A program made the translations under genes and the position numbers. A model generated the notes under the pieces. The model did not search any database and was not told the DNA's origin. It saw only the letters and a list, made by a program, of their open reading frames with translations. DNA of 64,000 nt from Polychytrium aggregatum (lineage: Eukaryota; Chytridiomycota; Chytridiomycetes; Polychytriales). Shown one piece after another: positions 1-64,000 of this stretch (within the stretch, counting starts at the first letter, position 1; each line of letters starts with the position of its first letter). The stretch covers positions 434,001 to 498,000 of the forward strand of contig NW_026516230.1 of the NCBI RefSeq assembly GCF_025602895.1, given 5' to 3'.

Positions 1-158
1 TGTTTGTTTGTTGCGGACGGTCCACCAGCGCATATAAACCGGTGCAGACCAACCGAGACCATGTCCGGCTGCAACTAGGGCTGCTGGTGCATTCTTCTCC
101 CTCACCAACCGAATCTCTCACTATCGATATCGATACCATTCCCCCCCCCGCTCTTCCA

Positions 159-1708
159 ATGCGATCCTCGTCCTCGCACGCCCATCAGTGGATGGTTCTG
201 CCCAACATCCTCGTGTTCGTCCTTCTGGCTTTGACCAAAACCGCCATCGGCGATCCATTCCCGCCAGCTACGCTCGACTCTGGACCCAACCTTCCCACGG
301 CGCCGATCCAGCCCTGCACCACCGATGGATCCTGTGCCGGAGTCCTTCGTCTCAGCAGCTTTGGAGGCAATGGTGGAGCAACCGACATGATCGTAAGCAT
401 CTGTGCTTTGAGATGGCAGCACCTCATCGTTGACACTCAGCTCAGCCCTGGCTAACACCGACATATCACTGTCCGCCGCAGTATGTCGGATCGCATGACC
501 TCTCTCCATCAAATGTCTACCACAATGTCACCACCGTCGTCCTGACATTCCACGGAGCAGCGTGCGATGCCTACAACTACTACTCGATCCTCGTTGACGT
601 CGCTCAGAACACCACCGGCGTCGACCTGAACACCCATGCCTTCTTTGTGCCGCTGTTCCCGGTCAAGAGCACCACTCAAGCATATACATGGGGAGTGCCC
701 CAAGGCGGCCTCAACCTGGCTGTCTTCTCGGCCAGTACAAAGTGGTCGACAGGCGACGTTGCAGACAACAACAATGCCATGACATCGTTTGACATGGTCG
801 ACGCCTTCCTGGCAACCATCGCTCAGGCCTTTCCGTCAGCCAAGATTGTCTTGGTGAGTAAGCTCACTGGCTGCATGACGGTTGCTTGACAAAGCACAGA
901 CTCGGATTTGCAGACGATGGCCACGACTGACTTTGGTTCCTCCAGGCAAGCCACAGCGCCGGCGCTCAGCTCGTTCATCGATACTCGCTCTTCACGGATC
1001 CACAAACATTCTCAAAAGTGAGTGCACATGATTCCGGCCACGCTCCAGCAGAGTCTCGGCGTGCGACTGAACCTTGGCAGGCTATCACCGATTGCCATGC
1101 ACTCTTGGGCTGAGGAGCCCATCGCTCATTAACACTTTGCACTATGGGCCGCGATGCTGCCGCTTCGCTTGTCGTTTGCAATCCTTCCTCCCCTCGCCTT
1201 CCAGTACCAAGTCATCCTGGCCAACTCTGGGACCTACACCTACCAGTCCAACCACCGTCTGACCCAGGCTGCGCTGCTTTCCTGCCAAGACCAGTCCTGC
1301 CTCGGCACCCTCAATGCCTCGTCGTTTGAGCCGTACTCCAACTCGGCCTGTTCCGATGCCAACTCGTTCCCGTATGGTCTCGACAACTTGTCCGGGCCAT
1401 ATGTGACGTCACACCTGGGCAACGCTCACCAGGGACCCAGTCTGCGTTGTCTCAAGCAGACGATGCTCTTGGGATCCAAGGACACGCTGAGGACGACCGC
1501 AAATCCGCCGCTGGATATGACCTGCGGGGCAGATGCCGAGGGATACGTCCGCATCGAGCGAGGACTGGCATATGCCGCCTACTTTGACTACATCGTCGGC
1601 TGCAACACCATGGACGTGCACATCGTCGACGGCTGCTACCATGACGCCTGGTGCATGCTCAGCAGCCCGATCGCCAAGAGCCTCACCTTTGGAGTCCCAC
1701 TTGCTTGA
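159..1708 (+). CDS. Secreted alpha/beta-hydrolase-like protein
   Basis: Four exons fit: 159-392, 482-853, 946-1017 and 1205-1708, giving about 393 aa. The borders are GT..AG and the reading phase is kept at each join. Residues about 10-31 form a hydrophobic signal peptide (WMVLPNILVFVLLALTKTAIG). The middle carries a nucleophile-elbow-like motif, ASHSAGAQ, in the small third exon, resembling the GxSxG turn of alpha/beta hydrolases but with Ser in place of the first Gly. A late Asp/His pair (VDGCYHD) could complete a triad. Many Asn-x-Thr/Ser and Cys residues suit an extracellular protein. The start at 159 is chosen over the upstream ATG at 42 because the signal peptide follows it directly. 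The hydrolase assignment is inferred from motif shape; the substrate is unknown. Confidence 0.55.
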
Positions 1709-1930
1709 AAGTCGATGCATGTATCGGCGAGCTTGCCAATGGATGGTTTGATCAGTGTCTTGTATGCAAGAGAGGGTCGAATGGAGGCCCACCGGACGTG
1801 AACTTCAGCGAATATATTGATATTGGATTTTACCCCATCCTCCAAGTCCATCAGGGCAGAGCTCTGAACGGCTGCCCTGGCTAGATCGAGCACGATCGGT
1901 GCATCGTCCTTGGCGGCCGATCCGACTGCT

Positions 1931-3637
1931 TCAACTGAATCCGCCCGAGATAGCGCACTGCAGAACGCCGGTGAGGGCGCCGACAAGGACGGCAGAATAC
2001 GAAGGCATCTTCAAGAACCCGACGCCCAAGAACGCAAATCCAACGACGGTGACGTAAAGCGGGAACTGGGAGATACTCAGAGCCGTGCCAGACTGGCCGT
2101 CGGTAATGGCCTTGGACCAGAGCAAATAGACGGCCGCAAAGACCAGCCCGACGGCCGAGGCGCTCATGCCCCCGAGGATCACCTGGATATAGGTCCGCCG
2201 ACGGAACTGCGTCCACAGGGGGATCAAGGCCGACATCAGAAGCAGCCCTGGCAAGAAGATGCCAAAGAAGGCCAGGAACGAGCCGATGATCGAGCCGCTG
2301 ACGCCGATGCCCAGGCTGCGAAGCGCCAGGCCACCAAGGAAGGCAGAAAAGTTGAATTGCGGGCCTGCATGCATCATGTGGAAGCAGGATGAGCGCACTT
2401 TGGCTGTGGGTCAAGAGCATGGATGGATGGAGATGGATAGAGCATCATCCGGGTACCCCAGTGTCGCTCACTCACCGGGAGTCGAGTTGATGAGGGCGAA
2501 TCCGATCAGAAACTCGCGCTCGTTGAGCCAGCCGACAGAGACGGTATAGTCCTTGAGCAGCGGCACAACGACAGGGCCTCCGCCAAAGATGAGCGAGCCC
2601 ACAAAGTAGAACGTTCCAAAGACGTTCAGGAACAGAGGCACTCCTGCAACCGTCTTGAAGATAATGGCCACCACCAGGAGCAGGATCCACACGGCCAGCA
2701 CCAGCAGCCCGACCCGGCTCGAATACGAGCATTTGACGTTGTTGGAGGAGCCCGAGTCCTGGCCAGAGTTCTGGGTCGAGACGGGGGCCGACGGAGATGG
2801 ACCGGGGGATGAAGATTCCTCATCTGCTGGAGTGCGAGGCTGCGTCGAGCTGGCTGCGTCCTGCGGCATATCGTCGAGATGGAGGCCGTCGCCGGCTGCC
2901 TGGGATCGGGGCTGTGTCCGGCGCTCGGTCCAGAGCTTGTAGCGGTATTCGCAGTATGCCGATACGCTGCCAAGAACCATCAGAGCCGGAAACAGCCAGG
3001 GGGCGCTGTAGTTGATTGCCGCTGCCGCCGAGGCAAATGCCGAGAGCTGCGTCATGCGGTTGGTGCAGACCCTAGTGCCGAGCTTGTAGGCAGCCAGTGC
3101 CGTGAGGCCGATTGCTGACGAGGTCAAGCCGTTCTCGATCTGGATGACGACTGGGGGCAGCTTCTCAGGCAAGGAAGCGACGACGATGGCTGCGATGGTC
3201 ATGAAGAGGGTGACGGGCAGGCTTGGTGCATGCCAGGATGGAGACGGCGGCCGGGGAGCCGGGGAGCCGGGGAGCCGAGAAGATGGTGCAGCATAAGAGG
3301 ATGTTTCGAAGCAGCTTCTCGCCACCGAAATGGAGAGTGGGCAGACGGTTTATACTCACGTCCATGTCAGAAACCCGACCACTCCGGCCAGCGGGCCGCC
3401 CCGAAGCAGGGCAAAGGCAAACGACATCTGGATGCTGGGCGGCCCAGGAAGCACCGAGGCGATGGAAAACAGCTCCGAAAACACATCGGTGCTGACCCAC
3501 TGATACTTGTCGATGAAGTAGTCATGGAAGAGGGCGACGTTGGCCTGGGGTCCGCCAAAGGTGATGAAGCCAAGCGGGAGGTACGTCAAGAAGACGTCGG
3601 CGAGCTTTGGTTTTGCGGATGGGGCGGTCTCGACCAT
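1931..3637 (-). CDS. CHR-family chromate-type ion transporter
   Basis: Three exons on the minus strand (3637-3360, 3221-2476, 2364-1931) join in phase to about 485 aa. The protein has the two-halved build of the CHR (ChrA) family of membrane transporters, which in bacteria and fungi export chromate or exchange it for sulfate. The first half holds TFGGPQANVALFHDYFI and the SVLPGPPSIQM motif; the second half repeats them as FGGGPVVVPLLKDY and NSTPGPQFNFSAFLGG, the latter recreated exactly across the second intron. Many hydrophobic segments are visible, with a polar Ser/Pro/Gln-rich linker in the middle. The chosen Met (MVETAPSA) sits just before the first conserved block; Met codons further upstream are in frame but add unconserved sequence. 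Family confidence is high; the true substrate is not shown by sequence. Confidence 0.9.
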
Positions 3638-4102
3638 GGTGTGGGCGTCTCGAGCGTCTGCGAGTGCAAGTGCGATGCAGGCGTGCAGGGCGGCATCGAG
3701 CGAGGGCTGGGATATGGAATATATGGGGATTGGACCTGAGATCTTGCCACCATGGGATGCGAGAAAAAGTGATATCAAAGTGGGATTGCAGAGAGATTTC
3801 TGGCCACGTTGCCAGAGGCGACATCCATGAACCTGATGGCGCGATCAGGGGACAAGGTGAGCGGGTGTTGGGCATTGCACCGACCATCCACCACGACTGC
3901 AGCACATTGGTGCCCACGACGGCGCTCCGATGTGCGTGGAGGAGCATGGCGGTGCAGGGATTGGTGCGGTGTGTCTGAAGGTATGCGTGTTGTTCATCAT
4001 TATCATCAACAACATCCAGTCGCATTCGCAAAACCGGCAGACGACACTGGCGAGTCAAATGTGGAGAAGAAAGGTGTGGGAAGGGGCAAAGATACAGCGC
4101 AA

Positions 4103-7100
4103 TCATGCAGCGGAGGGCTCGTCGCCGTCATCCAGGATCGTGACAATGCCCTGGTTGCCGTCAACCCGGACCCGGACCGAGTCCTTGAGCTTGTCATTCT
4201 TGAGCAGGCCGAGGATGCCGGCGACACAGGGAATGCCGTATTCGCGGGCGACCAGTGCTCCGTGCTGGAGGACGCCGCCGACCTCGAGCACCACGGCAGC
4301 GGCGTTGATGAACAGGGGTGTCCAGCCTACGATCAGAAACGATGTTGTCAGAACCAAGCATATACCCGACACTCGCCCCCCCCTCCCCGACACCAGACAC
4401 GGAAGGCTGGAGCCAAACCTGGGTTGGTGCATCGAGCCACCAGAATCTCGCCTGGCAGCAGAGGCTTCTCGTCGGGCGACTCAAGGATCTTGATTCGGCC
4501 CTCGACCACGCCGGCACTCATCGGATAGCCCACCAGGCAGTTCTCGCCGAGATCGGTGCGCTGGAGAGGGATCTCGCGGTAGATGGTGCCGTAGGAGTCC
4601 ATCACCCTCGGAAGTTCGTTGCCCGAGAGCGCAGCCTTGGTCCATTGATTCCAGAGAGCAAGGCGTCGCTCCCGGACCTTGGCCAGATCGATCTCGCCGT
4701 CATGGGGCGACGACTGCAGCAGCCGGGACGATTCGCTTGGCGCGGCATGTATGCGACGCTCGATTTGCTGGACAACGCCGTCGAGATCGAGGATCTCAAA
4801 GTCAAACACCTGCTGGACTGACTCGATCTTGCCGTGCTCGACCAGGAGCTTGCCGACCGCCAAAGCCTCCTGGCGAACACGAGCCACGGCCTTGACGATG
4901 TTGAACTTGTGGGTCTCGCGCAGACCACCAAGCTCCACAATGCGGGTGTAGATGCGGTCGAAGCGGGCCACGTTCCCATTGTGTTTCTTGAGCTCGGCAG
5001 CAAAGTACTCGTATGCCTCCTGACGCTCGGTTTGGCACTGGTTGAACTGCGCGATCGGGTCCTTGCGGGTCGAGTTCATTTGCTGGAACAGCTGGTTGAT
5101 CAGGGTGTGTGAGGATTCGCGGTAACTGTGAACGAGAGCGGCCGGGACCAAGAGACAGAGGAGTCAGTGCTGATGTCCAACAAGAGCGAAGCAAAGGGTG
5201 TTGACGACATGAATCGACGATCAAGTGAGCGAGGATCAACGTGGGGGATGGAGTCCCACAAACGGACACATGCGATGCTATGCCGAGATCGATCATTCAG
5301 CAATGAGGCCATGCCAACAGACGCGCGAATCTTACCGTGGAGTGGAGGCATCCAGCTCCGTGTCGCCGCGATGGCCATAGGTATCCATGAAGGTCTTCCA
5401 CTTCTGGGCAAACTTGGGACCGAGGGCATCTGATCGGCCGGCGAGCGCCTCCTCGAGTTCTGCGGGCTGCATAGACTTGACACGGTCGCCCTCGGCCGCC
5501 AGATCGTGTGCTAGCTGTGCGAGCGACAATCCCATTTCGATGGTGACGTTGCCGGGCAAGCTGCGATCGATTCGCTCGAGATAGGCCTCTGCCATCTCTT
5601 TAGTTTGCTCATCCTCAAGCACGGGCTTCAGGATGGCTCTGAGATCCACCAGGGACTTGCGCCAGATGATCATGGTTGGACCCGAGCTTTGGAGGATCGT
5701 GGTGAAGCCATCGTGCATGATCTGGACGGTCCAGTCGAAGAGAGAGTCTCCGGGCTTGCGTGGCTCGGCCAGTCGATCGCTCAGCTGGGTGCTGATAGTC
5801 GTGCTGATCTCGTGTCTTCGGATGCGTGGAAAGTTGTAGGACCGAACCAGACTGTACATGACTGAGAGCAGAGGCGCATGCAACACGACTCTCAAAGCAA
5901 TCCACAGCTTTGACAAGAGCGTCAGGGGCTCCAAAGCAAGGGCATTTGCATCGAGCGACTGGAAAACCTTGGCGGAAAGCGGGTCGATGATGGCTATGTC
6001 GCGGCTCATGTTTGGGTTGAGGTAACTGTGAACCAAGGAGACATCACCGTAGATACGTCCCGTTTTCGCGTCAAAGATCAATGGAAACGAGTGGAACGGT
6101 TGTGTCCTGGACTCGAGCTGGCCGAGCTTGGCTTTGAGGCAGTTGAAGGCCATCTCAAGCACATTCGTTCCAAAGACGGACATGGGCAGAGGCAGACCCT
6201 GAACAGCCAGAGTGATATCTGTAGTCGATGATTGCAGTGACGATGAGAAAACAACTCATCATCACCCGCTCACGCACAGGAGTAGGCCGCAGTTCTATCG
6301 ATAGCGGACAACACCTACCCCAGAGGAAATGCTGTTTAGGGTTGTTCAAGGATGTGATCATGGGGGAGAGGTCCAACGAGGTCGTCACCGGTCTCGCTTG
6401 CAGGATATACAAGTTATCAGCTTCGATTCCATACTCGATATCCATAGGCCGGCCGTAGAGGCTCTCGATACGCTGGACCTGGGATGCAATCTCAACGACC
6501 TGCAGATGATCGGAACAGAGAGTCAGCGTCGCAGTGGATGCACGACCGTCGAGCACACAGCGCAAGCTTGTGACCGTCTTGACCCCAGACATAGCGGGGC
6601 ACACAGCCACATGATGATTCTACGATAGGATGACAGCGCCGCTGGGCCACAAGCACCATGCCCAATGCAGCACGACCAAGTCTCGGTCATCCTTTGGCAG
6701 ACTCACGACACTCCACCTCGACCACTGCACATCAACGCACGTGGTGATCGGAGAGCGAGAAGGTTTGGGCAGCTTCGGCATCAACAGCGGACTCGGCGGT
6801 TCCGCCGCCCTGCAGTAGCTTGATGACAACGTTCTTGGCGCCGAGAGTTTTCTTGATGATGCGCTTGGTCGATTTGTCGACCACAAACTCGTCTGGGCTG
6901 GCCAATCCTGCGACCACAGTCTCACCCAGACCAAAGTTTGAGTTGATAAAGACCTCGTTGTGCGAGTTGGTCAAGGGGTTGACACTGAAGGCCACGCCGG
7001 CGACGGCACTGTCGACCTGTTGCTGAACCACGATGGCGATTGAGGGCGAGAGTGCCGAGAAGCCATGTGCCAGTTTGTAAAGCACGACACGAACATCAAG

Positions 7101-8253
7101 ACAGGAAACAAAGGCCTGGAGGATGGCGCTCTCGAGGTTCTCTCGGTTGACTCCCAGAACAGTCTCGTATCCACCGGCAAAGGAGGCGCCTGCAAGACCA
7201 GCACAGATTCGCGAGTTAGCGTATACTGCAACGAAGGCGCAAGTAGTGTTGCTCGGCGGACGAGATGATCGACGGGTGGTGCAGCAGTATGATGATGACT
7301 GCAAGCGATATGATGATGACTACAAGTGATATTATGGTGACTGTAAGTGATATGTGGTGACTATCGGACATACCTCCCAGGTCTTCGTCCGGCGAGCTTG
7401 AACGGACAGCGACGAGGGTGAGACTCAGCCGAGACCAGGTCTGATCGGTGACGGTCTTCATCTCGGGTGAGAAGGTGAGATGGGCGGCAGCATAGGCTTT
7501 GAGAGCATCGGTGGCCGCTCTCATGCCCCCGTCGGACTCGGAGTGGGACTGCGAGAGCTCGGCGGCACTGTGGCTCGAGAGTCTTTCCTGAAAGTCGGAC
7601 CATTCGCTCGTTCGCCGGAGCTGGTCGATCCAGGGCTTGAAAAAGCTTGTGGTCAGAACAAAGCCAGGAGGTACACGGATACCCCTGAACCAAGAAAGCG
7701 AAAGGCGGTCAGGCTCGGCAGAGCATGTTACAACCCGCCCGGACGGTGATTGGGATGAGCGACGACGCCACCAGATGGATTTGATACTGCGCTTGCCAGC
7801 GGAGATACTGACGAGTTGGCCATGTAGACGAGCGAGAAGCCTTTGCCGCCAACCAGCGGAATCGGCGGGTCTTTGCGTTGCTTGGATCGGCATTTGGAAA
7901 CTCAAATACGGGCCCTGCAAACGCACATAGGCAATAGCGAGAGCCGAGGCGGATGGGAATGGGTGTTACGGCGGGACCATGACGGGCAACGGGGATGCTC
8001 ATGGAGATGCTTGCGGTGGTGCTCATGGAGGTGCTCGTGGGGAGCACTGGCGAACAAGTTATGCACCAGCAAGGAGGCTTGCTGATTCCGCAACGTGCAA
8101 TGAACAGAGGCGCGCCGAACGCATACTGGGATCATCGGGAGAGAGAAAACGCGGAGTGGTGGAGCCGCGGGCGGCTTGATCCAGGGCCTCACGGCCAGCA
8201 GCGATCTCGCGGAGACGAGAAGCGATCGCTTTTGGGGACCAAACGGGCAACAT
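4103..8253 (-). CDS. PEP synthase / rifampicin-phosphotransferase-like ATP-dependent dikinase
   Basis: Exons 7813-(about 7890), 7684-7374, 7189-6741, 6499-6319, 6218-5336, 5125-4419 and 4326-4103 join in phase, giving more than 918 aa. The N-terminal ATP-grasp domain shows LVGGKGFSLVYMANS|GIRVPPGF, then SSSPDEDLGGASFAGGYETVLGV, NPLTN, FGLGETVV and DIEYGIEADNLYILQARPVT. The C-terminal end is a swivelling phosphohistidine domain, with NPGWTPLFINAA and the His in GGVLQHGALVAREYGIPCV. This order (ATP-binding, long middle, His domain last) matches rifampicin phosphotransferase and PEP-synthase-like enzymes rather than classical PPDK, which has an added PEP-binding barrel. The likely chemistry is ATP-driven transfer of the beta-phosphate through His to a small molecule; the acceptor is unknown. 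The first exon is unresolved: a Met at 8253 (MLPVWSPK) is one candidate start, so the 5' limit is provisional. Confidence 0.8.
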
Positions 8254-8706
8254 TGAGGATAGAGGATTGTAGCTAAGGAATGAAGGCTGGAAGATGCAGA
8301 CGAACAGGAAGCGAAGGGAGCGGGGGAGAAAAGACAAGGGCGGTCCGATGATGTGTCATGACTGGATCGAGTGCGTCATGGGTGGCTGGACTGGATCGAG
8401 TGCGTCATGGGTGGCTGGACTGGATCGAGTGCGTCATGGCTGGCTGGATTGGATCGAGTGCTCCATGGGTGGCTGGATTGGTGGCAAAGCACAAGTCCAA
8501 AGCACGAGTCCAAAGCACGAGCCCAAAGCAGAACGCCGAGCGCGACTGCTTCGCTTTGCACGCCCGGCCCGAATAAATACCCTCGTCGCCGCCATGTCCC
8601 AGCAACACCATCAGCATCAGCAACACCAGCAACACCAGCAGCAACACCAGCAGCAACACCAGCAACAGCAACAGCTCTTCCAATCCCCCTGAATCCTCAG
8701 CCAGCC
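8254..8706. other. Intergenic region with two tandem repeats and a poly-Gln/His uORF
   Basis: No main gene is seen. It holds a 29-bp tandem repeat (8361-8476) and a CAG/CAC-rich tract. An ATG at 8594 opens a 32-codon frame of almost pure Gln and His that stops at 8692, 15 bases before the start of the next gene, so it would act as an upstream ORF if transcribed. Confidence 0.6.
8361..8476. repeat. 29-bp tandem repeat, four copies
   Basis: The unit runs from actggatcga through gtgcgtcatg and ggtggctgg. It is repeated four times head to tail, with a few substitutions in the last two copies. Confidence 0.9.
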
Positions 8707-10418
8707 ATGTCCAACTCGTACACCCAGCTCATTGTCAAGGCCATCCGCAAAGGTTCGCATCCCTGCTCGCAACAACTCACATTCCCCTTCTGCTGCACCG
8801 AGTGTCCACGACTCACCCCCTGCTCTTGCTTCCCTCGCTTGCAGCCTCCGACATCTATCCCAGAACCTCCCTCCATCACTATCTCCGCATCCGCGCCATC
8901 TTCAAGGACCTGCGCACCGAAGCCTCCCGTGAGTGTCCCCTGCCTTCTGCCGTCCTCGGCCAGGTCTTTTGCACCGCAACAGCCTTGCTCACTCCTGCAT
9001 CGGTCTTGTCCTTGAAACCCTTCTCTCCGGAACAGTCTCTCTCTCCGCTGGCTGGTCGCGCATCTTCCACAGCCGCATCCTCGCTCTTGTCTCCGATGGC
9101 ACCCTGCGCCGCGATGGCATGTTCTTTGGTCTTTCGCCGGCCACGCTCAACAAGCTGAAGAAGCAGGCAAAGGCATCAGTCGCTCCCTCTTCCCCTGCCA
9201 AGGCCGCCACTCCCACCACCAAGGCGAAGGTCGTCAAGAAGACCACGAAGGCTGCCGCCAAAGTCGCCAAGAAGGCCGCCGCCGCCAAAGTCGCCAAGAA
9301 GACCACCCGCGCTTCCTCTGGCTATGGCCGAGCCAAATCCGCTGCCGGCGGTCGACGTGCTGCTCCGGCCTTTGGCAGGGCGACTCCAGCCACCCTTGCA
9401 ACCAGCCGAACCGATAGCTTCCTCGACATGGACATGGACACCAGCGTTGAGAAGCTGCTTGACCGGGACTTTTCTGGCAGCGACAAGCCCGACATTGCTT
9501 TCAGGTAAGGCAGCAGCCCGCACTCCTCAGTCTAGCATCCCTGCAACGTCACTCCCCAGCCCACCATCTTGCGACAGCCTCGACTCATCGTGCTTTCCCG
9601 TCTTGCCTCTCCTCAAACTTTCGTCGCTCGCTCCACAGCTTCGACACCACTGGTAGCATGTACGGCTGCATTGCCAAGGTCCGCGAGACCATCAAGGACA
9701 CCGCCAACCGCCTGATCGCCGCCGTCCCCAACATCCGCATCGCCGTCATTGCCCACGGCGACTACTGCGACGAGCGCAGCTCCTATGTCACCAGCATCCT
9801 GGACTTTACCGACGACCGCGATGCCATCGTCAAGTTTGTCGAGGATGTCAAGCCCACCGGCGGCGGCGACTTTGAAGAGTGCTACGAGCTCGTTCTGCGC
9901 GAAGCCCGCACCAAGCTCAGCTGGCGTGCCCCCGGCGAGTCGGCCCGCTCGCTGGTCATGATCGGCGACGCCATTCCACATCCCCTGGGCCGCGGCAACC
10001 CGCACAACATTGACTGGAAGGTCGAGGCCAAGGAGTGCGCAAAGGAAGGCATCCGCTGCTACGCCGTCCAGTGCCAGAACAACGCCGCCTCCACAAAGTT
10101 CTTCAAGGGGCTTGCTTTCCTCACCAAGGGCGTGCGGCTGTCGCTGACCCAGTTCGAGGTAATTATCGCTTGCAGTAGTTGCCCTTGCCGAGGCGGGTTT
10201 TACAAACTCTCAAAAAGCCGATAGCTGACTCTTTCTGCCTCTCGCATCCTCCCTCGCTCCCATCATCACAGAGCATGCCGGACACCCTGATTGCGATCTG
10301 CATGCGCGAGGGCCCGATGCCCCTTGCCCAGCTCGAAAAGTTCCGCGACGAGCTCATTGGCAGCGGACGGATCACCCAGAGTCTGCACAACATGTTTGCT
10401 GTGCTGACAGCCGTCTAA
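8707..10418 (+). CDS. Linker-histone-like winged helix fused to a von Willebrand A domain
   Basis: Exons: 8707-8752, 8845-8928, about 9073-9504, 9639-10158 and 10272-10418. The join into the third exon is not resolved: the best acceptor breaks phase, so a small error or missed junction remains. The N-terminus (YTQLIVKAIRK, then RTSLHHYLRIRAIF, then RILALVSDGTLRRDGMFFGLS) looks like an H15/H1 winged helix. A Lys/Ala tail rich in AKVAKKA and KKTTK follows, as in linker histones. The C-terminal half is a vWA domain with a MIDAS motif, FDTTGSMYGC, formed across an intron, then VIAHGDYCD and SLVMIGDAIPH. Related vWA folds occur in fungal alpha-kinase-like vwkA proteins, but no kinase domain is present here. 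The combination suggests a nuclear or DNA-binding vWA protein; that role is inference. Confidence 0.7.
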
Positions 10419-10871
10419 GGCTCTGTCGATCCACTCTGACCCCGGCGGTTTTGGACCATCGAAGCCGTCCCTCCTCTCTTGCACCTTCTCTTGACATTGT
10501 CTCTCCTTCAACTCTCACCTTTCCATCCCTTGGCACTTGTCAAAAACATGTCTATATCTGTATCATTATCGAAATACAAGTCGTTTTACAAATCACATGC
10601 GAAATGAGCACATCGATTTCTCCCCCCCCCACCGGACACAGGCGTATGAGTACTCGTGATCGGACGATATTGGATCCAGGCGGGAGTTTTGGCCCTGGCC
10701 GAGCCAATCGGGCTTGGCTTGGCTTGGCATCGATCTTCTGCTGCGATTCAATCATGTGTTCGAAAGCCCCGTGCTCTCAGAGGCCCCTCAGCCAGGACCA
10801 TTCCCACCTCCTCTCCTTTCGCCTTTCGACGCATCGAAGCGACTGTCCTCCGCCTCTGTCTCGCCTTGGCC

Positions 10872-13371
10872 ATGAAACAAAACTACGAGCACATCATTGA
10901 GACGCCGCAGCAGTCTCTGGCATCGATCGGAGCATCGACTGGCGTATCAACCAACGCGCTCGTCTCATCGCGGTCGCTGTTAGCATCGGCACCGCCGCGA
11001 CCTCCTGCTGTCGAGTTCATCGAGAAGAAGCGGCGGTGCCACGATGTCTTCTTCCTGCTCCTCTACCTGGTCTTTTGGATCGGGCTCGTGTGGCTCACGA
11101 CCATCAGCATCCGAAACGGGAATCCGGCGCAGCTGCTGTAAGGACCAAGCAGTGAGTCGAGGAGCACGACGCACTGTATCTGGCTTCGAGGACACTAGTT
11201 TCCATTGCTGTATCGTCCGCGGCTCGTTTGTGAGAGGAGGTTGACGCATGAAGCGATGCGGCTGCGGGCATCAAATCAGACCCGACGCGGACAATTGCTG
11301 TGGTTCCTGGACGAATCGTCGACGAACCACTGGTTGATAGGGCTCGCAATCCATTCACATCCACCCCCCACAGCATTCCCACGGACTACCTCGGCCAGAG
11401 CTGCGGCGTCAACAACACTGCTCAAAACGCCAGCAAGGCCGATTTCACACACTATCCGTATGCGTACTTTCTCGATCCGCTCGATATCCTCAACTTCCCA
11501 CAGATCTGCGTCAAGACCTGCCCGGACCAGGACGTGCTCGCCAACCTGTCGAATGCCATCTGCGTCTACGGATACCCTCGGCCAACGACACAAAACGAGC
11601 TCTCCTTTGCAATCCAGCAGCGCTTGTGCGCGCCGTATATCTATGCAGGCGAGCCTCTGCTTGGGCGATGCGTCCCGAGCCAGCCCATCCCCAGCCAGGT
11701 GCTGCAGAGCGCCAGCCAAAACATCACCGTGGGCAGCACAGTCGTCGACTTTGACGTCGGCAAGCTCCTGGCCCAGGGCAAAACCCTGCTGGCGCAGGTC
11801 ATGGCGGACGTGTCGCAGACCTGGTCCTGGCTGGTCGGCGGCGTCTTTATCGCCGTGCTGGTGTCGGGGCTCTGGCTCGTGGGCATGCGTTGGTTTGCGG
11901 GCCCGTTCGTGTGGCTCTCGGTCGTGATCAGCAACCTGGCCGTCGCCTCGGGTGCCGTTGTGCTGGCCGTTTCCGTCAAGATGAAGAACGATGATGCCGT
12001 CGCAGAGGATCCCACGCTCTCGGGGCTCGATCCCAGTCTCCGAGGCCTCCTCGCAGCCACAATCGTTGTGGCCATCATTGCCCTTATCCTCATGGCCATT
12101 TCGCTGGCCCTGCGCAAAGAGATATCCTTGGCGATCGAAGTCATCAAGGAGGCGGCGCTGGCAATCCAGCGAATGCCGTCGCTTGGTAAGGCGGTGCGTG
12201 CAGCGTTGGTGCACTACCATCGGTGGCTTGGATGCACCAGGGAACGGGAGCAGCGCATCCGAGCTCTCGCTCTAACTGCACACTATATCTCCATCTCCAT
12301 CTCCATCTCCATCTCCATCTCCATCTCCATCTCCATCTCCATCTCCATCTCCATCTCCATCTCCATCTCCATCTCCATCTCCATCTCCATCTCCATCTCC
12401 ATCTCCATCTCCATCCTCAACACTCAGTCGTGTTCCCGTTCATGACCTGGGCTATTGGGATAGCGCTGATTGCACACTGCCTCATCGTGTTTGCGTATCT
12501 GGCCTCGCTCGGCAGCACCTTCAAGATCACCGACTTTGGCCTCAGCCTCCAGAACCCAAGTCTCCCGTTTTACCTCGAGATCTACCACTTTTTCGGCTTC
12601 CTCTGGAACTGGGCCTTTCTCAGCGGCTTCCACATGGTCTCGCTGGCGGGTGCCTTTGGCGAGTACTACTGGGCCCGAAACAAGTCTAACCTCCGGTACC
12701 CGCTCGCTGCCTCCGTCGGGCGAGCGCTGCGGTACCACCTGGGCAGCATCGCAATCGGATCACTGCAGATTGCCGTGATCCAGGTCCTCAGCTTGATCAT
12801 GTTCTTTCTCCACAAACGAGCGACCGAGTCGCGATTCCCGGTAACCAACTTTTGCATGGCGTGCCTCGACTCGTTCCTCAAGACGATCCGGCGCATCCTG
12901 CAGTACATCGACAAGAAGGTGTACATCCACATTGCCACGAAGGGCAAATCGTTCTGCCGGTCGACCGACTCGGTTCTGGGGCTGCTCGTGCGCAACGCCA
13001 GCCACACTGTCCCCGTCGGCTTCGTGACAGAGTTCATGCTGCTGCTCGGGGCCATCAACGTCACGTTCATCAGCGGGCTGATTGCCTGGGGACTGCTCTC
13101 GTGGCAGGCCGACAATGTCCATGTGGTCAGCATCTTGACGCCGACGGTGCTGATCGGACTGGAGGCCCTGATGATATCGTATCTGTTCCTGTCGGTCTAT
13201 CACATGGGCATCGACACGCTGTTCCTTTGCTTTCTGGAGGACTTTGAGGTCAACGACGGGTCCGAGGCACGGCCGTATTCCATGTCGAAACGCCTGATGC
13301 GCATTGGCCACGTCGTCCAGAGGCCGAGCAAGGAGGAGGAGGCGGCGTGCAGATCGCAGAGCCGGCTCTAG
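10872..13371 (+). CDS. Choline transporter-like protein (CTL/SLC44 family)
   Basis: Three exons, 10872-11137, 11374-12185 and 12428-13371, join in phase to about 673 aa. After a cytosolic N-terminus there is a membrane span (VFFLLLYLVFWIGLVWLT), then a Cys-rich extracellular loop (YLGQSCGVNN, PQICVKTCPDQ, NAICVYG, CVPSQPIP) typical of CTL proteins. About nine further spans follow. The conserved C-terminal block GRALRYHLGSIAIGSLQIAV, NFCMACLDSFLKTI and VYIHIATKGKSFC identifies PF04515. These proteins move choline or related solutes across the plasma or organelle membrane. Intron 2 contains 21 perfect copies of a hexamer (12287-12412). The start at 10872 is the last in-frame Met before the conserved region. 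Confidence 0.92.
12287..12412. repeat. Perfect (ATCTCC)21 hexamer microsatellite
   Basis: 21 uninterrupted copies of atctcc lie within intron 2 of the choline transporter-like gene, close to the acceptor. The tract is pyrimidine-rich on the sense strand and could serve as an extended polypyrimidine tract. Confidence 0.97.
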
Positions 13372-14127
13372 CGAGCAGCATGCGGCTGGATGGCTTGCCG
13401 TCTGGGATCGATCATGAACATGGTCTGTTGCGTCACTTGGTATGCTACTTGGTGCGTCACTTGGTATGCTACTTGGTGCGTCACTTGGTATGCTACTTGG
13501 TGCATCACTGGGCGTATCCTTTGGTTTGTCGCCCAGAGTATCACTTGCGCTGTTCACAGCGGCACCCATGGGATCGGCTCGGGGTGCTGTGGCGGTGCAG
13601 TCTTGGCGCTCCGCCCAAGTGCGCCAATCGGGCACGCCGCACATGATTGGCGGAAGCCTCCATGGATCTGTGGCGGTGTGTTTGGCTTTGGTCGTTTGGC
13701 TTTGGTCTTGTTGTTGGCTTTGGTCTTGCTGTTGGCTTTGGTCTTGGTCGTTTGTCATTCCTCCTATCGATTCGCTCTTGTTGTGTCTTGGCTCGCTTTC
13801 GGTAGGTTGCCTGGGTGGGGCGGCTGCTCCGGTTGCGGATCCTGCATCTGCCGGCGCCAAGACCCTGCCATGGCTCCGTTTGCGGATGCACCAAGTGTTA
13901 TCCGCCGTTGATCAAAGTATCGCCATTGATATCCGTCGCTGACGAAGCATCATCCACCGCCGCACAAGGGTGCAGCCCGCAGTCCCCCGAATCGCATTTG
14001 AAGCCGTCGATCCCCCTCTCGGCTGCACTTCTCCTGCCACATCCTGCCCTCCAACTCGCCCTCCAACTCTCCCTCGATCTATCTGCCTCATACGCCGCCT
14101 GTCAAACCACCCTCTGCCGCTTCACAG
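13372..14127. repeat. Intergenic region with short tandem repeats
   Basis: No gene is seen. It contains three copies of a 24-bp unit (13430-13501, gcgtcacttggtatgctacttggt) and a TTTGGCTTTGGTCTTG-type repeat at about 13680-13750. Open frames here are repeat translations. Confidence 0.6.
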
Positions 14128-15791
14128 ATGCGCTTCACCAGCTGCATCCTCCTTCTCCAGGCGCTGCTCCTGGCCAATACGGCTCAGGCTCAAAGCAACA
14201 ACAGCACCAACAACGGCACCAACGCCCTGACACAGTGCCAGCAGAGTATTGTCCAGCAACTGACCAAGTGGGTGTCGCATTGCCATCGCTGCTGTCTGCT
14301 TGATGCCCAGTCCCTCGCACTCGTAGTTCGTCATGGCCTCTCCCCTGGCTCTTCCCAGCCAGCTTGCCTGCATTCCACTCAGCTCCGGCTCTCAAATGGG
14401 CTTCTGATGCTCTGCTCCTTGGCTGCCGATACCGGCCTTGTCCCGCAATCGCTTGGGCCGTCCGCTCGCCAATCCCAGCATCTTTGAAAACTCTGTCAAG
14501 TATTTCCCCTGGGACTACTGCGAGAACATTGGCGATGGCCGAGGATACACATGCGGCATTGTGGGATTCACAACGTAAGTTTGGCTGGGTGATGCATATC
14601 CGAGACCAGATGCCTCTGTCGCTGGCCTGCATTTGATCTGAGCCTCGGCCTCCGTTTCTTGCTGGCGTCTCAACTCGGCCAAATCTTTGTCGTGCTGCAG
14701 CGGCACCCACGATGCTCTCCAGGTTATCTCGGCATATGCCGCCCAGCTCAACTCGAGCACCCCCAATCCGTTCGGCCCGTATATGAGTCGGCTCATCCAG
14801 CTGAACCAGTCCACGATCGATGGCTCCACCAGCGGTCTGGACGGCTTCTGCAACGTCTGGAGCACGACGGCCCGCAGCGACCAGCTCTTCCGGACGGTCC
14901 AAGTCGACATGGTCAACCAACTCTACTACAACCCAGCGATGGCCTATGCCGCACGCAACGGACTGCAGTTCGAGCTGTCCAAGGGGCAGGTGAGTTTGCC
15001 GGCGTACCCTGGATGGCGCTACTGCTGCTGCTGCTGCTGCTGCTCAGTCCCGGTTCAGATGCCAGTCGTCGCATGGCGCTTGCAGCTCATCGCTCCCAAT
15101 CCCTCAAATTCCCTCAGATGTATGATGCGGCGATCCAGCACGGAACAGCCTTGAGTGAGGCCGATAGCCTCCCGTCCATGATCGACCGCACGACCGCCAG
15201 CTTCAAGTCGGGGCCCAACAGCGTTCCCGGCGGCCTGAGCGAGGTCGACTGGCTGACAGCCTTCATGAACGTCAGAATAGAAACGCTGCAGAACCCTGCC
15301 TACAAGCCGTCGCAGGCCGGATGGTCCCAAAGCATATACCGGGTCAAGTCCGTGAGTACCATTCGCTTGGAGACGGCGGCGACATGGATCGCCCCCGCCG
15401 ACGATCGCAGCATGCGAGCAGCCGGTCCTGAACTCGGGGCATTTGTGTTTGCCCTGATCGTCCTGCTAACCACCATATCGCCCTCGACGCACTCCAGTAC
15501 CAATATGCCCTCAGCCAGGGCTCGGTCCATTTCAACGATTCCCTGACGGCCCTCGACAACGACGGCAACACCGTCTCCATCGGCTGCGACTTGACCCTGT
15601 GGAACTATGTCGGCCCGCCGCTGCCGATACAGACTCCCAAGAAGGGCATTCTCATCGGCGTCTTGATCGGCGTCGGCGTCCTGGTTCTGCTCATCGTGAC
15701 CTTCTGTATCATCAAACGCCGACTTGTCGCCGAATGGGTTTCGGAGCTGTCGTACCGGTCCAAGAGAGCCATCTCTCGGATGTCACGATAG
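14128..15791 (+). CDS. Membrane-anchored GH46 chitosanase-like protein
   Basis: Five exons (14128-14267, 14479-14574, 14701-14989, 15118-15351, 15498-15791) join in phase to about 350 aa. It has a signal peptide (MRFTSCILLLQALLLANTAQA). The GH46 signature is assembled over introns 1 and 2: LTNIFENS at 45-52, then YCENIGDGRGYTCGIVGFTTGTHDAL at about 60-85, where E62 and D83 are the conserved acidic positions. MYDAAIQHG and the EVDWLTAFMNVR region also fit the family. GH46 enzymes hydrolyse beta-1,4-glucosamine bonds in chitosan. The C-terminus has one membrane span (GILIGVLIGVGVLVLLIVTF) followed by a short basic tail, so the enzyme would face the wall or medium while anchored in the plasma membrane. 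Bacterial GH46 enzymes are normally free secreted proteins. Confidence 0.88.
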
Positions 15792-16058
15792 GCCCTGACG
15801 AAGGCCGAGAGGACCGATCGATGCTTCCTGTGAACCATCGCCGGGGCTTAGTGTTCGTATCGCCGGGGCTTGGTGTTCCTATATCCTCGGTCTCGATTAT
15901 GTAACTATCATGTCGCCACTGGGCAATGCAATCTGGAATATCCCATAAGCGATCGCTTGAGCCGCTCGACGAACCACATCCAGAGAGATTCAGGTCCGGC
16001 TCGACTGGCCAGAGACGCACGGCGCTGCTGGCCCACCACCGAGTACACTTTATTCAGA

Positions 16059-16071
16059 AAAAAACGGGACA
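16059..16071 (+). repeat. Left terminal inverted repeat
   Basis: The sequence aaaaaacgggaca is the reverse complement of 19509-19521. Similarity extends weakly outward (16051-16071 against 19529-19509 share 17 of 21 positions). Confidence 0.6.
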
Positions 16072-16102
16072 ATATAGCCGTTTCCATGAACATGTAGTAT
16101 GT

Positions 16103-16125
16103 GCTGTGCTTGCGTCAAGCAAAGC
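16103..16125 (-). other. Stem-loop 3' of the Fanzor gene
   Basis: Pairs: 16103-16105 with 16123-16125, a mismatch 16106/16122, and 16107-16112 with 16116-16121, closing a 3-base loop at 16113-16115. It lies about 19 bases after the stop codon at 16144. Confidence 0.75.
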
Positions 16126-16143
16126 CACAAGAAATAAAACAGA

Positions 16144-18348
16144 TCACTTTGGCAGCCTCCGAGTGAAGACCGCCGGTCGCTCTCCGATCTCCACAATCGA
16201 CCTGCATACTGTGATCATGTTGCGCGCCGCATTGACGTCGCGATTCCACACTGTCCGGCAGCTGGGATTCTTGCAGCTCCTGACAAAGTGGGAATTCGCA
16301 ACACTGGGCGCATCGAGTCCTTCCAACCGAACTAGCTCCAGGCACCTGGAGCACACTTGCGAGGTGTTGAACTCGTTCGTCAAGACTACCTTGACGCTTC
16401 CATGATGGTGATTGGGACGGCGTCGGTGGTGCTCGAATTGCTCAAAGTACTAAGCAAATCGCTGCCTCCGAGGGCTGGATGCATAGCCCTTGCCTTGACG
16501 CCATGATGCATTGCCAAAGGCGATCACCACATCGGTCCGTATCGGGGCGTGCTTCAGGACGGCCTTGCACATCCTGTCGACGGCCACTTGGCGTCTCCTG
16601 TGGCCCGTGAAGCGATGGTGACGGGCCTTCTTGCCAAGGTGGAAGTCGAGCTGCACTCGCAGATCCGGTCGCAGGACATGGGTGAGATGGACCTTGAAGG
16701 CCTCCGAGGACGACACCTTGGGCGAGGGGGTGGTCGACATCCAGGTCTCGATGCTGAGTCGATACTTCATGGTGTTGTGCCACTTGGTGTTGGACGTATG
16801 GCCACACATGTGCTGGTAGTGACCATTCGAGAATGAGACCACCTCGTCTTGGTGGCCCGGTGCTTGGATGACCGCCGTGAAGATGGAGCCGACTCCAGGA
16901 TCGATGCCAATCCAAGTGGTCTTGTCGGGGTCTGGGCTGCCGATGTGGGCCTGGGTACGCTGTTCGGCAGTCGGAGGAGGCTCGATGGTCTCGGTGCGAT
17001 CGGTTCGACGCAGAAACTTGACGAGACTGATGGTGCATCCAATGCCATCGGTGCTGATCTCGTAGTTGAACAGCTTCTTGTCCACGTCCCGCTCTTGGAA
17101 GAGGGAACTACGCAGCTTGAAGCAACTGCGCCAGAGACGATCCTGGTTGTTGATGCCGTCCTCACCTTCTTCCTTGAGCTTGTCCCGGGTGAGTCCAAGA
17201 CGATGTTCGGTGTCAAGGAGTTGCCAGAGAGTGACCGTGTCAATCTTGACATACTTGGCCGTGGCAGTGCACAGAGGAACCATCGTGCACACGGCCGGAG
17301 GAGTGTCGACGGCGAGCTGCTTGAGTGCCCAGTTGATCCTGGCGGCCAGCTTGTTGATCTTGGACTTGGTGGTGCCGAGCTCAGACTTGGCCGTGGTGAA
17401 CCTCTTGTCGTCGGAGGGAATGCCTCTGGCAGTGAGCTCGTCCAGCTTGGCCTGGCGCTGCAGCTCGGTGACTCGGAGGGCGGGCATGTCACAGTCGATC
17501 CACTTGTGGACATTGTCGACCATCTTGTCTCGGGCGAGGATTCCCACATGGTGTGAGAGGCGATGGAGGGCCCGGAAGCGGTCCTGGTCGTTGCTGTACC
17601 GAAACTCGTCCAGGATGTGGCCAAAGTCTGGATAGAGGAACTCGAGATCGGCCTTGGGTGGAGTCTGCCCTGGTTTCTCGAAGAGCTCGAGACAGGCCTC
17701 GATGGCTTCGTGCTTATGCTTGTTGGCTGGGAAGACGGCAGCACAGAAGCGGCGAAGGAGTCGCCAGTAGGCCAGGTCGAGGTGGGTGGTGCAGTTGGTG
17801 GCATAGGCATTGACAGCCAGTGTGAGAAGCTGACTGCGAGCACCATCAGGCAGACGAGGGGCCGGAGGTAGGTCTGCGTGCCGAGTGGTCTGATAGTCGC
17901 GAAAGGAAGCGACCAGATGCTCGTTGTATTTCTCGTTGTCCCCGGTCGGCGAGAGGGCATCGGCCTCGACAATCGTGAAGCATTGGCGAACGAAAGCAGG
18001 GGTGGACTTGGAGATGACAGGGACGGGAAGATCCTGCTCGATGCACCGGAGGATGTACAGGTTGAGCAGCCTGGATGCCTCGAACTGGATCTGGGTCATG
18101 GCCTCGACGGTGGCCTGGATCTTGTCGCGGAGAGCGGGATTGAGACAACAGCCATCCATGGTCTGCTTGAAGCAGCTGAACTGAGGGGCGGATGACCTTC
18201 CATCCACGAGAGGGACGACAGAACTCTTGAGGGGCCGGTATTTGGGACACTTGTTGGTGTTGCAGCGTTCGTGATCGGTACCGTCGCACTTGGGACATCG
18301 CTTGACAGGACCAGATGAGGGACCAGGCTCGGTGGGATCGACATCCAT
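16144..18348 (-). CDS. Fanzor RNA-guided endonuclease (TnpB/Cas12 relative), interrupted by an in-frame TAG
   Basis: One intronless frame runs from ATG 18348 to TGA 16144, with a single TAG at 16450-16452 (codon 633). Numbering from 18348: N-terminal zinc-knuckle-like motif C18-x2-C21-x4-H26-x2-C29-x4-C34; a long helical and recognition region about 60-420; TDG strand 433-435; RuvC-I WIGIDPGVGSIF with D483; VVIAFGNASWRQGKG (607-621) at the place where TnpB has the RuvC-II Glu, which is absent here. After the TAG come the substitute Glu E659 (TNEFNTSQVC), zinc ribbon C666/C669/C692/C697, and RuvC-III D704 in RDVNAARNM. These are the diagnostic Fanzor features, known from SpuFz1 of the chytrid Spizellomyces punctatus. 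Full frame is 733 sense codons. Truncated at codon 632, the product lacks two catalytic acids and the zinc ribbon. Replacing CAG by TAG would explain the stop. Identity is near certain; activity is doubtful. Confidence 0.95.
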
Positions 18349-18509
18349 TGGATCTGCAGAAGCAGTGGTGGTGAGCGACGGAGCAACAGACGACCAAGCA
18401 TGCGTGGGATCAGAATACGAACCAGAGACAGGCTCCGACTGTGACTTGGCTTTCTTGGCCTGGGTGGCCGAGGCTGGCCATTACCGGCACCCTTGCGCTT
18501 CGGAGGCAT
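18349..18509 (-). other. Displaced Fanzor N-terminus with nuclear-localisation-like lysines
   Basis: ATG 18509 opens MPPKRKGAGNG, a basic nuclear-import-like start, but in a different frame from the main Fanzor frame. The main frame stays open upstream of 18348, encodes another basic patch (AKKAKSQ), and ends at a TAA near 18484. A loss of one base around 18480-18490 would join the two. Either the true start is MDVDPTEP at 18348, or a frameshift has cut off the original N-terminus. Confidence 0.55.
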
Positions 18510-18760
18510 GGGGGCAGAGGATGCTGGATGCCTGCCAGTGGTACTGGTCAGAACAGAGACTTCTCTTTATCGTACAATGGCGCAATGATCCGATCAAGGC
18601 GAGATGAGGGAAGAAAGCAGCAGGACGAAGGTGTGGCATTTATACCCGAGAGCAGGAACCCGTCTTTGCGGGCTGGTTGGGGAAGTGACCTGTTCAAAAA
18701 TCGCCGAGAGGTTCAAGCCAGGGATGTGAACGCGAAAACGGCGGCTTGATTGGAGGGAAC

Positions 18761-19450
18761 TCAACCCCAGAAGTGCATCGCTCGCTCAATCAGCCGTGGG
18801 AAGACATCTGGAAGCACCCTCCGAACGGCAGACTCAAACAGGGTCACCATCCCGATCTTGAACCCCTCGGACGCATTCAGCGCTGCCACCTTCCTGTACT
18901 GATGCTTCACAATCCCAAAGAAGTTCTCGATGGGATTGAAGTCGGGCGAGGCAGGTGGGGTGAAGATCACTGACCATTCTCGGCGCTCGATGCAGTCCAG
19001 GACAGCCATTGTCTTGTGCATGCTGACATTGTCCATCACAATCACAGAGTCGTCTAGGAAGCTCGCTCGCTCAAAGAACTCGACCATCGAGTGTGTCTTG
19101 AATGATGTGGGGATGTACATGCGATGCAGCACACCAGAGTGGTTGATGGCAAATGCAGCCGAGACAGACTTGTGTTCCATGTGATTGCGCTGGCGAAGCG
19201 GAGCACCCTTCGGTGAGTACCCGTAGAGCGGAAAGGTGGTTCGTCTGATCCCTGTCTCATCGACAAAAACGAATCGCCGCGGGTCGATGGAGTGGGCCTG
19301 GTCCCTGAACTGTGCCACTCGCTCATCCAGTCGCTTGGACTTGTAGAGGTGTGTTGCCCTCTTGTGTGAGAGACCTGCTCGGTGGATGGCAGTGTGGCAG
19401 AGTGAGAGTGAAACTTTCCTCTGGAGAGTGGTTGTGTGGCGAATGGTCAT
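18761..19450 (-). pseudogene. IS630/Tc1-mariner-type DDE transposase, 5'-truncated
   Basis: A 229-aa frame has the complete DDE catalytic core: FVFVDETGI (first Asp), VIVMDNVSMHK (second Asp) and FTPPASPDFNPIENFFG (Glu), the SPDxNPIE block of IS630/Tc1 enzymes (DDE_3). Only the tail of the DNA-binding domain remains (VSLSLCHTAIHRAGLSHKRA, the recognition-helix end of an HTH). A stop codon lies about 18 codons upstream of the first Met, and no first HTH is found before the tandem array, so the N-terminus is missing or lies across an unseen intron. It sits about 250 bases upstream of the Fanzor start on the same strand, inside the same inverted repeats. It is probably inactive on its own, but the core looks undecayed. 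Confidence 0.88.
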
Positions 19451-19508
19451 GGCCAGCGCGCGATAACATTGGGTAACAAAATATTCGATGAATGGTCAAA
19501 ATCCCGGG

Positions 19509-19521
19509 TGTCCCGTTTTTT
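19509..19521 (-). repeat. Right terminal inverted repeat
   Basis: The sequence tgtcccgtttttt is the inverted partner of 16059-16071. It lies about 60 bases upstream of the first Met of the transposase remnant and about 20 bases before a 20-bp tandem array. Confidence 0.6.
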
Positions 19522-19540
19522 ATTGGATTGCCTGTAAGTA

Positions 19541-19700
19541 AGCAATCGAACAAGCAAGTAAGCAATCGAACAAGCAAGTAAGCAATCGAACAAGCAAGTA
19601 AGCATTCGAACAAGCAAGTAAGCAATCGAACAAGCAAGTAAGCAATCGAACAAGCAAGTAAGCATTCGAACAAGCAAGTAGGCGTTCGAACAAGCAACTC
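19541..19700. repeat. 20-bp tandem repeat, eight copies
   Basis: The unit agcaatcgaacaagcaagta is repeated without spacers. Two copies have agcattcgaa and the last is degenerate (ggcgttcgaacaagcaactc). It begins about 20 bases outside the right inverted repeat of the Fanzor element. Confidence 0.95.
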
Positions 19701-20034
19701 GATGATGGACACAGCAGCCGCCCGTCCTGCGATCAGGGCACATCTTTGATTGACGGCCAAATCGGGTGCGCCAACGAGCCCTCGCTTCTTCCCAGCCCGG
19801 TCCTTCGACTCTGGCCGCCGTCCTTGCTCGCCCATCGCCCTGCGTCCTTGCCCTTCCATCTGTCGCCCTCGTCCGAGCGCCTGTCCACCTGTTTGCCCGA
19901 GACACCCCGTCCGCAAGCGTCGCATCGCCCACCTGTCCGCCGGGGATCAGCCCGTCGCTCACGCCTGCATCCCTCGCCCTCAATCTCACTCCCTCCTCAT
20001 CGATACTTGCTGCCTACTCTCCAGCTACTCCACA

Positions 20035-22175
20035 ATGTCTCGCCGCTCGCTGCTCGACCTCCTGTTCTTGCTTGACTGCACGGCCTCGATGGGGCCCTAC
20101 ATCGGTGCGTACCGGCTGGGCTATCTGCGTCGCTATTGCCGTTTCCTTTTCTTCTTCTTCTCTCGTTCTCCTAGCCGTCTGTCGGTTGCTGGAACTGGCG
20201 GCGGTCTCGGAAATCGCACATAGCGGCATCCTCATCCTGGTCGTCTTACTTCCTGCTCCTCCGATTCGTTCCTTGGCTTCTGTACGGCCGCCTATGCCGC
20301 CGATTCAAATGTCCTGGTCCGATCCCGCCGACTTCTGGCTCGCCTGCCTCTCTCTCGCTGGACTGCCCAACGACTCCCTGTTGTCTCGACAGCCAAGGCC
20401 ACCGAGTCGATCAACACCATCGTCGAAACCATTGCGAATGCCGAACAGGTATCGTCCTCGTTCCTGCTCCCCCTGTCTCCGGATCGATGGCAGAGGGTGC
20501 AGCGGGAGCGGGCCATCGTCTCGCTCGAGCCGCCTGCTCGCCTGGGACTTGGGGAGTGCCGCCACCAACGGGAGAGTCGCATGCCGACCCACTTCTTGCT
20601 CGTCGAGCTGACGGCCCGGTTGCCTCTGTTGCTTTGGATGCTCGGCATTCACATCCTCTGGGCTATGTGGGACCTCGGTCGCATCCGTCGGCTGCCTCAA
20701 CTGCGAAACGTGCGAAACGCCCGCTCGGCCACCAACTCGGCCACCAACTTGGACGACAACTTGGACGACGACTGAACGGATATGCCGATCTGACGCCCAA
20801 CCTCCACACGCAATCGCTGAACCTACGCTCGACCGCAACCTGCCTCTTCGCTGGCGCACATCATTCGTGTCGCCGCTGAAACCTGTGCGCACCAGTCTGA
20901 TGTTATTGTTGGGCTGATTTCGTACCGCGACCACCCGCCGCAAGACCTCAGCTATGTCACTCGCTGCTACCCGTTCACCAGCAGCATCCCCGAGATGAAG
21001 ACCCATCTGGCGATGCAGCGGCCCCAGGGTGGTGGCGACGGGCCTGAGGCCGTCACGGCTGCCCTCAACGACGCCCTGAAAATGAACTGGCGACCCAACT
21101 CGACCAAGGTCCTGGTAAGTTGCAGAAGAGGCAGTGCTCTCCACACACATATGGCCCCGGTCTGCGGTGCGGCAACGATCGGTAGCGATGCGATCAACGC
21201 TGTCGTCTCGGTGGAATCGCGTATTGCTGCTCTCTTGACAGACCGCTTACCCTGCACTGTCGTTGGTGACCGGGGCGGTGCTTTGCGAACCAGGTGTTGA
21301 TTGCCGATGCCCCGCCTCACGGCATTGGCGAGCGCCACGATGGCTTCCCGGATGGCGACCCCCACAAGGTCGATCCCCTCGTCGTTGCCCGGCAGCTGCA
21401 GCAGCTGGGTGTCTGCATCTACTCGGTCGTCTGCGAGCCAGCCATCTCGCAAAAGTACCAGTACGCCGTGGACTTTTACAAGGGCCTGAGTCGGATTACT
21501 GGCGGCAGCATGGTGCCGCTGACCTCGGCCGAGCTGCTGCCGGACGTCATCGTCGGTGGCGCACAAGAGCAGATGAATCTGGCCCGGCTCTCGAACCAGG
21601 TCGAGATGGCCGTCCGCACCGAAGTCAACGACGGCGTCATGACCGAGGACGACCTGATCGACCGACTGTTCTCCAAGATGAGCATCAGCAACGTCGTCAC
21701 CAAACAGCTCAAGGTCGACGATCCGTACGTCAACATTCCCGAGGCCGAGCACAACGCCACCGTCTTTGCAAACTCGTTTGATCTGGCTGCGGCCCGGTCA
21801 CATCTCAAGGCCGTCTCCACCAACCGCCTGCGCGAGTCGTACACCTACAGCGCCACCTCGGGCGGCTATGACTACAAGCGCTCGACTGACCCGGCCTACA
21901 AACATCACGGCTCCGGCGTCTTTGGTGGCTACTTTGGCAGCTACGAGCCCCGAACGGTAGTGCCGCCGCCCATCTCCCGAAAGGACGACAGTGGCGCCGA
22001 CGTCACCTTTGGCGAGATGGAGACGGATGCGGAGCGGACACAGTCTGTCCGCCTCGCCGAGGAGGCCATCTCCTACGAACAAGTTCGCCGTCTTGTGCGT
22101 CAGGTGGGTGTCACCAGCACCGCCATTCCGGCCTCATCGACCGGCGAGGAAATGTCGATGGACATGGATTCGTGA
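20035..22175 (+). CDS. von Willebrand A domain protein
   Basis: Four exons (20035-20104, 20393-20448, 20896-21114, 21294-22175) join in phase to about 408 aa. The vWA domain starts at once: LLFLLDCTASMGPYI (MIDAS DxTxS) continues across intron 1 into AKATESINTIVETIANAEQ, then VGLISYRDHPPQD, then GGGDGPEAVTAALNDA (a further metal-site Asp), then VLIADAPPHGIG. The YRDHPPQD block is characteristic of the vWA domain in fungal vwkA/alpha-kinase-type proteins, yet the C-terminus is an unrelated hydrophilic tail (FGGYFGSYEPR, Asp/Glu-rich end) with no kinase. No signal peptide is visible, so it is probably cytosolic. It shares the vWA type with the gene at 8707-10418 but lacks the H1-like part. Confidence 0.82.
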
Positions 22176-23431
22176 GCCATCGGCTCCGTCGCGCAACTAG
22201 GAGTCCCAAACAGAAGAGCCCGCAATCACTCCAAGAAAAGGAAGAAAAAATGCAATCTCGAGCATGTCTGCAACATCCAAAACCCAGACCCCCCCTCCAG
22301 CGGCGCTGCTCTCCCTCCGACGCTCGTCGATGCTTCCCTGCTCGTTCAAGACTGTTGCGATCACGGTTGTACGTCTCTTCTTCGGCTGTGTCTGCAGTGC
22401 CGGCTTTGGCGATGCGTTTTGCTTTTATAGATTGGCTCAGGTGCTGGCAGTGGACAGGGGCTGTGTTTTTATCGTTGCTTCTTCTCGTTCCTCTTCTCTC
22501 GGTCTTGCGTATGCGGTGGTTGACATGTTTGAGAGAGGGGAGACGAAGTCATTTCTTTGGCATCGCACTCGATCACAGGTCCGACTGCCTTGGCCGCTCT
22601 GTCTATCGGGGGGGGGAGTGGTTGATAGCTTCCTCTTGCTTCTTGTTCTGTGCCCTCATCCCCGGTCTGCTGGTCTCCGTTGCTTTGCTTACTCCTCTTC
22701 CTCATAGCTGCACCCTTGACCTCTTTCTCGCGCACTCTTCTATTTCTACTTGCGCCCTTTTGCTGCGTTCGAGTTTCTTCCGCTTGTGTCAAGCCGGATT
22801 GCTGCTGTGACGCCCATGTCTGTTCCCACCCTGCCTTTTACGCTTCCATCCCCGATACACCGTCGTTTGCAAATAATTGGACCGTATATCACTTTGCATC
22901 GAGGCACGGATGGATACAGAAGAGTGTCTCGCCGAGCAGATTTGGTCGAGATGTTGGGAGTGTGGCTGTGCTGACTGTGGCTATAGTGGAAGGGAACAGC
23001 CGTTGAGTCAACACAGCAAGTCCGGACGTGCATTCTCATCGCGGGGACGGGAAGAGGGCAGATCGCATCAAAGCAGAGCGGCATGGCCGTGAGAAACCAG
23101 GATCGGCAGGACAGGGAAAGGTGCGTGTGAACCTCCGGATTGCGAGCGACGAATACACATCCGCCCGTCAATGCGTTCAAGCGGCGTGTTGGGCGACCGC
23201 AGACAATGCACCACAAGTCGATCACTGCATCGGAGGTCAACGCCATGTATTCAAGATGGCGCATTCCAAGACAGGGCTGGCGATGACTTTGCTACAGCCA
23301 TGGTAGTGGGATACATTCTTGAAGCCAAAGAATGCACTCTGTTTGTTTCTTACACGGGTTGGACTGGCGCCCTCTGGCTGCGATGCCATGATATCGCTGG
23401 CAGGCGATTCGGTCCCTTGCTAAGCTGATTG
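22176..23431. other. Intergenic region, no gene recognised
   Basis: This lies between the convergent vWA and VPS39 genes. It is pyrimidine-rich near 22640-22760. Frames seen on both strands lack recognisable domains. Confidence 0.5.
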
Positions 23432-26400
23432 TCACTCCGAGACGGCTTCGCGGGCACAGTAGACATGCACCACAAGCCCGTCTGGATACCGCGCGAATAC
23501 CGAGCCCGAGATCTTCTTCAGACACGACTGGCACATCTTATCGTCATCAATGTACACTTTTCCGGACTGGTAGTACGACAACTGCTCCTGGATCTGCGCA
23601 GACAGAGAAAGGCAGCGCAGATGATGGCGTGTGCAATGCATAAGAAGACACAGCAAATGGGCTGCGTGATGCCCCCGCCGCAAAGCTATCAACATCTTTG
23701 CAGGGGTATGTATGTGTACCTGAAGGCGATCGGCCAGATGCACGTTTTTCACAATTTGGCTGGCATGGCAGGCCTCGTAGACACTCTGGAGGGCCTTGGA
23801 GAAGTAGCCCATCATCTCCGCCAGGTTGAGCGACTCGGGAAGCACCTTGAGAACCTGCCAGTCGCATTGGTTGGTATGAGCGGGTCGCTCGAGGGTCACG
23901 GCGAGCCACCGCCCTCTGGTCGGGATTGTAACGGGAGCAACGGCAGATCGCCACTGGCGCTTACCTCCTCGACGTGCAGATAGGGTGCGTATTTCTTCAC
24001 ATACTGGACAACGTCCTCCATGTCCATCTCGCCGCGGCTGGTCAGGCCAATGTAGAGCATCATCAGGTGATGGAAGACCTCTCTGCTGTGCTCGTCGTGG
24101 GAGTTGTAGTACTTTTCACAAAACCTGGATGCCCAGCCCCCGTGGCGTGAGGCGTGGCACATGGTGATAGGAAGGGCAGTGTTATGAGTGAGAACATTGG
24201 GTGCGGATCAGAAAGTGCCATCGTGTGATGACAGCCGAAGCCGAGGCCATTCTCGGGGTCAGGAAGGCAATTGCAGATTGGCTCGGAGGTGTGCCGGGCA
24301 ACAGAGACTTACGCTTCGGCAGCAGAGTACTTCTTCAGCTTTTCGACATAGATCTTCAGGACCTCTGGGTATCTCTTGAGCTTGCGGAACAAGATGGCGC
24401 GCTCCTCAAAGAAATCTGGTGCGCGGGATCACAGCACAGGTGAGTCGACAGCGTCGGCACCAGCCAGCGAGGCAAGTGCGAGGTTTTGTGGAGAGCGCTG
24501 CTTACCGTCGTCTGGGATCCGTCGGAGGATGAGCTCGGGTGCGTATAGGTCGGACTTTTCCAGGAATTCGACGAGATCCTTTTCGCATTCATTCGACTCG
24601 CTCGCGGCAAGTGTCTGGTCATGATTCTCCTGGTCTGCAACGGGGTGTCATTGGGAACGGCATCGGAGCGTGAGCCGATGCTCCAGGCTACACTGATCCT
24701 GCAACCGCAAACGGTGACGAAGGAGGTACTGAAACTGACCTGCCGCTCGCTTTCGAAGTAAAGCAAGCTGGTTGAAATATCCCAGCGCCAGACGATTGTG
24801 CAAGTCTTTGGACCGCATGTCCATGTCGGTAACAATGTGCTTCAGGAACGGCAGCGATGACTCGGGCGAGTGGTGGTCGAGGTGGATCAGGATTTTGGAC
24901 GCCTGGGCTAGGGTGACCTGTTCAGCCAGAGAGAGAGAGAGAGACCAAGTCAGTCCAAAGGGCGACAGCTGCTGTGGCCGGACTCATCCCAAGAGCAGCA
25001 ACCGCAAAATATCTGGGGATGTAGCTGCAGCGGACAAGTACCTCATCGAACCGATCGACGAATATCTAGACATCAAAGTAGGAACAAGAATGGGAGGAAT
25101 GGTACTATGAGATGCAAAGCGTCAAGTCTGCAGAGCAAGCCGATTTTGAGTCGGCTGTGGTATGTGGCCATAGCGGCTGAAACGAACACGGCATTTGCAT
25201 GCCAAGATTGAAAGCAGCAGCACCAGGCAGTGGCATCGTACACTGGCCACCAGCGCGGGGGCGTTCTGGATCACCAGAAGGGAGTATTCGAGGATCAGAT
25301 CCAGTTGATCGAACTTGATGCGCTGCAGGTACTCGACAAGCTCTGAACACATGCGCAGTTTGACTTGAGGGTCGTCGGACTGGATTTCGCTGATGCAGGA
25401 TGGCGGAATGTCCAAGGAAGAAGGCCGGGGTTACGGTTTAGTACCGGTGGGTCACATATGTATGGCGCCTCGCAAGCCATCGTTGGCTTGAGAGTGGGGA
25501 GTCATGAAGGAGGACGAAACGAGAGCGTACACGGGATGCTGTTATAGTGGCAAAACTCACGCAGTGAGGTACTCCATAGCTCTTTGGTGCATCCCTCGAG
25601 ACCGATAAAAATCCAACAGCGCTTTGAGTTTCTGTGGGGCCATTGCAACCATTGCAATCATTGCAGTCAGTAGCAACGTGCATCCAATAGGGTCAATCAA
25701 GGGTTGATGCCGCAATAATGATGCAGCATCGGCGGAGAGGATCGTGTCGGCAAGACCATGCCAACACATCAACAGCGCAAGACACAGCATCGATGCACCA
25801 AGATACGCAGCGACCTGCGTCAGTGCTGCCCCATTCCAGACATGTCTACAAGTGTCCACGCAGAAGCCCCGGCTGACGCCTCACCTTTGCATCACGCAGG
25901 AGCGTCTCGGTGATCTCGACATCGCAGCTGTTTGTCACGTTCATGAGGGGACCAACCATGCCGTCGTTGATGGCCAGATACACTTTCAGCAGCGTCGTGT
26001 CGACCAGCTGCATCAGATACAGGGTCTCCTCCAGCTCGGCCCGGAGCGAGTCTTTGCGGCGGGGCTCTGACACGACGGCATATCGGCCCTCGAGATTGTT
26101 CTTGAGCTCGGACAGAATGTTTCGTTGACCGGTGAGGTAGATGACCAGGATCTCGAGAGCTTTGGGGTCTGTGCGGTGATGGTGCAAAGCAGCGTACCGT
26201 CAGCGGGATGACGTTGGCCAGGCACAGGTCGTGGAGCTTGGGTCATGTCAGTTGGGCAGCCTGGTAGGATGGAATTTGTCCACGGCGACCCCGGAATAGC
26301 CAGGAAGCAAGGGTGCATGATCAAACCAGAGCGCAGACGGACCGGACTCGGGCGCAGTTTCGGTTGGCTCATCGTCAGGGTCGACGACGGCGAGGTCAGG

Positions 26401-28559
26401 GAACAGGTTGATGACGTCGATGGGCGAGGCATCCAGCTGCTCCAAGATCTCGATCGCCTCCTTGTACTTTTTCTCGACAGCGAACATGTGGTAGGCATGC
26501 AGCGCCCTCACCCGGACGATGTTTGCTTTCTGTGGACAGCAATGGCGGATCCCCCATACGAGCGCCATCAAGCCGTTAGCCGAGCTGCCTGTCTCAACCG
26601 TAACCCTCCCACAAGCAAGCTCGGACATATGCGCGGCACACCTTTTCTTCCGGAGAGGCAAACTCCAGATCCTCGATCAGCTGCTCGGCGGCCTGGTGCT
26701 TGCCAAGCACGATCAGGTCCTCGATCTGATCCTCGAAGTCGACCATGAAGAGTCTCCACACCGAAGTCGAGCTGGCGACGTAGATGGAGTCGCCGATGGC
26801 GAGGTGTCGACAGCCGGTTGATGAATCGAGCGTCTGCACGGCGCGCCCTGACTTTGTGCTCTTGACTTCGATGCCGACAGAGGTGAGTGCGATCGCATAA
26901 GGAGACGAAAAGACTGCAGGCAGCTTGGGTGTGAGTAGCAAGATCTGGTTGTGGACTCGGACGACATACTCTGGGCAGACAACGCGGAAGGCCGGGCGGA
27001 TTCGGGGCTAAACGAAGGCAGCTGGGCTTCAACAGCGACGGTATGACTTACAGAGCTCCTCGGGATATGCAGACCACTCCAGGAAGCTGATCGGCGGACC
27101 TGTTCCGTCCAGATTGATGAATATTGTCTTGGAACCTGATACACACAAGGTTCGCTGTTAGACGGAGAAGAAGCAGGCAGTCGTGCGCTTTCGATGATTC
27201 ACAGATCTCGAGGTCATGTCGAGGATGCATCGGGCCCTTGGGCTCGATCGAGGCGCTTGAAGCCACCGGCCATCACAGCGTCGGAAAGATCCGGTCCGTC
27301 ATACCTTCCGAGTTGTATGCCAGGATGGTGTTGTCGGAGATGCGAACCATCGCAGGGCGGTTGTTGCGGCCGGCCGTGCCGACCTGCAACGAGATGTCGG
27401 CCGTGGCACCCGTTTGGAGATTGATGAAGACGAAGGATTTGGGCAGGGCCGCTACGATCTTGTCTCCGTCGATCCACATCATCGAGCGCACTCGGTCGGC
27501 CGTGGCGAGCGACTGTGCCAGGTGCAATGATTATTGAGGGTAGTGAAAGGTGAAATCGCCGATGCGACCGGCACAAGATGCAATCGTCGTTGAAGGCCGA
27601 ATGACAGGACCTTAGTTAGCCCCAGATACGGACGACCCATCTCGGGCTGGAATGCCGAAATCAGCGGCCAACGACCCTGGCACAACAGCCCTCGTTGGCG
27701 GACGTTGCGTCGCTCTTACCTGAACCTCGAGCCACGATCTTGACCTGCGATCGTATTCCATCAGAATCAGCCTCTTTTTCACGACGACACAAGCCTTGAA
27801 CCGTCCGGGCTCGCTCGTCGACGGGGGAGCAAAGGAGGCTTCCTCCAGCCCGACTGAAGCAAGGTCTCGCGGCGATTGCACCAGGCCGGTTGAGAGCCGG
27901 GACAGTGGCTCGCTGGTTCCTCGATCGACCGTTGGGGGGCTCCATATCGAAACGAGACTACATCCGCGAGCTGACGGGAGCGGAGCAATGAGCGAGAGGG
28001 TGCCCAGCTCGTAGACCGATGCGGCGCCGTCTGCACCATTCAAAGGGAGATGGGGCTCGGTTGGTCAGTGCCGAAGTTCAGCCCAAAGCATTCTTGGCCA
28101 GAGCGAGAATGGCATGTGGGCTCCAGCAGCGACGCCGGCGCCGTCATCCATCCCGCTCTGGCCGTGCAGTCAAGACGGTCGAGTTGGATGGAGAGCGGTT
28201 GGCAGGGCAATGGGACTGGTTTGGGTGGAAGGGCGGCGCTGCAAGCATGGCCCTGGACTCGCCTGAGCCAGGGTATCGCAGGATAGACCGACGAGCACAC
28301 CTGAGAGCACCCAGCAGCAGCCGAGCTCTGGAATGGGGACGATTTGGTCGATGGACTTTTTGGCGAACCCCTGCAGGACCTGGACGAGATTGATGCTGAA
28401 CTCGGGCTCGTCCTCGATGGTGTAGACGAGGATGGAGCCATCGTCCGAGCCCACGAGCAGACGATTGTGGTAGGTGGCCAGGGACTCGATCCTGAGAGGG
28501 AGGCTGTCGATGACGGTCTGTGCTCGAAAGACCTCATAGGCCTGCGGGCTGCTGGCCAT
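23432..28559 (-). CDS. VPS39: HOPS-complex subunit VPS39/VAM6
   Basis: Fifteen exons join in phase to 896 aa, close to the usual size: 28559-28301, 28030-27720, 27512-27305, 27135-27052, 26913-26642, 26529-26343, 26168-25885, 25631-25561, 25389-25242, 24917-24740, 24634-24506, 24415-24313, 24124-23965, 23854-23720, 23593-23432. The donor at 26343 is the least certain. The N-terminus is a CNH beta-propeller (YEVFRAQTVIDSLPLRIESL, LLVGSDDGSILVY, FLEWSAYPEEL, SSPYAIALTSVGIEV). The middle is the clathrin-repeat alpha-solenoid (AIEILEQLDASPIDVINLFP, LEYSLLVIQNAP). The C-terminus has the Vps39 zinc motif (CQSCLKKISGSVFARYPDG, then HVYC). VPS39 tethers vacuole and late-endosome membranes with Rab7/Ypt7 in HOPS. 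The start gives the conserved AYEVF opening. Confidence 0.95.
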
Positions 28560-28933
28560 GTTGGAGGAGGGCCGACGGGCGGAGCAGATGAAGGGAGTGG
28601 CGGCAGCTTGCGAGATGGATGGATGCGAGAGCAGGAATCCAGGGCGTGCGAGCACCGACCCTCGACTTGGCCATCCCTGATCCAAGCTGAGACCGACATG
28701 GACACCCCCAGACATGCATCGACATGCCGAGGGCAGCCCCAATGGATCAGCGCAGCATCGAGCTATTCTATTTGGACCTGTGCTGCCGTCACTCATTGAG
28801 AAACCAGGTTTGGAATATCGCCAGCACTACATCACGAACAGTTGAGGAGATCATCGGAGGCTAGAACAAAACGCTGAACAGCTGTGCTGATTTACGATGA
28901 TGCAGGAAGCGCCAGCGGCTCGATTCCGCCCGA

Positions 28934-29917
28934 TCAAATGAAGGGCAGGACAAACCGGGCGGCGGCGTTCATGAACCACTTGTCGTCCTTGAGTCTGTGA
29001 ATCAGGATGGTGCCGCTGGTATAAGGATGTGACCAGCCCTGCTTGAACTCGGGGGCGTCGTAGTGCTCGGAGTCTTCCGAGATCCAATGGATCCTCTTGC
29101 CAGAGTGGATCATCCATTTGGCAACCATAAAGTCCTCCTGCCCGACCTTGTTCTCGGCGCAATACTCGCACTCTTGGCTGATCCAGCGGACGAGGTCGTA
29201 GGAGAGAGCATAGCCCATGCCGGTCATGAAGCCGCTGAACTGGCGCCCGTAGTAAGCGAGATTGCGTGGGATCCCGGCAAGGCGGGCCTCGAGGTTGGGC
29301 AGGTGCAGGAAGACGTCGTCGTCAGTCTTCATGACGTAGTCGTAGGCCGGCAGCTGGAGGGTACCGACGACAGACGGGCTGTGGGGGCGGCCGACAAACT
29401 CAAAATACGAGTAGGTCTTGCCCATGTCCATGTTCTCGGTGCAGGAGTCGAGGATGATGATGTCGCGATGGTTGATGGCCTCGAAGTGGACCATCGAGGC
29501 ATACCAGCCCGCATTTTCCTGATCGATCGAGCACATGACAAAGTACACATCGGTGTGTTCGGGCTTGAGGCGCATGTACGTCGACCTGATCATCATCCGG
29601 CGCTGGAACTTGGCTGGCACCGTCAGGATTCCCACCAGGATGCGGGGCGAACCCAAAGCAATATCCGGATAGTCGATGGACGCCAGATCGCCTTCGGGAC
29701 GTGGTGCGAGAGCAGAGTCAGGATCCGGTTCATGGATGGACGCGGATGAATTGGAGAAACCGCCGGTCGAATCGCCGGTCTGGCTGATGCGGCTGTTGCT
29801 GAATACTTGCTCTGGGCGACGTGGGCTCCCAAGCTGCTGCCAGCCGATGACGAGCAAGAACAGCAGAACCACAGTGGCAAGGAGAACAAGTCTTCGCCGC
29901 ATCTTTGGATGGATCAT
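28934..29917 (-). CDS. GT31-family galactosyltransferase-like protein
   Basis: A single exon of 327 aa. It is a type II membrane protein: a short basic N-terminus (MIHPKMRRR), one span (LVLLATVVLLFLLVIGW), a Ser-rich stem, then a lumenal catalytic domain. The GT31 blocks are ILVGILTVPAKFQRRMMIRSTY, VYFVMC, RDIIILDSCTENMDMGKTYSYFEF, the metal-binding YDYVMKTDDDVFLHL, and a late VGQEDFMVAKWM. The family transfers galactose or GlcNAc in beta-1,3 linkage in the Golgi. An upstream in-frame extension to 30136 is open but would put a second hydrophobic stretch before the anchor and lacks conservation, so 29917 is preferred. Confidence 0.85.
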   Translation of the reverse strand: MIHPKMRRRLVLLATVVLLFLLVIGWQQLGSPRRPEQVFSNSRISQTGDSTGGFSNSSASIHEPDPDSALAPRPEGDLASIDYPDIALGSPRILVGILTVPAKFQRRMMIRSTYMRLKPEHTDVYFVMCSIDQENAGWYASMVHFEAINHRDIIILDSCTENMDMGKTYSYFEFVGRPHSPSVVGTLQLPAYDYVMKTDDDVFLHLPNLEARLAGIPRNLAYYGRQFSGFMTGMGYALSYDLVRWISQECEYCAENKVGQEDFMVAKWMIHSGKRIHWISEDSEHYDAPEFKQGWSHPYTSGTILIHRLKDDKWFMNAAARFVLPFI

Positions 29918-31141
29918 TCCGGCGCGGGGCAGATAGATTGAGTGCTTGGAGACAATCAAAGAGACCAGGAACAGCCAAGGGCGAGGATTCGCTCGGCACC
30001 GCAGAACGACAGACACCAGCAAGGTGGAAACAGCCGCGACGGGAAAGAATACTGAGACCGTCGACGTCGAGCCGCGCAGAATCGAAGCGACGGAGCCAAT
30101 GCCGGAGGAAACCAAGTGGAATGGCGGCGTCGGCAATCAGGCGTTGGGAGTGTGCTTGCGATGCGCCCGCCATTTCAGGGACCAAGCCTGGCGGTTGTTT
30201 GGGCATTGCAGTGCAACACGCGGATTGAGGAAAGTTGATCGACGCTGCCCTTGCTGGGACGAACTCGGCTGATGGGATAGACCGAACCTGATCTTGACCC
30301 TGCGTCTTCCTCATTCATTCGAGATGTGTGCTCTTTCCCTGACTTGCAGCGACTGCATCTGCAGCAACTGGCTGGTCCACTTTGTGCCCGCTCGCTCAAT
30401 GCGTGTCTTGGCTCACACTGGGAATCACCACAGGCCAAGCATTGCCAGCCCAAGTCCCACAGAAGAATCGCCAGGATCCCGCCTCGGATCCACGGCAGCG
30501 AGGATCGCCATCCCGCTTTTGGAAGAGGTCTCGGATCCAGCAACATATCGGGTGCATGGATGAATTACTCGCCGAGTGGCTCCGTAACATTGATGCCTTC
30601 TTTGGTGAGATCGGTCCAGCCAAGAGATGTGGCTATCACCAAAGCACAATGGTACGTATTTTTCTTCAATGGCTGTGGAGTCGACTTGATCAAGAGACGA
30701 ACGTTACCAAGCATAATCAGCTAAATACACTTGGCACGAGGCTAGGCAATAGTTGAAACTTGGATTTATGGAGCGAGAGCGAGAGTGGGTGTTTGAGGCG
30801 ACAGACAATGGGCGAGATCAGAAAACAGCCAAGCACACAGCGGCAGACTGGAGTGGTCAATGCCATTCGTCAAATCTCCCTGATGAGGCGGGATCTGTCC
30901 AAATTCGAATCATCTCTTATCACAGAGTGTTTCAGAGTCGCGTCAACAACATGAAACAATCAAAGTAGTGTTTTCTGCGATTTCCGCTTTTGATCAAATG
31001 AAACACCCATTTCTGCCATCAACTGATGGCCGAAATCGGGAGATAAAAACCAAGAATTGTCGCCCTCCCAAGGCGGTTCGGTCCTCATCCCGTTTGGTTT
31101 CGCCAGCAGCTGTCCTCATTCAAACTTCCTTCTGTCGAACC
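29918..31141. other. Intergenic region, no gene recognised
   Basis: This is the divergent spacer between the GT31 gene and the kinase-WD40 gene. Open frames on both strands show no domains. Confidence 0.5.
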
Positions 31142-34100
31142 ATGTCCGATAAACCCTGGTACATCCCCGAGGAAGCCATCACCGACAGGTCTGCCAATCC
31201 ACTCGCAGCCGGCGGGTTCGGTGAGGTTTTCACTGCCTCATACTACGGTGCCCCTGTCGCCGTCAAGCAGCTCTATCGAGGCTACAACCAGAACGAGCTC
31301 GCCGACTTTGGCCGCGAGATTGGCATCTGGCACAGACTCAGTCATCCTCATGTCCTCCAGCTCCTCGGTGCATGCGACACCACCGCCAAGCCCTTCATGG
31401 TCTCGCCGTTCATGCCCAACGGTACTCTCCACAACCACTTTACCACCGCACCCAATCCCCGACCCCTTGGCGAGAAGATCCGCCTCCTCTACGAAATCTC
31501 CTCTGGCATGGCCTATCTCCACGGCAACAACATTGTCCACGGCGACCTCAAGTCCCTCAATGTGCTGCTGGATGGCTCATCCAATGCCATCGTGACCGAC
31601 TTTGGCATGTCCCGCACCAAGCACACCTCGGCCACGGCCAACCGCACCCGCCGCGACCAGCCGATGGGCGGCACCCTTGACTACATGGCTCCAGAGATGC
31701 TCGATGATGACGACCCAGCTGGATCTTCAAAGGCCACCGATGTCTATGCATTCGGCGTCACCATGTACGAGGTCCTCAACGACTGTAATCCCATTTGGTC
31801 AACCAACGACGGTCAGCCAATGCGACCCACGGCTATCGAGCGCCAAGTCGTTAAAGGAAATCGACCCAAGCAGTTCGATGGCATCCCCGACGACATCCGG
31901 GCCCTCATCGAGCGCTGCTGGCACCAGGATCCCACTCAGCGACCCAAGTTTCCCGAGATCCTTGCCATCCTCCGCCAGTCCACTGAGATCTACCACATTC
32001 AAGACCGAGAGCACAGACCGGCTCTAGTTGCTCCTCGCCGTTTGGAGTCGTTCCAGGCAATCCAACAAGCTCTCACTCCTCGTATGTCCTTACTTGCTCC
32101 TCTCACTCCGGAGGCCCCTTCCTCCCCTGCAATCCTGACATCCAAGCCAGTCCCTGTCAGGAACCTGGCAGACGCACAGCATCTGCTCCATGTCGGCGGC
32201 GATGCTGAGTTTGATTCGGACGAAGACGATGACGATGAATTCGATCTCTGGTTTGCGGTCTCCGATGGAAACGACTCTATCAGCTACCAACGAACCTTCA
32301 CCAACGTCTATGCCCAGTCCCGCAATCAGCAGCAGCTCACTCTGTTGATCTCGGCCATCGCCACATCGCAGTCTCCTCTGACCATCCGAATGATTGCTGA
32401 CCTCTTTGGCATCGACATCCGAATCGTCCGTCGGTGCATCAAGGAACTCGGATCCGTTCTCGATCCCGGAAAACTGAACCGCGACAAGCAAAGCGGCACA
32501 GAGACCAAGTCCCAGAAACACAAGTCGATAGTCGCCTACCTGCTCGGAGACGAATCTGCCGACGAGATCTTTCATGCTCTCCCAAGTTTCCACATCACAT
32601 TCGCCTCACGGTGCCTCTCTGTGATCTTATCCCTCGAGCCTGTAGTCAACGTTTGCGATATCTACGACTTTCATGACAATATTCACAACTTTGAAGACCG
32701 AATCAGAGCCAAGATCACACCGACTCTCCGATATAGTGTTGCCCATTGGATCACCCACTTTGTGTGGTGCATTAACGAAGAATCGTTTGACCGACAAATC
32801 TGGAAGCAGTATCGCATCTCAGGCTCGGGCGATTTGCTTGGCCGTCTTTTCGCGAGCCATGTGTTTTTCTGGCTTGAGGTGGGCTCCCTTATCGGCATGA
32901 TTCCGGAACTGATAACCCAGCTCCACTCGCTGGGGGAGACACTCGCCCTGGCCCCTAGCACGGTGGCCGATGACATCACCAAGGAGCTGGTCAAGGACGG
33001 GTATCGATTCATCCGCGAGTTTGCCGATCCGATCATCAAGAGTGCACCACAGGTGTACAACTCGGGGTATGCATTCACACCGAAGGAGACGGCGATCTAC
33101 AGGGCATACGCTGCCCGACTTGAAGTCAAAATCCCCTTCCTGGTTACACTTGGATCCAAGAACCACTGGGATAGCCCAGCGCAATCGACTGAGGGACACT
33201 TGGAGCCAGTTAGCTGGGTTGGTGTCTCCTCAGATGGTACCTGGTTCGCATCGAAGGCGAAGGAAAACATTAAAATTTGGGATGTCGCCACCGGCGGGGT
33301 GAATTTACACCCTTCTGTATATGGAAGCGTTGCCGCATTAACGATCTCGCCAGATGGCAAAACGTTCGTGATTGTCGGAGAAGATTGTACCATCAAACAT
33401 ATTGACGCGCGAACAGGGAAGCTCAAGAAAACGTTTACTAATCATCTCGACGACAAAAAGCCCTCGGCCCTTTCTCCCGATGGCAAGTTTGTGGCTATTG
33501 TGAGTAACAATCCTTATGATCGTCCTTATTACATCAAATTATGGGATACTATCACCTGCAGTTCAAAGGTTACCCTCAAGGGACACACAAACGATGTGAA
33601 CTCCGTGGCCATCTCCCCTGATGGCAAGTGGATTGTCTCTGGTTCGAGTGACAACACTGTCAGGATCTGGGACGCCACCACAGGTCAGGTGAAGCAAACT
33701 CTCGAGGGACATATAAGCTTGGTGATGTACGTGGCCATCTCACCCGATGGCAAGTGGATTGTCTCTGGCTCTTGGGACAAGACCATCAAAGTATGGGATG
33801 CCGCCACTGGCCAGTTGAAACATACCCTCGCTGGACACACAAATCCTGTCCGCTCAGTAGCTATCTCGGCCGACGGCAACACAATTCTCTCTCGTCAATT
33901 TAACGACGACCATCAAATCGTCTGGGTTCATAGTGGTGATGATTTTGTTTGTTCCTCCGATCACCCATCAACTTTTTCGGCAGCAATCATTTCTCCAGTC
34001 ACCCTTACCTCGAATGAATGGGTCGAAATTGACAATCAAGCCCAATGGATCCGCCACGGAATTCATGCAGCCAAATTACCTATATCATATAGTCGTCGCG

Positions 34101-34417
34101 ATTTTGCCCCACGATTGGCCATCCTTTGGACAACTGAGTCCCCGCACTTGCCCACTACTATTCTGGTAAGTTCAATCGCTACCCATCCCTCGCTTGAAAC
34201 CTTCTTTCTAACACTTCAATAATTACAGCCCGTGTATCTCAAAACGCCGGAGATCAAGGCGGCCATCACCAAATATCTTCGAAATTCGACTGACCCCGAG
34301 ATTCAAGCGCGCGCTCCCTCTACTCAAGCCAATTCGACGACGAAAGTCGAGGAAGCCAAACAGATTGAAGTTGAAAAGCTCAAGGGATTATCCAAGTGGC
34401 TTCGCAAGCTAGCCTAA
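31142..34417 (+). CDS. TKL-like protein kinase with NLR-type helical region and WD40 repeats
   Basis: Two exons, 31142-34165 and 34229-34417, give 1070 aa. Residues about 1-340 are a protein kinase: glycine loop AGGFGEVF, VAVK42, HGDLKSLN (D135, N140), DFG 153-155, APE 183-185, and RCWHQDPTQRP near the end, as in TKL kinases. After an acidic linker, residues about 430-600 resemble the winged-helix and helical part that follows the ATPase in fungal NACHT-WD40 (NLR-like) proteins (LLISAIATSQSPLTIRMIA, DLFGIDIRIVRRCIKELGSV, SFHITFASRCLSV), but no Walker A P-loop is visible. WD40 units follow from about 690 to 930 (VAISPDGKWIVSGSSDNTVRIWD and a near-identical SWDKTIKVWD copy). The last exon adds a Lys/Glu-rich tail. 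The start follows the last upstream in-frame Met and opens directly into the kinase. A signalling or immune-type sensor role is inference. Confidence 0.85.
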
Positions 34418-34579
34418 CCAACCAAATTTAAGTGTTCGTCGTGTCAAAATTATGGGGTATTCCCACGTATTTCGTTTATTCAATAGAGCATATACTTGCT
34501 TCATGAACTCGGATATATGCCCACAGTGTGGGCTGATTTGTGTCCATATGCATAGCGAGAGGATCAAGTTCGGTGCCTT

Positions 34580-35151
34580 GTGCCGCGAGCAAAGCTCGAG
34601 AAAATCAGAGGAGACAGGAATGATCTCGTCAGTGCATGCTGGACATTTGCGAGGGCTACAGGATCGAGAACCGATACCAGTTCTCGCTCCCGAAGTGCGA
34701 GGTGATGTTTACAGAACAGCATCCGGAGAAGGATGCCAAGGTACACCTGTATGGCAAGGAGCTGTCAGTCGCCAAGGAGTTCCGATACCTCGGAGCCATC
34801 GTCGACATCAACGGCTTCAGGATGGACCGCCAGATCCAGAACCTCACACACAAGGCTCGAGGTGCCGCCGACAAGTTGGTGAAGCACGGAATGAGCCTGG
34901 GCCGATACTCGGCCAAGACGGTGACGAGGGTGTTCAAGACCTTTGTTCGGCCCATGCTCTGGTATGAACTGACCCTCGAAGTGCTCCAGAAGCAGCAAGC
35001 GGTGACACTCAGACGAGCACAGATGCACTGTCTGACCCGACTCTTCAGAGTGGTGCGGAGCAACAAAAGAATGGGCTTGTACAGCCGGTTGTTGTCAGCC
35101 CGAGCGTTCCATTCAGCCAGGCCATGCCACAACCGATGGGTACGCCCCTGA
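34580..35151 (+). pseudogene. LINE (non-LTR retrotransposon) reverse-transcriptase remnant
   Basis: The frame 34636-35151 encodes the C-terminal RT/thumb part of a LINE polyprotein: NRYQFSLPKCEVMFT, FRYLGAIVDINGFRMDRQI, then helices ending near RAQMHCLTRLFRVV. The catalytic FADD-type core and endonuclease are absent, so it is 5'-truncated and broken. It lies just after the kinase-WD40 gene. Confidence 0.75.
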
Positions 35152-35414
35152 AGGCGTGACCACTCTTGATGAGCGAGGAGGCAGCTGGTGCGGGCTCTGG
35201 TGTAGTAAACTATTCCAGCAAATTATATTCATCAAAGGAGCCATTATATTCTGCAAGGCTGACTACAACTGCCTGTGGCAATCGCGGGGGAGGGACGATG
35301 TCCGTTGATACAAATACTATTTTGAGGACTTGGAAGGGGATTGACTCACAGTACCGCGTTCGCGCTGCGGGTCAGGACAATCAATTGGTTCGGATCAAGG
35401 TCATAGCCAAGAAT

Positions 35415-36554
35415 TCAAACATTCGAAGGATTGATATGAGTTTTGGGTACATAGCAGCCGTTGTGGGAGTTGGACCACTGCTTCTGGACGACATAGGTCT
35501 TGCCATCGGTGCCGTAGACGGTGGCCTGCTGGGCAGTGCACAGATCACCGATCTCGCCGTTGGCCTCATTGTACCAGGCTAAGGTGTTGCCAGTGGTAAT
35601 ACCGACAGCGGCATCGGTCAGAGCCTCGACGAGTTCGTGGGACGAGACGGACTGGAGGTTGTTGAGGGTCGAGGGGTTGCTGCCGCAGCCACCAGCGCAA
35701 GAGCCACCCTGGTCGGGCATGACACCGTAGTAGAGGTACTTGGTCGAGCTGATGTCGGAGACATCGATGGTGCCGTGGTAGGCGCAGAACTGGACACAGG
35801 ACGAGTCGGAGCCCATGGAGATGGAGTATCCAGGAGCAAAGTGGATGGGGTAGTAGGTGTTGGTGGTGGGCTTGAGGGTACCGCTCTGGACAAGGCCGCG
35901 GAGCCAGGTCTGCAATGAAGAGGGGTATATGCAAGCCAGTTAGTAACAGCGTGTGAGATGTCGCTGAAACAGACACACAAGCAGAGCAAGCAGTTCGGAT
36001 CGAGTAACGTAGTGAATCGAGGGTGCCCGGGCGAGTGGGAATCATCGCTCAATTGGGTGCAGTACAAGCCAACACAGCGCGAACAGGAAGCATACCTTGA
36101 TGTTGTCATCGGTGGTGGAGGTGCTAAGGCCAGAGTTCTGGGTGATCGAGCCCGAGAAGGTGCCGGTGCCGATGTTCTGGGTGGGGGTGCTGTACTCGGA
36201 AAGCCAGCTGATGTAGGGAGAGCCAACGATGGCGCCGTAGAAGGTATCCATCTCGTTCTGGTAGTTGACGTTGCCGCCGTAGTAGATGGGATGGACGTCG
36301 ATGTTGGCGATGACCGGGCCGCCGTAGTAGGTCAGGCCGTTGGACGAGGCAGCGGCAATCTCCTCGACCTTGGGAGCAGGGAAGATGCCGTCCTTGTAGT
36401 GGATGCCCTTCTGGCGAATGGCAGGCTTGGTGGGAGCAACGACGGGCTTGTGGGGCTTATGGGGCTTGTGTGTAGTGGTCTTGCGCTTGGGAGCAGCCGA
36501 GGCAGCTCCGGCGAGGGCAAGGAGCAGGACAACAGAGGACTTGATCGACAGCAT
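35415..36554 (-). CDS. EXORDIUM/phosphate-induced-protein-like secreted protein
   Basis: Two exons, 36554-36096 and 35909-35415, join in phase to about 317 aa. A signal peptide (LSIKSSVVLLLALAGAASA) is followed by a basic His/Lys/Pro linker (THKPHKPHKP). The core has YYGGPVIANIDVHPIYYGG, WLSEYST, SCVQFCAYHGT, YYGVMPDQGGSCAGGCG, then SSHELVEALTDAAVG and LAWYNEANGEIGDLC. This arrangement resembles the EXORDIUM/PHI-1 family (PF04674), a plant wall-protein family with bacterial and fungal homologues. The HELVE motif recalls an HExxE/H metallopeptidase site, but the family has no proven enzyme activity. It is likely secreted and stabilised by several disulfides. Function is not established. Confidence 0.65.
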
Positions 36555-38448
36555 GGCTGGAGGAGGGTTGGTGAGAGTAGTGAAGAGGCGGGTGTTGCTC
36601 CAAGAGGCGACTGGTCGAGCTCGGTGGATGTGGTGCTGGTCGAAGGAGGCTGGGAACTGCATCGGTATTTATGGCCCTCGGAACCCCATGCGGCACGCAG
36701 GATGCGAGGTGGATCCAGTTGGTCATGCGGGAGTGCAGCGGAGTGGAGGGATCACGCCCCAAATGGAGATGGTGCCGCCGAGGAAGCATCCGAATGAATG
36801 AACGCAAAGGACGGGACCCGGCGCGAGAAGCAGCAAAGTGTTTTGCCGACGGGGAGGGGTGGGCGGTCTGCCAGTGCGCATTGTGGAAAGCGACCGAAGG
36901 CTCGGAGGCGAGTATGTGCATGTTGGCGGACGATGCAATACGCCCCCAATGGAAAGCATCGATGGTGCAGGAGTCTAGCTGTTCCGTGATGCACGAGTTT
37001 ATATGCACTCGACTCTCGACGACAACGCATGCAAGACAGCAACCTCGCTGTATGGTGTGCTGACAAACGTTGGGTATGGGTTCGCTTACTCGATCAATGT
37101 ACCAGCCCCGCAAAGATGCTTACAACTGGGGGTGGGTGGAATGCTGACTGGGCTGGTGAGGGTGGGGACAGTGGAAGTGCCGCCTCGGTCGTGAGAACGC
37201 GTGAGAACGCGGGTGCATCTGTTCTGTCAGGCAAATGCTTCTTAGACCCGCATCCTTGAGCCGACCGAACATGGGCACACACGCCGCCGAGCACCAGCAG
37301 CTGACGCAGGTGCCTCCCGGAAATCGCAAGCGTCCTTGACAATTTCGTTGACGGGTTGGATATCCAATGGCACCCGTGATGAAAAAGGAAAGCCCTGTGG
37401 TCATGGGCACAGCGATATGGCTTCTGCTGAGGAATACCAATTCCGCTGGTAACGCTGTGGTGGGGGTGGCCTGCCACGGAGCCTCCCGGAAGACGACGAG
37501 CCATGTCCAAGGCAAGGGTGGGTCGACAGCGATTGTCGACGGGCGTTCTGGACATGCACCATGGGCACCTGCCACGATGCGAGTGGTCCATTGGGGGCAC
37601 AGTTATCTTTGAGAAGCGAGTTGTATTAAGCTGTTTCAAAGAGGCCAGTTGCTCCACCGCGACGCATGACGGATGACTGGGGCTCGTCGGATTGGCATTG
37701 CCTCGGGTCCGCGCTCGCAGCCATGTCTTCAGAGAGCATACCGAACCGCCTCTGATTTGAGCGCGCGGGATTGATGGGCAGATTGAACCGACGCTGAGGC
37801 TGTCGACCGGTATCATGGCGATGCGTCGTCCAGCTCCGGCGCTCCTCAATCGGTGCATGGATATGCGTGTCGGTGGGTCCCAGACTTGTACCAGGCGAGC
37901 TCCCAGTTGTCACCATCCATCAGGTACCATTCCCATTTGAAACGGCTCCATCAGGCGAAGTCGCCTCCTTTCCCTATTACAGTCATTTCGGAAAGAAACG
38001 GACAGTGTCCCTTTCTGGTATGAGCGGCCTGATGCCTGGCGATCTTCAGTGGGCTCAAGTGGGTCTGGCGTGCTGCGAGATGCAAGGGAATGAGGATGCC
38101 TGAAGGGTCTGGGCTGGTCAAGGTTGTGGATCGCCGATTGTGAGGTGCATCTGGCCTTGGATGGCGAGCCTGCAGGACTCGATTTCAGGACCGATTCCGT
38201 GTTCGACTTCATGATTGGTTCCAATTTTAGTGCATGTGGCAGTGCATGTGGCAGTACATATGGCAATGCAGGTACAACAACGAATCCAGCCAGCAAACCA
38301 ACGGATCGAGCCAGGCTTGTGTGTGTGTTTTCAATGTCCAGTGTTTGGCTTGCCAGGGTTTGGCTTGCTTCGCCACAACCTGCCTCTGTCTCCTGTCCAT
38401 CTCCATCACCATCTGCCTCCAATCCCGCTGCCTCCTGTCTCCGTCAAC
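36555..38448. other. Intergenic region, no gene recognised
   Basis: About 1.9 kb between the divergent EXORDIUM-like and Sel1 genes. Short frames only. A CATGTGGCAGTG-type short repeat lies at about 38230-38270. Confidence 0.5.
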
Positions 38449-40026
38449 ATGGCCAGCATGAAGGAGCCTGCTCCAAACACAGCATCATCTGCCACTCAGC
38501 AATCACAAGCTGAAGCCACCACAGCCTCGTCGATGCCCGATATCACCCAGCTCTCCCTCGAACACATCCTAGACATCTTCACCATCATCTGTTGCAACGA
38601 CAGCTTCCAGCTTGCCCTCGACCACAACACCATCAAGATCCTGCTCCGAGTGTGCAGGCGTGCCCGTCCTCTCCTGAGCTCCAAACTGCCTCGCTTCCAC
38701 AACTGGTGCCAGAATGCAGGACTGTGTCATACAGACGGCCAGATGCGGATTGGCCTCACACCGAGCGACAAGATCGCCCTCTCTCTGCACTGCGATGATC
38801 AAGCCACAGCCAACCGATCCTGGCTGGAAGATCAAGCCGACCAGGGCAATGCTGCTGCCTCGTATCTCTTGGCTCGAATGTTGCAATCTGAGATCGACTT
38901 ACAAACAGACGATTACGATGAGCCTGAAGAAAACACCAAGCATCAGCAGATATTCCAGCATCTGGAGAAGGCAACCTACGCAAACCACACGATGGCACAC
39001 TTCTACCTGGCCCGGTGCTATCGCGACGGACTTGGAGTCAATGAGAACCACACCAAGGCTGTCGAGTTGTACCGCAGTCTTGCATATCGTGGAATCCCTC
39101 AGGCCCAAATCGCCCTCGGTCGATGCTATGAGAATGGCGATGGTGTCGATCAAAGTTACAACAGAGCCATCGAGTGGTATTCCATGGCAGCTGACCAAGG
39201 CAGTGAAGACGGCCGACTCCACATCGTGTTCCTCCGTGGATGGCTCTCATTCGTTGGCCACAATATCGAACAGAGCGACGTCGATTCCTTCAACCGCTGG
39301 CAGGAAGTCAGCGCCAACTCCACCGATTCAGTAATCCAACCCATCGCCACTCACATGGTCGGCTGGATGCACTATCTCGGCCGGGGTATCACGCAGGACA
39401 AGCAGGAAGGCGTCAGGATCATCCGAGACAACAAATCGGATGAGTTCCCTCTCGGAGAGGATGAGTGTCTGGCAGCAAATTGGGCTTCATCCGGCTCACC
39501 CACAGCCCGAAAGTTCTTCAATCTCTGCAAGCTCGGATCGGACCAAGACTGGCTCTGCAGGCATCTCATGGCTGTGTGTGTGTTCTTTGGATTCGGATCC
39601 ACTAAGGATCAAACCAAGGCAGTGAGCATCTTTGAGCAACTTGCCAACGAGGGCCACAGCGACAGCCAGTTTTGGATCGCAGAATGCTACTGTCGTGGTA
39701 AGGGAGTATCGGAGGACAACGAGAAGGCATTCGAATGGTTCATCAAGTCTGCTGATCAAGGCAACTCGTACGGGCAGTACTGGGTTGGTTTGTGCTACTT
39801 TTGTGGATACAGAGTCACCAAGGACCACACCAAGGCGGTCGAGTGGTATCGCAAGTCGGCCGAGCAGGGCAATCGATACGGGCAAAAGTGTCTCGGCAAC
39901 TGCTATCAAAATGGGCATGGTGTCCCCCAGAACACCGACACCGCCGTCTTCTGGTGGCGCAAATCCGCCGACCAGGGTCACCAATACTCCATCAACCAAC
40001 TCAAGGAACTCGGCAAGTGGCCGTGA
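38449..40026 (+). CDS. Sel1-repeat (SLR) protein
   Basis: A single exon of 525 aa. After a Ser/Thr/Ala-rich N-terminus and an F-box-like helical stretch (ITQLSLEHILDIFTIICC), the rest is Sel1/TPR-like repeats of about 36 residues. Examples are AHFYLARCYRDGLGVNENHT, AQIALGRCYENGDGVDQSYN, SQFWIAECYCRGKGVSEDNE and GQKCLGNCYQNGHGVPQNTD, each followed by a KA(V/F)EWY-type helix. Sel1 repeats make alpha-solenoid scaffolds for protein partners; chytrid genomes often carry many. Met 38449 lies in a reasonable context (tcaacatgg). An in-frame upstream extension to 38215 is composed of repeats and is not used. No signal peptide. Confidence 0.88.
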   Translation: MASMKEPAPNTASSATQQSQAEATTASSMPDITQLSLEHILDIFTIICCNDSFQLALDHNTIKILLRVCRRARPLLSSKLPRFHNWCQNAGLCHTDGQMRIGLTPSDKIALSLHCDDQATANRSWLEDQADQGNAAASYLLARMLQSEIDLQTDDYDEPEENTKHQQIFQHLEKATYANHTMAHFYLARCYRDGLGVNENHTKAVELYRSLAYRGIPQAQIALGRCYENGDGVDQSYNRAIEWYSMAADQGSEDGRLHIVFLRGWLSFVGHNIEQSDVDSFNRWQEVSANSTDSVIQPIATHMVGWMHYLGRGITQDKQEGVRIIRDNKSDEFPLGEDECLAANWASSGSPTARKFFNLCKLGSDQDWLCRHLMAVCVFFGFGSTKDQTKAVSIFEQLANEGHSDSQFWIAECYCRGKGVSEDNEKAFEWFIKSADQGNSYGQYWVGLCYFCGYRVTKDHTKAVEWYRKSAEQGNRYGQKCLGNCYQNGHGVPQNTDTAVFWWRKSADQGHQYSINQLKELGKWP

Positions 40027-41102
40027 TCCCGAGCCCCCGAGTTCCACTGCCAATCAACCAAATCATGACGTTGAACATCCTATCAGAGTAACCAAGCAGT
40101 CCCGCCGTCCACACACATCTCAGACAACACGATACCAGTGAGAGGACTTGACAAGTGGTTCCGATAAAGCGGCATTGGCAGAGTGATGTTGTATTTGGCA
40201 TTCAATCCATCCAATACATCCGATATACAAACCAGCACTCTCCCCTGAGCAATAGCCGAATGGCTCATCTTTCCTGCCGAGCCCGATGGCTGATCACACA
40301 GGACTGGGTCAACCAGCACACAGCGACGACCCCGTTACCCACGCGATCTCTGCCAAATCTTGGACGACTCACCAGCACAACCGACACAGTCTCTGGTGAT
40401 TTCCATCACTCCATGAAGACACATTGGGTATCCTTGTCTGTAGACTACCATGTCAGGGTATCATCTGCCTGTCGTAGGACCTCACAAGCTCCTCCAGACA
40501 CTCGGCCATTCTCCCTCAACAACCACCAACTGCCCTCGTACTTTCGCTCTCCCCTCTGATCTATCGTTTCTCTGACTCTGACTCTGTCATTGGCAGCCTC
40601 CCCCCACAGGCTATGCCTCTCACTCAGCAGCATGGCCCATGTCCAACCTGGTCATCGCCTGGTCCCACCCGCTCGTCTGCCCGACATATTCCCCAAGGTG
40701 GAAAACCGATTCGATCACTTCATCCATTCTCAATGTCACCTCGGACCACGACACTGTTCCATCGTACCTCTAAGCAAGCGATTGCCTTGTTCGAAACGCT
40801 GAAGACCTGGAGGTACGCCTCCTGGAGGTACGCCTCATGGAGCACTGACTGATCGCTTTTGATGTGGATGGCTGTGTATTCAGGACCCAGGAACGGATAT
40901 CCTGCTTCGCTCTGACCAAGTTGTATTAGAATCATAGTCACTTGCACTCACATATCCATTAGAAAGTGCGCTTCATAGAGAGTCTAAACCAATAGAAATA
41001 GCGCCCCGCTGAGAGACTCGCCCAATGCCAGACACAGGGTCGCATGCATCGACGCTGCAAGACAGGAACCAGAAACTCCATCCCCCCGAACACGGGAAAC
41101 TT
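40027..41102. other. Intergenic region, no gene recognised
   Basis: Convergent 3' spacer between the Sel1 and S41 genes. No domain-bearing frame was seen. Confidence 0.5.
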
Positions 41103-43955
41103 TTAAGCAGCAACGATCTTGAGGGACTTGACTTCGACACCGCTGGCATCGACACCTCCGTCCGAGAAGAAGACCAGCTGGATCTCCTTGGCATCAGCAG
41201 GGACGGCGCCCGAGACGTTGACAAAGCCTCCACTGTTGCCCGTCCACTGGCCAAAGGTGGTCGAGTCTCCAGCGGCGTTGACGGACTTGAGATAGACAAA
41301 GTCGTAGTTGGGCTCGGTGTCATAGGAGATCTCGAGCTGGACGGTGTACTTCTTGGCAGCGTTGAGGTTGACAAAGAACGAGAGGGTGGACTGGACATTG
41401 TCGACGTAAGGGTGGCCGACGACCAGGCGGCTGTCCTTGATGTACCAGCCGTGCTCGGGCGAGTTGTGGCGGTTGTAGAGGGCCAAGTACGGCTTGTTCA
41501 GGTCATAGTCAAAGGTGTAGTTGTCGGGCAAGGTCAGGTAGCTGCTGAGGGCAGGGGTCAAGCGCACGAGACGCTTGGTGACGAGGGCGGGAGCATCGTC
41601 GGTGCCCCAGTAGTCAGAAACACCCTTGATGGTGACGGTGTAGAAGCCCAGTTGGGCAGGGGGAGTGATCTTGACGGTGAAGTTGGACTTTGCACTGGTG
41701 CCGGCGACGGACGACGTCTGGTTGGTGCCGTCGAGCTCGGCAGTGAGAGTGCGGAAGCCACCGACGACACCCGAGATGTCGATCGATTCTCCGGCCTTGC
41801 GCTCAAAGTAGAATGGCTCAGAGTTGAAGTAGAGCTTGTTCCGGCCGGTCTGCTCGCCCTGACCCTTGAGGTACGAAGCAATGCGGTCAAACTGGCTCGA
41901 GACATTGGCGGTGAGAACGTCCTTGACGGTCGGGCGGATGGGGGTCTCGTCCGAGGCAACACCGTCGTCCTCGACACTCTTGCCGGCGTTGGGGCCAGAG
42001 CGGATGAGCTCTCGCCAGCCAACACGCATGTTGGGCTGGTACGAAGGGTTGGGGTAGTCGGAATACGGGAGCAGCTTGAAGGCCAGAGAGGCATTCTGGC
42101 TGCCGGCAGACCAGGGAACCAAGTTGGCGGTGTGCTCGACGACGTTAGCGCCGCCACCGCCAGTCTGGCCGTCCTCGCCAAAGATGGTGGCGATCTCAAA
42201 GTCCTGGAAGTTGGCCGAGGTCAGCTCGCAGGCCGAGAAGCACTTGGCGTCGTTGAGAATGGCCACGGGCTTGAGGTAGGCGACACCGATGGTGTTGACG
42301 TCCTTGGGGAGGTCAAAGGGATGCAAGTCGCTGTACTTGTTACCGGCCGCCAAGCCAGCGTTGTAGGGAGCAGTCCAGTCGCGCTCCGAGATACTGGCGC
42401 TGTTGAAGAGGTTGGTGTTGGTCTTGGAGACCAGGGCACGAGCAGAGTAGGGAACCCAGCCGTACTTGAAGAGCTGGGGCAGCGAGTCGGCATAAGTGAT
42501 GGAGCCTCCGCCGTTGCTGCGGAGATCGATGATCAGACCGTCGGTGTCCTTGAACTCGTTCACGAGGAGGTTGCGGATGGTCTGGATGGCGCCGTCGTCG
42601 CCGGTGGTGGCCTGGAAGGAAGTAATGCGGATGACACCGACATTGGCGCCGTTGTTGGTATACTTTGAGTACAGGACGGTGCCTTCGCCAGTGGGGGTGT
42701 AAGGGATGTAGTTGTCGGGGAAGAGTTCGCGGTACTCGTCGTTAGTGGGGTCGTACATCTGAGGAGGCAGCTTCTTGGGGGGAGGGACAGGGTCCGACAG
42801 GAGCGAGGATTCTTCGGCCTGGAGTCCGTTTGACTGGAGGAGAGGGGCAATGCAGCCGCCGTCGACTCGCTGGATGTAGGGCACGGAGACAGTGTACTGT
42901 CTGCCGTTCTCGTCGGCAAAGACAAGCTTGAGGTTGTCCTCCTCGGGGAGCGGGAGCGGGCCCGAGCGGCCGTTGAAGGCCGAGAGCTTGGCAGCGTAGC
43001 GCTGCATGCCGCCCTGGTCGTTGGCTCCGGCAGCGCCGTAGGTCTGGTAGTTGTGGGGGTCTTCAAAGTAACGCTCTCCAAACTCGAGACCGTTGATGCT
43101 GACGAGAGTGTGGCCGAGCTTGACGTTGGCGACGGCGGCACGGACCTCGGGGGTGTAGAACTGCGAGAGCGGGAAGCCGGCGTTGATAAAGCCGGCGACG
43201 GCAAGGGTGGGTTGCCAGTAGTCGGGGCCGTCGACGAACTGGAAGCCCCAGGGCAGAAAGGCGCGGTTGCAGGCATAAGGGGGAGGCAGGTCTGTGGGAA
43301 TCAATGGCAAGGCAGGGGTGAGATGACAGCCGTGGGAACGGACAGAGGGTGTCGCTGACGGCAGTATCAGACACGAGCGAATCAGCATGCACAGCCACAA
43401 CTTGCAGCATGTGCCACCGGGGCGAGTGTGCACCGCACTTACAGTAGTTGGTGTGGAGATCGCGGATGGAGAGGAAGAGACGGGAGATGGAGAGATGGAA
43501 GCTCAGGTCGTCGGTGGTTCTGGCGTTGCCAACAATGTCGCCCAAGACGGCGAGGGGATCGGAGCCGTAGTGGTCGATCTTGGACTGGCGGTTGACCCAG
43601 ATGTCAAAGAGCTTGGAGACCTCATCGGCAACAGCCTGGCGCTTGTCGGGTCCTGGAGGCAGCCGACGGCACAGATGAGCGCCAGGCAGCAAAGCGAAGG
43701 ACGATCCAGATGGAGGCAAATGGCCACGAGAACGAGGAAGCGGTGCAGTGCAAAGAGGGACATACCATAGGGCAGGACGGTGTTGGTGACGGAACCGCGG
43801 AGGTCGCCGGCCAGACCGGCATAGTACGAGGTGCCGTTGATCTTCTTGAGCTTGCCAGAGCTCACGAGCGACTGGAAGTCACCGGCAAAGTTGGCCAGCG
43901 AGGCGGGGATGAAGGCCAGGACGGCCAGGGACGAGGCGATGGAGGTCAGTTTCAT
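41103..43955 (-). CDS. Secreted S41-family serine peptidase
   Basis: Three exons (43955-43766, 43652-43443, 43291-41103) join in phase to about 862 aa. Signal peptide MKLTSIASSLAVLAFIPASLA. After a helical N-terminal domain there is a PDZ-like segment (VKLGHTLVSINGLEFGERYF), then the S41 tail-specific/CPAF-like core: VGVIRITSFQ, DGLIIDLRSNGGGSITYA, and the nucleophile block AILNDAKCFSACELTSANF with Ser in CFSAC. The last 250 residues, including FDYDLNKPYLALYNRHNS and TVQLEISYDTEPNYDFVYLKS, form a beta-rich extension. Secreted S41 peptidases are expanded in chytrids, including animal-associated ones. The start gives the only signal peptide in frame. A long antisense frame (41025-42668) overlaps but is a shadow. 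Confidence 0.9.
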
Positions 43956-45722
43956 GTTGGCGTCGACAGGCTGCAGCTAGACCCGGGCGAGGAGACCAAG
44001 CATAGAAGGTGAGGGGCAGTCGACGGGACGGGGGAGGATGGGTTTATATCTTCGGAAGCCGACTCCCCAGGAGCTGGCTGACAACGCTGGCTCGGAATGG
44101 GGACGGCGGCCCACACAAGCCCACGAACGAGGATGGTGTCGCCTGGGAAGATGAAATCGGGTGGGGCGATAGCGCCATGTGCGCCATGGGAACAGATCTG
44201 CAAGGAATGGGGATGGCTTTTGGGTTGCAGCCAACAACGGATCCGTGATGCAACTCTCTTTGGGTGAGTGGAGGCGCGAAAGGGCGCGGAGAGCCCAGAT
44301 CCAGCACGGCACAGCGCTTGGGTAGACAGCACCGGGCAGCAACAAGCCAGCAACAAGCTAGCAGCAAGCCGGCGGTGGACACGGATGTGCGACATGTATC
44401 CCCAGCTGACCCACTCCTGCGCGACTGGGGGCTTGGATGGGCCCTGAGCAAGGCCCCGCGGGTGCCGGTGGGGGCATCACATGTCCTGCGGGACAGCGCA
44501 CAAGGCGCTCAGGCCTCTGTACTGCTGTACATCAGTGCCACCATGGACACCAGCCCATCGGCCCATGGCTCCCACTCGGCCCAGCCCAGCCAGCACCGAC
44601 AGGAGATGTGCTGACAGTGGCAATCTACAGCAGGCTGTGTGGCACTGCTGGCGAGCCACCCTGGCAGCGCAGACGGGCTGGGGAACGAGAGCGCGCAGCG
44701 GCCCGATCAGCAAAGGCGGCTGGTGCGTCTGGTGGCCGCGAGGATCCGATGCGAGTCCATTCGGATTGGGCCGTGCGGAAAAGGTTGTCGTGGGCGAACA
44801 TGGTTGTCGTGGGCGATCGGGATGCGACGGTTGCGTCGATACAGAGGAGCCAGAACAGGGGATGGTGCAATTGCCTCCACATGGCGGCAGCTGGCTGGAG
44901 AGTCGGGTCCGAGTCCAGTGGGATGTTGCAGCGGACAACAGATGGCAACTGAAAACGCCAGGAGCAGTAGGGACAGATGGCAGCTGAAAGCGCAAGGAGC
45001 AGCTCACAAGCACTGGGCTGGCGGACGGCTGGGAGGGTGGTTGGGAGGGTGGTTGGGAGGGTGGTCGGGAGGGTGGTCGGGAGAGTAGTTGGGAGGCACC
45101 CAAAAACCTTCTGGCGAGCGCGAGACACATGCCAGCGGGACGGCACTATTGCGGCATCGGTGCCACTGTCAAATCTCTCTTCCGCCACGTCTGACCAGAC
45201 TCGCAGTGGCATCATCTGCGACGGCCACACATCCCGCGGAGCCAGGGCAATAGATGCCCATGTCCAAGTGTCGACCGAGTATGGAGAGCATGCTGTCCCA
45301 ACCAAGACCAGAAGCAATCCCACAGCCGAGATCGTTCAACCCGCAAGGACAGCGGAGGAAACGGGGACATATGTCTTATTAGCACACAAGCTGTATTGCA
45401 CTGGCAGCGCTGTCCAGCTCGAGTCACGGAGTATGAGGTTGGGGGGGCCAAGGGTATGATTGGAAAATGAACAGCACGGCCAAAGCGAAATGGAGCACTT
45501 CAACACGCAGACTGAACGATGCTGATCGACCTGGCTGGACGACGCCGATCGGGGTTCACATCGTCGTGGCGGACTCGGCCGATGAGATACTGGTGACTTG
45601 GACCGACTCCACGGGACGGACATCTGCGGAGGTGATTTGACCCACTCCGTCGTTGGTTGGGCATGGCATGATCCAACCTCGGCGGGTTTTTGTCCAAGAG
45701 AAATGACATGCCTTACTGTTTT
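43956..45722. other. Intergenic region with a G-rich tandem tract
   Basis: No gene is seen in about 1.8 kb. A 12-bp G-rich repeat lies at 45030-45096. Confidence 0.5.
45030..45096 (+). repeat. G-rich 12-bp tandem repeat, G-quadruplex-capable
   Basis: Repeats of gggagggtggtt/c give runs of three G with short loops, matching the canonical four-run G-quadruplex pattern. Confidence 0.8.
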
Positions 45723-47190
45723 TCAACACACTGTGCGGCAAACAAGTCGTTCGCCACCGTCGACAACAAGGGGTATGATCCTGGCCAGGCGAACCGTTCG
45801 CCCAACACGACCGAGCCCGTCGAGTCGATGGAGCACGCAAACTTGGCAGGTGTAGAAGCAGCCGAGCCCAGCAAGGATGTGCCAGAAGGCATGCAGCTGA
45901 GGATTGATCGGCAGAGAGTTCATCAGGAAGCACAAGTTCAGGTCTGCGAGCCACAACACCAGGGCAAACACATAGAGCCGAATGCCGGTCCACCAGATGC
46001 GGTGGGCGTCGTCGCTGCGGTCGCGGATGAAGTGGTACGTCGATCCGAACACGAATATCTGAAGAAGTCCAAAGCTCAGATGGAAGGAGAAGAACTGAAG
46101 GACCGCGTTCTGGTTCGATGCGATAACGAGGGTCGTGGCAACAGCATAGGCCGTCATCGCTGCGGGGAGCGTCCAGCCGTACTTTTTTTTCTTTGAGGGC
46201 TCGAGCAGCGAGTACGCCATGGCCAGAGAGGTGTAGCACATGGGGAGTTCGTCGAGCATCTGGAATGGAAACAGCAGCGTTCCATGGAACATGATGCTCC
46301 CCTGCAAAGACACAACAGAGCAGGGACAAAGAGTCAGTGTGATGCAACGCAGCGACGACAGGTACGCAGCCAGGGATGGAAGAATGGGGTGTGGATACAA
46401 AAATATAGAGGTGCATCGAAGCAATCCAAGGATCGAAGGGATCGAAGGGATCGAAGCAATGGATACGCGTGCACATCGGTGCGGGCTCTTGATACTCACA
46501 ATGCCAACGACCAAGAACGACGCAAAAATGACAACGAATCGGGCACCAAACTTGGCGTTGGACCAAAGGCCAATCAGAGCAAGGATCACCATGGATGCGC
46601 TGGTTGGGCCGATCCAACAGACGAGTTAGTCGCCGCAGCAATCGAGCCTCGTTCCATCCGGGATTTCCCTCTGTGCGGGTGCGAGACAGTCTGGTTCGGG
46701 CAAGCCGAGACCGATTTCCTCGACGCACCACAGCGACTGACCAGCCGGAACAGTGCCTCTGGCTGCAGCGAGCATGCAGGGCAGTCCGCCATGCGGGTCT
46801 CCGGCTCAAACGGCGCTGCCACGGCGACATCTGAGGTCGTCGTCGTCTGCTCACCCCAGCTTCGTTCACAGGTCGCTGCGACAGTGGGCTGTCCTCGACC
46901 ATGCACCGCGGCGACATCTGAGAGCACGCATATCCCGTTTCCCACGCACCGCATCGTGCATCCCATCCCTGCCACCCCGGCATGGGCTTTCCTGCACACG
47001 CCCGCCCGCCTATCCTGCCCACCCTCGGCAAGCAGAGCAAGAGTACTGGGCAGTACCTCGATATGGTGTTGAAGAACTCGGCAATATACCACGAGACGGT
47101 GTAGTTGTTTTCGCACCAGTCCACAGTGGAAGTTGGATGGCCCCAGTAGCCCGGAGCAGGCAGCGACAGCGGGTCGGGTTGGTGCATCAT
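45723..47190 (-). CDS. Alkaline ceramidase
   Basis: Three exons (47190-47057, 46599-46500, 46301-45723) join in phase to 270 aa, the usual size. The protein is hydrophobic, with about seven spans. The N-terminus [20 protein letters not shown] and IAEFFNTIS is a family hallmark. The zinc and catalytic residues of the CREST superfamily are present: Ser and His in GSIMFHGTL, Asp in MLDELPM, and the two His of HAFWH near the C-terminus. The enzyme cleaves ceramide or phytoceramide to a sphingoid base and fatty acid in ER/Golgi membranes (yeast YPC1/YDC1, human ACER3). The frame continues upstream to a TTG at 47208; ATG 47190 is the first Met. Confidence 0.93.
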
Positions 47191-48279
47191 GTCTGAGCAG
47201 AAGAACAACGAGTCGATGGATGCATGCCGATGGGGCTGGCGTCCTCCTCACCCCCTATATACCGCCATCGATTTCGCTTTCGATTTGATTTGATTTGTTT
47301 GTTGATCCAGCCGCTCAGAGTTGCGGGTCGATGCGGGAAACCGCCCGGCAGCCGGGCGAGCGCAGGTCAGGCGAATCCTTGCATTGTGCTGCCAGTGGGC
47401 GATGCGCAATCAGCAGGTCCTCAGAATGCAGCTTGCCTTGATCGGGCCGTGGACTGGAGCATCGCTGGACCGGAGCATCGCTGGACCGGAGCATCGCTGG
47501 ACGGCCTTCAGAACCATCACAGGCCTCCCACAGGGCCATCACAGGACGACCCGCAGTATCATCACCGGGCAGTCAGCGGGCACTGACGAGAAGGCAGGCT
47601 ACGAGGACGGCGTCCGCACACATTCGCCGGGAGCTATTTTTAGGTCGGCGTCGTCTTCCTCCCCCGACCAAGACCAGGGGACGCAGACCACATGGGTTGC
47701 TTGTTGCTGGAACGTCGGAGCACACTCTGGAAGGCCGCTGGTCACCTGGCCGCTGGTCACCTGGCCGCTGCTGGCTGGATTGTTTGGCTGGATTGTCTAG
47801 CTGGAATGCAGCCGGCGGCTCGAATGAGCGGCGCGTGACCCGCTCTGCCGCTGGGTGGCGATGCAGCGGTGGCTTTGCGGCTGGACATCTCGCCGCGGCG
47901 CTCTCGCCTCTCGCCGCCAGCTGGGCGAGCACAGGCGACTGCGGCGGGCGAGGGCGCACCGAGAGCCCCGCGAGAGCGATCCATCCGACGTCGCCGACGC
48001 TCCACCGTTTGGTCTGTTTGCGCCCCTCCGTCGCCGTCCTCCTTTGCCGCTCACCGCCAGCTCACCGCCAGCTCACCGCCAGCTCATCGCCAGCTCATCG
48101 CCAGCTCATCCCCTCTCCACATATATAGCCCGCGCTGCTCCTCTCGCCCGCTGCATCCGCTCTTGCCTGCTCCCCCCGCTCCACCTCACTGCTTCCCCCC
48201 AAGATAGCTCCTCTCGGCGACCTTTGCTTTGTCTTTCCGCTGCGCTTCCTCGCCAAGTTCCCCCCTCCCTCAAGCCACC
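47191..48279. other. Intergenic region with short tandem repeats
   Basis: Divergent spacer between ceramidase and BTG genes. It holds a 16-bp repeat (about 47455-47505, ccggagcatcgctgga), a short ctggccgctggtcac repeat (about 47740-47770) and a ctcaccgccag/ctcatcgccag decamer series (about 48050-48110). Confidence 0.55.
48120..48127 (+). promoter_or_regulatory. TATA-like element upstream of the BTG gene
   Basis: catatata followed by tag, about 155 bases before the ATG at 48280, in a GC-rich region. Confidence 0.35.
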
Positions 48280-48795
48280 ATGCTGACTGAAATCACCACC
48301 GCAGCCGAGTTCCTTTCGAGGTATCTCATGCTCCACCAGTCCTCGAAAGACTCGGTCTCGCAGTTCAAGTCCCATCTTATCGAGTCGCTGCTCGCAAAAT
48401 ACTCGTGCCATTGGGACCTGCAGTGTCCCCACAAGGGCAGCGCCTTCCGCTCCCTTTCCAACCTGGCGGGGAACCTCGACCCCGTCATCGTGTCCTCGCT
48501 GCTGTCTGCGCTGCCCTCCAGAGAGTCGATTGCCCCGGTCGCCAGGCTCTTCCCGCTCGACCTGGTGCTGTGGATCGATCCTTTCTGCGTCTCCTATCGC
48601 ATCGGCGACTACGGCCACGTCTCCACCATCTACGAGAGCCACGCCTCGCAAGACCCGTCCCTGCAACCATCGCAGCGAGGACCCGCCGTCGCCGCTGCTG
48701 CCTCGCCGCTCGCCAGCAGTAATCACGGCGCCAACGCTCCGAACAATAGACTATTTATTCCTGCGCAAAGAGAGCGCCGCACCCCTGTCCTCAAA
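48280..48795 (+). CDS. BTG/Tob-family antiproliferative protein (5' exon)
   Basis: The first exon, 48280-48795, encodes 172 residues and ends in phase 0 at a GTAAGT donor. The ATG has a strong context (ccaccatg). The BTG domain is clear: EFLSRYLMLH and VSQFKSHLIESLLAKYSCHW, box A (PHKGSAFRSL), and box B (LDLVLWIDPFCVSYRIGDYG). BTG/Tob proteins bind the CAF1/CNOT7 deadenylase of the CCR4-NOT complex and promote mRNA decay. Later exons lie downstream but are not resolved; acceptors near 49368 and 49390 are candidates, followed by Pro/Ser-rich sequence. The listed span is only the first exon. Confidence 0.85.
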
Positions 48796-50320
48796 GTAAG
48801 TTCGTTGCCCTTGGCTACGCCATCGATGCCGACGCACGCATGTATGCCAGCGAGCTCGTCGCGGCGGCCGAGGGCCTGTCCAGCCGACTGTGCCGAGAGT
48901 GGGCCTTTTGCGCCGATGCTGCTCCGGGCTCGTCGATAGGCGGATGTCGATGGCCAATCTGCTGGGCTGGCCTGCCCTGCCCTGCCCGTCTGTCTGTCTG
49001 TTTGTCTGCCTGCGTGTGCATTTCCCTCCTGAGCCGGTCGCTTGGATACCAACTGCGCTTCGGCCTCTTCCTCTCCTGTCCATGCCGTTTCTGACCTTCT
49101 CCTGGCACGGTGGGTTTCTCAACAGAACCCTCGGTCGTTTGCGCCGCACGTCCAGTCTCCTCTCGCTTTCGTCCAGCCACGATCCGCGAACGACTCCCCC
49201 GTCGAATCCAACGAACGCAGCTCCCTCGTCGTGGCTAACTAAGGGCTTCACATTGCGCCTTATTCCCTCGACCGTCCTGCCAAGTCTTCTCCCTCGCACG
49301 CTTTCTCTTTGTATCTTGCTCCATCCCTTCCCCCTTCTTTTTTGACCGATGATTCTCCCACAGGCCCCTGCGCATCTGGCACTGCGCAGGTGTCGCCTGC
49401 CTCTCATTTCTTCCCCTATTCGATGCCGGCGCAGGCTTGGTTTCGATGTCAAACATTTCTAGCTATCGCCTTGTATGAAATCCGCCTTCTTTCACAGTAC
49501 CCCTCCCGTCTTCGCTTGCCGCTTGTCTCCACCTCCCTTTTCCGCCTTTGCCTCCCCGCTTCCCCCCCCCGATTCGACTCTTTAACTGGCTCTTTAGCGA
49601 GTGTGCAGCCGCTCCGGGGGACGCTGATCGTAAGTAGCCGCCGCAATGCCGCTCCCACGACCCAACGGATCCCCCCTGCGTCCACTGCCAAGCAACCTCG
49701 TGCCCTCGACTCTGTTCTGCAGCTATTTATTGCACCCTCCACCGCACTCAAGATCGTACAGCTCTGATGCCTGCTATTTCTTGCATCGTCTCGACCCAGA
49801 TTGTCCCGGAATGGCGCTCGACTCTGCCGGAATGACCGTCTGTGGCGACAGTTTTGACCGCCATGTGCCTGATCAATCTATGAGAGGAGTATCTCTCCCA
49901 TTCCATGCATCCCTTATTTATTGCCTGTATCGTGGTAGTTGGTGTGTTGTGGTTTTGTCGGGGTTGCTCGCATATTATTACCTATTACCTTTCAGCTAGC
50001 ATTTTTGGACCTGAATCTACATCTCGGCATTCCTCCAAGCAAAGCGCCTGGCTGCTCTGCTTTTGTCTGTGTGGACCTCTCGGCGCTGTTGATGTTGGGA
50101 ACTGGAACGGCGGATGGCATCGACCCCGCCCCCTCTCTATTGCGAAGAACGCAATACTCTCACATTCGATATCTACATTGTTTGTATCAGCAAGAACTGC
50201 CCACCATATACTTTTTCTTTTCATATCCTCTACCTGTCCCGTCGTGGCTCTCGGCAAGTAACTATCCCGCTCAGAGAAGCTGTATTGAGGGTGGGAAGGG
50301 GGATTGAGACAAAGCAGATC
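48796..50320. other. Pyrimidine-rich stretch, possible 3' exons of the BTG gene
   Basis: No separate gene is recognised. It probably contains an intron and the 3' coding/UTR part of the BTG gene, but no join could be defended. Confidence 0.4.
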
Positions 50321-51789
50321 CTACTCCTGCAGGACCTTCTTCATGCAGTAGGCGTCCTCTCCGTCGGCGTAGTATCCGGTCTCCACCTCGCTGACGCTGG
50401 ATGGCACAACGAAGAGTGCATGGGAGATTGTTGCCAGCGAGACATTGAAGTTGTGTCCAGTCCCATCAGGTCATCGCAAGAGTTCGGGCAGAGGAAGGGT
50501 TGGATGATGATTCGATGCAAGCATCACCGTCCAGAGAGCGGATCCAGCAGTACCAATGTGATTCGGAATCAGTCGCAGAATATCCCCCCCCCACAAAACA
50601 GAGGATCGTTGGACGGGAGTGCAAGGCAGAGCCAGTCAGCCCAAGCCATGATTGACCCAGACGTCTGCCAGCAGCTTGCTCATTCGCTCGCCGCACAAAC
50701 ATATGCTGCACAGCATGATGGTACAAGAGCCGTACCTGAACTTGAGAGTGTCCCGATAGAGATGGAGGGCAGCTCGGTTCGATTTGCGGACATGTAGCGA
50801 AACGTATTTGGCATTGTAGCACTCGACCATGGCATTCTCTGGGGATGATGGAGTTGGGAGATTGCCATCGGGCAGGGGCGAAGAACCCAAAGTGAGTTAG
50901 CGAGGCTGTGGGGTGGATCCGCAAGTCGACGACCGTCCTGCGGATCTGGAGGAAGCTACATTCTCTGTTCGCCACCGAGCACAGAGCGCCGCTCAAGCAG
51001 CCGGATTGCGCCTGGCCCATGTTCCGGTCCGCTCTACTGTTGATCAAGGGAAGGGCTGCACTTACGGGATTGTGTCATGAGCTTCTCGGCGATACCGAGA
51101 CGGCGCCAGGTTCGCATCACCGACAGCGAGGTGATGTGGCCGTGGGGAGGACTGGAGGCATCGGTGGGCTCATCATCCCTGGCCAAAGCCCACAGAGCAG
51201 CGACAGAGAAGGCGTTCAGAAGGGAAATGCAAACACAGCCAGCGGCGAAGCGAAATTAGCAGCAAGGATAGCAATAGCAGCAGCACGAGCGCTTCCATCA
51301 AGCCTCTCCTGGCAATGCCCATCCGTCCTCGCTCAAACTCGCAAGATCGGCACCCAACGCGCATGGATATCGTATTCACGCCACTCACATCTTTGCCAGA
51401 ACATAGCCAACGATCCGGCCCTTGTGGTCCTCGGCGACATAGGAAAGCTGGGGCCACGACAGGGCATGGTAGATGTAATACTTCATCACGTAGTTCTCCG
51501 GCAGGTTCATCAGGTTGCAGTTCTGCATCGCGAACAGGTCGTCGGACTGGGTTTGGTGCGGAAGTGAAGCATCCAGGTCAGCGATCGATTCGAAGACATC
51601 CTGGCAGCAGATCGGCATCCCCCCGTCGCCGTCGACGGGCACGGCCTCGTCTTCAGTCCAGCACAACCCTCGGCGGCCTGCCCTCTCGTCGCTGCGGCTG
51701 TCGATCTGGCGGCCAGTGCGAGCGTTCGTATCGGCATTGCGATCAGATCGGAAACAAGCTCATACGGTAGCTTGGCGGATGTGGATCAT
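50321..51789 (-). CDS. NAA10: N-alpha-acetyltransferase 10 (NatA catalytic subunit)
   Basis: Five exons (51789-51766, 51546-51389, 51178-51066, 50838-50736, 50396-50321) join in phase to 157 aa. The first exon is only 24 bases, coding MIHIRQAT, and completes the conserved start. Family blocks: [59 protein letters not shown] with the acetyl-CoA motif [25 protein letters not shown], and [19 protein letters not shown]10 with NAA15 acetylates the N-terminus of nascent proteins after Met removal, at the ribosome. The acidic C-terminal tail of animal NAA10 is absent, so the protein ends soon after the GNAT fold. Confidence 0.96.
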
Positions 51790-52104
51790 GGCTGCGACGA
51801 GTGTGAGTGCGGGGGCGGGTACGGCGGACGGAGATGAGCGGGCGGTTCTAGCGGCTGCTGCTGCTGCTGCTGCTGTTGCAGTCGTTGATGTCGATGTTGG
51901 TGATGTCGGTGTCGAGGCCGGTGCGATCGCTGCTGCCTTGGGCTGTGTTGTGTTGGCCGCAAGCCAGCGAATCGATTGAGAGTCTGTCCACGTGGACGCT
52001 CACACGTGACAAGAGCGTGGATTTCGCGTGTCCAGAACATGGCCAGCTTGTCGATGGCTGCATCGCACAGATATATTTCATCGCCAGTCTCCCACACCGA
52101 CGGC

Positions 52105-56541
<4,437 letters not shown>

Positions 56542-57060
56542 TGGGCTGGGCCAGAGATAGCCGATGGAAAGCGGACGGGTTGGTCGTCGAGGCTGCTCCG
56601 GGAGGCGAGGGCCGAGCGGAGCCGATGGATCGGGTGCGAGACGGATGCGGCGGCGAGGGCAGGCCGGGGAAGGACTGGTGTTTGTCGTGCGGGGGCAGCT
56701 GTGGACAGCGGTGGGCAGCAGGACCAGGCTCGGGCGACGATGCAGATGGCGGCGAAGATCAAGAGGAACACGACAAGGCCCTTCTGTGCCAGGGCTTGTG
56801 TGTGTGTGTGGCCGTGTGTGTGTGGCTGTCCGTCCTGGTTTGTGGCTGTGTGTGTGTGTGCGTTTGCGGTTTGCGGTTTGCACTTGGGTTTCCGCTTGAT
56901 TGATCGCCTCGACGGCACCCAGCAGCCGCTCTTGTGCAATTAGTGTCCTTGCGACGGCATCCGACCGACTGGTGCACTCGAATCGGGCGCAACGGGTACT
57001 CACTCGCCCTCATCTGTCGATTTTCTAGCCATTTCTTGCGATCGCTGCCGCACCAGCGCC

Positions 57061-59472
57061 ATGGAGCCCTCCGAGCTGTCCAAGTTCAACAATGACATCA
57101 TCTACCGCCTTGGCCGGTTCCTCAATCCCCAGCAGAAGCGATATCTCTCGCTGGTGATGCCGCAGTACTCGCCGCTGCTCCTTCCAGCCACCAGCTCGCA
57201 AGCGAGCACCTCCGAGATTGCCCGCGCGCTGGTGCAGATCAGCGAGGAGCCGGACGAATGGCGCAAGCAGCCGACGATGCTCAAGGTCGTGATCCTCTCA
57301 CCCAAGCTCATCTACCAAATCTACGACAACCTCAGGGTCCTTGTCAAAGAGACTTCGTCCAAGCGCCACCGCCGGTTCCAGTCGGCGATGCAGGTCTTGC
57401 TGACCTCGGTCGAAACCTTGATCATTTCGAACCTCCAGGGCGACCCAGAGATTGAGGAGAATGTGCTCGAGATCTGGAAGGCCGTCTTTGCTTCGGATGG
57501 GCAGACGAATCGCACGGGAAAGGATGTCGAGGACCAGGCGACGTCGCCGATGATGCTCAAGAACCTCAAGCGCCTCAGTCTCTCGCGGGTCTCGACCGAG
57601 TTTGTGAGTCTGGTGCTTGCCCGGATCGACCCCGAGTCCCTCACGCACCTCAAGATCAACCACATCGACAACCTCGACAACGGGACCAATCCAGAGACTC
57701 TCAAGCTTCTCCGCAACTTTGTCAACCTCAGGCACATCGACGTCTCCCACAACGAGCTTGGTCTTGGACGCTGCAGCAAGCGCACGCTGTTGTATCTCCT
57801 GCAGAAGAAGCCCAATCTCGAGACGCTCCGGCTCCGATCGACCAAGCTCGGGTCGATCACGGCGCTGGGCGCCAACCACCTCTTCCGGGCGCTCAGGACG
57901 ACGACGACGCTGAAGCATGTCGATCTGATGGACAACGATATGGGCGCTCTCGGCAGCGGCCACATCCTGCTGGGCCACATCCTGCACGACAAGCCCAACA
58001 TGAAGATCTTGGACCTGACGTCCTGCCATCTCGAGAAGATGCCTGTGGAAGAGGTTCTGTCGGTCTTTGGCGAATGCCACATGGACGGACTCGAGGTCCT
58101 CGAAGCCTCACACAACGACTTTGGTATGACCGAAGCCGGGCGGCAGATCCTGACCCTCCTGCTGCGAAACAAGCCCCGTCTGCAGCGCCTCAACCTGTGC
58201 TTCAACAACCTGTGCCGCATCACGGCCAACGACGTTGCTGCGATGGAGGCCGAGTTCAAGTCCACGGGAATGCCAGAGCTGGTGGAGCTGGACCTGGCAA
58301 GTAACTTCCTGGGCTCGACCGAGGGCGGCCGGGAGCTCTTGCGCTTCCTGCTGTCGTCCAAGCCGCGAATGCGTATCCTGAAGCTCGACTGGAGCTCGCT
58401 CTGGCAGCCTTCGGTCGAGGAGGCCGAGGAGCTGTTCCAGAGCTTTGTTGCGATGGAGCAAATCGAGGAGATCCAGGTCTCACACAACGACCTCGGCAGC
58501 ACCGAGGGCGGCATCAAGGCGCTCCAGTACCTGGCCCACCACAAGCCCCATCTGCGCCGACTCATGCTGGACAACAACAACCTCGGCAAGGCCTCGCTGG
58601 AGGCCGCCGGGCCAGTCGTTCGGAGCCTCGGCGAAATGGCCAAGATCGAGGAGCTGGACCTGTCCTTCAATGCGCTCGGCACGTCGGCCTGCGGGAAGGA
58701 GATTCTCAAGCAGGCCCTGCACCAGAAGCCCTGGCTCCGATGGCTCGGCCTGAGCGACAACGCCCTGGCCCAGCTCCGGCTGGCGCAGGAGGACGAGGCC
58801 CAACTCAGCACCGAGATCGCCGAGCTGCGGGGACTCGAGAAGGTCATCCTGGGCTCCAACCTGCTCGGCTCGACGGACGACGGACGCAAGCTGCTGCTGT
58901 ACTTCCTACAGCGCAACAGCCTCCGGTCGCTCGACCTGAGCGAAAATGCCCTTGGGTCCCTGACGCCGGAGGAGACCGAGGAGTACCTGTCTCGGCTGGG
59001 GCACATGGACCGGCTCCGGGGACTCAACTTGTCGAACAATGCGCTGGGCACGAGCCCGAACGGCAGCGACATTCTGCGCTTCGGGCTCTGCAACAAGCCC
59101 GAGATCGAGACGCTGCAGCTGCAGATGAACCGGCTCTCGCAGCTGTCGCTGGACTGGGCAGAGCAGCTGTTTGAGCCCCTCGGGGAGATGAAGCGCCTGG
59201 AGATTGCCGCCTTTTCCCACAACCAGCTCGGCGAGACCAAGAGCGGCCGCCGCATCCTCGAGAAACTGCTCCACCACAAGCCCCTGATGACCTATCTGCT
59301 GCTGGCCAACAATGCGCTCGCTGCGGCGCCGAGCGAGGTGTTTCGCGAGATCGAGGATATGAAGAGTCTCAAGATTCTGAACGTCACCGAGAACGACCTG
59401 GCAGGCACTCGCGTTGGCCGGGTGCTCGAGAAGCTCGTGGATGCACGGCGAACCAAGCTCTGTCTGCAGTGA
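57061..59472 (+). CDS. Large leucine-rich-repeat protein
   Basis: A single exon of 803 aa. The N-terminal 160 residues are helical. From about residue 165 the protein is a continuous array of LRRs of the ribonuclease-inhibitor/RanGAP type. Units alternate between lengths with phrases such as LRHIDVSHNELGL, LKHVDLMDNDMGALGSG, LQRLNLCFNNLCRI, EELDLSFNALGTSACGKEIL and LRGLNLSNNALGTSPNGSDIL, often joined by LHHKP/LCNKP helices. No signal peptide, kinase or NACHT domain is visible, so it is probably an intracellular binding scaffold. The ATG (cgccatggag) lies 520 bases from the divergent cullin start. It has no introns, unlike most neighbours. Confidence 0.85.
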   Translation: MEPSELSKFNNDIIYRLGRFLNPQQKRYLSLVMPQYSPLLLPATSSQASTSEIARALVQISEEPDEWRKQPTMLKVVILSPKLIYQIYDNLRVLVKETSSKRHRRFQSAMQVLLTSVETLIISNLQGDPEIEENVLEIWKAVFASDGQTNRTGKDVEDQATSPMMLKNLKRLSLSRVSTEFVSLVLARIDPESLTHLKINHIDNLDNGTNPETLKLLRNFVNLRHIDVSHNELGLGRCSKRTLLYLLQKKPNLETLRLRSTKLGSITALGANHLFRALRTTTTLKHVDLMDNDMGALGSGHILLGHILHDKPNMKILDLTSCHLEKMPVEEVLSVFGECHMDGLEVLEASHNDFGMTEAGRQILTLLLRNKPRLQRLNLCFNNLCRITANDVAAMEAEFKSTGMPELVELDLASNFLGSTEGGRELLRFLLSSKPRMRILKLDWSSLWQPSVEEAEELFQSFVAMEQIEEIQVSHNDLGSTEGGIKALQYLAHHKPHLRRLMLDNNNLGKASLEAAGPVVRSLGEMAKIEELDLSFNALGTSACGKEILKQALHQKPWLRWLGLSDNALAQLRLAQEDEAQLSTEIAELRGLEKVILGSNLLGSTDDGRKLLLYFLQRNSLRSLDLSENALGSLTPEETEEYLSRLGHMDRLRGLNLSNNALGTSPNGSDILRFGLCNKPEIETLQLQMNRLSQLSLDWAEQLFEPLGEMKRLEIAAFSHNQLGETKSGRRILEKLLHHKPLMTYLLLANNALAAAPSEVFREIEDMKSLKILNVTENDLAGTRVGRVLEKLVDARRTKLCLQ

Positions 59473-60611
59473 AACGCAGAGCGATTGGGCAATAGAGGAT
59501 ACGTAGAGAATAGACCGCTATTTCCCTCAAACGCATGGACGGACTGCGGGCCGATCTGCGACGAGATCAGTAGTCGGGTCACATCGCATTGGATCAGGAC
59601 CAGATCAAGTCAGATCAGATCACATCACATCGCATCAGATCGGATCTGGTGGCAGATTGCTTTCGTTTTCATCGTAGTTTTTAGGGGAGGGGGGGGGCCG
59701 TGGAGGAAGAGCATCCCAATTGAGTCCGCTCCAGACGCCCCGCAAGCGAGGCATCCCAGAGCGACTTGTGTATTGCACTTCACAGGTGGCTGTCCACGCG
59801 CCTGGTTTCAAACCCCCAAGAGACCTTGCGGTCCCAAGGATAAGAAAAAAAGGGGGTCGGCTTGCTGGTGACGACGTCGACCCATACGGCCTTGCTCCTC
59901 TCGAGCTACTAGGACTTTTTGGGAGACTGCCAAAGGTCGTGAGAAGCGCCTTCCTCCCCCGCGAGGGGACGGGGAAGAAAGAGCTTCCGTATGTTTGCCT
60001 TTAAACACAAGCTTCCCTCCAAGGCCCCCCGGCGGCCAGAGAGGAGCGACCAGGCCAGGGCGCTTATATAGCGGCGGCAAAGCAGGCGCGTGGCTTGGCG
60101 ATCGGCTCAGCCACACGCATATGAATCAGGTGGGCGCACGGGGAATGCAGGCGAGGCGCGAGCGAGATCGGCCTCGTCTGGTCTCGTCTCGTCTCGCGTC
60201 TCGGATTCATGTCGGATCAGCCTGAGCCATGAAGCTCTATTGGAGTGTGCTGGTGTGCTGGTGTGGAGGGTCAAGAAGCAAATGGACAAAATGCGGGAGA
60301 TATTGGAAACAAGAGACGGTCGGTGCCAAGTGGGAGCGGAGCGGTGAGTGGGCGGAAATGACAGCCAGAGAGATGTTGTCGATGCCAGAAAGGTGCTCCG
60401 GGACGGCCTGGGGTCTCAAAGGGCTCATAAATTCCATCGAGACGACGAGTACAGGGACCGGGGACGCTGGAAATCGCGATGGCGATGGCGATAGCGATAG
60501 CGGAAGCCACGTCAGAGGTGAATCCCAGCACGAGGCTGCGAAGGTCGCTCCCGCCTTCCATTTGGGCCCTATGGCCATGGCAACGATACAGCCCTCCGTC
60601 ATTCAGTAGGC
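59473..60611. other. Intergenic region, no gene recognised
   Basis: Convergent spacer. It has a GATCA-type degenerate repeat near 59600-59650 and a short gcgatg/gcgata repeat near 60478-60500. Confidence 0.5.
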
Positions 60612-61323
60612 TCAGGGACGGGCCGGGGCGTCCGGAAGGATCCGCAGCTTCTCCTCGATGGTCTTGAGCTCATGTGGCGGCTCGTACAGATGCCACTTGC
60701 CGGCATCGGCCTTGGGAATTCGGACGGGTGCAGGTCCCTGCTTGCCTGTGGGATTGTGGTGGTTTCACATCGGGTTAGAGGCGAGGTAGGACATATCCGT
60801 ATTGATGTGTGCGTGTGGGGATGGGCGAAGGACTGCTGCTGTTCACAGAACTCGATCGAGTTTGCTTTGAGATGCCATCGGGTGGCGACGACATTGCGTT
60901 TCTATCCAGCCCAGTTCAAAAATGCCTGTCGTCGATTGGGATCCAGAATCGCGGGCCAGACTCACCTTTCCACGTCAGAACACCGTACGCCTGGAAGTCA
61001 TCGAATCGAGTCGAGTGAAGTCGAGTTGGGTCGAGTCGAGTGCAGCATCGGCGCCAGGAACAGACCCGTATTAGCCACGATCATGGGAACCCACCCTCCT
61101 CCGTCTCTCAAACGCTGCCGATCCAACTCACATCTTGATCCTTGACGGTGGTGATGGTGTAGAAGGAGTCATGCATGCCCTTTCGATAGTGCTCCGTCGA
61201 CGCGATCCGAAGCCCAGCCCCTCCGTTTGGAGCGCTGCGGGCCAGATCAAAGATGGACTTGCGAGTCAGCTGGCGGATGAAGGTTGGGTGGGCTCCCCAT
61301 AGTTCCTTGACGATCGTGGCCAT
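60612..61323 (-). CDS. Mitochondrial ribosomal protein mS34-like
   Basis: Three exons, 61323-61132, a 25-base micro-exon 60990-60966, and 60745-60612, join in phase to 116 aa. The sequence has RQLTRKSIFDLARS, then a SFYTITTVKDQD block, then AYGVLTWKGK built across the micro-exon, then GKWHLYEPP. This order (TRKS, a beta strand, AWGILTFKGK-like, DWRLV-like) matches the MRP-S34 domain of the mitochondrial small subunit. The N-terminus is basic and could serve as a targeting signal. Family assignment is by motif order from memory of the animal protein, so it is moderately sure. Confidence 0.65.
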
Positions 61324-63114
61324 TTGTCGGTGCTGGTTGCAGGTTGGGGGTTGTGAGTGAATCAAAGGATGATGGATCGATGGACAATGCTCGTCTTTTC
61401 GTCGTTCGGCAGGATGAACCGGTTCACGTTTGGAGGGGGGAGCGCTGTTGATCCGGGTGTCGATAGTGGAAACCGCAAGGCCAGATCGGCCAGATCGAGA
61501 CCACCGAAAAAAAGGCAGAAAAGCGTGCGCGGATCTGTGTCGCAAGGACGACGACACAGAAGCACGAGCGAGGGCAAGGGCAAGGGCAAGGGCGCGAGCG
61601 AGGGCAAGGACAGGGGCTGGCTGGCACAACCCTTAGGGCTCGGCCATGAGCTCAGTCCACGTGGTGACGGCGCGAAAGCACGCGAGAACAGCTGATTGGC
61701 GCTTTCCCCCCACGCTGCCAATTCCCACTCACCCCCGCACGGAGGACACGGGGCAGACGGACATGCAAGTGACAGCCGCCCTTGACGACGCTGCCTTGAT
61801 CTTGGGTCCAAACCCAAGACCCGATCCAGACAGGATTGCGAGCGCAAAGAGGCGGCGTCGTCCCGGGCAGCTTGCTTCACAGGCAAGTCCATCGGGGAAA
61901 ATTGTGCGAGGAAGACACGGCGTCACACGGCAGTGACGGAGCTCTGTTTCCCCAAAGCGAAGAGTAGTAGGAGGAGGAGTATGAGCAAAGGGAAGAGCGT
62001 CGGAAGTATCACTCTATGAGATCTAGTCTATTCTATCGCTGCTCGTTTTCATAAATAGGGGGGGGGAGGTTAAGGGAAGACCAAGGACCGAGCATAATAA
62101 GGAGATCAATCGGGAGACATAAAAAGAAAGAGAGAGAGAGAAAAAGAGAGGCGATTGCCGAAAGGCAAGAGGAGGAATTGCAGCACGAGAGGGAGAGCAC
62201 GCTCGGCAATGCTTTCTGAAGCAATCATTAACAAGACAGTCCGAGTAAATAAGATAGCGCAGGAAGGAGAGAGGGGGGGAGAGAGAGGCCATTTAGGGCT
62301 TCTAGAATAAATAGTTAGCTCGATTTGTAAACGACAAGATTGCGAGCGACGAAGGGAAGTAGGGCAGCGCGAGTTGGCGAAAGAGAGAGAGGAGGGGTGG
62401 GGAGGGAGACGTCCAAGAAATCAGAACTGAAGGCGAGATAATAATAATAAAAGGGTCATAGGCGAGCGCGTTTCCCCCAGAGAAGTCGGCGAGTACCGGG
62501 GGGAGCTTGGCAATCGAGTCGCTTCAGGGGAGGGGAGATACGGGCAGCAGCATCAGTAGCAGCGGCAGCGGCTTCAACATCATCGTGGTGGACAGGGAGG
62601 TGTGCCCAATCGGTTTGCGAGATTGGCACGGATTTTGGGATCGGTCCGGTCTGGCCACGGCGAGATTCGAAGAGTTGAGAGGCGGGCCCAGGTACGAGGG
62701 AGGGGGAGGGATCAGGAACAGAGATAGCGATGAGGGCTTCAAAGAGACGAGGCAAATCACAAATATAGATGAGGGATAAGGACCAGGATAGGTGGGGGGT
62801 TTTGCCTCGGGTCCATCGCCAGCTCGAGCTGGGCTGCCACAGCTCAGCAGATACTGGGAGAGGTTTGACGGGGCGAGCGCTGCGAAAGGATAAGCGGCCA
62901 AGCGAAGGGGGCGGAGGGCGTTCGCGCAACAAAGACGGAGAAGGGAGCAAGAACGAAGCAAGAGCAGAGGGGAGGACGAAAACCAAAACCGAGGTGCTTA
63001 GGAGGAACGGGGGGAGGAATAGCACAGATGGCGAGCAGCCTGGGACTACTCTGGCGCGTCACAGTCTTGAGGAAGACACGAGAGCGCCAAGAGAAAGCGC
63101 TAAGGCAAAGAGGC
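61324..63114. other. Purine-rich intergenic region
   Basis: No gene is seen. It contains a gcaagg-type repeat (about 61565-61615) and a long GA-rich stretch (about 61960-63060) including agagagag runs. Minus-strand frames here are Ser/Leu/Pro-rich translations of that bias. Confidence 0.55.
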
Positions 63115-63975
63115 TTATGGCTCTGTCGAGTCGGTTTTGCAAGGTCCCTTGGACCGCATCGAGTGTCTCTTGAGGGCATCCTGTGGTAGAGGGGGGGGGC
63201 AGGACGATCAAGGCCGAGAGATGAGAACGATGGCAATAGGGTCAGGACCGACTTCAAAGTACACACCAAGGTAGCCCTGTCGTCCGCGTTGCCGATGAGA
63301 ACATGCACTCACCATTCGCGAGAACGTCTTGTGGCACACGAGGCACTCATAGGGGCGGTCTGTCGAGTGAAGCGAACGCTCGTGGCGCCGAAGATCGTGC
63401 GAACGGCGGAAAGTCGAGCCACAGGTGTTGCATTGATGGTTCCGTTCGTTCTGGTGCGACTTGAGATGGGCACGCAGGTGGGTCTGCTTCGAGAAGGTGC
63501 GGGTGCAGTCGTCATGAGGACACGAAATCATGTTCTGAGACATGTGGTTGTAGGTGGAGGGATCTGCGGAGCCAGAGGGCAGCGGAGCCAGAGGGCAGCG
63601 GACATGGGCGTAAACAGAGGGCCATGTGGACGCGATCAGGGTCGTTGCCAGAGATGACAAGGGTTGTTGTCAAGATCGAGAGGCCGCTCTGGCAGCGGTC
63701 CTAGCGGCTGACAGCGAGTGTAGAGCGATGCGACCAAGCCAGCCAGAAGCAGCGGATGCAGCGGATGCAACGGATGCAGCGGATGCAACACAAACAGCAG
63801 AGGCAACAGGTCTGGTGCTGTATGATGCAAAGAGCAAAGCCGCTGTTCGTCGTGACAGACACACTCCAGATCACACAGTGCACAGCGCTGCCAAAGGATG
63901 CTACTCACCGACACCGCTCATCTCGTAGTGGCCGCCTCGGATGGTATACTGAGGCTCAGGGTAGTAGTGCTCCAT
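63115..63975 (-). CDS. C2H2 zinc-finger protein
   Basis: Exons 63975-63909, 63563-63313 and 63180-63115 join in phase to 127 aa. The start MEHYYPEPQY is an internal choice: the frame is still open upstream to the window edge, so the protein may be longer. Three fingers are visible: CPHDDCTRTFSKQTHLRAHLKSH, CNTCGSTFRRSHDLRRHERSLH, and CLVCHKTFSRM joined across intron 2 to DALKRHSMRSKGPC, a C2HC variant ending. Linkers such as STDRPYE resemble TGEKP-type linkers, which favours DNA binding. It is probably a nuclear transcription regulator; the target is unknown. Confidence 0.82.
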
Positions 63976-64000
63976 CGCTGGGGAAATCGTCTGTCCCGAG

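Follow-up and report, generated by a model that had tools for sequence, protein, structure and literature searches.

The window, meaning the whole stretch of 64,000 nucleotides of Polychytrium aggregatum DNA that was analysed, carries on its minus strand a Tc1/mariner copy with remnants of a transposase gene and of a Fanzor1 gene (16044..19536). The element is 3.5 kb long, runs in the 5′ to 3′ direction from 19536 to 16044, and is bounded by imperfect inverted repeats of 28 bp; its ends were defined from the window together with 20 other loci, and a TA is found at both of them. The 5′ terminal inverted repeat (TACAGGCAATCCAATAAAAAACGGGACA; 19509..19536, minus strand) starts with the TA duplication and was followed through the genome by counts of an exact 32-bp pattern. 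The 3′ terminal inverted repeat (TGTCCCGTTTTTTTCTGAATAAAGTGTA; 16044..16071, minus strand) ends with the TA duplication, contains an AATAAA, and is present in 241 exact copies of the window type genome-wide. The element sits at the edge of a 20-bp minisatellite of the host DNA (8.1 copies; 19537..19697, no strand assigned), the array being called from position 19536. ARAGORN found no tRNA in the window, and nuclear RNase P was the sole match when the window was compared with Rfam at gathering thresholds.

Upstream of the Fanzor gene lies the transposase remnant (18761..19450, minus strand), which is of the DDE_3/IS630 type with a DD34E signature. In the window copy, approximately 81 codons have been deleted in frame, and the helix-turn-helix is gone with them; the same deletion is found in L029 and L030, two copies at other sites, and in L039, the duplicate of the window copy. 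An intact transposase of 310 amino acids is encoded by L024, a full-length copy of approximately 3745 bp, in which D145, D221 and E256 form the DD34E triad; this protein matches DDE_3 with an E-value of 5.7e-22 and the IS630 profile with 119 bits against a cut-off of 100. The window copy was compared with 20 others taken from the top Fanzor scores, a set of 21 that leans towards intact frames and low pN/pS values. All 21 copies have a TA at both ends and recognisable terminal inverted repeats, some with an altered 5′ tip. Together, the DD34E transposase, the terminal inverted repeats and the TA place the element in the Tc1/mariner (IS630) group. A Fanzor2 gene in an IS607 element was considered as well and rejected, because the partner gene encodes a DDE transposase and not a serine recombinase.

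The Fanzor1 remnant occupies positions 16144..18509 on the minus strand and begins at the family start (18509); intact copies encode 790 amino acids. The segment 16144-18348, which a preliminary description had presented as a Fanzor gene, is the main part of this remnant and is read from 18348 to 16144; a plus-strand gene in the same interval was rejected, since that frame contains seven stops. All motifs listed in that description were recovered in a single minus-strand frame. They comprise the TDG of the Fanzor1 WED domain (residues 433-435; 17044..17052), the RuvC-I segment GIDPGVG with the catalytic D483 (16888..16908; numbering of the preliminary description), FGNAS, NEFNTSQVC with the relocated RuvC glutamate E659 (16372..16374), which precedes the zinc ribbon by six residues, the CxxC...C-x4-C ribbon itself, which forms the C4 core of the TNB domain from C666 to C697 (16258..16353; PF07282), and RDVNAARNM with the third RuvC residue D704 (16237..16239). 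What had gone unmentioned is the strand, the in-frame stop and the displaced start: the frame runs uninterrupted for 632 codons, is broken by a stop after residue 632 (16450..16452, minus strand), and continues for about 100 more codons in which E659, the zinc ribbon and D704 are located, and the true family start, MPPKRKG... at 18509, lies in another frame of the window copy as a consequence of a frameshift. A functional Fanzor in the window was rejected on account of the stop and the frameshift; the gene in the window is a dead copy.

The proposed check against a profile of the OrfB-type zinc ribbon gave a clear answer: the piece behind the stop matches the Pfam TNB domain PF07282 with 44.1 bits (E 2.2e-11) against a cut-off of 26.3. 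A search of the same genome for further copies, likewise proposed, returned at least 70 places with the Fanzor gene, the window included, when the best 70 of 807 candidates were scored; the other 69 are 92-95% identical to the window copy, and a stop within the 632-amino-acid stretch is found in seven of the 70. Because of the PF07282 match and the 70 genomic places that carry the gene, the motifs in the window cannot be attributed to chance. An N-terminal zinc-knuckle-like motif (C-x2-C-x4-H-x7-C; 18247..18297, minus strand), from which a possible new lineage had been deduced, is real in the sequence and recurs with identical spacing in a second Fanzor type of the same genome (see below); a new lineage is no more than a possibility.

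Membership in the Fanzor family, as originally put forward, is borne out by several features. Fanzor proteins have been described as carrying, in RuvC-I, a DPG in place of D-hydrophobic-G, which together with an alternative glutamate six residues before the zinc finger constitutes their fingerprint, and TDG in the WED domain is given as a mark of Fanzor1 (available text of PMC10711439). Among the 21 copies, GIDPGVG is invariant, and TDG is present in 20, with TNG in the remaining one; the second Fanzor type has TDG too. In intact copies the alternative glutamate is E715, followed by F N T S Q V and then by C722; this position is a glutamate in 20 of the 21 copies and a lysine in L024. The C4 ribbon, for which PF07282 gives 33.6 bits against the cut-off of 26.3, is followed by RD in all 21 copies. 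The catalytic D/E/D residues are kept in 21, 20 and 21 copies, respectively. When a profile built from both Fanzor types was compared with the PDB, it matched SpuFz1 (E 0.0011) and, weakly, GtFz1 (E 0.13) and TranC (E 0.19), and the relocated glutamate and the RD/RN columns align with SpuFz1 and GtFz1 in this combined profile; a profile of ten copies without the second type reached SpuFz1 at E 0.087. A phmmer search of the PDB with the 632-amino-acid piece had an antibody at E 1.4 as its sole match, and the NCBIfam model guided_TnpB gave an E-value of 2.7e-5 at 23.6 bits, far under its cut-off of 100. That a Fanzor1 gene resides here within a Tc1/mariner element can be taken as almost certain.

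Nineteen of the 21 Fanzor frames are free of stops. In this top-scoring sample of 21 copies, singletons give a pN/pS of 0.34 in the Fanzor gene and 0.42 in the transposase gene, and shared variants give 0.30 and 0.23, respectively; per site, amino-acid-changing variants are thus fewer than silent ones in both genes, in a sample that is biased to intact frames.

The element belongs to an abundant family. In the assembly surveyed (64.68 Mb, 418 contigs; counts of ends include duplicated contigs), there are 217 exact 32-bp 5′ ends, 206 with the CAGGC tip of the window type and 11 with a CAGCC tip, and the transposase gene was found at no fewer than 150 places when the best 150 of 379 candidates were scored. 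At least nine of the places listed are elements of only 284-386 bp, which retain both ends and leave no room for the two genes; in one of them (C1:868242), the last 97 bp are unchanged. These short elements resemble the 'ghost' loci of Spizellomyces punctatus (PMC10432273, available text). The genome contains further groups of TNB proteins, the best 150 of 663 candidates all scoring above the cut-off. No relatives of the Fanzor were confirmed among the viral contigs or the prokaryote genome contigs searched.

The 3′ end of the element is a candidate source of a guide RNA. We predict a scaffold in the last 87 nt of the element (16044..16130, minus strand; its boundary is an estimate), followed by a guide taken from the flank past the 3′ end (CTCGGTGGTGGGCCAGCAGC; 16024..16043, minus strand), the latter by analogy with the Fanzor RNAs covered by the available texts of PMC10432273 and PMC10711439. 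Trimmed to 87 nt, a length that we chose, the 3′ end folds with a modest z-score of -2.5, a value equalled by one in 200 shuffled sequences; for 106 nt, the z-score is -1.8. The 3′ ends of the second Fanzor type fold with non-significant z-scores of -1.1 and -1.6. In the fold of lowest predicted energy, the TA at the terminus is base-paired within the closing stem, an arrangement also described for Fanzor1 RNA (PMC10711439, available text). Synonymous diversity falls to 0.038 in the last 90 Fanzor codons against 0.091 before them, a value as low being reached in 13 of 701 overlapping windows, and among the best-ranked of 442 candidates, 40 of 41 matches, one of them that of the window itself, have the same last 97-98 bp of the element. 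Neither of the two variants found in the 3′ hairpin among the copies is compensatory. Along with the nine ghost-like elements that retain both ends, the fold and the low diversity are indirect hints that a guide RNA may be transcribed from the 3′ end into the flank.

A second Fanzor cassette is associated with the same pool of transposases. In the copies L041 and L042, the transposase genes have mean identities of 95.4% and 95.3% to those of the window type, which among themselves average 95.6%; L041 and L042 have only one exclusive base in common ahead of the final 40 bp of the gene, and four more inside these 40 bp. Directly after the transposase stop codon, the sequence switches to a different Fanzor of 854 (L041) or 850 (L042) amino acids, which is 39-40% identical to the window type by blastp and 42% in a multiple alignment, and whose TNB domain scores 38.6 and 39.2 bits. 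The 3′ end of the second cassette, ...GACTGTA, differs from that of the window type and was found in L041 and six others; in the stretch of L042 that was examined, the expected end of this type was not found. Since the Fanzor type changes at the transposase stop codon and the 3′ ends differ as well, the Fanzor gene and the 3′ end have been exchanged as one cassette, in a recent exchange of one Fanzor for another.

The two cassettes also differ in the base that precedes the TA at the 5′ junction. In the window, a conserved T (19537) and the TA together form TTA (19535..19537, minus strand), which we predict to be the target-adjacent motif (TAM). For the cassette type of the window, this base is a T in 30 of 30 distinct sequenced sites, 19 of which come from L021-L040, the window and L044/L045, and 11 of which are new sites in L051-L063 (two of these 13 copies are second copies of known sites); the background frequency of T before TA in the window is 11.7%. 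At the four readable sites of the second cassette, identified by sequence at two and by the position of the TNB domain at two, the base is T, G, A and T, a fifth site being degenerate. Genome-wide, T precedes TA at 198 of 206 CAGGC tips and at 5 of 11 CAGCC tips (Fisher p 8.7e-6), the cassette type being labelled by the 5′ tip alone in these counts, and duplicated contigs being counted. Since the two cassettes share one transposase pool, the T goes with the cassette, or with the ends of the cassette, and not with the transposase.

Three sites have a 5′ repeat whose opening bases have given way to 7-8 bp copied from the target and starting with TA (L021/L037, TATCCCGC; L034/L043, TAAGAGC; L061/L080, TATAGTCA), and two further sites have tips that may be of the same kind (L059/L078, TACCGGC; L040, TAACA). 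The T is present at all five. As this T is kept beside tips copied from the target, we argue that it is target DNA. A different explanation holds that the Fanzor is a mere passenger, and that the T stems from the action of the transposase on CAGGC as opposed to CAGCC terminal repeats or is itself element DNA. The T is indeed confounded with the type of terminal repeat as well as with the type of Fanzor, and the eight CAGGC copies without it (8/206; 4%) roughly match the loss to be expected from ordinary decay if the T were element DNA. Yet its persistence at the three target-copy tips and the two possible ones makes it look like target DNA, its background frequency is low, and the Fanzor gene has pN/pS values below 0.35, albeit in a biased sample. 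We consider the passenger explanation a serious but lesser possibility.

A TAM of TTA for the window-type Fanzor is predicted from the cassette-linked T and from two assayed enzymes: for SpuFz1, the fixed CA before TA belongs to the assayed TAM CATA, and the assayed TAM of GtFz1 is TTAAN (both PMC10432273, available text). Filled sites are the basis on which we infer that TA is duplicated and that TTA is the target; for 16 of the 18 sites that could be joined, no spanning empty site was found among the best 40 of 406 candidates. A second assembly copy exists for nine of the 16 sites, and all nine are occupied (the one on C124 as judged from its 3′ side only).

The copies of the family appear to have been shuffled. 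Pairs of copies are approximately 95-97% alike in a star-like pattern, with the highest value (98%) for L025 with L037 and L031, all of which are located on C8. Linkage, measured in 18 copies from independent sites, falls from an r2 of 0.72 at distances of 1-5 bp to 0.32 at 6-14 bp, 0.08 at 15-59 bp, and 0.05-0.06 beyond, the permuted mean, computed for 21 copies, being 0.050. Neighbouring sites retain a slight excess of compatibility over permuted ones: the fraction of incompatible pairs within 100 bp is 0.527 against 0.566 in permuted data, and one in 300 permutations was as low. RVT_1 retrotransposon copies were considered as a linkage control; most of those listed score alike, and they looked unsuitable.

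Five pairs of copies that share a site were compared. In three of these pairs, the flanks are 99.6-100% identical over 2.6-2.8 kb on each side, and 108-119 differences separate the elements between them, counted over 3.0-3.6 kb. Two other pairs were compared with flanks of 0.1-0.2 kb: L034 and L043 are identical except for one 1.9-kb block with 75 substitutions, and L044 and L045 are one substitution apart. Six further same-site partners are implied by the site search. Over 2.4 kb, L037 is exactly equal to L025, a copy at a different site approximately 10 kb away; the first bases and the final 493 bp of L037 agree with L021, its partner at the same site, and in columns 2413-3255 L037 differs from both. 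From these alignments, we interpret the 2.4-kb block as a conversion tract with L025 as the identified donor, with the proviso that an assembly artefact is possible.

Such an artefact would arise if the interiors of repeats had been mis-filled or polished with the wrong copy while their ends were anchored by unique flanks, and it would account for both the mosaics and the differing interiors at shared sites. In four of the five same-site pairs compared, flanks and ends agree and the interiors differ, the appearance expected of mis-filled repeats, and near-identical contigs (C26 and C201, C8 and C135) represent redundant regions of the assembly. However, the identical end stretches range from 35 to 1189 bp and reveal no fixed anchor length, the block in L037 matches its neighbour exactly, one same-site pair is a single substitution apart, linkage vanishes within tens of bases, a scale below usual read lengths, and 19 of 21 Fanzor frames lack stops. 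We rate an origin of these patterns in the assembly as less likely than not, but as one that still has to be taken into account.

Genuine conversion need not involve the Fanzor. Ectopic conversion is common among repeats, and it might be a general property of the dispersed repeats of this host, a notion favoured by the fact that linkage decays alike in the transposase and the Fanzor parts of the element; we see the chances of this explanation as evenly balanced. That breaks made by the Fanzor drive the shuffling between copies is, in our view, improbable.

The element in the window is thus a degenerate member of a high-copy Tc1/mariner family whose genes are a DD34E transposase and, downstream of it, a Fanzor1. 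The explanation that joins this anatomy to a history of retention or homing and of shuffling is, as a whole, likely in our judgement. In the process that we envision, the transposase of working copies would move the element into a TA, and the last ~90 nt of the element together with the adjoining 3′ flank would give rise to a guide RNA. The Fanzor would then cut the empty site that matches the guide, a TTA followed by the flank, in the sister or homologous chromosome, and repair of the cut empty site would copy the element back in, which would amount to retention or homing. The terminus of the element is GTA in all 21 copies; as the guide match at a filled site would be preceded by this GTA and not by TTA, the filled site would be spared. 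Copies and entire Fanzor cassettes would in addition be reshuffled, be it through ectopic recombination or through gene conversion. A role of the Fanzor as an RNA-guided retention factor, argued by analogy and from the cassette-specific TTA, is the interpretation that we moderately favour.

The pairing of a Mariner transposase with Fanzor1 is already known from PGv-1 and PUl-1, which resemble the window element in their Mariner transposase, Fanzor1, TA duplications and terminal inverted repeats (Bao and Jurka 2013; PMC3627910, available text). In four related mariners, including PGv-1, the transposase half is shared (~78%) but the 3′ half varies, and in two of them this 3′ half holds an endonuclease and a methyltransferase instead of a Fanzor; these four are single-copy, as opposed to the ~200 copies in one cellular genome reported here (PMC3627910, available text). 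Unlike in the PGv-1 group, the exchanged 3′ halves here carry two distinct Fanzors, and the transposases that they are joined to form a single pool with 95% identity.

SPu-1, the source of SpuFz1 in S. punctatus, is likewise a TA-flanked element with terminal inverted repeats and a Fanzor1, its CA and TA (CATA) parallel the T and TA (TTA) seen here, and its 'ghost' copies keep the 3′ RNA region without a protein (PMC10432273, available text). SpuFz1 and the window-type Fanzor have matching C-terminal motifs (RD..NM..RS....RP.VF), although their relationship is significant by profile alone (E 0.0011, and 0.087 without the second cassette). The SPu-1 repeats differ from the family in that no transposase was found inside them and in that they comprise 19 full-length Fanzors, fewer than here; the same source states that the biological role of Fanzor is unknown (PMC10432273, available text). 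GtFz1 from Guillardia theta is also a Fanzor1, its TAM TTAAN resembles the predicted TTA (PMC10432273, available text), and its relocated glutamate was aligned with that of the window-type Fanzor at E 0.13. Its third catalytic residue is an asparagine, whereas it is an aspartate here, and the available texts report no clear association with a transposase (PMC10432273, PMC11423790). The logic proposed for retention and gene drive by the TnpB of IS200/IS605, namely, that the guide derives from the insertion site and that element-free copies are cut, would be shared (PMC11870625, available text). That system, however, concerns a bacterial insertion sequence in plasmids, whereas the present element is a eukaryotic double-strand cut-and-paste transposon, for which a drive is a proposal.

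No paper was found in the literature searched for Fanzor together with linkage disequilibrium, and none on Fanzor families, judged by title among the matches listed, for Fanzor together with gene conversion. As far as this search extends, a high-copy family with both genes, an exchange of Fanzor for Fanzor, and a cassette-specific insertion motif are new.

The family unites a transposase with a Fanzor in ~200 copies, among them intact frames as well as ghosts, and it pairs one transposase pool with two Fanzors that have different site motifs. Nature thereby provides a comparison: should the motif of the site go with the Fanzor, then the Fanzor shapes which insertions survive. It also yields a computed motif (TTA) and a guide boundary, both of which are testable predictions. 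In its most far-reaching form, which we regard as speculative and rather unlikely, the family would constitute a natural RNA-guided drive, in which the Fanzor cassette, as opposed to the transposase, decides which insertions persist and its breaks keep the ~200 copies recombining. If this were true, insertions would persist only at sites whose empty form has TTA and could be cut anew and refilled, and the ~200 copies would recombine like a sexual population, trading Fanzor cassettes on one transposase backbone.

At three insertion sites of the element family, each represented by a pair of loci (L021/L037, L034/L043 and L061/L080), the 5' repeat lacks its usual opening bases, and a copy of the target sequence adjoining the TA occupies their place. 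Replacement of the repeat tip by target-derived bases is also possible at the paired loci L059/L078 and at L040. Through this replacement, the duplication at these sites comes to 7-8 bp instead of 2 bp (possibly so at L059/L078 and L040), and such junctions may be products of aberrant insertion or of break repair. At the opposite end of the element, the 3' flank could be read at 28 distinct sites, and at five of them (L024, L026, L028, L031, and the pair L063/L082) it starts with CAG. The same three bases follow the TA in the 5' repeat (TACAG); CAG-starting flanks may reflect either a target preference or the trace of a tip exchange.

Four elements carrying the second Fanzor cassette (L066-L069) have a related 3' flank in common (AGYATCTYG..., TTGAGTATTTCGACAG in parts), with gaps present. 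Either the end of these elements extends further than assumed, or they may have landed several times in members of a single repeat family. In locus L036 (6300-6800), a second-cassette fragment directly adjoins the 3' end of an element of the type found in the window, and this fragment shares 88% over 175 bp with the 3' flank of L024; nested or adjacent insertions may account for this arrangement.

The window element itself borders a 20-bp minisatellite (window 19537-19697; 8.1 copies, 96% matches), and its duplicate on contig C26 shares this flank. The window's contig and C26 are large near-identical duplicates, with 8 kb at 100% (8000 versus 8023 bp), as are contigs C135 and C8 (flanks 99.6-99.9%); these may be second haplotypes or segmental duplications. 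The window also contains a nuclear RNase P RNA gene (59702-60020, minus strand; 39.4 bits) and a single open frame in which a protein kinase domain and a WD40 propeller are joined (30887-34219, plus strand).

Elsewhere in the assembly, other groups with the TNB zinc-ribbon domain (PF07282) score higher (70.5 and 61 bits) on C124, C379, C279, C29 and further contigs; several possess open frames of 447-477 amino acids, and some copies form inverted pairs about 5 kb apart. They would constitute further Fanzor/TnpB-like families. Reverse-transcriptase frames with almost equal scores, many of them about 1284 codons long, are clustered on C115, the window's own contig (C201, 7-55 kb), C366 (232-260 kb), C374 and others, and are perhaps centromeric retroelements.
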